A stretch of DNA of 64,000 bases from Lathyrus oleraceus (taxonomy: Eukaryota > Streptophyta > Magnoliopsida > Fabales > Fabaceae), in contig NC_066580.1 in assembly GCF_024323335.1 (NCBI RefSeq), forward strand, positions 257,152,977 through 257,216,976. The letters run 5' to 3'. This document shows positions 1-64,000 of this stretch, in pieces (position 1 is the stretch's first letter; the number at the start of each line of letters is the position of its first letter). The notes beneath the pieces are model-generated. The model was not told where the DNA came from and made no database searches. It saw only the letters and a program-made list of their open reading frames with translations. The position numbers were made by a program, and so were the translations under genes.

Positions 1-2830
1 TCAACTTGCAAAAATCCAGACTTATCCATTCGTATGCCACTACTATTCACCCACTTGCAACCAAAGATGGGAATCTGAAACTTCTCGTAATCAAACACCC
101 AAATGTGCTCAATAACTCCAAAATATGACAAATTTGCATATTTGGGGTTTAAATCCTTCATACTTGATATATGCATTGCTTCAGCTAGCACGGTGACACC
201 ACTATTTTGCATAGTACTCTTATCATCTTGTTCTTTGGTATAAAATGTGTATCCATTAATTGAATATGCGCTATGAGAAAACACATGCAAACTTGGACCA
301 TATGCCAAACATCTCAACATTTCTGTTACCGAAGAAGGATCTGAAGAGCGCTTCAAATAAATATGATCCTTCAACCATTGTATGAAACTTTGGTTGTGCT
401 CTATAACTATCCAATTTTCATTTCTGTTCGGATTTAACCTTCGGAGTACATCCTTGTGCATTTCAACATATGGCTCAACCTCATTATTATTGTGCAGAAC
501 ATACAAATGAACTTGATCCCGTTCATCCCTTGATATTGTCACAATTTTATTCCCAATTAATTTTTTACCTTCCATTTTGTCGAAAATCTGAGCTCTGGGG
601 AGTCCAATTGATTGAACGTTAGACAAATATTCAACAGCTTCTTCAACAATGTATCGTTCAACAATACAACCCTCTGGTCGACTTCGGGATTTCACGTACC
701 CTTTTAATATTTTCATATACCGTACAACTAAATGAACCATTATGTCAAAAAAAGACGGAGGAAAATACATTTCAAGCTCACACAAGGTAATTACAATCTC
801 TTTTTGTAGTGTTGGTAAGATCTCGGGATCGATCACCTTACTACAAATTGACCTAAAGAAAAAACACAATTTAGTTATGGCACTTCTTACTTTTTCTGGC
901 AAAATAGAACGTATACCTATCGGTAGAAAATGTTCCATTATAACATGGCAATCATGTGTCTTCAAATTCTTCAACTTGAGGTCTTTCATAGAAACAAGTC
1001 TTCTGATATCATATGAGTATCCTTCTGGAACCTTAACTTCACTCAGAGACTTACACAAATTTTTTTTCTCCTTTCTAGATAAAGTAAAAGCAGCAGGTGG
1101 TAGATATGTTCGTCTTCCTTTCTTCACGGGTGCTAATTCAGTTCTCATTCCCATTTTTAACATGTCCTCCCTTGCTTTAAGGCCATCCTTAGACTTGCCT
1201 TTTATATTGAGTAATGTACCGATAACACTTTCAAATACGTTTTTTTCAATATACATAACATCGAGAAAATGTCTCACGTACAAAGACTTCCAATATGGCA
1301 ATTCAAAAAATATCGACCTTTTCTTCCACCCACCTTTCACAATCTTATGTGCAAAAGGCTTGCCAAACTCAGTACGCACATCTTTCACCTTTTCAAAAAC
1401 TTGTTCACCTGACAATGCGGGTGGAGCTCTACGATGTTCGGTGTCTCCATTGAATGCTTTTCTCCACCCACGGTAGTGATGTTTAGAATGTAAGAATCTA
1501 CTATGACCGAGAAACACATTCTTCTGGCAAAGTTCCAATCGAATCGTATCGGTTCCGTCTTCACAAACAGGACACGCACGTTGACCTTTAATGCTATACC
1601 CAGATAGATTCCCGTATGCTGGAAAATCATTAATTGTGCCAAACAACATCGCCCTCAAATTGAAACTTTCTTTCCTATATCCATCATAAACCTCCACACC
1701 GTTCTCCCACAAAATCTTTAAATCTTCGATCAGAGGTGTCAAGTATACGTCTATGTCATTCCCTGGTTGTTTAGGCCCAGAGATTAACATAGATAACATC
1801 ATGTACTTACGCTTCATACATAGCCACGGAGGTAGGTTATAAATCATAAGAATCACACGCCATGTGGTATGTGAGATACTTTGAAGACCATGTGGGTTCA
1901 TTCCATCAGTAGATAATGCCAATCGAAGGTTTCTTGCTTCTGATCCAAACTCAGGATAATCATTATCAATCTTCGACCACTGTGGTGAATCAGCCGGATG
2001 CCGATACTTTCCATCAATAATTCTTTCATTTGCATGCCAAGTAAGATGTCTTGCATCGGTTTCACTATGAAACATGCGCCTAAATCTCGGAATTATCGGA
2101 AAATACCATAAGACTTTTGCGGGAGATAATCTTTTCTTATATCGAGACAAACCGCATTTAGGGCACTCAGTTAACATTGCATATTCGTTACGAAACAAAA
2201 TGCAATCGTTAGGACAAGCATGTATCTTATCATAGCTCATGCCAATAGAGCACAACATTTTTTTGCCTCATAGGTTCGATTAGGAAGAACATTATCATCC
2301 GGTAGCATTTCTCTCATAAGGGCCAACAACTCTGTGAAACTTTTATCCGACCATCCATTGCCCACCTTTAAGTTGTACAACTTTAATACCGCAGAAAGTC
2401 TTGAGAATTTAGTGCAACCTTTGTACAACGGTTTCTCTGCATCGCTTACCATCCTCTCAAACATTTCAGGACAATCATGAAGATCTTCTTCCAGTGCTTC
2501 TACAATCTCTTCAACTCGATCACAATCGTATGTTTCCGTGTCTTTGTCGTATGAAGCATAGGTCGTATTACTTTTTCCACTCGATTCAACATTCTCGTTA
2601 ATTTTCTCACCATGAAATATCCAACACTGATAACTTTGATCAATTCCATGCCTCAGCAAATGCGATTTCAATCCATGTGCGTCAACCTTACCAATATAAC
2701 AACAACGCAAGCAAGGACAATGCATTCGTCTGGGGTTTTCAGCGTGTTGAACAACATACTTAACGAATTCCGTAACCCCACTCTCTTACTCTTTGGTCAT
2801 TCGATCGGCACAGATCCATGTTTTATCCAT
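1..2830 (-). pseudogene. TNP2-type CACTA transposase pseudogene, runs off window edge
   Basis: Read on the minus strand from the ATG at 2830, the protein is collinear with the 1074-aa transposase at 18080-21304: the Transpos_assoc Cys/His region, the Transposase_21 core with a LDVM-IEKNV motif, then DUF4218 and DUF4216 regions up to the window edge. Breaks seen: a TAA at codon 15 (about 2786-2788); a one-base loss in an A-run at about 2264 that shifts frame; an in-frame loss of about 63 nt at about 722 (21 residues of the DUF4218 region, including the Met-Arg-Trp-Met stretch present in the intact copy); and a 4-residue loss about 35 residues further on. From about 2260 to base 1 the frame is otherwise open. 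Loss of function is therefore likely; the family assignment is firm. Confidence 0.9.
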
Positions 2831-3819
2831 GGTTTTCCTACTTATTAAAGTAAACAATTAAGACGAAAATACATAACTAAGGTAGTATCTTTGAATATCC
2901 TAACAATTATAAAGTTCAATTCATTTTAAACTTCAAAAACCTATACATAACCAATGTTAATATAAACTTCAATAACGTATCCGATACGCCAATATACCAA
3001 CTTTAATTACCTCATCACTTTCATTTTTTATATTACAAGAATCAAACTTTTTCTATTACAATATACCTATAACTATACCTATAACACGTTAATTTTTCTA
3101 TAACTAACTTTAATTTTCTATTACAACATTATTACTTATCAAACATAACAACTTTAATTACCTCATCACTTTCATTTTTTCTATTACAAGAATCAAACTT
3201 TTTCTTCCATTACTTTTCTCTTATCAACATTATTCTATTATCAACATTTTTCTATTATCAACATTATTACTTATCAAACATAACAACAACAATGTACCTT
3301 ATGAACTCAGTTTTCTAATCAAACATAACAACAACAATGTACCTTATTGTTTTCCTTACAAACATCAACATTTTTCTATTGTCAACTTCTAAACTCAGTT
3401 TTTATGAATCAAAACAACTTCAACAAGAATAATACACTAAACTCAGTCAACAAGATTATGCACATTCTCAACATTAGTAAACTACCGCAAGATTATAAAC
3501 ATTCTCAACAAGATTATAAACATTCTCAACATTCTCAACAAGATTATACAGTAGAAACGAAGAAATGAAGAAATATTGAAGAACATACCGCAAGAAATGA
3601 AGAACAGTAGAAATGAAAAACGAAGTCAACACCCAAATGTCGAGACACGTACGATTCTTCAAACACGTTCAATGATTGAAACCGAAAAATGGAAGTGTAT
3701 TCGTGTTCGCTGTTATGGTTTTCGCTGATAGGGTTTCAACGTTCGCAGGAGGGAAAACAAAAGAACAGAGAACGAAAATTGAAATGGAGTCTGAAATTTT
3801 ATTTTAATTAGACCTTAGA
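2831..3819. other. Non-coding 5' part of the CACTA element
   Basis: AT-rich leader region upstream (minus strand) of the transposase pseudogene. It holds short direct repeats such as cttatcaaacataacaac and, near 3480-3545, several copies of attctcaacaagattataaac. No coding sequence is supported; the short ORFs here follow the repeats. Confidence 0.6.
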
Positions 3820-4186
3820 CAGCGCTTTTGTGGAAAGCGCTTTCTAAGGTATGCCTTAGACAGCGCTTTCCAAAAGCGCTTTCTAAACCCCCCCTTAGAC
3901 AGCGCTTTTGGTTTTAATTTTTTTTTTAATTTAAAGACTTTAGACAGCGCTTTATCAAAAGCGCTGACTAAGGTCTATATTTAAAAGCGCTTTCTAAAAG
4001 CGCTGTCTAAGGGGGGGTCTTAGACAGCGCTTTTAGAAAGCGCTGTCTAAGACCCCCCCTTAGACAGCGCTTTCATTATTTTTTTGGAACATTTTCCGTG
4101 TTTTATTTTAATTTTAACCTTAGACAGCGCTTTCTTTTAAAAGCGTTGTCTAAGATGCGCTGTTAAAAGTCATTTTTGGCGTAGTG
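3820..4186. repeat. CACTA subterminal inverted repeats (AGACAGCGCTTT type) and TIR
   Basis: Many direct and inverted copies of TTAGACAGCGCTTT and AAAGCGCTGTCTAAG, several arranged as perfect hairpins (for example around 3975-4050), followed by the terminal GGCGTAGTG. In CACTA elements such subterminal repeats bind the TNPA-type protein. The core differs from that of the element at 17016-22987, which mostly uses AGAGGGCGCTTT. Confidence 0.85.
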
Positions 4187-4376
4187 GAAGCACCAATAAT
4201 AGAGAGCCCCAAATAAGACATAGCCAATAAATCATAAAACAATAATTACCACAAAATAATAATAACAGAATAAAGATAGCAAACAAACAAACAAGATTAA
4301 CACTCAATACAGAAACTGAACTAAGTTAGGCTTCACTCTCTCTTGCTTGGAGCTAGTCCCCAGCAAAGTCGCCATC
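4187..4376 (-). other. Leader and primer-binding site of an Ogre-like retroelement
   Basis: On the minus strand the LTR ends ...TGCGACA at 4377. It is followed after two bases by TGGCGACTTTGCTGGGG (4374 downward), a sequence of the kind used as primer-binding site in legume Ogre/Tat elements (recalled as tRNA-Arg type; not checked). About 170 bp of leader remain before the CACTA insertion. Confidence 0.7.
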
Positions 4377-5069
4377 TGTCGCATCTCGAAAAATATGATT
4401 CCTCGCGATGGTCGTGGAAAAAATTATGTTCGAACAGAGTCTCCACCGAACTTTATTTATTCCAACGAAGGAATAAGAAAATATCGATAAAACCTTTAAG
4501 AAAATAGAATAATGGTCGTCGCAACCATATTCGGGTTTGGGAGTCGATTACGCAAGGGGAAGGTGTTAGCGCCCCTCACGTCCGTTATACTCAATGGGAA
4601 CCTTTTAGTACAATTTGCTATTTGAATGTTAGTTGAATGTTATTGACTTTCTTAGAGTAATTTAAAATATTGAATAAATATGGATGGGAACCTCAGAAGG
4701 GGGAAAATTGAGGTTTTTTTTATTAGTGTGCTATCTAAGATCTCACAATCTCGTGTCTATGTATCCTTATGGTGCAATAAGGAAATTAGAGAATTCGTAG
4801 TTCGGAAAACTATGGTTGGTTGGTGTCTTTTAGTGAACAACTGTTTAGATCACATCCTAAAGGTTGAACATGACTTGTCTACTCTCGGCGGAGGTTTAAG
4901 CATTAGTTTGTTGTGCACATTAGAAAGGATTAAACATTGTTATTTTTTAAAAAGAGTTTTGGTCACACGGGGTGACAAGTTGAGTTAATATGTTTGATGT
5001 TCTGTTTGATTGGTTGTGATCGCACGTGGGCGAAGAAAGATAGATTTGATGTATTAAGATATTTTTGTT

Positions 5070-5725
5070 GGATGACGATTACTCGGATAGTCGAGTAAGA
5101 CAAATTATATCCTAATAGTTAAGGGGAGGAATCTAGGACTCTAGACCATCCCCCTTTTCATCCTTTATTGTAAAAGGTTTAGATAATAATTAAGGTATTT
5201 TGAACGGATGACGAATACTCGGATAATCGAGTAAGGAAACTCGTATCCTAATAGTCGGGAAAAGGAATAAAAGACTCTAGACCACTTTCTTTTTCATCTA
5301 AGTGATTATGAAAATAAGTTTGTGTATGGTTGATGGGTTTTAAATAAATGAAAAATGTTCGAATGACTGAGTAAGGCGACTCATATTCAAGCATTTAAGG
5401 AGAGTAAACGAAGGCTCAAGATCATCTCCCTTTTCATATCGTTTGTTATGAAAATGTTTTGATTTAATCGGGTTTAGAAGTTTTTCAGAGAATGACAATT
5501 GTTTGACTAACCGAGTAAGAAAACTCGTATTCAAACAATCGAGGAGAGGAGTTGAAGGCTTAAAACCATCTTCCTTTTTCATTTCTTATTACAAAAAACC
5601 GATTCATTTTAATCATGTTTAGGGAGACAGAAATGACAATTATTTGACTAACCGAGTAAGAGAACTCATATTCAAGTAATCGAGGAGAGGAGTTGAAGAC
5701 TCAAAACCATCTCCCTTTTCATTTC
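5070..5725. repeat. Five-copy degenerate tandem repeat, period about 140 bp, inside LTR
   Basis: Copies start near 5070, 5206, 5354, 5491 and 5632. Each contains gatgac/aatgac, then ccgagtaag-aactc, an aatcgagga(g)agga block, a gactc-aaaccat block and cccttttcatttc. Unit length varies from about 136 to 148 bp. Confidence 0.8.
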
Positions 5726-6150
5726 TAAATGAAATGGTATTTAATCGTGATTAGGTATCTTAATTAATTTTGAATAAAAATACTCGACATTGGATTGAGG
5801 TTTTTAAATTTACATTTACGAATGAATTGAATTTTATTTAGTGAATCAATCATCTAATCGATTATTGGATAACCGAATAGGTCTCATTGTAAGAAAGCCC
5901 AAGATTAAGCTATGTGAGGTTGATGGTGATGCATAAAAGTGATCGACTTACAAAGGGTATGAAAATGGGGCTCATTTGAGTCGAGAATTATGCAATATTT
6001 CTTCTGAAAATGGTTGCAATGGTTTTGGATCAGTGACTTTTGAAATGGTTCGCCGTGATTGTAACGCGCCACACATATGAGATCAATAACTTGCACACAT
6101 GAATAACCAAGCGTATACAAATTGCTAAAATGAATAATTTCATGTTAAGT

Positions 6151-6325
6151 AATAAGTAATGATAATATCACATATCAATTAAAATCAAAATTATAAAAAT
6201 ATGCTAAATAATAAGTAATGATAACATCACATATCAATTAAAATTAAAATTATAAAAATATGCTAAATAATAAGTAATGATAATATCACATATTAATTAA
6301 AATTAAAATTATATAATTGGATAAC
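6151..6325. repeat. Three-copy tandem repeat, period 59 bp
   Basis: The block aataagtaatgataatatca recurs at 6151, 6210 and 6269, with nearly identical AT-rich spacers (tcaattaaaat...aaaatatgctaa). It lies within the Ogre-like LTR. Confidence 0.85.
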
Positions 6326-9199
6326 CATGCTAATAAAGTTTGATTAATGAATAGCATTCCTGCTTAAATCAGCTAATTTCAAACCAAACCCAAATAAACA
6401 AAAAGAATGAAGAATTTGTCCAAAAGAATGGGCCCTTAAGGCCATCGAATCCCACTTGGGTGCATAACATTAAAGAGGAAAAGAATGGGCCGGAAAACCT
6501 AAAGGGCCCAGGTGAGGAAACTCCAGTCCGGTCCAATCGAACACCTGGACTGGATCGAAACAAATTCCTCCCCAAAATCCTGGGTGGAAATGGAAGAGGA
6601 CAAGAACCTTCCTGATTCCAACGATCATATTGCTATGGGTTTCCCAAGGACTTGGTCATTAATGCAGGAAGGAAAATGAAAAGCAATAAAAACATTGGAT
6701 AGCGAGAAACGTCAGCATTAAAAGACTTTTGGAGCTTTCATCATGACTAAAAACTTATATTCCCCAAACGAGACTAATGGACACCATAAGAAGACCCTCT
6801 TCGGATCTCTCTCTCCCAATCTCAATGAACCATTACATTCCTTCTCCTCTGTTATTAAGAAAACTAAGCGTAAAAAATGCATCACAATCTTAGAACTCGC
6901 CTTTCTCTCTAATCTAACCGCCACTCTTCAAATCTCTGCTCTTCACGTTTCTTAAACGCACAGATTCTCAATCAATCAAACACAATAACACCACGTACTT
7001 AGATCTAAGATGAGCTTTAATCGGGACCTCAAACGACAACGAGTAGAATAAACAACACAAATAGACTTCAAATTCAAGAGAATAAAGGAGAAATCAAAGG
7101 TTTAAGCTACCACAGTCACCTAGTTTATCATGAAGCATATAAATGATGATTGGGAGAAGAAAAAGAGAAAACCAGACCTTGGGAAAAGGCGTTTCCGGCG
7201 AGCGTGAAAGATGGATCCGGATCTGGGTAAGACGTCTTTATCTTCCTCTTTTCCTTGTGACTTGTATCTCTTCCTTCGATTTTCTATTATTGTAGTGACG
7301 ATCAATTTGAGTGAATGGTGGCTTAGCTCTAACTTGTTGAATTTCAGTGTGAAACTTCAACAAGTTCAGTAGAAAAATAGAGCTTTTAGGTGATGTCTAA
7401 GGATTATTTGAGCAGAGTAACAACAAAGTTTTTTCTTTTCAGGGATCCCCATTTTCAGTGGATTCACTCTCTTTTTATAAAGGGGTGGTACGGGGTTTGT
7501 GTATGGTATGAGCTGGCAAATCCAGCAAATCATTCCGTTAGGCAAATGAGTTCCTTTTGGATTTTGTTTTGATCCTTGCGTGAAGGCAATGCGTACGAAT
7601 CTGTTGGTAGAAAGATTTTTCCAGATATGCGGTCCCTCTTGTTGAATCCTTTGTTGAATTATTACCACGGTAAAACATATACGTTGTGATGTAAATTCGA
7701 TTCCTTTTTACTGTTATGTAACATTTTATTTGTTACTGATGTGTGTCTTTAAATACTCCTTAATTCGAAACATTTGCGTCCTTATTTTAAAAACCTATCT
7801 TTTTCATGCTTTTCCACGTACTATCTTCATGTTGGCTTTGTGATTTGGAAATATATCAAGGGCCATTTGGAATGCTCCAAATGATACACCTGATTTATTT
7901 TGCAAGAAGGACTGATTAAGGTTTGTGAACTGTCTTGCTTATTCATATCATTGATGTATTCTTAGCTTGTAACCTTATTCGTCTTGTTTTGTAGAGTGGT
8001 CTTCCTTATGATTGAGTTTTAATGCTTTCCACTTATGCACTTGTGATTTTGTTAACAGCTGTGGAATACAAGTAGGTGATCTTAAAGCCATGCATACACC
8101 CCATTTTCACATCTATATATTACTTCAACGTCCATGCCAACGCGTATTCTGCAACATGTTATGTGAACGTTGGTTTGGTTTTGGTTTTGTGACAGGTAAA
8201 ACATGTTATGTTGGTTGTTTTGCTTATGTTTCAACAAGTCTAGTATTTTATTCTGATCCTCATTCCCACTTTGGTTCAACAACATTTATGCATTAGGTTT
8301 TCTTGGCAAGGTTGCAGGAATTAGTAACAGAATTAAACAATGTATTCCATTGTATTTGGATCAATGTAAAACCTGTCGTTGATCGTGATACCATAACAGG
8401 TCTTGGCCCTTCAGACTAAAAGGGACTAATTGAAACCCCCCTTTCTCCAATGATGGAGTTCACAGTTGAAGACTTCCCAACGCTATCTTTCCCCATCATA
8501 AGTATGGTTAAGGAGTTCACATCCTCTTGTTTAAGGTTTCCCTAGAGCTCAAGAAACTTGGTCTATGTAGCAGGAGCGAATGTGTTGATTCCTGGTCATT
8601 CACGGACAGTTTATTGTTGTGAAGCCATAATGTTCTAGGGAAATACAGGGAAATGGTCGTTAGTTTGGAGGCATGTCCTTGATACATACAGCTTATAATC
8701 CAAGTTCACTATGCTTCTTTCTCGCCGAGTGATTTCAGATTTCTTAGCCCTTCTATGGTCATGAGCTAGATTGTTTGGCAATGTTGACTGTTAATGGTGT
8801 TAGTTATGTAAAGTTTAAAAATGATATATATGCACTGACTTTTGGTTGTGTTCTTGGCCTGCTGCTAATGGAATAACTCTGCAGAACCTTGTAAAACATC
8901 TCTGACCTTGCCAATAACTCAAACTAAATTCCCCCTGCTAAACTTCAGATTGCATAATGCACTGTGCTAGTCGTTTGTTTTTTTGTTTATTTCTCATTAG
9001 AACTTATTGAACATGTTCTAGAATGAAAGTATTGACATGTGTTTTGAAAATTGGATCAAGGCTTTGCTTCACAAGTTAAGGTAGTAACAAAGAAACTCCT
9101 GATAAGACCCCCCAAATTCTGATTATGTACATCGTGCCCTCATGTTATGGATTCTAATGAAAGTTTTGAAATTTGCCCGGACGAAAACGGGGTATGACA

Positions 9200-9420
9200 G
9201 GTTGCTAATACATTCTCGTTGCATAATCGACTCTCGAACCCTTATTTGGTTGTGACGACCATATATTAGTCATTCTTTTATGGGTTTTATCTATAGTTCC
9301 CCTTTCCCTCTTTGGGAATAAATAAATTTCAATGGGGACTTTGTTAAGCCCATCTTGCGAGCATGTGATAGTGCTTCGCGAGCGTCGTGTTTTTTAATGT
9401 ACGATAGTACCTAGATTTTC
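9200..9420 (+). repeat. Fragment of the 3' part of another Ogre/Tat-type LTR
   Basis: The run from gctaatac through ataatcgactctcgaaccc and ggttgtgacgacca resembles the U5 region of the solo LTR at 63630-63700, on the plus strand, but no terminus is recognisable. It abuts the 5' end of the Ogre LTR and is probably an older target sequence. Confidence 0.55.
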
Positions 9421-9939
9421 TCGTGTCCAGGTTCTTTCGTTTTTATAGAAGGTCTAAGGTTGTTACCTTTATACCTTTTTAATTATTAAAACAGAAAGGC
9501 CCTAAATGGCCAATTCTTTTGTAGTTTTTGCACTTATAAGCCGAACAATTCTTTTTATTGTAATTTATATCTTTACTAGGTTTTCTATCCTTTTTTAATC
9601 CTAGCCCATTCTTGTTTAAGGAAGAATGGATAGAATCAAGTTAAGTTTTTCTTTCCCTTGGGTAAACTTAAATAGGGTTTTATGTAATTCAATCACTTCC
9701 TTTTTTCAGAGAGACGCAAGTCTCGCAGGTTTCTCTTAAGTTTGTAATTTTAGTTATTTCTATCTTGATTTCCTTCTTTTTTGATTTTTCCTTAAACTCA
9801 TGAAAGCTCCCATATATTGATTTAAGGATTGGATTTTAACTTCCAATCCTTAACTCTTAGACATTGGTTAGCGACAAACATTTAAATATAATTTTAATAT
9901 TTCTAAACCTTGAAAAAAATTTAGAAGTAAAATCTTCAT
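9421..9939. other. Unassigned non-coding stretch
   Basis: AT-rich sequence with no open reading frame I can relate to a family. It probably belongs to the degraded copia remnant that follows, but I see no terminus that shows this. Confidence 0.4.
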
Positions 9940-10336
9940 CTTCGTTTCCTCACATGTTCATCTCCTCTTGCTCGATACTTCGAGAAACTCCATATATCAT
10001 TTCAAGAGTATCTCACATTTCCTTGGTGGTTTTGCATTTGTGAACATAAAAGAATTTACTATCATCTAGAGACATCACTATAAAACTCTAAGTTTTGAAA
10101 TCTATTTTATATTTCCCTTTTTATTCTTTGATCCAAAGGGAATCTGGTTTATCCACTACTTCCCCGTTTACTTGGTGAGTAGAGATAAATGGACCAATGA
10201 TTATTGTTTTACATAATTCATAATTAATACTTTGAATAAAGATTCAAAAACTAGCTTGTCGTAGTTCAAACATACTACTATTAAAAAGTGGTGGTGTGTT
10301 TAGAAATGATCCTCTTGAAGGTATGTTGGAAGACAT
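9940..10336 (-). pseudogene. Degraded Ty1/copia gag (UBN2-type) remnant
   Basis: Reading the minus strand from an ATG at 10336 gives a recognisable copia gag N-terminus: a Thr-Pro-Pro-Leu-Phe stretch, then a FIQSINYELCKTII-like helix, a GPFISTHQVNGEVVDKP stretch and a later KTTKEM-DTLE motif typical of plant gag_pre/UBN2 regions. The frame holds at least five in-frame stops (TGA, TAA, TAG, TGA, TGA) over about 130 codons, so it is long dead. No matching pol was found nearby. Confidence 0.7.
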
Positions 10337-10574
10337 ATTCCTCCTGACACACAACTCCATACACAAGAGGGATGGGATGTTAAATTGTCTGTTTCAGAAG
10401 AATTTAAGTTTGAAAAACTTTTAGGATCAATATTTTAGTTGTAATATATTTTAGAAATCATTTAGAAATAAGTAGTGGAAATAATTTAGAAAGTAAAATG
10501 CAGAAAGGAAGAGAGAAAACACCAGAAGTTATAGAGGTTCGATAAAAAGAGAAAAATCCCTAAACGCCAAATTT
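10337..10574. other. Unassigned stretch upstream of the copia gag remnant
   Basis: It would correspond to leader or LTR of the degraded copia element on the minus strand. No LTR terminus or primer-binding site is recognisable. Confidence 0.35.
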
Positions 10575-10713
10575 CACCATACCATACAATTACAATTACA
10601 CCCCAATAACACATATAATCACCAAATTTCTTTTAAAGTCACACCAAAAACCAAATAATTAAACAAAAAACAAAGATATTCAATTAAGTTAATTAATAAA
10701 ATTTGGGGTATAA
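10575..10713 (-). repeat. LTR fragment L1 of the multi-LTR chain
   Basis: It matches the same part of the full LTR at 32779-35609 (blocks ccattacaattacacccc, ataatcaccaaattt, caaataatt). It ends in an eroded terminus ggggtataaaa where the other copies have ggggtgttaca. Only the 5' 140 bp (minus-strand sense) remain. Confidence 0.65.
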
Positions 10714-10984
10714 AACTCTCCCCCACTTAAAACACTTTCACCCTCGAAGATTTCATAAGCAACATGTAACCTTACAATAGCGGTACGCTGAACCAACTAC
10801 CCACGCCTAAAACATCTTAGAAATGCATAAGCTTTCCCCCACTTGTTTCAAATTCGTTCCTACAAACTAGTGGTTAGAAAAACAAACGAATACTGATAGT
10901 GTTTTCACACACAACATACATACAAGGGAACAAACACATTATAACAACCTGGTCGGATGGACTAACCAAATCTGATACCACTAA
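10714..10984 (-). other. Short internal domain I1 (PPT and PBS only)
   Basis: On the minus strand it starts with TTAGTGGTATCAGA (10984 downward, initiator-Met tRNA-type primer-binding site) and ends with a polypurine tract AAGTGGGGGAGAG next to the LTR start. Only about 270 bp lie between two LTRs, with no coding capacity. Confidence 0.7.
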
Positions 10985-11747
10985 CGTAACCCCCTAATTC
11001 AACAACACATAATTATAATTAAATTAGGGAGTTTTCACTACATTTTCACATATGATGTTACACCTCTCAAAACACATGCACCTTTTGATCATGTAACACT
11101 TAATTTAAATAAACATGCAACACAATATTTTAATTCACACAATTGCACTTAGGATGTTTAAACCACATAAATTCATCTGATATGTACTTGGGATGTTTAC
11201 ATGACATCCAACTCATCTAATATCATGGCAGCAGAATTATAAAACACGAACACCAATTTAAATCCCATAATAAAATTTATTATAATCAAAGGCATCGACT
11301 CGTAAGTCTTCTCCAAATGCTCATCACACCAAAACATAAACATACGAGAGCATACACTGTCTCTCAGAAAATCTCAACTTAAAACAAAGAAAATCACTCC
11401 CTAATGTTGCATATAAGAGCATAACCAAAATTATAATAACAAAACTAAAGGAAATAACTCTAGGAGCTAACTTCATCTCACAACAGCGTCTCTACTCTTG
11501 AGTATCTGCACGATGTCCATGTAAAGGAAACCCTCAAATATAAAGGGTGAGAAATCACAAACAAGAATAACAGACATATACTGCAAGGTACGATAACAAT
11601 ACAACACCTCTACACAGTTTCGTTCATAGTTTATCTCATCATAATCTCACACCCGAATTCATCAATCAATCACAACTCAAAAATTATGCATATAATAACT
11701 CATTATGTAATGCAACTCGACTATACAACTCTATGCATATGCATATG

Positions 11748-14449
11748 TGTAAGACCTCAATTTTGACCCTAAGATCCCTCATGCAATTTCATCATAAGCA
11801 CTAGCATTGGGATCATGTCTTGCCATCCTCCTTACCCCTCTTTCATTGGGTTTGTTTTGGGAGAGATCACCAAGCACTTTGTGATTATATCATACTTGTA
11901 TTTTATCATTTCACTAACCAAAAAACCAAAAAATATGTCTTTTCATTTATCTAACTCTTTTGTAGGAAGGGCATGAATGATCTCATTGATTCATCTAGGG
12001 TTTGAGACCCTCATGAACAAAGAGCACAACCAAGAATTGATTCATTAAAGGTTATGAGCATCATATATGAGTCCCAATGTTCTCTACATGTTATATTGAT
12101 CAAGTTTTCTTCAAGAGTTTGAGGGTGATTTGCCTTGGAAACCCTAGTTTGACTGGGTATCTTGAGTAACTTCTCCAACAAGCTATCTCACCAATTGATC
12201 AAATTTATCAAGGGACACTTCAAAACTCACCATATTATGCATATATGATCTACCATGAGCCAAGAAAGTCAACAGGATTGGAAGTTAGCAAGTTGGTTGA
12301 TGGTGGTTGGCCAGATGGATTCATCTGATCAAAACTGGGTCTCCCTAGACCCTATCTCCTACAATTTTCACCATATGAAAATTATTCCAAGAGCCAACTT
12401 GATTTAAATGACATTAAAAACAACTTTCATGTTGATACCTAGAGCTAGTTTTTCTTGGAAAATCATTTTCTATATGGAAACATTATAGATCATTTTGTCT
12501 AAACCCTAATTTGAAAGTCAACTTCCCAAGGCCATAACTCGCTCAATGTTTATGAGATGAAATATTTCCAAGTTGAACAATCAAATTCAATGTGTCTAAT
12601 TAAACTTTTATGTTTGGAGTTGGAGCTAATTCAACCTTTTTGAGCATGTGATATGAGGCTACATTTCAGGTCACTTTTGACCTATACCATTGATCAAGTG
12701 ATTTTTCCAAACTTCAAAAATGCATAAATCTATCATTTAAAATCCAAATGACATGAAATTGGTGACCATTTTTAAGGTCTTTGATAGAACTACAACTTTT
12801 ATGAAGACACTTTTCTCATTTAAAGCTCATAGAAAAAGTTAAGCAAGGTGGAATATTAAGACATATGGCTTGACACTTAGAAAAATTTTGATATGTCAAA
12901 AATTTCCAAACTTCCACCTCAAATTACTCCAAGTTCCAAGCTCCAAACGAAAAAGTGTTGAACATTAAAGTTGTTCCTCTTGATCTCACCTTTTTAAAGA
13001 GCTCAAATTCATTCATTTTGGACATGAAATGCATAGGCTGGGCATGGCTTAAACAGAGTGACATCACTTGTCATGGGTCAAACTTCAAACACCAATGTAC
13101 ATTTTCCTTGCTATCCAAGCTTACTTCAAGGTATCTGATCTTCAATTTTGGACCTCAAGCTATCATTTCATGGGCCTATCCGCGCCCATGCACCATTATA
13201 TCACCATTTGCCAAATTTGGAAAGTGAAAGTGAGTGTGCAATTATCAACCATTTCAGCTATAAATAGAGCTTCAATTGATCAGAAATTGACACACATTCG
13301 CGCCAACTTTAATCCTCCATTTCAAACCCTCACTTCTCAAAGGATAAGCCTGAAAAATTCTCTTGAATTTGAGCTTGAATCTCCACTGTTTTGGAATTCA
13401 ATTCTCCAGGAATCCGTTGCTTCTAAACCATTCAATCCTTCTCCTGCAAGCAAGTGGAGTGAGTTCAAGCACAAGCAAGATCAAGATCCATCGAATTCAG
13501 ACCTACATTGAAGGTATTTTCCAGAAATTTTGAACTCTTCGATTCTCTCAAATTCTTGCTCAATTCTATTGATTCTTTGGTTGTCTGAAGTCCTACCAAT
13601 GTAGGCAAGAAGATTGAGTTGCTTTGAGGTCAAATCGGAAGCAACTGAGTTCATGTAACTCAAATTTCAATTCCACATATCTCTCAATATATTTGGAATT
13701 GGAGTAAATGGAGGTCGGATTCGAGCTCAGTGCCATTTTTTCTTTAAGATCATGTCCTTGTTTTTCATTATGGTGATGGTTCATGGTGGACCAGTCCGGT
13801 GAGGTCCACCGGAAAAGATGACTGGAGCTTTGGCTCCGGCGATGAGTTGGCTATCATCTGAACCATAGGATCCATGTGTTTTATTCTAATCCTGAGCGTT
13901 GGTTTTGAATACCACATTTGCCACGCGCTGACTAAGGTCTATGGTAGATAGCGCGCTTTGGACCATCAGATTTGCCATCTCAATTAATAAGGGAGATTTG
14001 ATGGTCCACGTAATTTCATTTTCTTCAACACATCCACTTTGAAATTTTTATCATGAACTACGAGGTTTTGATCCCTCATTTTTATGTTGGTACGTAGGCA
14101 CAAGCCCGAAGGTCTTCTCAAACACAAAAAATATAATTAATGAATTCTTTTCTCATCCCCCATTCTATTTGTTTGTAAACATCACTTTGTACAAAATACA
14201 TATGCACACAAAAAGGGCTCCCTAGGAGTACCTAGGATACTTTGGGTGCTAACACCTTCCCTCTGTGTAACCAACCCCCTTACCTGTGATCTCTGACTTT
14301 TATTAGTTTTTATTTGAGAACTTCTCACTTTTTGGGTTTTGTTCGTACTTTTTCCCTTTTCCCTTGGAAATAATAAAAGCGTGGTGGCGACTTTTGTTAA
14401 TTGATCTCTAGCTTGTCAATAGCTTGATGATCATGAATTTCCCGCTACA
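11748..14449 (+). mobile_element. Solo LTR of a Tat/Ogre-type element (2702 bp) with 5-bp TSD
   Basis: It begins TGTAAGACCTCAATTTTGAC and ends ATTTCCCGCTACA, and is flanked by atatg at 11743-11747 and 14450-14454. The same termini bound the 36163-40872 LTR on the minus strand (TGTAAGACCC...CCCCGCTACA). The homologous LTR at about 33525-33545 has an undisturbed site (tgcatatggtaccaactca), so the insertion point is confirmed inside this window. No internal domain is present, as expected after LTR-LTR recombination. ORFs at 12955-13784 are not supported as genes. Confidence 0.9.
13259..13267 (+). promoter_or_regulatory. Probable LTR TATA box
   Basis: TATAAATAG preceded by tttcagc. The related LTR on the minus strand has tttcagcTATAAATAG at 39352 downward. 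Conservation of both motif and flank between two otherwise diverged LTRs supports a core promoter; transcription would start about 30 bp downstream. Confidence 0.65.
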
Positions 14450-15945
14450 ATATGGTACCAACTCAATATTTGGTTTTCTCTAGAACCGGTTTCACTCATC
14501 TAAACCCATGAGCCCCCTCTTCTAAGCTCTAAGCCCCCTCTTCTGAGCTTGGGATAAGCCATTAATCCCCTCTTTTGAATTAGCATACATGCCTCTTGAC
14601 ACAACTGTTATTAGGTATAATCATATCATCAAATCAATTAGTTAAGACCCCTCTTCTAATCCTAATGTAAATTCATTGATGACTCAAGTAATCCCCTCTC
14701 TAGATTACATCACACCAAAATCATAAAATGTATATTATCAATTAACAGTACAACATAAACATACTAATAATTCATGTCAACAAAATTATATTTCAAACAA
14801 CACATCAATTTAACTAACTCATTGTGCAAACATAATGATCATGAGAATCAATCATACAATATTCCGTAAACAATGACAAAACGTAAAGACCATATAGCAA
14901 CATAAGTCCCCCTTCGATCTACCACCACCACAACAACAATTATGCATATTCACATAAATGCATCACACAATTCAAACACTCATACACCATATACAACCAA
15001 ATTTATGCATACAAACCATCATCTTTTGTTAGTCACATAAGAAATCATGAAATCATGACATTATTAACACCCTACAACCCAATGAAATCATGAAATTAAT
15101 AAATTTAAGTCACCCAAAACATGTCCAACAAAAGTTAACATGAATCGCACAACAACACAACACATAAAACTGAACTCAACAACAAGTAACACAACCACTA
15201 AAATTACACCTTAAGTAAAATAGTATATTCACATCATTAAGTGGACATTCAGCCTTTTAAGGAACCACAAAGATATAGTACTACGCGTTAGCTTTCTAAC
15301 ACTGTGAACTGTGCCTCGTTCCAAGTTACGGAACTAGAGTTATGATATTTTTTGTTAGGCATAACATAAGTAATTATTTAACGGAATTCAGCCAGAACTA
15401 GGTTTTTTCTCGCTGCTAGTCCGTTACTAAGTCCTAGAATCCGTGGGTAAAAATCCAGAATTTACTTTTCTACGTTTTGCAGCATAGAAGCCCTTCTAGA
15501 CCTCCAATTTCGATTCCATAAAAAGCCTCGAATTCAGAATTTTACGTACTACAATTATCTAATGATTAAAACAATAACGTAATACATATGATTCTAAGTT
15601 TTCTCGAAAATATATTAATCCAAAAGCTTCAAACCTTCGAAAATGGTGGAAAATATTAAGAATTTCAAAATAGTAATCACATACCAAATTATACACGAAA
15701 ATACACATCAATTCAGCCAATCAACATCATAATATCATAAAAACTCAAAATTTCATAAACTACCCCATGGCTTATTGGAGGTTAAGAACTCCTTTATCCT
15801 ACCCCTCATATATAAGCCTTATTGAAATTTATTCCCCCCTTACCATAGAATTCCAGCAAGCAAACTCTTTTCAAATGGTTTTCCTCTCCTATTCTAGCCC
15901 TAGGGTTCTCCAATTGCCTATTTCTCAAGTTCTCTAAAAATTGGG

Positions 15946-16187
15946 AATGAGGAATTTAAGCCTAAGTCATTTTCCATGCACAAGGAAAGGTTATGTAATT
16001 AATTTTTGAATACTTGAGCATCTAACACTTTAGTGAAGGTAAATATTCTCATTATACCTTCTTGAAATGTAATAGCTAAACCTCTTGAATCAAGACGCTT
16101 TATCATTTAGTAACATATTTGCCTTCTTGTTACTTGGAGCTTTGTCTGCATCAAAATACATTCATCATAGAGAAGCTTGACTTCACA
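15946..16187 (-). repeat. Truncated 3' LTR of the copia element
   Basis: 242 bp that match 30441-30682 base for base in length and nearly in sequence (from aatgaggaatttaagcc to gcttgacttcaca). The remaining 1152 bp of the LTR are missing, and the break abuts LTR L2a, so a deletion or ectopic recombination removed both the element terminus and part of L2a. Confidence 0.85.
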
Positions 16188-16203
16188 TTCTCCCCCTTTT
16201 TGA
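16188..16203 (-). other. Polypurine tract of the copia element
   Basis: On the minus strand tcaaaaagggggagaa lies immediately before the LTR start TGTGAAGTC. This is the expected site for priming plus-strand DNA synthesis. Confidence 0.8.
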
Positions 16204-17015
16204 TGACGATAAATAATCCTCTTTGATGCGTTACAATTTCTGGAAAAGAAAATTTCTCCCCTTAAGATGTATAACTCCCCCTTAATTTGTGAAGCTCATA
16301 ATCATGTGACCTTGATCATCTTGAAAGAGTATTTGTATCATTTGTACCTTAAGAAATTCACAAGCATACAAGCATAATTCATAACACCTCTCTCCCCCTT
16401 TGACATTATCAAAAAGAAGGAAAAAATGGGTGAAAGATAATATAACGACAAGTATAAAATAGAACATGCACCATAACTTGTAAAAAAACAGCCCCAAATG
16501 CATTCCAAGATTGAAATCATAAGTAATGCAAATAAACAAGGTTATGGTACCAAGTACCTTACATCAAAAAAGTTCAAATGAGAGACATAATTAAACATAA
16601 TGAAAATAATATTCTATAAGAAACATATAACATGAACAATACATACAAAATGACACACTAAGGTTGGTCCATATCATTGTTGGTGTTGTTGTAGTTGTTG
16701 CCTTGGTATGGAAATGGTTGTTGAATGGGTGTATAAAAAGGAGTGGGAGAAGCCGGGTTATTTGGATCATATGGAGGTATATTGAGATGTGAGTAGATAT
16801 ATGAAAAGTGTTGGTTCGATCGGTTTGAAGAAGGTTGATACGGATGGTGGTCGCTTCATGATTGAGCATAATTTGATTATTTGCCGAAGTCCATTGGTCA
16901 TTGATGGAGGTATTAAGGTTGGCAAATTGGGTTGTGATAAAGTCAAAGACATCTTGGTTACTTGGACCATTTGGAGGAGGAACATCTTCACCATCATCAC
17001 ATTCTTGAGGATTCT

Positions 17016-17660
17016 CACTACGCCAAAAACTGGAATAGACAGCGCCCCTTAGAGGGCGCTTTATTACAAAAGCGCACTCTAAAGTGAAGAGAAAAAATAA
17101 GGAGCGAACAACTGGAATAGACAGCGCACTTTAGAGGGCGCTTTTGTAATAAAGCGCCCTCTAAGGTGAAGCGAAAAAATAAGGAGGAGATAGAGGGACA
17201 ACAATACAGGGCGCTTTATAGAAAGCGCCCTCTAAGGTTACCCTTAGAGGGCGCTTTTAAAAAAGCGTTCTATAAGTCCATGTGCATTTCCAGTTTATAA
17301 AGCGCTTTTGGAAAGCCTTAGAGAGCGCTTTTATAAGCGCCCTCTTAGGCCCCATTTAGAGGGCGCTTTTGTAACAAAGCGCCCTCTAAAGTGAAGCCAA
17401 AAAAAAAATGGAGGGACAACAATAGAGGGCGCTTTTGTGAAAGCGCCCTCTAAGGTTACCCTTAGAGGGCGCTTTTGTGAAAGCGCCCTCTAAGGTTACC
17501 CTTAGAGGGCGCTTTTGAAAAAGCGCTCTCTAAGTCCATGTACATTTCCAGTTTATAAAGCGCTTCTGGAAAGCCTTAGAGAGCGCTTTCATAAGCGCCC
17601 TCTTAGGCCCCATTTAGAGGGCGCTTTTTTTCCACAAGCGCCCTCTAATGTCCCCTTTAG
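17016..17660. repeat. 5' TIR and subterminal repeats of the CACTA element
   Basis: More than a dozen copies of TTAGAGGGCGCTTT or its complement AAAGCGCCCTCTAA, with one AGACAGCGC copy next to the terminus. A block of about 230 bp (around 17170-17390, from gagggacaacaata to cctcttaggccccattt) is repeated at about 17410-17625. These are the expected transposase/TNPA binding regions. Confidence 0.85.
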
Positions 17661-18079
17661 TAAACATTAAAATTATAACATACTGCGCGTTTTGTTATTT
17701 CACTATCTGTTATTAGCGTTCTTTTTCACGTTAGGGTTCTGAGGCGTTTTCCTTCCACCTCTGTTAGATCTACATGCGCGTTTCCTCCTTCTACCAATCA
17801 AAGGTACACGCTTTTCCCAATTTCTGTTTTACCTTATTACTGCGCGTTTCCTCCTTCTTTTTCATGTTATTGCTTTGTTTTAGCTTTGCCCAATTTCTGT
17901 TTTACCTTATTACTGCGCGTTTCCTCCTTCTACGTTTGTTTCGACCATGATAGCGGATGCAATAGGAAATTGACTGTTGGTTTTTAGTGACCATTATAGC
18001 GCATGCAATGGGTTATACGACCTAGGTCCGAATGTGTTTGAACTCTTCTGAAATTGTTTTTTATTTATTCTAATTAGTA
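17661..18079 (+). other. Leader upstream of the CACTA transposase
   Basis: Non-coding stretch between the subterminal repeats and the transposase ATG. It contains a direct repeat of about 40 bp (cccaatttctgttttacc ... gcgcgtttcctccttct) at about 17817-17859 and 17889-17932. Promoter and transcription start are probably here, but no clear TATA box is seen. Confidence 0.5.
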
Positions 18080-21000
18080 ATGGATAATACATGGATGTCT
18101 TCCAATCGATTGTCGAGAGAGTACGAGAATGGGGTATCAGAATTCGTTAAGTTTGCCGTTGCGCACGCCGAAGACCCCAGTAGAATGATATGTCCTTGCT
18201 TGGGTTGTTGTTATGGGAAACGGGTTGACGCAGTTCAGTTGACATCGCATCTAATGAGGCATGGAATTGATCGAAGTTATACATGTTGGAATTTGCATGG
18301 TGAGAAAAGTAACGAGAATGTTGAACCGGGGGATAGTACGACCTATGCCTCAAACTATAGTGGCGCAGATACATACGATTGTGATCGAGTTGAAGAGATT
18401 GCAGAAGCACTTGAAGGAGATCTTAAGGATTGTCCCGAAATGTTTGAGAGGTTGGTAAGTGATGCAGAGAAACCTTTGTATGATGGTTGCACTAAATTCA
18501 CAAGATTGTCTGCGGTATTAAAGTTGTACAACTTAAAGGCGGGCAATGGGTGGTCGGATAAAAGTTTCACAGAGTTATTAGCCCTTTTGAAAGATATGCT
18601 TCCTGAGGATAATGTTCTTCCCAATCGAACATATGAGACCAAAAAGATGTTGTGCTCTATTGGCATGAGCTATGATAAGATACATGCATGTCCAAACGAT
18701 TGCGTTTTGTTTCGAAATGAGTATGCATCGTTAAATGAGTGTCCTAAATGCGGTGTCTCGCGATATAAGAACAAGTTGTCTCCAGCAAAGGTCTTGTGGT
18801 ATTTTCCTGTTATTCCGAGATTTAGACGCATGTTTCGTAGTGAAACCGATTCAAGACACTTGACCTGGCATGCAGATGAAAGAATTATAGATGGAAAGTA
18901 TCGACATCCGGCAGATTCACCACAGTGGTTGAAAATTGATAATGATTATCCTGAATTTGGAGAAGAATCAAGAAACCTTCGCTTGGCATTATCTACTGAT
19001 GGAATGAACCCACACGGTATCCAGAGTATCTCACACAGTACATGGCCTGTGATTATTATGATTTATAACCTACCTCCATGGCTATGTATGAAGCGTAAGT
19101 ACATGATGTTGTCTATGTTGATTTCTGGACCTAAACAACCAGGGAATGACATAGACGTGTACTTGAAGCCCTTAATCGAAGATTTAAAGATTTTGTGGGA
19201 GACCGGTGTGGAGGTTTATGATGGATATAGGAAAGAAAGTTTCAACTTGAGGGCGATGTTGTTTGGCACAATTAATGATTTTCCAGCATACGGAAATCTA
19301 TCAGGGTATAGCATAAAAGGTCAATGTGCGTGTCCTGTTTGTGAAGATAAAACAGATTGGAAGCGCTTGGAGTTTGGTCAGAAGAATGTCTTTCTCGGTC
19401 ATCGGAGATTCTTAAATTCAAATCATCACTACCGTGGATGGAGAAAGGCGTTCAATGGAGAGACAGAACAAGGCAAAGCTCCACCTATATTGACGGGTGA
19501 TCAAATTTTTGAAAAGGTGAAAGATTTGGATACTCAGTTTGGCAAGCCTTTTGCCCACACAATGGTCAAAAGTGGGTGGAAGAAGAGGTCAGTTTTTTTT
19601 GAATTGCCGTATTGGAAGTCCTTGTATGTGAGACATTTTCTTGATGTTATGCATATTGAAAAAAATGTATTTGAAAGTGTTATTGGCACGTTACTCAATA
19701 TACAAGGAAAGTCTAAGGATGGCCTTAAGGCAAGAAAGGACTTGATAGCGATGGGAATAAGAACTGAATTAGGACCCTTGAAGAAAGGAAAACGAACATA
19801 TCTACCGCCTGCTGCTTATACTCTATCTAGAAAGGAGAAAAAAACATTGTGTAAGTTTCTAAGTGAAGTTAAAGTTCCAGAAGGGTACTCTTCAGATATT
19901 AGAAGACTTGTGTCTATGAAAGACCTCAAGTTAAAGAGTTTAAAGACCCATGATTGCCATGTTATAATGGAACATTTTCTCCCAATAGGTATACGTTCTA
20001 TTCTTCCAGAAAAAGTAAGAAGCTCTATAACTAAGTTGTGTTCTTTCTTCAAGTCAATTTGCAGTAAGGTGATCGATCCTGCGATCTTACCAATGTTGCA
20101 AAAAGAAATCGTTATTACTTTGTGTGAGCTTGAAATGTTTTTTCCTCCATCATTTTTTGACATAATGGTACATCTAGTTGTTCATCTTGTGAAAGAGACA
20201 CAATTGTGTGGACCAGCTTATATGAGATGGATGTACCCTGTTGAACGTTATATGAAAATATTAAAAGGGTACGTGAAGAACCGAAGTCGACCAGAAGGTT
20301 GTATGGTTGAAAGATACATTGTTGAAGAAGCGATTGAGTTTTGTACTGAATATTTGTCTAATGTTCAGTCAATCGGACTCCCCAAGTCTCAGCTTGTCGA
20401 AAAGAAAGAAGGAAAAAATCTAATTGGAAATAAAATCGTGGCAGTATCAAGGGTCGAACGGGATCAAGTGCATTTGTATGTTCTGCACAATGAGAATGAG
20501 GTTGAGCCGTATGTTGAAATTCACAAGGATGTTCTCCGAGGTTTAAATCCCAATAGAAATGAAAATTGGATAGTACGAGAGCACAATCGATGTTTTATAC
20601 CTTGGTTTAAGGATCATATTTATTCAAAGTATTATTCAGATCCCGCTTCAATAACAGAAAGGTTGAGATGCTTAGCATATGGTCCAAGTTTCCATGTTTT
20701 TTCTTATAGCGCATACGCGATTAATGGATACACATTTTATACCAAAGAACAAGATGATAAAAGTACTATGCAGAATAGTGGTGTCACCGTGGTAGCTGAA
20801 GCAATGCACATATCAAGTGTGAAGGACTTAAACCCCAAATTTGCAAATTTGTCGTATTTTGGTGTTATCGAGCGCATTTGGGTGTTTGATTATGAGAAGT
20901 TTCAGATTCCTATATTTGGTTGCAAGTGGGTTGAAAATAATAACGGCATTCGAATGGATAAGTCAGGATTTTTGCAAGTGGATCTTAATAGGGTGGGATA

Positions 21001-21304
21001 CAAAGATGAGTCTTTTATTCTAGCCTCTCAAGCTAGACAAGTGTTCTATGTCAATGATCCGAAAAGTACGAAATGGTCTATAGTTCTTTTTTCCAACAAA
21101 GTAATTGATGAAAACACTGGAGATCAAGGTGATATTGATGTTGAGATTGAATCGTTTACCAGAAATGATCAAGATGAGAATATTATATCAAATGATTCAT
21201 ATATTAGAAATGATCATAATGAGGGTATTTGGATCAATCCAACCGTCCGTGTTGTTAAGAGACATGTAGAACATATTCCAACCAAGAAAAGAAAGAGAAC
21301 TTAG
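18080..21304 (+). CDS. CACTA transposase, TNP2/TNPD type (1074 aa, intact)
   Basis: Single open frame from ATG 18080 to TAG. Residues about 4-75 form a Transpos_assoc region with clustered Cys/His (CPCLGCC at 38-44, H57, H61). About 205-225 is a Cys-rich knuckle (CPNDC, CPKC). About 300-530 is the Transposase_21 core with STDGMNPHG (305-313), a PGNDIDVY stretch (354-361), a CPVCE site (418-422) and LDVMHIEKNV (521-530), and acidic residues suited to a DDE-type active site. About 660-780 matches the DUF4218 region and about 925-995 the DUF4216 region. A basic tail (KKRKR, 1069-1073) could be a nuclear signal. The enzyme cuts element ends in the nucleus, usually together with a TNPA-type DNA-binding protein. 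Length and domain order fit legume CACTA transposases; no frameshift or stop is seen. Confidence 0.93.
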   Translation: MDNTWMSSNRLSREYENGVSEFVKFAVAHAEDPSRMICPCLGCCYGKRVDAVQLTSHLMRHGIDRSYTCWNLHGEKSNENVEPGDSTTYASNYSGADTYDCDRVEEIAEALEGDLKDCPEMFERLVSDAEKPLYDGCTKFTRLSAVLKLYNLKAGNGWSDKSFTELLALLKDMLPEDNVLPNRTYETKKMLCSIGMSYDKIHACPNDCVLFRNEYASLNECPKCGVSRYKNKLSPAKVLWYFPVIPRFRRMFRSETDSRHLTWHADERIIDGKYRHPADSPQWLKIDNDYPEFGEESRNLRLALSTDGMNPHGIQSISHSTWPVIIMIYNLPPWLCMKRKYMMLSMLISGPKQPGNDIDVYLKPLIEDLKILWETGVEVYDGYRKESFNLRAMLFGTINDFPAYGNLSGYSIKGQCACPVCEDKTDWKRLEFGQKNVFLGHRRFLNSNHHYRGWRKAFNGETEQGKAPPILTGDQIFEKVKDLDTQFGKPFAHTMVKSGWKKRSVFFELPYWKSLYVRHFLDVMHIEKNVFESVIGTLLNIQGKSKDGLKARKDLIAMGIRTELGPLKKGKRTYLPPAAYTLSRKEKKTLCKFLSEVKVPEGYSSDIRRLVSMKDLKLKSLKTHDCHVIMEHFLPIGIRSILPEKVRSSITKLCSFFKSICSKVIDPAILPMLQKEIVITLCELEMFFPPSFFDIMVHLVVHLVKETQLCGPAYMRWMYPVERYMKILKGYVKNRSRPEGCMVERYIVEEAIEFCTEYLSNVQSIGLPKSQLVEKKEGKNLIGNKIVAVSRVERDQVHLYVLHNENEVEPYVEIHKDVLRGLNPNRNENWIVREHNRCFIPWFKDHIYSKYYSDPASITERLRCLAYGPSFHVFSYSAYAINGYTFYTKEQDDKSTMQNSGVTVVAEAMHISSVKDLNPKFANLSYFGVIERIWVFDYEKFQIPIFGCKWVENNNGIRMDKSGFLQVDLNRVGYKDESFILASQARQVFYVNDPKSTKWSIVLFSNKVIDENTGDQGDIDVEIESFTRNDQDENIISNDSYIRNDHNEGIWINPTVRVVKRHVEHIPTKKRKRT

Positions 21305-21438
21305 TGAAAAAGGTACAGGTCAAATGATTTTAATTGTTTTCTTTATTACAGGTAAAATGACTTTTATGATTTTAATTGTTTTTACATTTGTCATCTGATT
21401 TTAATTGTTTTCTTTTTTACAGGTAAAATAAGGGTTCA

Positions 21439-22067
21439 ATGTTGGCAAGTTACATTGGTTTCCTTGTTCGACAACATATTCCGATTACATGTGATAATTG
21501 GAGAAGTCCGGACTTGAAGGTTGGCAAAGAAAAAATATGGTCGGAGATACAGGTACTTACCATATATTGTTATATGTTCATAAAATACACCACTAAATTC
21601 TCTGCGTTTAATTTTTAATTTTTTTTCATCAGGCTTGTGTCTCAATAGAGGATGGGTATCTACCTAAAGTTACTTTTGTAGTGGTCCAAAAGAGACATCA
21701 CACCCGTCTCTTTCCTGTCAACCCCAAAGAGACCGATAGAAGTGGAAATATTATGCCAGGTTTTTTCAATATATTTCTCAACGCAGCTGGTATATATTAT
21801 CATTTGAATTTATCACTTTTTGCTGATTTTGTTGTTCTAAATTGTCAAAGGAACCGTGGTAGACACCAGCATTTGTCACCCTAGGGAATTTGATTTTTAC
21901 CTTAACAGCCATGCAGGAATTCAGGTAATATTAGCTATGTCATTTAACTTTATGCCATTGTTTACTATTTGTTGCTCAATCGCCTTTTGACAGTTCTGTG
22001 TTATTTGCATTTGGACGTGTTCTTTTTGCAGGGGACTACTTATGCTGCCATCTGTTGTTTTGGTTGA
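21439..22067 (+). CDS. Spliced chimeric ORF: CACTA second-ORF exon fused to captured Argonaute PIWI exons
   Basis: Four exons can be read with GT-AG borders: 21439-21552, 21633-21759, 21851-21924, 22032-22067 (stop TGA 22065-22067), 116 residues in total. Exon 1 (38 aa, from ATG) holds [18 protein letters not shown] and ends in IWSEIQ, as in the N-terminus of the second protein of legume CACTA elements. Exons 2 and 3 encode an Argonaute PIWI segment: [25 protein letters not shown], then [16 protein letters not shown] and NSHAGIQ. Intron phases (0, 1, 0) join correctly, and exon 4 keeps only the first Gly-Thr of the next Argonaute exon before diverging. The catalytic Asp residues lie upstream of the captured part and the catalytic His just downstream, so slicer activity is impossible. 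NSHAGIQ favours an AGO5-like donor, from memory. Expression is unproven. Confidence 0.8.
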
Positions 22068-22479
22068 GCCTTATTTTGTATGGATGTGCGATAGAACTAC
22101 TAGACAGCTTTTGGATACAGAACATGTTTGCCACCATGGGTGGATGGGCGTTTTTGTTTAGTATTGGTTAGAACTACTAGACAGCTTTTGGATACAGTGG
22201 TCACTGGGTGTTGGTTGCTATGTTTTATTCTCTTAATTGTAGTACTTTGAGAATATGTTGTTGTATATTGTTGATCAAAGAATCATATATTAATGTTGTA
22301 TATATGGAGGATTAATGTTGTATATAAATGGATTCATGTTGTATATATCAATGGATTAATGGTGTATAACATTGGATTAAAGGATGAAATCAATATGAAT
22401 TTTACACTTTTGCAGCATGCGAACAGGTTACCAATTAAATATATATCCACTGTTTTTCAAACAATTTTTTTTAAAATAA
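22068..22479 (+). other. 3' non-coding part of the CACTA element with a 28-bp direct repeat
   Basis: A 28-bp block (agaactactagacagctt then ttggatacag) occurs at 22093-22120 and again at 22170-22197. AT-rich sequence with repeated tgttgtatat follows at 22295-22370. No coding sequence is supported. Confidence 0.6.
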
Positions 22480-22987
22480 CTAACACTTTAGAGGGCGCTT
22501 TGTCCAGAAAGCGCCCTCTAAACACTTTAAATTGACAACATTAGAGGGCGCTTTTTCCTGAAAGCGCCCTCTAAACACTTTACTTTGACAACTTTAGAGG
22601 GCGCTTTTTCCTGAAAGCGCCCTCTAAACACTTTACATTGACACTTTAGAGGGCGCTTTTTCCAGAAAGCGCCCTCTAAACACTTTACATTGACACTTTA
22701 GAGGGCGCTTTTTGCAGAAAGCGCCCTCTAAACACTTTACATTGACAACTTTAGAGGGCGCTTTTTCCAGAAAGCGCCCTCTAAGGTGTCCCTTTATGGA
22801 CCACTCCAGAGGGCGCTTTTTTCTGAAAGCGCACTATAATGTGGCCCTTAAAGGGCCACTTTAGACAGCGCTTTCTCTAGGAAACCAAAGCGCTGTCTTT
22901 ACCTATGCCAGCGCCAGATTAGAGGGCGCTTAAAAGCGCTGTTATAGGCCAAAATAAGCGCCCTCTTTTCCCTTATTTGGCGTAGTG
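22480..22987. repeat. 3' subterminal hairpin array and TIR of the CACTA element
   Basis: At least six consecutive hairpin units of the form TTAGAGGGCGCTTT, 4-6 nt loop, AAAGCGCCCTCTAA, spaced by aacactttacattgaca-type linkers from about 22486 to 22785. Degenerate units follow, then one AGACAGCGCTTT/AAAGCGCTGTCT pair (22863-22898) and the terminal TTTGGCGTAGTG. Confidence 0.9.
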
Positions 22988-24129
22988 TCTCTTCATTTTC
23001 TTCATTATTGCCACCAATAAACATAATCATCTTTGTTTCTGGATTATACCGATAGCCCATCCGCTTGACCACATTCTTGATAGAAATCTTGTGACTTCTT
23101 GTATCCATAAGACTATACTAAAAATCATCAAAATCATCATTAAAGTATTCCATAATACGAGTGATGAACCAAGCATATGGAAGAGACTTAATCTTGGTGG
23201 TGTGAGTCATCATATGGTGAAGAATGAGACGTGCCCAATTAAGCGTAATGTCATTCTTAATAGAATACAAGGCTTGCATTTCCACATCGCTAATATTGCA
23301 ATGATTGGAATTTTTCGGGATCATAATATAAACCATGAAATATGTATCAATCTATCATTAATGAAGAAATTTCCAGCACTCCAAAAATCCTTTGGTGGTT
23401 CTTCCCCACCATGCGATTCAACCCTTTTTCATGATATTCTTATTCCTATATTCTACTCAAACAAAAATAAAATTCTCTCTTGTTATACCCCTTCCATTCA
23501 TCATCCTCTGAATCATATAAGATGCTACCACCACAAGGAATGACCAAAATTTGACCAAGTTTTTTTTGGGTCAAAGCAATCTTTTTCCCTCTAAAATGTG
23601 TAACAAATTTTCCATTCTCAATACACATGTTACAGTAAAATATTCTCACAAAATCTGGATAGTAAGGTCCAGAAGAAGTGATAAGTGAACCTAATCCTAG
23701 AAAAATTAATTTATCTTGAAAATTAAAACATTCTTCAGGAAAGGAGGAAAGATCACCGTATTTGGGGGTTTGTATTGTCTTCTTTTGATAGTACTTCTGA
23801 TATCTTTCCAAACTCTCTTGGGTGTGGTCTTTGAAGAAATGTTGAACATACATGGATGAGGATGAAGCTTTTTCTTTCCCTTTTCCAGCAGCTCCAACTT
23901 TCCTGTTCAATTTTGATGCCATGATTAAAGGTTTGGAGATAATGGAGATAAGTTTTAATGGAGTTTTTGGGTGATTTGGGAAAGATGAAATTTTTGAGTT
24001 GAAAGCACAAAGGAGACAAATTTTGGCTGCTAGGGTAAAGTGAAGAATTTTGAAAAAAAATTGGCTTTTAAATGGGAGAGAGAAGGGATGTGATTGGACC
24101 GACCAATATAAAAAAACATTAAAAAAGTT

Positions 24130-24425
24130 TGAACGCGCAGGGGTAAATCGATTTACCCCATAGGTAAATCGATTACCATACGGCCAGAAAGCAAAAAAAA
24201 AACTGAAAAGCTTTTAGGGGGAAATCGATTTACATAAAGATAAAATCGATTTACCCTGATCAAAATATGCCAGAAACGAAAATCAGTGCCACTGTTTCAG
24301 GGGGAAATCGATTTACACCATGGGTAAATCGATTTACCCAGATAAAAAGGAGCCAAATACAAAAACGAGTGCTACTGTTTCATGGGGAAATTGATTTACA
24401 TCATGGGTAAATTGATTTACCCATA
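24130..24425. repeat. ATCGAT-centred palindrome array between pol and env-like ORF
   Basis: Four imperfect units carry two copies each of a ggTAAATCGATTTAcc-type palindrome (for example ggggtaaatcgatttacccc near 24139) with about 20-40 bp linkers. The same palindrome is repeated in the element's LTR at 30070-30440. Confidence 0.85.
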
Positions 24426-24603
24426 GAAAAAACTAAAACAAACGTATTTTCAACAAAGTTTCATGCGTATTATACACAATGAATCATGTATAAGAAGGGA
24501 GTAGAAGTAGAGAGCCATGAAATAAATTGAAAAAGTAAATAGTTGAGTTAGAAACGCATGTGCACCTTTGATCATTGATGTAACATAACATTATTTGAAT
24601 AAT

Positions 24604-27600
24604 TTATGTGTCTTTTTCATCCAAAATTCCAAGTTCTCTCCGAATTTTTTAGAAAGGTTCTTGTGCCAAAGGTTTTGTGAAAATGTCCGCAAGTTGATTA
24701 TGAGTATCCATAAATGTAACTTCGACATCTCCTTGAAGCACGTAATCACGAAGAAAATGATGGCGAATGTCAATATGTTTTGTTCTTGAGTGCATGACCG
24801 GATTCTTTGTCATATTTATCGCACTTGTGTTGTCACAACATAGAGGAATGCATCCAAGATCGAGTCTGTAGTCACAAAGTTATTGCTTAAGCCAGTGTAT
24901 TTGTGCATAACAGCTACTTGCTGCTATGTATTATACTTCGGCTGTGCTAAGAGCAACACATGCTTGTTTCTTTCAAGCCCATGATACTAATGCATTTCCA
25001 AGAATGTGACATGTACCACTAGTGCGCTTTCTATCAATTTTACTTCCTGCATAATCAGGGTCAGAATAACCAACTAAATTGCAAATACAACCTTTAGGAT
25101 ACCATAGGCCGAAATCCTTTGTTCCTTTAAGGTACTTCATGATCCTTTTGACTGCGGTGAGATGGGATTCCTTCGGATTTACTTGAAAGTGCTCACAAAG
25201 ATAAACACTAAACATTATGTCAGGACGACTTGCCGTCAAATATAACAAAGAACCAATCATACCTCGATATTTTATGATATCAATTGAGACACCCGGTTCA
25301 TCTTGATCAACATAAGTTCCGGATCCCATTGGAGTAGACATAGCCTTGAAATTATCCATGTCAAATCTCTTCAATAATTATTTGCAATACTTGGATTGGT
25401 TGATGAAGATTCCATCCTTTAGTTGCTTAATTTGGAGTCCTATAAAATAATTCATCTTACCCATCATGGACATTTTGAATTCTCCTTGCATCATTGATGA
25501 AAATTCTTCACAAAGTTCTTTGTTTGATGAACCGAATCATATACCATCGACATATACTTGAACCCATAACGTGTTACCTTTAATTTTATTAATAAACAAG
25601 GTCTTATCAACTTTACCTTTTTCAAATCCCTTTTCACAAAGAAATTTGCTGAGACGATCATACCATGCTCTTGGTGCTTACTTTAGGCCATAAAGAGCTT
25701 TCCTGAAATTGAATACATGTGAAGGATTCTTTAAGTCTTCAAATCCCAGGGGTTGTTTGACATAGACTTCTTCATTGATGTAGCCATTCAAGAATGCGCT
25801 CTTGACTTCCATTTGGTATCACTGAAAGTTTAATGAACATGCATAAGCAAGTAATAAACGGATAACTTCTAACCTTGCAACCGAAGTGAATGTTTCTTCA
25901 AAATCAATTCCTTCCTCTTGATTGTATCCTTGGGCCACAAACCTTACTTTGTTTCAAACAATTATACCATTCTCATCAAGCTTGTTCTTAAACACACATC
26001 TGGTACCAATGATGTGTTTACCACTTGGCTTAGGAACAAGTTCCCAAACGCAATTCCTTTCGAATTGGTTTAACTCTTCTTGCATAGCAGTTATCCATTG
26101 GTCATCACTTAGGGCTTCATTAACTTTGGAGGGTTCAATTTGCAAAACAAACGCCATATTTAAGCATGCATCTTTGAGATTTAGTCTTGTTGTAACGCCT
26201 TGACTTATATAACCAATGAATTTATCAATTGGATGATCCTGATGAGTTCTCCATTCTTTAGGTATATCATTGTCATTTGTATTTTGTTGAACTTGTTCAT
26301 CTTGATGATTGGGTTGATTATCAATGTTTGCACTTGAAGTATCTTTTTGAGGAACTTCTACAATATCATCATCATGGCACAAATAATATCCTCCTTGGAG
26401 GGGTTAGTTTCATCAAAGGTAACATGGATAGATTCTTCAATTGTTAAAGTTCTTTTATTATATATTCTATAAGCTTTACTAGTAAGAGAATATCCAAGAA
26501 ATACACCTTCTTCGGACTTTTCGTCGAACTTACCTAGATTGTCTTTGTCATTGTTGAGGATAAAGCATTTACATCCAAATATATGAAAGTGAGAAATATT
26601 TGGTTTCCTTCCTTTGAAGAGTTCATAAGGGGTCTTTTTCAAGATAGGTCTAATAATAATTCTATTACTTACCTAGCATGTCGTGCTCACCGCATCCGCG
26701 CAAAAATACTTTGGAAGATTTGAGTCACTAAGCATTCTTCTTACAAGTTCCACAAGTGACCTATTATTTCTCTCCACTACTCCATTTTGTTGAGGAGTGC
26801 TTGGTGCCGAGAAATTATGAAATATTTCATGTTCTTCGCAAAACTCTTTGAAGGAGGCATTTTCGAATTCTCCACCATGGTCGCTTCTTATGGAGGCAAT
26901 AGTTAGAGATTTATCATTTTGAATTTGCTTTGCATATTTCTTGAATGCCTTGAATGCATCACTTTTCTGCACTAAGAATAATGTCCAAGTGTATATAGAG
27001 AAATCATCAACAATAACTAAAGCATACACATTACCTCTCAAGCTTTTTGTTCTTGATGGACCAAATAAGTCCGTATGCAACAATTGTAGTGGCCTTGTAG
27101 TGGACACCACATTCTTTGATATGAAAGTTGATTTGGTTTATTTTCCCTTTTGACATGCATCACATAATCTATCTTTGACAAACTTTATCTTAGGCAATCC
27201 AATAACAAGATCATGCTTTATTAGTTTATTCAAATGTTCCATATGAATATGAGCGAATCTTTTATCCCAAAGCCATGACTTATTATTTTTTTCCATAAGA
27301 CATTTTAACTTCTAACACACGTATATTATGCTTTAGTCCTTCAACATAAAGGACATATTCAATGGATGTGAAAGGTGGTGCTCCAACTTTGCCTATACCA
27401 AGAATTCTTCCTTTGTTGTTATCACCATATGTGACATGATCCTTGGTCTTTAATGCTAGATTTGAAAATATGTTAAAGTCTCCCGTCATATGCATGGAAT
27501 AACCACTATCAAGATACCGAAGATTTGATGTGGTTTTCAAGCATACCTACAAAACAAATTAAGTTTTGTTAGGTACCCAAATTTTTTTGGTCCTTCATAA

Positions 27601-28149
27601 TTAGTGTCTTTCTTTACCCACACGTAATGCCCACTTACTATGCTAAAATTTCTAACATAGCATGCATTAGGTGTATGGCCAACTATTTTGCAATAAAAAT
27701 AAGTAGGTTCAAAATTGCTTCAATATCTAGGAACATAAGATTTCTTTTTAGGAAATATTTTCCTTTTAGGATAGTGATGAACATCTTTTGGCTTGTTCAC
27801 TTTCTCTTTGGATGGTTGGTCATTAGCTTTAACAAATATAGTTTTACTAGAACTTGGTTTGGAACACTTTGAATAACCAAGCCCACTTTTGTCATTGGAA
27901 TATATTTGTTGGCTAAGGAAACCTTCCAACCCAATTTGTCCTTTCTCATACCTTTCAAGAATCCTTTTTAATCGGACAATTTGGAAAGAAAGTGATTCAC
28001 AATTTCAATTGTCACAACTTTTTCTTCTAGAGATGAAATTAGTTTCTTTTGAGATGATATTGTTTTATACAAAATTTTCCATTCTTTAATAAGTTCATTT
28101 ATAGAACCTTGTGCATCACTATCATAAAGATAAAAATCGTTACTAACCT
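24604..28149 (-). pseudogene. Ty1/copia pol pseudogene (PR, INT, RT, RNase H)
   Basis: Minus-strand order: protease region with LDSGYSMHMTGD (about 27490-27515); integrase with LHTDLFGP, SDHGGEFEN and APSTPQQNGVVERNN (26673-27110), giving the D, D, E residues; an INT tail with ELFKGRKPNISHFHIFGCK (26590-26642); RT with VFKNKLDENG, the altered active site YVDG (25543-25554, normally YVDD) and YFIGLQI; RNase H with SASRPDI-like (TASRPDI), YSDPDYAG and [10 protein letters not shown]; stop at 24604-24606. There are more than eight in-frame stops, several explained by C-to-T change of Arg or Gln codons (for example V-stop-NK at 25954, LK-stop-APRAW near 25680), and frameshifts near 26370 and between 26673 and 27283. 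Non-functional. Confidence 0.9.
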
Positions 28150-29240
28150 CATATTCTTCATCGTCGGAATGTGTGAAGCCATTAATACTAAATTTGCACA
28201 TTCGTCGCTTTCCGATCCGGATGAAGAACTTATCTCATTATCTTCCCATGCAACATACGCCTTTTTATTCTTGAATTACTTCTTGCCTTTAAAGCCACCT
28301 TTCTTGGAGAGTTTCAGACAATCCGACTTTATATGACCTGCTTTCCACATTCATAACATGTGACATCTTGTGTATATGTGGAAGCCTCCCTTTTCCTGAA
28401 ATGTTTATTTCTTTTTGCATAAAAGGATTTGTCATTTTTACCAACAAATTTACCAAGCCTTTTAACAAGGAGCATGAAATTTTCATCTTCCTCCGGTGCG
28501 CCATCATCTTTATTATCCTTTGAGTCTACCTTCAAAGCATTTCTTTTGGATTTCTTCTCTTGACTTTCATGATTTTCAAGTCTTCCAAGTTCAAGTTCAT
28601 GTTCTTGGAGTTTTCCAAATAATGATGTGGACGTCATAGTAGAAGGACTTTTCTTCTCCGATATGGTCGTTACTTTTGGTTGCCATTCTCTAGTCAAGGA
28701 TCTTAGCACTTTAAGGTTGAGATCATCATTTGTAAAGGTCTTTTCGAGAGCAATTAAATGATTCGTCAAGTGAACAAATCTTTTACGTAAAGCAACAATG
28801 GATTCTCCATGTTGCATTCTAAATATTTCATATTTTTGACTCAATGTGTTTAATCTGGATCTTTTAACTTCAACCGTTCCTTCGTGAGTCTCCACCAAAG
28901 TGTCCCATATTTCTTTAGCCAATTTAAATTGAGATATGCAGAAGAACTCATTCATACTTAATGCACTTTGAATAATATTTATAGTTTTATTTTCATTAAG
29001 TATTCTTTTCTTATCATCTTCATCATATGAACTTTTAACCTTTTGAGTGCACATACCATTGACCACCCTAGTTGGATTATGTGGACCATTTTCAACGATT
29101 TCCCATATACCATCTTCTTTTGCTTCTAAATGTGCTTTCATGCGGATTTTCCAAAAGTTAAAATATTCTCCAGAAAAAAGAGGGGGTTTGTTGCTACTAC
29201 AACCATCTTGGAAAACCAGGTTTGCGCTTGCGGAAGTCAT
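28150..29240 (-). pseudogene. Ty1/copia gag pseudogene
   Basis: ATG at 29240; open for 303 codons to 28329. It shows the typical start with NKPPLFSGEYFNFWKIRMK, the capsid helices with AKEIWDTLVETHEGT and VKRSRLNTLSQKYEIFRM, and LKVLRSLTREWQPKVT. A basic region then leads to a zinc knuckle that starts CYECGK, but a one-base loss at about 28340-28346 shifts the HIKSDC half into another frame. The acidic/serine-rich region downstream continues in shifted frames. The gag would package element RNA; this copy is broken at the knuckle. Confidence 0.85.
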
Positions 29241-29266
29241 CTTCTAGATCTAAGGAGCAAGTTAAC

Positions 29267-29288
29267 AATAACCCGCTCTGATGCCAAA
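29267..29288 (-). other. Primer-binding site of the copia element
   Basis: On the minus strand TTTGGCATCAGAGCGGGTTA directly follows the LTR end ...CAACTTCCA. It resembles the initiator-Met tRNA 3' end (TGGTATCAGAGC) with one mismatch. Confidence 0.75.
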
Positions 29289-29932
29289 TGGAAGTTGAGT
29301 GCACCTAAGAGGGGGGTGACTTAGGTACGATGAAATTTTTTCCGGTTTTGTCTTGTTTTAATAATCTTTCCTTTGAGATTACTATGTGATGAATAGGGTA
29401 AATGCTGAAAAGATAAAAAACATAGAGAGATATCCTGGTTCCCCTCACAGATCGAGAGTACTCCAGTCCCCTTTCAATACGAAATAGATTTTACTATTTG
29501 TTATGACTTGTACAAGATAGACATAATCACCAAGAACAACCTCTTGTGATTCACCAAGTTGATATGAGAACAATCCTCTCAAACTCAACTATCTTACTTC
29601 CAACAATCCTGGACAGTAAGGTGTTTACAAAACAAACAATCTTCTTTTTAACAAATCTGAAAAATAAGATATGGATTACAAAAATGGTTTTTGAATGTAA
29701 AGTTTGTAGTATAATGATCACACTAAGTGATATATCAATGTACTTGATCTTCTCTTCCAATGACAATAATTCACAAACACAAAGATGTTAGATTGCTTAA
29801 GTATTTTCTGGTTTGAATGATATGAAAATATGCAGAAAATACCTTGAATGAAAGTTGATAACAAGAAATGTGAATTCTGAAAATTCTAAGAGTTTGATTG
29901 GAAGACGTGAAGTTTGAATTTGAAAGGTCATG

Positions 29933-29940
29933 TATTTATA
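29933..29940 (-). promoter_or_regulatory. Probable TATA box of the copia LTR
   Basis: TATAAATA on the minus strand, about 740 bp into the 1394-bp LTR, within cacaTATAAATAcatga. Position fits a U3/R border; no transcript evidence. Confidence 0.5.
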
Positions 29941-30069
29941 TGTGCATAACACCTCTAATGAAACAAGGTAATGTTCTGAAAAAGATCATGAACAATTGTC
30001 AAGTTGAAATGAAATGATTCCATGAAGTGGTGTAAGAAGAGCTGTTAGAAAAGCTACTCATTTTTCAAA

Positions 30070-30440
30070 ACGCACAGTGGTAAATCAATTTACATAGTGG
30101 TGAAATCGATTTCTCTGTGGCAACGCTTATATTTTTCAAAAACTTACAGTGGTAAACCGATTTCCCTAAGAGGTAAATCGATTTCCCTGTAGCAATGTTA
30201 AAAATAATTTCAAAAAGTTTCAGTGGTAAAACAATTTCCCTAAGAGGTAAATCAATTTACCTAGTTCAAAAAATTAAATTTTTGCTTCTAGAAATGTAAT
30301 GCTTCAGTAGTAAATCGATTTCCCTAAGTGGTAAATTGATTTACTTAGTTGAAAAATTTATTCTTTGCATTTGGAAAATTGGGTAGGCTTCAATGGTAAA
30401 TCGATTTCCCTAAGAGGTAAATCGATTTACCCAGTTTGAA
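30070..30440. repeat. Five-copy tandem repeat with ATCGAT palindromes in the copia LTR
   Basis: Units of roughly 75-85 bp, each with agtGGTAAATCGATTTCCCTAAG followed by aGGTAAATCGATTTACCTAG-type sequence, starting near 30075, 30149, 30223, 30306 and 30391. Several ATCGAT cores have become ATCAAT, ATTGAT or ACAAT. Confidence 0.85.
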
Positions 30441-30682
30441 AATGAGGAATTTAAGCCTAAGTCATTTTCTATGCACAAGGAAAGGGTATGTAATGAATGT
30501 TTGAATACTTGAGCATCTAAGACTTTAGTGAAGGTAAATATTCTTATCATACCTTCTTACAATGTAATAGCTTAACTTCTTGAATCAAGATGCTTTATCA
30601 TTGAGTAACATCTTTTCCTTCTTGTTACTTGGAGCTTTGTCTTCACCAAAATACATTCATCATAGAGAAGCTTGACTTCACA

Positions 30683-32459
30683 CAAAATGCACATTATCAA
30701 TCAACAATGCAGCACAAACATGCTAATAATTCATCTCAACAAAATTATATTTCAAATAGCACATCAATTTTATCAACTCATTATACAAACATAATGAACA
30801 CAACAATTAATCATACAATATTTTATAAACAATATTAAAACATAAATAGCATACAACAACAAAGTTTCCCCTTCGAACTACCACCACTACAACAACAAGT
30901 ATGCATATTCACATACACCATATACAACCAATTTTATGCATACAAAACATCATCTTTCCTTAATCACATAACAATATCAAATATAATAATCGATTTAATT
31001 ATAATAATTAAATAATTTTTATAAATCAATTATTAACACCCAACAACCCAATGTAATCATGCAATTAATTGATTAAAGTCACCCAAAACATACCCAACAC
31101 TAGTTAACATGAATCGCACAACAACACAACATATAAAACTCAACTCAGCAGCAAGAAACACATTCATCAACATTACACCTTAAGTAAAATAGTATATTCA
31201 TATCGTTAAGGGTATATTCAGCCTCTTAAGGCATCACCATGAGATAGTAATACACATTATCTTTCCAATGCTCTAAACGGTGCCTCGTTCCAAGTTACAA
31301 AACTCAAGTTATTATATTTTTTGTTAGGCATAATGGAAGTCATGAGGGTTAACGGACGACACCAAAAATTGGTTTTTTCCCTCAACTAGTTCGTCAGTAA
31401 ATTTCAGAATTTATGGGTAAATACCTAGAATTTACTTTTCTGTGTTTTCCACCATAGAAGCCCTTCCAAACCTCCGATTTCGATTCCGTCAAAATCTTCG
31501 ACTTCAGAATTCGATGTACTACAATTATCTAATGACTAAAACAACAACTTAATACATATAATTCTCAATTTTCTTGAAAACATATTAACCCCAAAGCTTC
31601 AAACCTTCGACAATGGTGGAAAATATTAACAATTTCAAAGCAGTAATCACATATAGAATTATACACGAAAATACAAATCAATTCAACGAATAAACATCAT
31701 AATATAATAGAAACTCAAAATTTCTTGACATCTCAATGCACTATTGAAGGTTAAGGACTCCTATACCCTACCCATAATGCATAAATCTTATTTAAAGTTA
31801 TTTTCACCTTACCTTAGAATTCCAGTAAGCAAGCTATTCCTCAATTATTTTCCTCTCCTCTTCCAGCTCTAGGGTTCTCCCCTTGCCTTTTTCTCACGTT
31901 CTCTAAGAATTGGATAAAACTCTCCCGCACCTTCTAGAATATATACTAAAGATTTTCTACACAATTCTTTTTATTTACCTAATTAGTCCTCAACACTTTT
32001 AATGCATACTATCACCACAAACTCACATTATTCTGTTTTCTAATTTAATTGTTAAACTCATATTAATAATAAATGTAATTTTCCATTCAATCTCCTATTT
32101 AAAATTAAAACTTAATTCACCATTTAGGTATTTCCTTTACTCCCCTTAATTTATTCTCTTAAATATCCTCATTGCCCCTTATTTCTCTACTAGCTCATAT
32201 TTTCTTTATTATATAATTAATTAAATAAATTATGATATAAAGCCATAAATTTATATTTTTATTTATTTCTAATATTAATTAAAAATACTAATATTCTAGT
32301 TATTTTCTAATTATTCTATCAAGCTCATATATTCTCACCACACCTTACCATTACAATTACACCCACCAAATTTCTTTTAAAGACACACCAAACACCAAAT
32401 AATTAACTAAAAATCTAAATAATTCAATTAAATTAATTAATCGAATTTGGGGTGTTACA
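30683..32459 (-). repeat. LTR L2b of the multi-LTR chain, truncated
   Basis: It starts mid-LTR at caaaatgcacattatcaatc (compare 33782 in the full LTR) and runs to the complete terminus ...tttggggtgttaca at 32459. It overlaps in content with L2a (14725-15945), so L2a and L2b are different LTR copies and not two halves of one. No coding sequence. Confidence 0.75.
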
Positions 32460-32778
32460 ATTCTATCCTATTTAAAAAAAATTCTCCCTCGAAAATTTCT
32501 GAAGCAATAGAGTCGTTATGACTCTCTCATTTGACCTTCAAGCTTCAAAACCAGTCATGTACCCTTACACTAACAACACATTGAACCAACTCCCCACACC
32601 TGAAACATCTTAGAGAAGCAGAAGGTTCTCCCCCACTTGTTACAAATCAGGTCCTACAAACCCGTGGTTAGAAAAACAAACGAGTACCGACACTATTTTC
32701 ACACAAATGTCACATACAAGGGAACAAACATATTATAATAATCTGGCCGGACGGACCCACCTGCTATGATGCCACTAA
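32460..32778 (-). other. Short internal domain I2
   Basis: 319 bp between two LTRs. On the minus strand it begins TTAGTGGCATCAT (primer-binding site, one or two changes from the Met-tRNA type) and ends in a decayed purine tract next to TGTAACACCCC. No open reading frame of note. Confidence 0.75.
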
Positions 32779-35609
32779 TGTGACAATGTAATTCCCCACC
32801 ATATTATTATTATTATTAAAAATAGGTATTTTTCATAGCATTTTCACATAGGATGTTACACCTCTCAAAACACACGCACCTGCTATTCATGTAACACTTA
32901 ATTTAAATAAACATGCAATATGATATTTTAATGCATACAATTGCACATAAGATGTTTACATGACATCAATTCATCTGATAATTACTTGGGATGTTTATAT
33001 AACATATAACTTATCTAATATCATGGAACTGGAATCATAAAAACACACACACCCGTTTAAATCCCATATAAAAACTTCATATTATAATTAAAAGCATTGA
33101 ATTGTACGTCTTTGTCAAATGCTCATCGCACAAAAACATAAACATACGAAAGCATACATTGTCTCTCAACGTAAAACAAAGAAAATCACTCCCCGTTGTT
33201 ACATATCAGAGCATAACCAAAACTAAAACAACAAAACTAAAGGAAATAGCTCCAAGAGCTAACTTCCACTCGTAGCAGTGTCTCTACTCATCAGTATCTG
33301 CATGATGCCCATGTAAAGACAACATTCAAACATAAGGGGTAGAAATAACAAACAATAATAATAGACATATACTGCAAGGTAGGATAATAGCACAACACTT
33401 ATACATAATTTCATTCACAGTATATGTCATCACAATCTCACACCCATAGTAATCAATCAATCACACTCACCAATTATGCATATAACTCATCATGCAATTC
33501 AACTAGACAATACAAATCTATGTATATGCATATGGTACCAACTCATTACTCAGTTCTCTCTGGAACTGTATCCCCTCTTCTGAACCCATGAGCCCCCTCT
33601 TGTGAGCTTCGGACAAGCCACTAGTCCCCTCTTTTGAACTAACAGGCATACCTCTTAACACAACTCTTATGACGCATGATCATATCATAAAATCAATGAC
33701 TTAAGACATCTCTTCTGATCCTAACATAAATGCATTGACGTCTCAAGTTACCCCCACTCTGGATTACATCACACCAAAATTACAAAATGCACATTATCAA
33801 TCAACAGTGCAACACAAACATCCTTATAATTCATCTCAACATAATTATATTTCTAATAGTACAACAATTTAATCAACTCATTATGCAAACATAATGATCA
33901 CAACAATTAATCATACATTGTTCCATAAACAACATCAAAACATAAATAACATACAACAACATAGTTTCCCCTTCGAACTACAATCACCACAACAACAATT
34001 ATGCATATTCACATACAAGCATCATAAAACTCAAATATTCATACACCATATACAACCAATTTTATGCATACAAAACATCATCTTTCGTTAATGACATAAC
34101 ATCATCTTTCGTTAATGACATAACATCAACAATTAAATAATTTTTCTAAATAAATTATTTACACCCAACAACCCAATGTAATAATGCAATTAACTAATTA
34201 AGTCACCCAAACACATGCCCAATAGCAGTTAACATGAACCGCACAACAACACAACACATAAAACTTAACTCATCAACAAGAAACACAACCACCGACATTA
34301 CACATTAAGTAAAATAGTATATTCACACAATTAAGTTCACATTCAGACTCTTAAGGCATCACCATGAGATAATACTACGTGTTAGCTTTCCAATGCTTTG
34401 AACCGCTTCTCATTCATAGTTACGGAACTCAAGTTATGATATTTTTTGTTAGGCATAGCAGAAGTCATGAGGGTTGACAGATGTCACCCAAAACTGTGTT
34501 TTTCCCACGACTAGTTTGTCACTAAGTTCTAGAATCCGTGGGTAAATACCCAAACTTTACATTTTTGTGTTTTCCACCATAGAAGCCCTTCCAGACCTCC
34601 GGTTTCGATTTCGTAAAAATCCTGGACTTTAAAACTCGACGTACTACAATTATCTAATGATTAAAACAACAACTTAAGACATATATTTCTCAATTTTCTC
34701 GATAATAATACTAACCCCAAATCTTCAAACTTTCATTAATGGTTGAGAATATTAACAATTTCAAAACAGTAACCACATACAAAGTTATACACGAAAATAC
34801 AAATTAATTCAACCAATAAACATCATAATATAATAGAAACTCAAAATTTCATGAACAACCCAATGACTTATTGGAGGTTAATGATTCCTCTAGGTTATCC
34901 CTCATGTATAAGCCTTATTGAAAGTTATTCTCCCTCTTACCTTAGAATTCTAGCATGCAAGCTCTTGTCCAATGGTTTTCCCCTCATCTTCTAGTTCTAG
35001 GGTTCTCCTGTTGCCTCTTTCTCAAGTTCTGTAAGAATTGAATAAAACCTGCCTATCCCTCAACTTTTAGAATATCTACTTAGGGTTTTCTACATAATTC
35101 TTTTTAATTATGTAATTAGCCCTGAACACTTTTAATTCGTACCATCACCCCAAACTCACATTATTCTATTTTTCTAATTTAACTATTAAACTCATATTAA
35201 TAATCAATTAAATTTTTCATCCAATAGCCTATTTAATATTAAAACTTAATTCTCCATTTAAGTATTTCCTTTATTACCCCTAACTTATTCTCCTAAATAT
35301 CCTCATTGCCCCTTATTTCTCTACTAACTCCAATTTTCTCTATTATATAACTAATTAAATAATTTATGATATGAAGCCAAAAATTTCTATTTTCATTTAT
35401 TTCTAATATTAATTAAAATACTAATATTCTAGTTATTTTCTAATTATTCTACCAAACTCATATACTCTCACCACATCCTACCATTACAACTACACCCCAA
35501 CAACATATATAATCACCAAATTTATTTTAAAGGCACATTAAACACCAAATAATTAATTAAAAATATAAATAATTCAATTGAATTAATTAATCGAATTTGG
35601 GGTGTTACA
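32779..35609 (-). repeat. Complete LTR L3 of the multi-LTR chain (2831 bp)
   Basis: On the minus strand it starts TGTAACACCCCAAATTCGAT (35609) and ends near 32779 in a slightly eroded terminus (...TTGTCACA). It is bordered by I2 on one side and I3 on the other, and serves as the reference copy for L1, L2a, L2b and L4. It keeps the undisturbed site (33525-33545) that L2a lost to the solo Tat LTR. No coding capacity is seen. Confidence 0.8.
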
Positions 35610-35843
35610 ACTCTCCCCCACTTAAAAGATTTTACCCTCGAAAATTTCTTAAGCAACAAAGTCGGATATGACTCTCTCATCTGGCCCTCAAGCTTTCAAA
35701 TCACACATGTACCCTTACAATATCAGTCCACTGAACCAACTCCCCACACCTAAAACATCTTAAAGAAGAGGAAGTTTCTCCCCCACATGTACCCTTACAA
35801 TAACAACCTGGACGAACCGATCGACCTACTCTGATACGACTAA
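35610..35843 (-). other. Short internal domain I3
   Basis: 234 bp. On the minus strand TTAGTCGTATCAGAG (35843 downward) is the primer-binding site, and TTTTAAGTGGGGGAGAGT just before 35609 is the polypurine tract. The block cccccac-tgtacccttacaataac occurs twice. The purine-tract side closely resembles that of the Tekay element at 53500-53532. Confidence 0.8.
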
Positions 35844-36162
35844 TGTAACACCCTAATTCCCTAACACATAATTATAATTAAATCAGGGATTTTTCACAAC
35901 TTTTTTACATAGGATGTTATACCTTTCAAAAACACGCACCTACTGATCATATAATACTTAATTTAAATAAACATGCAAAAAAATATTTTAATGCACACAA
36001 TTTCACTTAGAATGTTTACACGACATTAATTCATCTGATATGTACTTGGGACATTTACAGGACATCCAACTCATCGAATATTATGGCAGCGGAATCATAA
36101 AACAGACATACACACACACACACATACACACACACACACACACACACATCAATATAAATCCC
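35844..36162 (-). repeat. LTR fragment L4, cut by the Tat element
   Basis: On the minus strand it ends GGGTGTTACA at 35844. It matches the first 320 bp of L2a and L3 (taattataattaaatcaggga, ataggatgtta blocks) and stops where the Tat LTR begins at 36163. It includes an AC microsatellite at 36110-36148. Confidence 0.75.
36110..36148. repeat. (AC)n microsatellite
   Basis: About 19 dinucleotides with one interrupting t, inside LTR fragment L4. Confidence 0.95.
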
Positions 36163-39100
36163 TGTAGCGGGGTATTCGTTACCTTTAGATTTATAGACTA
36201 AATCAAAAGTAAATCATACAATTCGAGTCGCCACCGCACTTCTATTTATCCAAAGGACAGTTTAGAAAGCGAACAAAAACCGAGAAGTTTTATCAAATCA
36301 AAAACTAATAAAAATGTCAGAGATCTGGATAAGGGGGTTGGTTATGCAATGGGAAGGTTTTAAGCATCCAAAATATCCTTAGTACTATAAGGGAGCCCTT
36401 TTTGCAAAGTGTATTGTAGATTGGTATTTGTGAAAATATTTGTGCAAACATGATTGGGGAGATGAGAAAAGAATATACAAATTATTTACAATTTGGTGTT
36501 TGAATGGATAAACCCATTGCCTATGTACCATCACAAAGGTAGGATCAAAACCTCGTAGTTCGGGGTAAAAAACTCAAAAGAAGTTGGTGAATTAATTTGT
36601 CAAAAGCCTTAAGGTCTTTTGTTATCAAAGGGAGAAAACTCAACCTAAACCAACAATCCACCATGTGAGGAGAGCTTCAACATACTAGTGAGGTATCCAC
36701 CCTATAATAAGTATGGAAGACTTATAGTCCAATCACTAAGGATAAGGTGAGGTTTACATCAACCACTATGATAACTCAAACCTATGGCTAATATTTATGA
36801 AAAGTTTTTAACAAAGGTGGCCATTGGAACCACAAAAACAATTTGAAGTGAGTTGTATTTACAAGTTAAAAGTAATCACGAAAATGAAGTAAAAGTTGAC
36901 TTAAGGTTCATTCAACATAAGTATAGATGAAAAGAGTTTGAAAAAAATCAAAGGCATATGGCCTAGGTTTCTAGTTTTTAAAACAATGTCAATGTTTGCA
37001 CAAAATGAGTTTGGTCTGGGTTAGAGTGGAGAGAAGAAGAGAAGGGATAGTCCTAAACATGCAAAGATGAGAGAAGAGATAAAATCCTTGGAGTTCCTTC
37101 CTTGAGATCATAAAGATGATTCAAGATGCTCCTTTCCTTTGGACTTAGCAGTTAACTCAAGTAATCAAACAAATATTCAATCAAGCTCCTAGGATCTCCA
37201 TTTGGCTTGTGTCTCTTAACTTGGAAGCTCAAGACAATGTTCCTTCTAACTATCTCAAGTTTGGAATCCCTATCACACAAGAACAAACAATAAAAAAGTT
37301 CACAATGCAATAAGAGGAATGGACAAAGAGTGAGTTTAGATTAGAGATCCTTTCAAGTCAACTTCAAGATTAAGCATTCTAAAGGCATGAGGCCTAGTTG
37401 CTCTTCAATCAATTTTAGCATTCTAAAGGCATGAGGCCTAGTTGCTCTTGAACTCCATTAAGCATAGGTGAGGTCCTAATTCTAAGTCCTTTCTCCTTTT
37501 TGCATTGGGTTCACACAAACAATCACAAAAAACAAACACAAAGCAACAATATATTTACACAATAATGTCCTCAAGGGAGCAAAAGGAAAATGGCATAAAC
37601 ATAAACATGAGCTCAAATGAGCAAAGTGAAAAGGCAATATGAATAAATGAGCAAGAAATTAAATTGCATTAAAGTAAATTGCAAGAATTAAAGGCTTGAA
37701 TTAAAGTTAGTGTTAGTAGTTAATGTTAGTGTGCCATAAGGCAATTTAGCGTTATGTTAAGCAATCGTAAGTGGACTAATGTAGTAGTCACACCTATCTA
37801 AGGCCGGTCAATAAAACTATAGGCAATTAAACACAAGTTAGAGATCATGACTAGTAAGCCAAGCTCCTAAAACTTGCCATGCCAAAAGAAAAGAAGAATG
37901 ACCTTGTATGGATTTTAGGTTTTTTGCTTGACCAAGAAGCAACCTATCTTGGACACAAAGCAATTCACTTGATCTTTGATCAAGTTGAATTTGATTTGGA
38001 TCAAAGAAGGTTAAGCCTCTCATATGTCAAGGCTAACCACAAATCATTAACTCATTGGTCAAAAGAAAAATAAGAAGAAAAGGGATGAAGATGAAATGTA
38101 CAAAATGAAAATTCAAATGACATAACCAAAACACAATGATCAAATGTGAATGGAAACAACATCAATCAATGGTAAACAGAAGTGAAATGAAGATTAGAAG
38201 TCAAGAAAGGTCAAACATATTTTTGGCAATTAAAAGCATTAAAATATAACATAAATGAATTAAAATCTCAAATAAATCTCAAATCAATTAAGAAATTGAT
38301 GAGAATATTTTCATAGACTTATCATGATCCAAATGTGTTAAGAAAATATTTTTGGAATTTTTGAATATCAAAAAGTATTTAAAATGAATTAAAAACTATC
38401 AAAAATGAAATAATTCACAAAAAATATTAAATGGAATCACAAAAATAATTAAAAATCAGATTATGAAACTAGAATTTAAAAGATTTTTTTTGCAATTGGT
38501 CCCATATTTTTGTGATTCCAAATAAAAGAGTTATGAATGTTTGAAAATAAATGGAATAAAAGAAAAATAAAATATAAATTAGAAAATAGGAAAATCAGGA
38601 AGCGTTGGATCCACATTCATTAATTGACGTGGACTATCCAAGGGTCGTGAGGCGCGCGCGCATCGTGATCATTAGTCAACAGCATCACACGTTGGATTAA
38701 AAATAGTAAACATAATGCATGGCCACGATTAAAACGGAGAAGTGAGATCCAAAGGCCATAACTCATCCACGTGGGGACGGTGGTGGAAACCACTGTCTTC
38801 TCCGGTGAGCCAATAGAAACCGGCCACCAGTTGCAAGTTTTGCAACCTCAACCAAACTACACGTGCCTTATACCAAATTAAAGTTGGGGTGATGTACATC
38901 ACCCCTGTAACCTTGGATTATCCTTAAGATCCCTATGGAAGGAGAAATCTGAGATGGAAAATGCAGGTGTTCAATCTGCAGTGCATCAATTCATGAAATT
39001 AAAGCCACCATTGGCTTGCCTCTCACACGAGGACTTCAGAGAACCAAACAAACACAAGAAAATCACATCATATAAGGAGATTCAGATCAAAACAGTTGAG

Positions 39101-40872
39101 ATGTAAACCTTTGAAGTGCAACTTTGATGAGCACGATCCAACCAAACTCTTGATTGCAGCTTGATCTTGAGGTATGGTATGAGTGCAAGGCTTAGGAATT
39201 AGTATTGAAGATCAACTGATTTTGTTGAAATTCAAACTTGAAAAGAGAAATGAAAATTTAAAATTCCTTTGGTGTGAGGTTAGGATTCAATTTCTGCAGA
39301 GCTTTAGGCACCTTCAGATTGATTATTGAATGAAGCAAGCATGCTATTTATAGCTGAAAATGCAAGGCAAGGTGAATGGAATCCGTGTGCATGAAGCTTT
39401 GGGTCCTCCATGCATGGGCCTGTACAGGCGCATGTGAGGCCCAAAAGCTGATGGTTTTGAATGCTAAACACATACCAAATGGAAATGGACTTGTGATTTG
39501 AATGTTAAATGCTTGTGTAAGAAGATTTCATGTGAAATGCATAAATGGTCACAAAAATTCCCCTCTTCGAAAGTCCCATATGGAAAATCCAAACATAGGC
39601 ATGTGGGTAATGGTTGGAAAGGTCTTGACATAAGGAGAAAAAGTTATGTTGGACAAAAATCCATTTGGAGTTTGGAAAATTGTGAAAACTGGCCATGAAG
39701 TTTGATGTACAAAACATGTCTTTGAAAAATTTGCCAAAAATGACCAACTTTAAGCCCTTCTGTTTCAATGATGCAAGCCTCAAATGAAAAAGCCTCCAAC
39801 ATCAAATTTGTACGTATTTTCAAGATAATAAATTTAGACTTATATTTTGCATCATTTGGATTTTTGATGAGAAAGTTATGGGCACTTGAAGTTGGACTTT
39901 TTCAAGATTCAATGCCTTTGGTCCAAAGTGACCTATAATGTTTTGTATTATCACATGTGTTTATTTTAGGATTATGAAATTTTGTCCAACATAACATTTT
40001 AAGAAGACATATTAATATTTCCAATGCAATTGGTTTCACCTCAAAATCATAAAAAATGAAGGAGTTAGGTCCTTGGGAAGTTGACCCAAAATTAGGGCTT
40101 CAGTCAAAATGACCTATAATGTTTTGAAATGAATGATGACCTTCCAAGTTTCAAATGGATTTTTGATGAACATGAAAGTTGTTCATATGGTCTTTAAGAA
40201 CATGTTTTCTCTTGGGGTCATCTTCATTTGACAAACACATCAAAAGTTAGGGCTCAGTGGATTTCAAAATAGTCAAATGACTTGAATGGTCAACTTCTCA
40301 AGTCTAAACTTCAAATCTTGATGAATGAATGATTGAGGATACTCACATAAGCTCATATATGAATAAAATGATTAATGAAAGAACTTCCCTTGATTGAATT
40401 TGATCATAGGTTGAGGTTCCTTCATGAGCAAGGCACAATCAATGCACAAATGAATTAGGGTATCCTTGGGAAACAAGCCTCAAGCCCTTTGGTTTATCTT
40501 TGATCAAAATGGCAAATTGAGATACTTGGGAGACATATATGATGATCAGAAACCTTGTGGACCATTGTCATGCTTGCTCTCATCTTCATCTTGCCACTTC
40601 TTTAAGCATAGAAGCCTCCTAGAAGCCTTGGATCACATGATTGCTTAAGCTTCAAAACAAAAGAGGTTAATGACATATTTTTGTGCTTTTGGTTAGTAGA
40701 CAAAATAAGAAAAGCAATAATATAAAATTCAAGCATGCTTGGTGGTCTCAAACCAACTCACACGATTCCCAACCCTAGGGTAAGGAACCAAGATGCTATG
40801 ATCCTTGAGGCAATGCAATGAGCAATGATATGGTGCCATGAGGGATCTTAGGGTCGAAATTAGGGTCTTACA
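36163..40872 (-). repeat. 3' LTR of the Tat/Ogre-type element (4710 bp)
   Basis: On the minus strand it starts TGTAAGACCCTAATTTCG (40872), just after a purine-rich tract, and ends ...ACCCCGCTACA (36163). The termini match the solo LTR at 11748-14449. It contains a TATA box (39345-39352), a GC-rich patch (gaggcgcgcgcgcatcgtg, about 38650) and a CCACGTGG G-box near 38768. ORFs in it are short and not supported. Confidence 0.88.
39345..39352 (-). promoter_or_regulatory. Probable TATA box of the Tat LTR
   Basis: TATAAATA on the minus strand within tttcagcTATAAATAGcat. The same heptamer flank and TATA occur in the solo LTR at 13259-13267. Confidence 0.65.
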
Positions 40873-40889
40873 GATGCCCCTATTTAAGG
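40873..40889 (-). other. Polypurine tract of the Tat element
   Basis: On the minus strand cttaaataggggcatc directly precedes the LTR start TGTAAGACC. Position and G-run fit plus-strand priming. Confidence 0.65.
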
Positions 40890-41354
40890 TCATTCTAGCC
40901 GGAGATATGAAGGTTAAAATCTTCGTCTCGACGAGGTAAAATAGGCTTAAATAATAACAAAGAGACGAATTTTGGTCCCTAAGAGACCTCATGATACAAA
41001 TGTATGCATGTAAAAGTTAATACTCTGTGGGGAAATATGGCCACAAAGGAAAAGAAATCAGGAGAAACTGAAAGTCCGCGGGAGTATAATATATTTCATA
41101 AGGAAAACTCACTGGGAGATAGAGACTCTGAGGGGATAAAGGGAATAAAATGCGTGAGCAGGCCACGACTTTGCTGGGAGATACGAAGGGATTCCACGAA
41201 AACAAATCGATGGAAAGACTCAAGCTGACGCAAAGATGCAGGTATTGGGGAATATGCCAATACAACAAAACTATCCACAAAGGATACTTCGGATAAACAT
41301 CCAGACTCGGGTGGGGAAATCCACTAATGGACTCAGTTGAGGGATCAACAAATG

Positions 41355-42220
41355 AGGTATTACCGGTTACTGGGTAATAAAACTCGAAAAGAGACATGTG
41401 ATCGCACACCGGCATAAGGGTGAGAGAACAACGCGCTCAGGGAGAAAGAATATCTAAGACCGATATAAGGGTGAGAGATATCAATCATCCGAAACATCTG
41501 AGGAAAACCTAAAAGGGCAAATTTTAACTCTGGAAAATCTGACTCTACAGGGGACAAAAAGTCATAATAGGGAGAAGAAGGAAGGAACACCAGGGATACC
41601 GGTTACTGGGCATATAATAGGTGACCAACCAGGCGTGAATTGGGAACATATCCAAGACACTCATCATCCGAAAAGGAAGGCTGAAAAAGCACATTCGATT
41701 TACAGGATGGACATTCAATTCTGTAAAGAAATGCGAATCTTACTCAACTAGGGAAGAAAAGAGACTTCGACTGAAGAGCGCATGAGATATATTATCTATT
41801 ACCGTCAGAACGTAGATAACATACTTGCATGGAAGATTATCCACAACCGGTTACTGGGTTAATAAAGGATAAATCGACCGAAAGGAAAGGACATCAGGAT
41901 ACCAGTTACTAGGTATATAATGACGACCAATCCAAAGGAGAGACAATCATTACCAATCAAAGGTAAATGAAAGATAACTCGCTGGGGATACATTGACAAG
42001 AGCAATGATCCCGAAGATATATCACCGGTTACTGGGTGGTATACTAAAAAAAATGAAGGAATATCAATACCGAATATTGGATAAAGATAACCAACAAAGA
42101 GGGGATTACATCTACCGGTTACTGGGTTGAAAACCACAGAAATAGGACTTACAACTACCGGTTACTGGGTAGAAGGCCACAGAGTTCACTGGGGAAAGGA
42201 TGAACAATTACTGATTACTG
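41355..42220. repeat. Dispersed ACCGGTTACTGGGT repeats
   Basis: Copies near 41362, 41599, 41847, 41902 (accagttactaggt), 42024, 42113, 42155 and a decayed one near 42210 (tgattactgagca). Most are followed by a-rich text with ataata or aaa. Spacing falls from about 240 bp to about 42 bp. Confidence 0.85.
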
Positions 42221-44298
42221 AGCAGTTGAACAACTAAACCACATGGAATTGCAGGGGAAATAACAAGACAGGAGTCAATCTAGGAACAAGCTAGAAAGAT
42301 ACAATCAAACAAGACCCAACCCAATGAGGATATAACTCAGGGGAGTAATTCCATCCAGATACACAACTGGGGAGGAAACTGAAACAAAAATCATCAACGA
42401 GGACATATCTCAGTGGGGAATATTAGAATGAAAGATAGACACTTTCTGCCTATAGGGCTGACTCTTATATGGAGAGATCAGACACAAACATCTGCTTGGG
42501 GAATAATATTTCACCAATAGCAGGAGATATCAAGCAAAGATATATGGCAAAGAATGCAACATGAATATTTGAATGCTATAATTATGCATGTATATGCGTG
42601 GTTTATGTATGATTAATGCTGACAAACAGTCATATTTAACACAAACAGGTCCAAGAAACAATGGACAGACATCCAGTATAACAATCTCAAAAGAGAAAAG
42701 ACAGGCCCACAGGAGGAAATCCACTCTGGTGGGGAATATCAAATGCCAGGAGGCGCAGACTGCAGTTGGGGATCAAGCAGAGTCGCTATCGGGGACCAAG
42801 ACCACCATTTGGGATCAGAGACCGTTGTTGGGGATCAACCAAAATGTCACAGCTACCAACTGTCAGGGATCTTCCAACAGTTCTCGGGAACATGCAGAGA
42901 TATTGACAAGATCTGTCAGAGAAGAACTCTTCAGGGGATTTTATCAGGCAATAATATGAAATTTTGTGGGGAACAACAACCAACAGAAACACATTAATCA
43001 AGCATTCTCTTCTAACCGCTGAGGAGACATCTCTGCCACCGGGAGAAGGATCAAATCACACTGCTGGGGAAGCTACAGAGTCACCGCCAGGGATTTGCTG
43101 CTTAACAGACAAAAGATCCATCGTAGAGGAAACTCTACTGGGGAACTTATCAAGGAAAGATATGAAACTCTGTGGGGAACATCCACCAAACAGAAGTTCC
43201 AATAATCAACACATTTCCTCTTATATGCTGGAGAGACATCTCTGCTAGGAGGAAAGAGAAACATTGCTCCACTGGGGAAGGAAACAAACGTCTTCAACAC
43301 TAGCTCTGCTAGGACGAAACTAATATCAGGTTTTGATCAGGCAACTCCACTGGGGAAGACTGAAGGTGATCCAACTGGGGAAAGTCTACTATGAGCAACC
43401 CTATTGGGGATGATTTGTAGGCCAACCTTTTGGGGAGAAGCTATAAGTCAACCTGTTGGGGATTTCCACTCATACTGGGAATTCCTGCTCACACTATGGG
43501 AGATTTCCATTTATGCTGAGGGAAAGACCAACTTCCTCGAAAATAGATAGCATATCAATTTTTTATCAATCTATAAGGGATTTTAGGTCAGTCCATGCAA
43601 GGGATGGCAACCCTATAATTGATAAAACACAAATGCTAGACTCAAACTCTCTGGGGATCTGAGGACGAAGGTATACACATCTCCCAAAAGATCAAGGCCA
43701 AAACTCCAGATTCCCTGGGGACTTGATGATGTATCACCTTTCTCTGTGCTTGCTAAGGAGGCAACCTGAAAATTGATGAAAGAGGATACAAATATGCCAT
43801 TCAGATGAACAAATGCCTTACCCTTTTGGAGATCATACTATCCTTGGGAGAGCACTGAGGACATTCCATTTATCCTTTCAGTCATTGCGAATGTTCACTT
43901 TGTTTAAAAATAGTTTATAAAACTTTATTTATTTAAAACAATGATATTTATCAATTAAAACATGCAAACATTTGTTAAACAGAAACAAACAAGAGTGCAA
44001 AGAATTGGATAAAGGCTCAAATTTATTTGATAGAATGGTAGTCCGCAAATGGCGAGACTCTATGGATCCTTACAAATTTGAAATTGGTGATATATATTGG
44101 AAAAAGGGCTACATTGAACATAATGACCGTTTCTCCACCAACTATGAATCGAGTGTATTCGAAGCTTCAGTTGACGATGACTGAGCGAGAATCTTTGACA
44201 GAAGACGGCTTGAAGAACAAAGTCTTGTCAAGATGCAGTTACTTGCCAAATCCCTAATTTTTGCCTAGATTTCCCCAGGGTGAGGTACTCAATCTAGC

Positions 44299-44422
<124 letters not shown>

Positions 44423-44543
44423 TTTTTTATGTCCCTAACTTTTGCCTGGATCGCCCTTTCGGGTTTTCAATCCACCGAGACGCTCATTTTTGCCTAAGCC
44501 GCCCTTTCGGGTTTTCAACTTATCGAGCTATTCTGTTTTTATT

Positions 44544-46981
44544 TTAGGCGAAGTATTTCTTGACTGCATCTTAATTCACAGGACGAGTTAAATCCTCCCC
44601 ATCCATAGTTGTAAGTATCAAAGCACCGCCTGAAAAGGCTCTCTTAACAACATATGGACCTTCATAGTTTGGAGTCCACTTGCCCCTGGAATCGGGTGCG
44701 AAAGACAAAACTTTCTTGAGCACGAGGTCACCTTCTCGAAACACACGAGGCTTGACCTTCTTATCAAAGGCTTTCTTCATCCTTTGCTGATATAACTGAC
44801 CATGGCACATGGCAGTTAATCTCTTCTCTTCAATCAAATTTAACTGGTCATAACGACTCTGGACCCATTCAGCCTCGGTCAACTTGGCTTCCATCAAGAC
44901 TCTCATTGATGGGATCTTGACCTCCATGGGGAGCACAACCTCCATTCCATACACAAGAGAGAAAGGGGTTTCCCCTGTTCAAGTGCGGACAGATGTACGA
45001 TAGCCATGTAAAGTAAATGGCAACATCTCATGCCAATCCTTGTACGTAACAACCATCTTCTGGATAATCTTCTTAATGTTCTTGTTAGCAGCTTCAACAG
45101 CCCCATTCATCTTAGGTCTATAGGGAGAAGAATTATGATGTGCAATCTTGAACTCGCTACACAACTCTTTCATCATCTTATTATTTAAGTTAGATCCATT
45201 ATCAGTAATGATCTTTTCTGGCACACCATAACGGCATATGAGTTAATTCTTGATAAACTTCACAACTACCTGCCTGGTCACATTTGCATACGACGCTACT
45301 TCAACCCACTTGGTGAAGTAATCAATTGCTACGAGAATAAAATGGTGAACGTTAGACGCCTTTGGCTCTATCATGCCAATCATGTCAACTCCCCACATAG
45401 AGAAAGGCCATGGTGGTGAAATAACATTCAGAAGTGTCGGGGGAATATGAATCTTATCCGCATAAATCTGACACTTATGGCATTTCTTCACGTGTTTGTA
45501 GCAGTCAGACTCCATTATCAGCCAATAGTAGCCTGCTCTCAACATCTTCTTTTCCATGGCATGTCCATTGGAATGTGTACCAAATGAGCCCTCATGGACT
45601 TCAGTCATCAATAGGTCTGCTTCGTGTCTATCCACGCATCTGAGCAAAACCATGTCAAAATTCGTCTTATAAAGCACATCGCCATTGAGGTAGAAACTGC
45701 CAGATAATCTCCTCAAAGTCTTCTTATCTTTAACTGATGCCCTAGGCAGGTAAATCTGACTCTGAAGAAAATACTTGATATCATAATACCATGGCTTATC
45801 ATCTTTCACTTCTTCAACTGCAAACACATGAGCTGGTCTATCCAATCGCATCACAGTGATATTGGGGACTTCATTCCAATATTTCACCATAATCATCGAA
45901 GCAAGTGTAGCAAGAGCATCTGCCATCCGATTCTCATCTCGAGGAATATGATGGAAGTCAACCTCAGTAAACAAAGTTGAAATCCTCCTCGCATAATCTC
46001 TATACGGGATGAGGCCAGGCTAATTCATCTCCCATTCACCTTTAATCTGATTAACAACAAGGGCCGAATCACCATAAACATCAAGATGCTTGATCCTAAG
46101 ATCAATACACTCTTCTAGTCCCATAATACAGGCCTCATACTCTGCCATATTATTCGTGCATTTGAAAGTTAGCCTTGCTGTAAAAGGAAAATGTGTGCCC
46201 TGAGGAGTAATAATCACTTCCCCAATACCATTTCCATACTGATTAACAGCGCCATCAAACACCATGCCCCATCGGGAACCAAGCTCTGGCCCTTCATCAA
46301 GCGTAGGCTCATCCCAATCTTTCATTTTCAAATACAGAATATCCTCATCAGGAAAGTCGTACTGAACAGACTGATAATCCTCGATTGGTTGATGTGCCAA
46401 GTGGTCAGCCAAGATAGTACCTTTAATAGCTTTATGAGCTCGATACTCAATATCATACTCAGATAACAGCATCTGCCAACGGGCAATCCTCCCAGTTATA
46501 GCAGGCTTCTCAAAGATATACTTGATTGGATCCATTTTGGATATCAATCAAGTTGTATGATTCAACATATACTGGCGTAAGCGCTTAGCGGCCCAAGCCA
46601 AAGCACAACATGTTTTCTCAAGCATTGAGTACCGAGACTCACAATCAGTGAACTTCTTACTCAGAGAGTATATAGCATACTCTTTCTTCCCTAATTCATC
46701 TTGCTGACCCAATACACAACCCATGGAGTCATCAAGCACAGTTAAGTACATAATCAATGGTCTCCCTTCAACAGGTGGAGACAAAATCGGAGGCTCGGAC
46801 ATATACTCTTTGATACTGTCAAAGGCCTTCTGGAAATCCTCGGTCCAATCATGACGCTGATCATTCCGGAGGAGATTGAATATAGGGGCACATGTGGCAG
46901 TCATGTGGGATATAAATCTAGAAATACAACTCAAGCAGCCAAGAAAACCTCAGACTTGCTTCTCAGTTTTGGGCGCAGGCA
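44544..46981 (-). pseudogene. Tat/Ogre pol pseudogene, C-terminal half (RNase H, second RNase H, integrase)
   Basis: On the minus strand, one frame runs from the chromovirus insertion to a stop at 44544-44546. Order: end of RT/first RNase H (46548-46934, with VLDDSMGCVLGQ and SMLEKTCCALAWAAKRLRQY); second RNase H (46020-46400, with MVFDGAVNQYGNGIG, NMAEYEACIMGLEECIDL, VYGDSALVVNQIKGEWE); integrase with a zinc region (HEGSFGTHSNGHAMEKK ... CHKCQ), GVDMIG and TDNGSNLNNK and PKMNGAVEAANK (D, D, E); and a C-terminal domain with RGKWTPNYEGPYVVK. Six in-frame stops (46950, 46548, 46020, 45243, 44979, 44571) and no frameshift. Dead, but only by point changes. Confidence 0.9.
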
Positions 46982-46986
46982 TCTCC

Positions 46987-48993
46987 TGTAACACCCCGAT
47001 AAAATATGATAATTATTTAATTTAAGCTTAATAGTATATTATGATGATAATATGAATGAGAGGGTATTATTTTTCAAAATAAAAGATAAACCATTCATAT
47101 ATATTATTATTAGTATATTTATTAATTTAATTAAATAATTGAAATATTATTGGATTATTATTATTGGAATAATAGAGTTGGAATCAGTAAAGAGTCCCAT
47201 TTGGTAAAAAGGGTTTTTTTCACGTGAAAAGAGAGAAACGACTCAAAGGTGGAAAAAGGGCAGAAAGGAAGAGCAAGAGAAGAAGGGTTGAAGAAGGGAA
47301 AAACTTGAAGCTAAAGGATTTGCCGGATTAACTCAGGTAAGGGGGGTTTATCGTCGTTTAATGGGTATTATGGGTTAACATGTAATGGGTAGTAATAAGC
47401 CATTGAATCGACTCTAATTTGGATGATGAATGTTGCAAATTGTGAATTTCTGGATGAATGAGATATGGGTCTATAATTGAAGAAATTCATAGGAATTAGA
47501 TGTAATAAGGTTAGAAGTTTTGAAATTGAATAGGTATGATCTGTGTTAGATAATATGAACGAATGCTGTGTAAAAATTGGACTGTGGAAGGTTGGATTTG
47601 AGAAATCTCGTAGCAGAGAAAAACCCATAGCAGATCTGAAATTTGGTTTCTGGTCATACGCGTATGACACTAGGCCATACGCGTATGAGATGGCCTGGTA
47701 CGCGTATGGGGTGAGGCCATACGTGTATGAATGAAGAAGATGATGTTTTAAACGTGGTTTTGTCTCTGTTGGTACGCGTATGGGAGAAGTGGTACGCGTA
47801 GCATACGCGTATGAGACAGGCCATACGCGTATGGGCTTGGCTAGGAATTGTGTCGTACGCGTATGGGCATGAGGCATACGCGTATGGGCAGAAGTTTGAT
47901 TTCTTTTGAGCTGTTGTTGTGCAGTTTTGGTCGTTTCAGCTGAATGAGGTAATTTAGCTGATGTATGATATAGTAGGGATCATTTCCCGTTGTTTTGAGC
48001 AGTATAGGTATTAGTAGAGTGTGCTAATACTGTGATTTATTATTTGGCATGACATGATATGATTATGTGATAAATATGCTGATGATGTGTGATGGTATGC
48101 ATAATGCTGTGAATATATCTATTATGTATGCAATTGTGGATGGCCTTTATGGTGGTAGCTAATTCCCATGGTGAGGAATTAGTGAGTTGTTTATGGCTTA
48201 GAGTGTGAGCATATGTCCATTGTGGATTGTTGTTGATGTTTGCATGCTAGGTGATTTAGCGTGCATAGCATGGCCTTTATGGTGGTAGCTAATTCCCATG
48301 GTGAGGAATTAGTGAGTGAGTCACTAGGTCTCAAATGAGTGGGACTAGTGAGCTTGGTAGCCGTATCTGGGTTTGATCGGTGAGGTTGAACTATATGTTC
48401 ACGAATAGTCGGTACCGCATGCATGGAGTCTCATTGCATAATGTATGTATGGCGTATAATATGAATGGATGTATTCCAATATTACACGTGTGTTTTGTGT
48501 TTGTGTCGAGTATGATTATGTGTTAATGTTGCCGTTGCTGAATGTGTGATCTGATTAGGGTGATGAATGTGTTAATTTACTTAGCATTACATGATATTTC
48601 ATAATGCTTATTATATCGATTGAGGAACTCACCCTTACAACTATGTTTCAGGTAACGAGCAGTGATTGAGTAGAAGCTAGTGCTTGGAGTCTAGTGTAGT
48701 TCCGTAGTGGGTCATGCTCTGGTCTATGTAACATCGGGACGGGATGTTTTACTTTATTTCCATTTTGGTTGTTGAACAACTTTACATGTAATGTGTTACA
48801 TGGTTTGCATGTTGTTAGATTTCTATCCGCTGTGGATTGTGTAATGCCTTGTTTTGATTAATAAATGAGCATGACAAGATATTTTGGTGAATGGTGTGAA
48901 GTGTCAAGTGTGACACCCTGAAATTGCATATCTACTCTGATTTATATATTGTTATTTTAATTAATTATTGGGGTATTTTAGAAGGGTGTTACA
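46987..48993 (+). repeat. 5' LTR of the chromovirus (2007 bp)
   Basis: It runs from TGTAACACCCCGATAAAAT to TAGAAGGGTGTTACA. It contains a cluster of CATACGCGTATG palindromes (47655-47886), a 48-bp direct repeat (48140-48187 and 48270-48317) that carries a CTAATTCC/GGAATTAG hairpin, and tgagtgagtcact at 48310-48324. Antisense ORFs rich in Tyr-Ala-Tyr only reflect the palindromes. Confidence 0.95.
47655..47886. repeat. CATACGCGTATG palindrome cluster in 5' LTR
   Basis: Nine perfect ACGCGT-centred copies (47655, 47676, 47699, 47773, 47793, 47802, 47822, 47856, 47875) and one decayed copy (catacgtgtatg, 47717). Confidence 0.95.
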
Positions 48994-48997
48994 TTAG

Positions 48998-49012
48998 TGG
49001 TATCAGAGCATA
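48998..49012 (+). other. Primer-binding site (initiator Met tRNA)
   Basis: TGGTATCAGAGC begins four bases after the LTR end at 48993, complementary to the 3' end of plant initiator tRNA-Met. Confidence 0.93.
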
Positions 49013-49119
49013 GTCGGTCGAGTCGAGTCGTAATTATTCTGTTTCCCTGTATGTGATAGGTGTTGTGTAACCCTATCAGTACTTATTATTTTAGTTTGTT
49101 GGATTAACTCAGAATAGAG

Positions 49120-52100
49120 ATGGCTGGAAGAGGTAGAGACGATGCTGCGATTGCTGAGGCTCTGGGTATGCTAGCTGGAGTACTTGGAGGGAATCCGAAT
49201 GTTGTGGGATTGGGAGCTGCTCGTCAACTGAGTGAGTTCCAGAGGAACAATCCTCCAATGTTCAAGGGAGCATACGATCCAGATGGTGCTCAGAAGTGGT
49301 TGAAGGAGATCGAGAGGATCTTCCGAGTGACTGAGTGTGCCGATAACCAGAAGGTCAGGTTCGGTACGCATATGCTGTCAGAGGAAGCAGATGATTGGTG
49401 GGTTGCTGCCCGCACTGAGTTGGAAGCTGCTGGAAGTGCTGAGATCACTTGGGCGGTGTTCAGAGAGAGATTCCTGAGGAAGTACTTTCCAGAGGATGTC
49501 AGAGGAAAGAAAGAGATAGAGTTCTTAGAATTGAAGCAGGGCAACCGGTCTGTTACTGAGTATGCTGCTAAGTTCACAGAGCTGTCGAAGTATTACACTC
49601 CCTATGATGAGGCTACTGGGGAATTTTCAAAATGTGTGAAGTTTGAGAACGGGTTACGTCCCGAGATCAAGCAGGCTATTGGGTATCAGCGGACTAGAGT
49701 GTTTTCTGACTTGGTTGACTGTTGCAGGATTTTTGAACAGGATACCAAGGCCAGAGCGGAGAGCTATCAGCAGAGGGTTGATAGGAAAGGCAAGAATCAG
49801 AATGATCGTGGGAAACCATATGCAGCTGGCAAAGGTTTCCAAAGACAGAGTGGGATGAAGAGACCTAGTGGGGGAGACTCCAGTGCCCCTGCTAAGTGTT
49901 ACAGATGTGGTCAGGCTGGACATCGTATCCATGAGTGTACCAGTGCTGAGAAGAAGTGTTTCAAGTGTGGGAAAGGTGGTCACTTGGCTGCAGAGTGCCG
50001 GTTGAAGACTATGACTTGTTTCAACTGTGGAGAGGTGGGTCATATCAGTCCACAGTGTCCTAAGCCGAAGAAAGAGAACCAGTCGGGAGGCAAGGTCTTT
50101 GCTTTATCGGGTTCTGAGACTTCTGCAGATGATCGTTTGATCCGAGGTACGTGTTATATTAATGGCTTTCCTCTTGTAGCTATTATTGACACAGGTGCGA
50201 CTCATTCCTTTATATCTTTGGATTGTGCTGTGAAACTTAAATTAGAGATATCTGAGATGCATGGGGGTATGGTGATTGATACTTCTGCGAAGGGTTCAGT
50301 GACTGCTACTTCAGTTTGTTTGAATTGTCCTTTGAGTATTTTTGGTAGAGACTTTGGGATGGACCTCGTGTGTCTTCCACTAGTGCAGATTGATGTTATC
50401 CTGGGTATGAACTGGTTGGTGTTTAACCGAGTTTATATCAACTGTTTTGATAAGACTGTGATCTTTCCTGAGATTGAGGAAGGAAAGAGTTTGTTTCTAT
50501 CAGCAATGCAGGTGAATGAGGCAGTAGCAGATGGGGCAGAGTTGTTTATGCTGTTAGCGACTTTGGAGGCTAAAGATAAACTGGTGATCTGCGATCTAGC
50601 CGTGGTGTGTGATTTTCCTGATGTGTTTCCTGAAGAAGTGAATGAATTACCGCCAGAGCGTGAAGTTGAGTTCTCGATTGATTTGGTACCTGGTACTAGG
50701 CCGATATCGATGGCTCCGTACCGTATGTCTGCTGTTGAGTTAACTGAATTGAAGAGTCAGCTAGAAGATCTGTTAGATAAGAAATTTATTCGTCCGAGTG
50801 TGTCACCGTGGGGCGCACCAGTGTTATTGGTTAAGAAGAAAGAAGGTACTATGAGGTTATGTGTGGACTACAGGCAACTGAATAAAGTGACGATCAAGAA
50901 TCGGTATCCTTTGCCGAGGATTGATGATTTGATGGATCAGTTGGTTGGTGCGAGTGTGTTCAGCAAAATAGATTTGAGATCGGGGTATCATCAGATACGT
51001 GTGAAAACTGAGGATATTCAGAAGACTGCTTTCAGAACAAGGTATGGACATTATGAGTATTCTGTAATGCCTTTTGGTGTGACTAATGCACCTGGGATAT
51101 TTATGGAGTATATGAATAGGATTTTCCATCCGTACCTAGACAAGTTTGTTGTGGTGTTTATTGACGATATTTTGGTGTATTCAAAATCTGAAGAAGAGCA
51201 TGCTGAACATTTGAGAGTGGTTTTAGGAGTTCTACGAGAAAAGAAGTTATTTGCTAAACTGTCCAAGTGTGAATTTTGGTTAGAAGAGGTTAGTTTTCTT
51301 GGTCATGTGGTTTCAAGAGGTGGTGTTGCTGTTGATCCTTCTAAGATAGAAGCGGTATCTAAGTGGGAAGCTCCGAAGTCAGTTTCTGAGATAAGGAGTT
51401 TTCTTGGACTTGCAGGTTATTATAGGAAGTTCATTGAGGGATTTTCTAAGTTGGCGTTACCGTTGACGATGTTGACTAGAAAGGGGCAAGCGTTTGTTTG
51501 GGACTCAAAATGTGAAGAAGGTTTCCAAGAGTTAAAGAGAAGGTTAACTACTGCTCCTATTCTGATATTACCAAGTCCGTCGGAACCATTTGAGGTTTAC
51601 TGTGATGCTTCATTGTTGGGTTTGGGTGGTGTTTTGATGCAGAATAAGCAGGTTGTAGCTTATGCTTCGAGACAACTGAAGGTTCATGAGAGGAACTATC
51701 CGACACACGATTTAGAGTTGGCAGCTGTGGTATTTGTTCTGAAGTTATGGAGGCATTACTTGTACGGGTCAAGATTTGAGGTTTTCAGTGACCATAAAAG
51801 TTTAAAGTATTTGTTTGATCAGAAAGAGCTGAATATGAGACAGAGGAGATGGTTAGAGTTTCTGAAGGATTATGACTTTGGTTTGAATTACCATCCGGGT
51901 AAAGCAAACGTAGTGGCTGATGCCTTGTGTCGGAAATCATTGCATATGTCTATGTTAATGGTTAAGGAATTGGATTTAATTGAGCAGTTTAGAGACTTGA
52001 GTTTGGTGTGTGAGAGTACTCACAATAGTGTTAAATTGGGAATGTTGAAGTTAACGAGTGGTATTCTGGATGAGATTAGAGAGGGTCAGAAATCCGATGT

Positions 52101-53490
52101 GCTTTTGGTTGATAAGTTGACTCTAGTGAATCAAGGTCAAGGTGGTGAATTTAGAGTTGATGAGAATGGTGTTTTGAAATTTGGTAATCGGGTGTGTATT
52201 CCGGATGTTACCGAACTTAAGAAGAGTATTCTTGAGGAAGGACATCGTAGTGGCCTGAGTATTCATCCTGGGGCTACGAAGATGTATCATGATTTGAAAA
52301 AGTTATTTTGGTGGCCGGGAATGAAAAGAGAAATTGCGAGTTTTGTTTATTCTTGTTTGACTTGTCAGAAGTCAAAGATTGAGCATCAGAAGCCGTCTGG
52401 GCTAATGCAACCGTTGGCTATTCCAGAGTGGAAGTGGGATAGTATCAGTATGGATTTTGTTTCTGGTTTACCGAGGACAATTAAGAATTTTGGAGCTATT
52501 TGGGTGATTGTTGACAGATTGACAAAATCAGCTCATTTCATTCCGATCAGAATGGATTATCCGTTAGAGAGATTAGCTGAGTTGTATATTGAGAAAATTG
52601 TAAGTTTGCATGGTATTCCGTCGAGTATTGTTTCGGACAGAGATCCTAGATTTACATCGAAGTTCTGGGAAGGTTTGCAGAAGGCTTTGGGAACTAAGCT
52701 GAGATTGAGTTCTGCATATCATCCGCAGACTGATGGTCAGACTGAGAGGACGATTCAGTCACTGGAGGATCTTTTGAGGGCTTGTGTTTTGGAAAAGGGA
52801 GGTGATTGGGATTGTTATTTACCTTTGATTGAGTTTACCTACAACAATAGTTTTCATTCGAGCATTGGTATGGCACCGTTTGAAGCTTTGTATGGTAGGA
52901 GATGTCGGACACCTTTATGTTGGTATGAGTCCGGTGAGAGTGCTGTGGTTGGACCGGAGATTGTTCAACAAACTACGGAAAAGATTAAGATGATTCAGGA
53001 GAAGATGAGGATTGCTCAGAGTCGTCAGAAGAGTTATCACGACAAGAGGAGGAAGTCACTTGAGTTTCAAGAGGGAGATCATGTGTTTCTTCGTGTTACT
53101 CCGATAACTGGGGTTGGTCGAGCTTTGAAGTCGAAGAAGTTGACACCTCGATTTATTGGTCCTTATCAGATTTTGGAGAGGATAGGGGAGGTAGCCTATC
53201 GTATCGCTTTACCGCCGTCACTTGCGAATTTGCATGAGGTTTTTCATGTGTCTCAGTTGAGGAGGTACATTCCTGATCCGTCGCATGTGGTCCAAGTAGA
53301 TGATGTACAGGTGAGAGATAACCTGACTGTTGAGACATCACCTATGAGGATCGAGGATCGAGAGTTGAAGCAGTTGCGGGGTAAAGAGATTGCTTTGGTA
53401 AAGGTAGCTTGGGGAGGACCAGCAGGTGGCAATGTGACTTGGGAACTTGAGAGTCAGATGAAGGAGTCTTATCCAGAGTTATTCGCTTGA
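49120..53490 (+). CDS. Chromovirus gag-pol polyprotein (1456 aa, intact)
   Basis: Single frame from ATG (49120) to TGA. Gag capsid about 45-210 ([21 protein letters not shown]); three CCHC knuckles at 260-273, 280-293 and 300-313; protease with DTGATHSF (357-364); RT about 500-700 with the FIDD active site (680-683); RNase H with D829, E866, D891; integrase zinc residues H1042, H1049, C1079, C1082 and the D1112, D1173, E1209 triad with D-35-E spacing; GPY motif near 1347; C-terminal chromodomain-like region about 1405-1455 ([29 protein letters not shown]), a form seen in Tekay/Del elements that lacks some aromatic cage residues. It would be cleaved into capsid, protease, RT/RNase H and integrase. 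No breaks. The start is the first ATG after the primer-binding site. Confidence 0.95.
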
Positions 53491-53516
53491 GGTATGTTTT
53501 CGAGGACGAAAACTCT

Positions 53517-53532
53517 TTTAGTGGGGGAGAAT
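53517..53532 (+). other. Polypurine tract of the chromovirus
   Basis: tttagtgggggagaat lies immediately before the 3' LTR start at 53533. Nearly the same tract ends the internal domains I1 and I3 of the multi-LTR chain. Confidence 0.9.
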
Positions 53533-55538
53533 TGTAACACCCCGATAAAATATGATAATTATTTAATTTAAGTTTAATAGTATATTATGATGATAATATG
53601 AATGAGAGGGTATTATTTTTCAAAATAAAAGATAAACCATTCATATATATTATTATTAGTATATTTATTAATTTAATTAAATAATTGAAATATTATTGGA
53701 TTATTATTATTGGAATAATAGAGTTGGAATCAGTAAAGAGTCCCATTTGGTAAAAAGGGTTTTTTTCACGTGAAAAGAGAGAAACGACTCAAAGGTGGAA
53801 AATGGCAGAAAGGAAGAGCAAGAGAAGAAGGGTTGAAGAAGGGAAAAGCTTGAAGCTAAAGGATTTGCCGGATTAACTCAGGTAAGGGGGGTTTATCGTC
53901 GTTTAATGGGTATTATGGGTTAACATGTAATGGGTAGTAATAAGCCATTGAATCGACTCTAATTTGGATGATGAATGTTGCAAATTGTGAATTTCTGGAT
54001 GAATGAGATATGGGTCTATAATTGAAGAAATTCGTAGGAATTAGATGTAATAAGGTTAGAAGTTTTGAAATTGAATAGGTATGATCTGTGTTAGATAATA
54101 TGAACGAATGCTGTGTAAAAATTGGACTGTGGAAGGTTGGATTTGAGAAATCTCGTAGCAGAGAAAAACCCATAGCAGATCTGAAATTTGGTTTCTGGTC
54201 ATACACGTATGACACTAGGCTATACGCGTATGAGATAGCCTGGTACGCGTATGGGGTGAGGCCATACACGTATGAATGAAGAAGATGATGTTTTAAACGT
54301 GGTTTTGTCTCTATTGGTACGCGTATGGGAGAAGTGGTACGCGTAGCATACGCGTATGAGACAGGCCATACGCGTATGGGCTTGGCTAGGAATTGTGTCG
54401 TACGCGTATGGGCATGAGGCATACGCGTATGGGCAAAAGTTTGATTTCTTTTGAGCTGTTGTTGTGCAGTTTTGGTCGTTTCAGCTGAATGAGGTAATTT
54501 AGCTGATGTATGATATAGTAGGGATCATTTCCCGTTGTTTTGAGCAGTATAGGTATTAGTAGAGTGTGCTAATACTGTGATTTATTATTTGGCATGACAT
54601 GATATGATTATGTGATAAATATGCTGATGATGTGTGATGGTATGCATAATGCTGTGAATATATCTATTATGTATGCAATTGTGGATGGCCTTTATGGTGG
54701 TAGCTAATTCCCATGGTGAGGAATTAGTGAGTTGTTTATGGCTTAGAGTGTGCGCATATGTCCATTGTGGATTGTTGTTGATGTTTGCATGCTAGGTGAT
54801 TTAGCGTGCATAGCATGGCCTTTATGGTGGTAGCTAATTCCCATGGTGAGGAATTAGTGAGTGAGTCACTAGGTCTCAAATGAGTGGGACTAGTGAGCTT
54901 GGTAGCCGTATCTGGGTTTGATCGGTGAGGTTGAACTATGTGTTCACGAATAGTCGGTACCGCATGCATGGAGTCTCATTGCATAATGTATGTATGGCGT
55001 ATAATATGAATGGATGTATTCCAATATTATACGTGTGTTTTGTGTTTGTGTCGAGTATGATTATGAGTTAATGTTGCCGTTGCTGAATGTGTGATCTGAT
55101 TAGGGTGATGAATGTGTTAATTTACTTAGCATTACATGATATTTCATAATGCTTATTATATCGATTGAGGAACTCACCCTTACAACTATGTTTCAGGTAA
55201 CGAGCAGTGATTGAGTAGAAGCTAGTGCTTGGAGTCTAGTGTAGTTCCTTAGTGGGTCATGCTCTGGTCTATGTAACATCGGGACGGGATGTTTTACTTT
55301 ATTTCCATTTTGGTTGTTGAACAACTTTACATGTAATGTGTTACATGGTTTGCATGTTGTTAGATTTCTATCCGCTGCGGATTGTGCAATGCCTTGTTTT
55401 GATTAATAAATAAGCATGACAAGATATTTTGGTGAATGGTGTGAAGTGTCAAGTGTGACACCCTGAAATTGCATATCTACTCTGATTTATATATTGTTAT
55501 TTTAATTAATTATTGGGGTATTTTAGAAGGGTGTTACA
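53533..55538 (+). repeat. 3' LTR of the chromovirus (2006 bp)
   Basis: About 99% identical to 46987-48993 by eye. The palindrome cluster (54200-54432) keeps eight perfect ACGCGT copies; the first and fourth read catacacgtatg. The 48-bp direct repeat is conserved. Confidence 0.95.
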
Positions 55539-56560
55539 TCTCCTGTATTGCTTTAACCTTAGCAGGATCAACTTCAATACCTCTTTCACTGACAATAAAG
55601 CCCAATAACTTGCCGGAACGGACTCCAAATGTACATTTGTTCGGATTCAAGCGGAGTTTGTACTTCCTCAAACGCTGAAAAAGCATCAACAAGTGTTCTA
55701 CATGTTCAACTTCCGTTCTCGACTTTGCAATCATATCATCAACATATACCTCAATCTCCTTGTGCATCATACCATGAAACAAGGTAGTCATAGCACGTTG
55801 ATACGTGGCTCCGACGTTCTTCAAACCGAAGGGCATCACTCGATAACAGAATGTTCCCCAAGGTGTAATGAATGTTGTCTTCTCCATATCCTCGGGTGCC
55901 ATTTTAATCTGATTATAACCGGAAAATCCATCCATAAATGAGAAGACATTGAATTTAGCTGTATTATCTACCAACATATCAATATGTGGCAGAGGAAAAT
56001 CATCTTTCGGACTAGCTTTATTCAAGTCTCGATAGTCCACACACATTCGGACTTCTCCATATTTCTTAGGCACAAGCACAATATTGGCCACCCATTGAGG
56101 ATATGTAGAAGTCACCAGAAACCCCGTATCAATTTGCTTATGAACTTCTTCTTTAATCTTCACTGCCATATCAGGATGAGTTCTTCTGAGCTTCTGCTTC
56201 ACAGGCACACACTCAGGCTTCAAAGGCAGGAAATGTTGCACGATATCAGTATCCAGACCAGGCATGTCTTCATATGACCAGGCAAAGACGTTGACATATT
56301 CTCGTAGCAACTTAATCAACCCCTTCTTAACAGAATCTTCCAAGAGTGCCCCAATCTTCACTTCGAGAACACAATCTTCAGACCCCAAGTTGATTGTTTC
56401 CAAAATCTCAAGATGTGGCTAAATGATCTTCTCTTCGTGCTCAAGCAGACGGGTAATCTCATCAGAAATCTTTTCAACATCATCTTCTTCGGCCTCAAAT
56501 ACAGGGAACTCAAAGTTGGGAGATGGCATTGGATCAATATGTTCAATGGGTTTGATCAAC
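55539..56560 (-). pseudogene. Tat/Ogre pol pseudogene, N-terminal half (reverse transcriptase)
   Basis: Minus-strand frame open for 289 codons (56403-55534) with RT landmarks: KQKLRRTHPDMA, TYPQWVANIVLVPKK, RMCVDYRDLNKASPKDDFP, FSFMDGFSGYNQIKM, ITPWGTFCYRVMPFGLKN, an intact YVDD active site and LLGFIVSERGIEVDP, running into the chromovirus insertion after AIQEM. Upstream, an acidic linker with EFPVFEAEEDDVEKIS is separated by one TAG (about 56417-56419), where a Gln codon is expected. The protease region expected between gag and this linker is missing. Confidence 0.88.
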
Positions 56561-56616
56561 CTGCATAATGATTTTGAGATATAAAAGAGATTTCAGACTT
56601 CAAACATAGCAAATCA

Positions 56617-57063
56617 TTATGCAGATGAAGAGATATGACTGACATACATGACTTTGTACTTTCCAGGGAAACCCTGGATCATATTCACAGCAGATTTCCC
56701 ATGCTCGGGCAATGGGTTCTTCTTGACATTAGGACCTACGTCCTCGAAAAACAAGATCCCACTTCTAACAAGGTCTTGAACCTTGGTCTTCAAGGGATAA
56801 CAGTTCTCCACATCATGTCCGGGAGCACCGGAATGATATAGACAGTGTAGCTCAGGCTTGTACCACCACTGAGGGTTGGTCGGTACAGCAGGTGGATCAC
56901 ATGGAGTAATCAGCTTCCTGTCTATCAATGACGGATAGAGTTTAGCATAGGTCATTGGAATTGGATCAAAAGTGACCCTCTTCCTATCGTAGCTGGTGCT
57001 AGTATTGTTGTTGTTTCGAGGATGGTAGGCCTGCTGTTGCGGACGATGCTGTTGTTGTTGATA

Positions 57064-57096
<33 letters not shown>

Positions 57097-58347
57097 ATAA
57101 TGTTAAGCCTTCCTGAAGGCAGGTGCTATATGAGCCACCTGGTGCTGGTTACTGGCAGGGTGAACAGTCTTCCTCTTCATAGAGGGTCTTCTCTTGACAA
57201 GGGAAGACACAACATGTGCCTTTCCCTCTTTCTTCTTTGCTTAGCCCCCATACAGCTTTACAGAAGAGCCTTCATCCCTGGTCAGACGTCCTGCCCGGAC
57301 TCCTTCCTCTAGCCTCATCCCCATGTTCACCATTTCGGTGAAGTCCGAGGGAGCACTAGCAATCATCCGCTCGTAGTAGAAAGAGCTTAAAGTCTTTAAA
57401 ATGATCTTCGTTATTTCTTTCTCTTCGAGTGGAGGCACAATTTATGCAGTCAATTCACGCCACCTCTGGGCATACTCCTTAAAAGTTTCCTTCTCCTTCT
57501 AGGACATAGCCCTCAACTGGTCCCTATCGGGAGCCATATCAACATTGTACTTGTACTGCTTGACGAAGGCTTCCCCAAGGTCGTTGAAGGAGCGGATGTT
57601 TGCACTATCTAGACCCATATACCATCTGAGTGCGGAACCGGATAGGCTGTCTTGGAAATAGTGGATGAGGAGTTGATCATTCTCGGTTTGAGTTGACATC
57701 TTGCGTGCGTACATCACAAGATGGCTGAGAGGGCAAGTGTTTACCTTATATTTTTCAAAGTCAGGTACTTTGAACTTGATAGGAATCTTGACATTGGGCA
57801 CAAGGCACAACTCAGCAGCAGGTTTACCAAAGAGGTCCTTCCCTCTTAGAGTCTTCAGTTCCTTGCGCAGCTCAAGGAATTGGTCATTCATATCATCCAT
57901 TTTCTCATAAACGTCTGGGCCCTCAGATGGCTCAGAGTGATAAATGGTGTCTTCGATTCTCGGTAACGTGTGCACTACGGGAAGTGGCACAACAAGGACC
58001 AGGCTAGATGCCGATAGAGAAGCGAAGGTCGGAGCAAGACCCTCTGGCACAAAGTTTGCGGGCATCCCCTAGGGAAACCCAGCTGGCATAGTCGGAGTGA
58101 AGTGAGCAGTGGCAGCAGGCATAGTAGAGGAAGCTACCTCTGAGATGATTATCCTCGTGGGAGGAGTTGCAGGTGTTAGAGATGACTGGCTCTGAGCAGC
58201 CAGGAATGACTCCATCATGGTAGTCAACCTAGCTACTTCCTCCTTCAATTCACGGTTCTCTTGTTCAAGATGATCCATCAGCTTTGGTAGATTCGCTCTG
58301 GTGTTATACCGGTGCGTCAGCTTGTCTTCAAAATAAATGAAGAACAC
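56617..58347 (-). pseudogene. Tat/Ogre gag pseudogene
   Basis: One minus-strand frame from about 58347 to 56617. N-terminal coiled coil (MDHLEQENRELKEEVARLTT); Ala/Thr/Pro-rich linker; capsid core (57499-57900) with IPIKFKVPDFEKYKVNTCPL, LIHYFQDSLSGSALRWYMGL and YNVDMAPDRDQL; a poly-Gln/His region (57030-57100); and a zinc-knuckle-like CLYHSGAPGHDVENC near 56835. Stops at 58069, 57499, 57442, 57241 and 57103 break it. At 58069, 57499 and 57442 the family residue is Gln as I recall it, and CAG/CAA to TAG/TAA is a single C-to-T change. No frameshift. The gag would form the particle core. Confidence 0.88.
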
Positions 58348-58607
58348 AGAGTTAGACCACTGATCAAGAAGCCCTGAACAAAACCTGCTTATGCATATGA
58401 TGCATGCAATGTTTGTGCATATGATTTATTTTTATCAGAGGAACTTTATAGAGATCTATTTACAAGTATTTGAAAATATTAATCTTTTAGACATATAATG
58501 GAGTATTCATATTAATAATATTTGGAAAATTTTTTACACCAAAGAAGTATAGTCTTGGTAACCAAATACAATACAAGAGAGAAGGAAAATGAACATCCTA
58601 TGGAACC
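58348..58607. other. Spacer between the two 5' ORFs of the Tat element
   Basis: AT-rich, with repeated atgcatatgatgcatgca-type text near 58391-58425. No coding sequence seen. Confidence 0.5.
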
Positions 58608-60072
58608 CTAGAAGCAATCATCCAAAGCTCTTGAGACCGGAAGATAAGCTGCTCAAAGCCTCTTCACCTCCCTCTCATAGGTTGCCTCCATATCTACCTT
58701 CTCTTTGGCAAGTCGATCATACTTTCTCTTCCAAAACTTGGATGACTGAGGAAGAAGAGAAGTAACCACATCATCTGGCTCATCAATAATCTAATGCTCC
58801 AAAAATTCTATCACATCATCTCTATCTCTAATTTGCTGAAGTAGCTCCTCTCGCTCACGGACCCAAGCACGCGAACGGTCTTCATCTCTCAACTCATCTA
58901 CTCCTTGGTTAGGGAGGATTGAAGGCCCAACCATAATCATAGGGGTAGGTCTTGGGTAGTCATAGGGCATGCGGTACTCAGAAGTTCTCTTCCTCACCCA
59001 AGAGGTGTAGGGTTCCAAAGCAATACAATTCTTTAGACCAAGCTCTTTCCTTCCCTTCCTATGAATTTTGTGCCAAGCGCGGACCATTCTGCCCTTCACG
59101 TTCTGGGGATCTTTATCCTCTTGAAAGAACACACCTTCCAACAGAATGTTGTGAGGTTTATCCTTTAAGGGGAACCCAAGCTGACAGCGAGCTAAAATAG
59201 GGTTGTAGTTAATTCCACCACATGTACCAAGAAGAGGCACATTGGAGAATTCCCCACAACAGTAAATAATCTGCACACCATCATACACATGGTTGTACCA
59301 AAAGATATCATCATTAGTGAGAGACATAAGCCTCGTGGAACATCGTAGACATCCTTTGTTCTCCTTGAAGGCGAGCGTCTGAGGCAAGTGCGAAATAAAC
59401 CACTTGTACAACAGAGGCAAATAGCACACAATGGTACCACCACCCTTTGCATTCCTCATATGCAAAGAGAAATAAGTGTCACCCTGTCATACCCCAATTT
59501 TGTCCGGGCATATTTAAATTTTCATAGAATTGATTTCATTTTTAATTTGCATCATATGCACAACATAACATACATTTCATCACGAATAATACCTAAAATG
59601 TCAGTCAGGATAAATTTATTAAAAATACAGACAAATCGATTGAGTCATTTCTCAAGAACGTGCACAAATCAGCGACGGTTGTTTCGGTTGCATTTCGACC
59701 CGCCTGAGCCTTTTAACAGGTGCAAATTTATTTCAGAATTTGAAGAAATGCTGTATTTTTTCAATAAGTATATTTTGTGCTGATCATTTTAGTGTGCCCG
59801 ATTTAATTTTCTGAGCAAATTTATATCCGACTTATATTTATAATCGATCACTATTTTTATAAGGTTGTTTTTTCAACTAAAATAATTAGTGTAAATAATC
59901 ATAATTATTGTTGAATTTATTTTGGTTTGCTTAACTATTAATTTTTAAAGTGTAGTGAAAAGAAGGTTAAAAATGTGAGTTTAGATTTATTCATAAAAAT
60001 TTCTCTCTCAATCTGAAAAAGAAACGGATAAGAAGGAACAAATTTGGTGAATTTTGAGGATCCAATAATAGT

Positions 60073-60086
60073 GTGACACGTGTCAC
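60073..60086. promoter_or_regulatory. Perfect 14-bp palindrome with a G-box core
   Basis: GTGACACGTGTCAC. CACGTG is the core bound by plant bZIP and bHLH factors. It lies about 590 bp into the LTR, before a pyrimidine-rich stretch. Regulatory role is inferred only from the motif. Confidence 0.5.
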
Positions 60087-62639
60087 TCTTCCTCTCTCAC
60101 ACAACAAACTCACACTATCCTCTCACCACGCATCCCCTCACTCTCCTCACCTCACTCTCCACTCATCATTAATACCCTTTATTCCCTCTCACTCACATGA
60201 ATGCCCACACTGTTCACTCGTCCTTTCCCTCACTCTCTCTCTCACTCACCCTTTACACACTCTGAAAAACCATTCTGAAAAAACAAAAAAGCTTCTTCTT
60301 TCCCTCATCGACTTCACCAACAACCATCCTCTCTTCATACTTCTCCTTCGTCAACCCGTCACCGTACAACTACAACCGACCACCTATCCGCCCTTCATCG
60401 ACCATCAACCTACCTCCATCCGCCTCCACACAATCTTCTTTTCCCTTACGCCGGAACGCCTATTCTCCCTTCATCAACCCATCAACACCTTCACCTTATG
60501 CCACCACGACCACCTCGTGTGCCTCACATCATCACCTCTGCAAACCACAACCAGCCACCGTCCACCTTCCAACACCGTTTCCACCGTGGAAACCAAATCC
60601 TCGCCACTTCACCTTTCCGATAACAACCACCACGCCCTCAAATCGCTCACTCCGAATCTCCAACCGTTCGATAACAACCTCACCATCGTAAAAACCACAA
60701 CCCAACCACCCTTCGACCAGATCCACAAATCGCCGCCGAAGTCCTCAACAAAAACAACAAACCACCATAAAGCTTCAAAGGAAATTTTGAATCCCTTCCG
60801 TTGTCATTACGATAGCTACGGATCCAAGAGGACGACAGAGTTTGTTCGTCGATTAGAAAAATGATGGTGAGCGATTCTGTTAATGTTGTCGGTCAAGGGA
60901 TACTTGGACGTGCGACATTCACAGGAAGTCATTAGGGAATTGTTCTGAACATTTTCATTAAAGCTGCATATCCACCAGAGTCGTTACCTGAAACTGCACT
61001 CCCTCAGTAGCTAACAGTGCTAACCAACCGAGTATTTCACCGCATGGTCCAAGGCATGTTACTGCTCAAACCCCTTCTTTTCACAATGGTTCCGTATTAA
61101 CACCTCAATCCCTAAACGAGATATTCGAGAACCTTTGCCAACCGAAGGCTCAACGAGAGAATACAACTGTGAAAGCTGAAGCTGAAGTGATATCTACAAA
61201 TCTTGATTCTTCGTGTCTGCAACAACATTCATGACAACAACAAACAACACACAAGCTTCTCTACTCTAGCGCTTCCCTCTGCTTGACGCCAACGGTGGTT
61301 CGATACTACGATAACAGTGTGCATCGCATCCTTCTTCATATTGTACTATTTGTTGTGATTATTTTGATTTTGATTTCGAATTGTTCGCATTGGTACACAC
61401 TGAGTTGTTTGTATACTGCTTTATGTTAGCGTTATGCTTTGATTTCGAGTCGTTTACATGGTTCAAAGTCCGTTGTTTGTTTATGCGTGTCTAAGTTGTT
61501 ATGGAGTTTCATCCATAGCTTTCACATATCATGATTTCGGTCATAATTCGGCTTTGATTACATATGTGAATTTTCAAATTTCCGCTTTATTTTTATTCAA
61601 AATATTGATGATTGTGAGGTTAGGAACATGAGGTTGCTTTGTTCATTATATATTCCCTGATGTTGGTTAAGGTATTATGGGTTTGTTTATGTTTTGGTTC
61701 CTGGAACACGGTCTTTTCGTTGTGTGAATTCTGGATGCATGTATATGTGAATCATGAGTCAAGTGTGGGGATTATGCGTGTTGTACTGCGGGTGACCATT
61801 TGTTAATGCCTTTTATTCGCCCTTCATCATAATACGTGGAAGTTCTTGCCATGTAGATTCATGGTCCTGCTATGGTCCTTACAGCAAATTAATTTTGATG
61901 GCAGTGTAGCATAACAATTCATAAACACATTAAGAATGTTAGACATAATTAGGAGGTGATTAATCGGATTTTTAAGCCCGAGGCTCGACTTTTCTGTGTC
62001 GTGATGCCACCAAAGACTACAATACATCAAAAGAATATTTTCGCCGCGTTTGGATTTCGTGAATAACATTAATCCTTGTTATCTCGCATAAACCGGTTTG
62101 AGCATATATTCCGTTAATAAATCAACATTGTCACTTATTTTCATTTGTTTTCTTAAAAAAATTAATTAATTGGACTTTTGTTTGATTAATTCATTTCAAT
62201 TAATTAATCTTAATTAACTTAATTATTTGAGATAATTAAATAATTTTGATAATTAATCTTAATTAATTCAATTAATCAACTTAACCAAATTCTGATGAGT
62301 TAATAATTAAAGGATTTTCTTTTCCACCATGTTTTCATAATAAACAAATTCAATTTCAATTCATCATCAACCCAAACCAATTTCAAAAACACATCACATA
62401 ATTCTCGATTCAAACATCGAGCCCATGTTTAAACACCCTTGTAAGTCGATTGCTCTTAGCATCGCCATCAACCTCACATAGCTTACTCTTGGGCTTTCTT
62501 ACAATGAGACATATTCGGTTATTAATTAATCGAGTAGATGATCGATTCACCATAATTTATTCAACGAACACAAACTCAAACCATTTTCCAAACCATTTAA
62601 CTTCAAAAGAATTTTCTCTTAAATTTTGGGATGAAAAAG

Positions 62640-63120
62640 ATATAGGAAGCGTTCGCCTCGCCATTTCTTGATTATTTGAATAATTGGCGTACGCCACATT
62701 GCTCAAATCATCGACTTTTCAACACCTACCAAATCAAAATCCAAAATTCAAACTATTTTCGCAAATCAAATACAACGTCTAAAAACATATCTTTTATAAA
62801 TTAAACTTCGGATGACCAAAGATGGGAGGCGTTCGCCTCACCATCTCTCGATTATTTGAATAATTGGCGCTCGCCATATTTCACAAATCATCGACTTCCG
62901 ATTAATACATTTTAAATAAACTTGGATAAAGGAATAAGTGGCGCACGCCTCATTATTCTTTGAATAAGCAAGTAGGAGGCGTACGCCTCACTACCGTGCA
63001 TATTCAACATCCACAAACAAACTTTCAAAATAATTCGACCGAAAAAGGGAGTAGAAGGCGGTCGCCTTATTATTCCTCGAAAGAATTGGACGATTGGTGT
63101 GCACCACATTGCTCAATCTT
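62640..63120. repeat. Degenerate tandem repeats with GGCG(N2)CGCC palindromes
   Basis: Blocks near 62645, 62825, 62930 and 63046 share ggaggcgttcgcctcaccat or variants, gattatttgaataattggcg and caaatcatcgactt. Palindromes include ggcgtacgcc (twice), ggcgcacgcc and ggcggtcgcc. Confidence 0.8.
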
Positions 63121-64000
63121 TCGTTATTCTTCAAAAAAACATCTCAAAACACGTTAAACTCAACTTCTCGCCCTCGAGCGATCGAAACCAATCAAACACC
63201 TAAACACATCAAATCAGATTGTCATCCCCGCGTGACTAAAACTCCTTTCAAAAGAACACTATCAATCATTTCTAATGCGCCCAACAAACCAGTGCTAGAG
63301 CCTCCACCGAGAGTAGACAAGTCAGCGTTTAGCCGTTAGAACGCCTCCCTACACAGTCGTTCATCAAAACAAAATACACCAAATATTCGTAGTAGCCCGA
63401 ATTACGAATGCTCTGATTTCCTTATTGCACCATAAGGATACGTACGATGGAGATTGTTGTATCTTCGCGAGAACACTAATAAAACACCTCCCATTTCCCC
63501 CTCCTGAGGTCTTCATCCATATTTATCATCAATTCTAATTACTCGAAGCAAGCAAATAACAATCAACTAACATTCAAATAGCAAATCAGACTAAAAGGTT
63601 CTCGTTGAGTACAACGGACGTGAGGGGTGCTAATACCTTCCCTTTGCTAATCGACTCCCGAACCCGAATATGGTTGTGATGACCATTATTCTATTTTCTT
63701 AAAGGTTTTCTCGATATTTTTCTATTCCTTCATTAGAATGAATAAAGTTCGGTGGCGACTCTGTTTCGAACAACATTTTTCCGTGTTCCATCGCGAGGGA
63801 TCGCATTTTTTTTGAGGTGCGACACACCCAATAGAGTAGGAACGGGATTAAGAGTAGAGAAAATCCTAATAGCGTTCACATCGACAAAGTTGTCGATGTT
63901 GGGGAATAACACTAGCCCATAGATTAGAAGTACAAATATGGCTTCAAAGGCGTCCTCACTCATGGCATTCCCAAACAAGGTAGCTTGGGCTATGAGAAAA

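Follow-up and report, generated by a model that had tools for sequence, protein, structure and literature searches.

The CACTA element and its surroundings

The window, i.e. the whole stretch of 64,000 nucleotides from Lathyrus oleraceus (taxid 3888, also named Pisum sativum in protein records) that was analysed in this study, harbours at 17016-22987 a complete CACTA (En/Spm-type) element of 5972 bp. Its main features are the following:

17016-22987, plus strand: CACTA element with the terminal inverted repeats (TIRs) CACTACGCCAAA and TTTGGCGTAGTG, 12 perfect bases, and the target-site duplication (TSD) TCT on both sides
17013-17015, unstranded: left TSD, TCT
17047-17659, unstranded: left subterminal repeats, AGAGGGCGCTT and its inverse (motif counts, inverted repeats)
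18080-21304, plus strand: ORF of a TNP2-type transposase, 1074 aa, uninterrupted (Pfam domains)
22484-22966, unstranded: right subterminal repeats (motif counts, inverted repeats)
22988-22990, unstranded: right TSD, TCT

Of the characteristics of CACTA (En/Spm) elements, it shows TIRs beginning with CACTA, a 3-bp TSD, a TNP2-type transposase and subterminal repeats at both ends. CACTACGCCAAA starts on the plus strand at 17016 and its inverted counterpart ends at 22987. When the window was searched with the 18-base pattern of the right end, allowing up to 3 mismatches, the one further match was the left end itself (3 mismatches), and shuffled controls gave 0.01 matches on average and 1 at most. 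Within the element, 16 copies of the motif AGAGGGCGCTT and 15 of its inverse were counted, confined to the two end regions with 8 and 8 copies left of 17700, 8 and 7 copies right of 22450 and none in between. In Pfam, the transposase ORF matches Transposase_21 (PF02992; 8.5e-93), DUF4218, DUF4216 and Transpos_assoc. Its nearest relatives among the best 120 of 2143 matches are metagenome proteins of 1069 aa (P0121-P0125) with 6 to 8 differences, 6 mismatches being counted for P0122 in BLASTP. As judged from this reading frame, the element encodes a full-length predicted transposase.

Rejoining the empty site in silico left open frames of 183 aa (minus strand), 260 aa (plus strand) and 94 aa (minus strand) across the joint. 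The 183-aa ORF supports a clean insertion, and this support is only mild because the two other frames are open as well and the 183-aa ORF showed no Pfam match. The insertion site itself is probably old transposon sequence, since a frame in the right flank matches Transposase_32 weakly, under the Pfam cut-off.

Further mobile elements were observed in the window. A second CACTA element of a related subfamily lies on the minus strand at 1-4186 and shares the CACTACGCCAA end, at 4186. It is about 86% identical to the first element at the DNA level over two stretches, its transposase, present in two pieces, is 96-98% identical to P0127, and it is cut off by the start of the window short of the position where AGO5 would lie. 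Besides, an uninterrupted frame of 1460 aa at 49108-53487 (plus strand) has gag, aspartyl protease, reverse transcriptase, RNase H and integrase-type domains and looks intact; we take it to be a Ty3/gypsy-like polyprotein. Remains of a copia-type retrotransposon were seen on the minus strand at 24600-29243, with a gag domain (PF14223, 8.9e-22) at 28332-29243 and the rest judged by eye.

Argonaute exons in the second gene

Downstream of the transposase, the element carries a chimeric second gene with the following parts:

21439-21552, plus strand: second-gene exon of the transposon itself (similarity to CACTA proteins)
21553-21632, plus strand: intron, GTACTT...CATCAG, 80 nt
21633-21759, plus strand: captured AGO5 exon, ACVSIEDG...GNIMP plus the first base of the following Gly codon; from residue 822 on the same as pea AGO5 (P0249)
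21760-21850, plus strand: captured AGO5 intron, phase 1, GTTTTT...TCAAAG, 91 nt
21851-21924, plus strand: captured AGO5 exon; no difference to P0249 up to residue 888
21925-22031, plus strand: captured AGO5 intron, phase 0, GTAATA...TTGCAG, 107 nt
22032-22038, plus strand: beginning of the next AGO5 exon (seven bases, GGGACTA); about here the similarity to AGO stops
22039-22067, plus strand: non-AGO end of the chimeric frame, stop at 22065-22067

According to the initial annotation, exons from an Argonaute PIWI domain had been captured at 21439-22067. This interval coincides exactly with the spliced chimeric CDS (exons 21439-21552, 21633-21759, 21851-21924 and 22032-22067; 351 nt, 116 aa plus stop), whose introns of 80, 91 and 107 nt are in phases 0, 1 and 0 and follow the GT-AG rule in three of three cases. 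In this CDS the second-gene exon of the transposon splices in frame into AGO exons in sense orientation. The claim of captured exons holds for two complete AGO exons (21633-21759 and 21851-21924), whereas the exon 21439-21552 belongs to the transposon and not to AGO; likewise, the count of two is right for complete exons, but the seven bases GGGACTA of a third one are also present. Here the donor reads on with GTSRPTHYHVL and the window diverges. Intron 21553-21632 is probably a hybrid, with its GT side from the transposon gene and its AG side from AGO5, and the left capture junction is presumed to lie inside it.

The exon 21439-21552 matches CACTA proteins directly. Similar results were obtained with the annotated pea protein P0248, whose second-gene region contains the window exon and aligns with the CACTA proteins P0164 of Orobanche (42% over 66 aa) and P0186 of Trifolium (36% over 70 columns). 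The alignments of P0164, P0186, P0174 and P0150 extend over the second-gene exon, beyond which these proteins have non-AGO sequence, and in P0186 Transposase_24 and Ulp1-protease domains follow farther downstream. A candidate remnant of the Ulp1/C48 protease tail (HWVLVAM, 22202-22222, compared with P0164) scored 20.8 bits and was rejected, 2 of 20 random window stretches having scored at least 20.8. Between the transposase and the second-gene exon we observed a 40-base direct repeat (21319-21358 and 21390-21429; 92.5%) that ends in CAGGTAAAAT. This repeat may mark a deletion of the first exon of the second gene. The upstream second-gene residues of P0248 had no match in the window.

The chimeric product matches the Pfam Piwi domain with 4.7e-22 and covers only positions 175-244 of the 302 of PF02171. 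The best solved relative of the AGO part is 'Protein argonaute 10' (PDB 7sva, E 1.2e-29), presumably the Arabidopsis protein. Moreover, the two complete AGO exons are identical at 67 of 67 residues to residues 822-888 of P0249, the full-length 'protein argonaute 5 [Lathyrus oleraceus]' of 986 aa. Over the same residues the identity amounts to 64/67 for AGO5 of Lathyrus sativus, 63/67 for Vicia faba, 62/67 for Trifolium repens, 61/67 for Vicia villosa and 60/67 for Sesbania. P0249 ranks ninth by E-value among the best 120 of 3247 matches, behind P0248 and seven fish, citrus, fungal and millet proteins with 63-83% identity. Since P0249 and the chimera P0248 alone reached 100% identity among these best 120 of 3247 matches, P0249 was taken as the donor, an assignment made at the amino-acid level. 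A capture after the pea lineage had split from L. sativus is the simplest reading because the match is complete in pea and lower in L. sativus and V. faba, and the protein comparison suggests that the capture was probably recent and took place in the pea lineage. An exact 30-base pattern from the AGO exons gave no match in genome_contigs and viral_contigs, and the single confirmed viral_contigs match (L001) comprised 21 residues at 61%.

The full-length P0249 matched the window in tblastn (E up to 1e-3) at 21624-21924 only, with residues 822-888 of 986. Regarding the AGO5 clade of Argonautes, homology to a PIWI segment is thus present, whereas the N, PAZ and MID domains and a complete PIWI domain are missing. 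Because the match is confined to this interval, the segment is not an ordinary AGO gene. The main claim of the initial annotation, a CACTA transposon carrying Argonaute PIWI exons, is borne out by the TIRs with their TSD, by the Piwi domain and by the full identity to pea AGO5; the expected Argonaute similarity of the translated exons and the position of the segment inside a TIR-bounded element were likewise found.

The initial annotation had also proposed that genomic DNA and not cDNA was captured. Indeed, the protein sequence of the donor runs on without a break at the points of the GT-AG introns in the window, and the captured DNA is therefore considered genomic. The intron positions of pea AGO5 were derived from the window itself and are presumably those of other plant AGO genes. 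Alternatively, the segment could be a cDNA retrocopy of AGO5 with later introns, or a decayed AGO gene that was invaded by CACTA sequences. We found no evidence in support of this idea, against which stand two complete introns with canonical sites and correct phases at points of donor continuity as well as the absence of any other part of the 986-aa AGO5 from the window. A retrocopy and an ordinary AGO gene were rejected on account of these introns and of the confined AGO5 match, and the probability of such an origin is close to nil. Accordingly, a genomic capture by the CACTA element is well supported by the sequence comparison. In our opinion it is very probable that, in the pea lineage, genomic DNA of AGO5 entered the second gene of a CACTA transposon and replaced the continuation of that gene.

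Related chimeras in pea

We compared the element with 360 related proteins (P0001-P0360), which are the best 120 of 382, the best 120 of 2143 and the best 120 of 3247 matches. Seven of the 360 carry a transposon motif together with the AGO motif VTFVVVQKR: P0001-P0005 and P0248 are six pea protein clusters with 14 member sequences and P0072 is a metagenome cluster with 3 members, counts that refer to annotated proteins, maybe of more than one assembly, and do not equal the genomic copy number. In the six pea clusters second-gene sequence is joined to AGO5 sequence. Among the 360 proteins the AGO5 chimera is therefore found in pea-named and metagenome proteins only. The longest contigs of the pea chimera clusters are of four different sizes, and the donor P0249 lies on a contig of a fifth size. 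An assembly artefact was rejected on account of these several separately annotated pea chimeras. P0248 gives the best independent confirmation of the chimera, as this single annotated pea protein unites 378 residues from the C-terminal end of the transposase, 375 of which agree with the window, with the second-gene exon and AGO5. Moreover, the C-terminus of pea P0002 is nearly the same as that of the window chimera (GTTYATICCFG).

P0003 and P0248 retain more AGO5 than the window copy. P0003 has 118 AGO5 residues, of which 117 are identical to P0249, and then continues into sequence that is present at 22152-22220 of the window. The window copy is therefore probably a shortened derivative, in which the right end of the AGO piece would be a later internal deletion. 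Just downstream of the AGO piece we observed an exact 29-base direct repeat (AGAACTACTAGACAGC...) at 22092-22120 and 22169-22197, which may be left over from the rearrangement by which the piece was shortened. The sole difference of P0003 to the donor is S912C, with S in the captured copy and in four of five other legumes, I in Sesbania and C in P0249 alone. Given this shared S, the capture may predate the change in the donor.

The joints differ among the copies as well. In P0003, P0004, P0005 and P0072 the start of the second gene borders immediately on the last part of the AGO intron (EDQLIFFHQ, followed by ACVS or TCVS), and the left joint of P0002-P0005 differs from that of the window. The annotated proteins P0001 and P0072 read into the intron, with 2 and 1 differences to the window over 84 positions, respectively. 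Most simply, the copies would be mosaic derivatives of one capture. The AGO5 piece may have entered once, either by faulty repair of a gap in the transposon or by the route of tandem insertion and aberrant excision proposed for Pack-CACTA elements, of which the tandem insertion is described in PMC13317346. It would then have spread along with the element, and later internal deletions would have led to the shorter copy in the window.

Alternatively, the chimeric protein might be produced and interfere with silencing as a decoy or dominant-negative factor, or it might alter the product of the second gene. The open frame and the intact splice sites would allow its synthesis, and the listing of P0001 as 'isoform X1' of a named locus may hint at transcript support. 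However, a PIWI fold is unlikely to form from 67 residues. The AGO part matches the structure of 'Protein argonaute-2' (e.g. 4ola) at chain residues 688-760, a range that excludes all four catalytic residues of human AGO2 (D597, E637, D669 and H807). As joints differ or the intron is read in other copies, selection for one protein is disfavoured. We consider such a role of the protein very unlikely. Even if transcribed, the 116-aa chimera could hardly work as an Argonaute, because only 67 of 986 residues are spanned. Most likely, the captured exons would ride as passive cargo of the transposon.

Possible effects on silencing and comparison with known systems

The captured exons could also act at the RNA level, an idea which the initial annotation had put forward as speculation. 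Small interfering RNAs from the multi-copy element might match the AGO5 mRNA or gene, lower AGO5 activity and thereby aid the transposon, similar to rice, where miR820 encoded on CACTA elements targets the silencing gene OsDRM2 (PMC3459959). The identity of all 67 captured residues to the donor and the existence of several related chimeras are in agreement with this idea, and an effect through RNA is possible given the close match to the donor at the protein level. On the other hand, the AGO exons are read in sense, and it is at the protein and not at the DNA level that the donor is known to be identical. Besides, there was no second copy of the AGO segment in either orientation within the window beyond a 14-base chance match, and the segment (21633-22038) folded no better than shuffled sequences (z of +0.39 and +0.18 for the two strands); it therefore shows no stable hairpin precursor of the miR820 type. 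AGO5 is not known to act as the principal Argonaute in RNA-directed DNA methylation, which also speaks against an action of this kind. On balance, an RNA-level effect on the donor appears very unlikely.

In a wider form of this idea, the pea CACTA family would use the captured AGO5 as an anti-silencing device: its many mobile copies would give rise to siRNAs or chimeric transcripts that dampen AGO5 in the cells where the transposon moves. We regard this as very improbable. If it were true, the spread of the family would be tied to its cargo, and AGO5-dependent traits such as reproductive development and nodulation would vary with the copy number among pea lines. An influence of AGO5 on rhizobial symbiosis has been reported for legumes (PMC5748670, PMC9714512).

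Among the open-access papers listed, as judged from titles and the openings of abstracts, we recognised none on an Argonaute fragment inside a CACTA element, and neither PMC8903248 nor PMC13317346 uses the word 'argonaute' in its main text. Transduplication, the best-supported account for the element in the window, is already known for CACTA elements as such, and the donor, a silencing gene, is an apt one here. It could be tested cleanly here whether a silencing gene is affected by its own mobile copies, in a crop in which both the donor and the chimeras are annotated. Moreover, transposon copies could raise the number of AGO genes counted in pea, because the transposon-borne proteins P0002, P0003 and P0004 (98, 188 and 112 aa) are labelled 'argonaute 5' in the public pea annotation.

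The capture of host genes by CACTA elements in several plants, to which the initial annotation had referred, is established for soybean, Arabidopsis, maize and Chenopodium (PMC8903248, PMC8978399, PMC1947982). The CACTA elements with miR820 resemble the pea element in carrying sequence that matches a host silencing gene; yet they are described as encoding a microRNA against OsDRM2, whereas the AGO segment of the window is without a hairpin signal (PMC3459959). In KIU genes of Vandal elements a captured Ulp1 domain is fused to VANC, so that here, too, a host domain is joined to an accessory gene of the transposon. According to the report, KIU genes are conserved across eudicots and tied to anti-silencing (PMC13317346), in contrast to the AGO5 chimera, which among the 360 proteins occurs in pea-named and metagenome proteins only. 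For Chenopodium, a complete CACTA-like element was described that carries fragments of a host gene (Neprosin); the AP2 fragments reported there lie outside the CDS in the 5' region, whereas the fragment in the window lies in frame in the second gene and derives from a silencing gene (PMC8978399).

Pack-CACTA elements, which belong to the Pack-TYPE transposons, likewise have host coding DNA between CACTA TIRs that is multiplied by transposition (PMC8903248). Host gene DNA is found between the TIRs of the pea element as well (21633-22038). However, Pack-TYPE elements are defined as non-autonomous in that work and lack a functional transposase gene, while the pea element encodes a full-length TNP2 transposase; because of this predicted protein of 1074 aa it is not a Pack-CACTA element by the published definition. 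Finally, Tgm-Express1 of soybean is also a legume CACTA element with pieces of host genes including exons and introns, and its captured exons are reported to be spliced into chimeric transcripts (PMC1947982). Tgm-Express1 is described with five unrelated fragments, whereas the element in the window carries one AGO5 piece, in frame, next to an uninterrupted transposase ORF.
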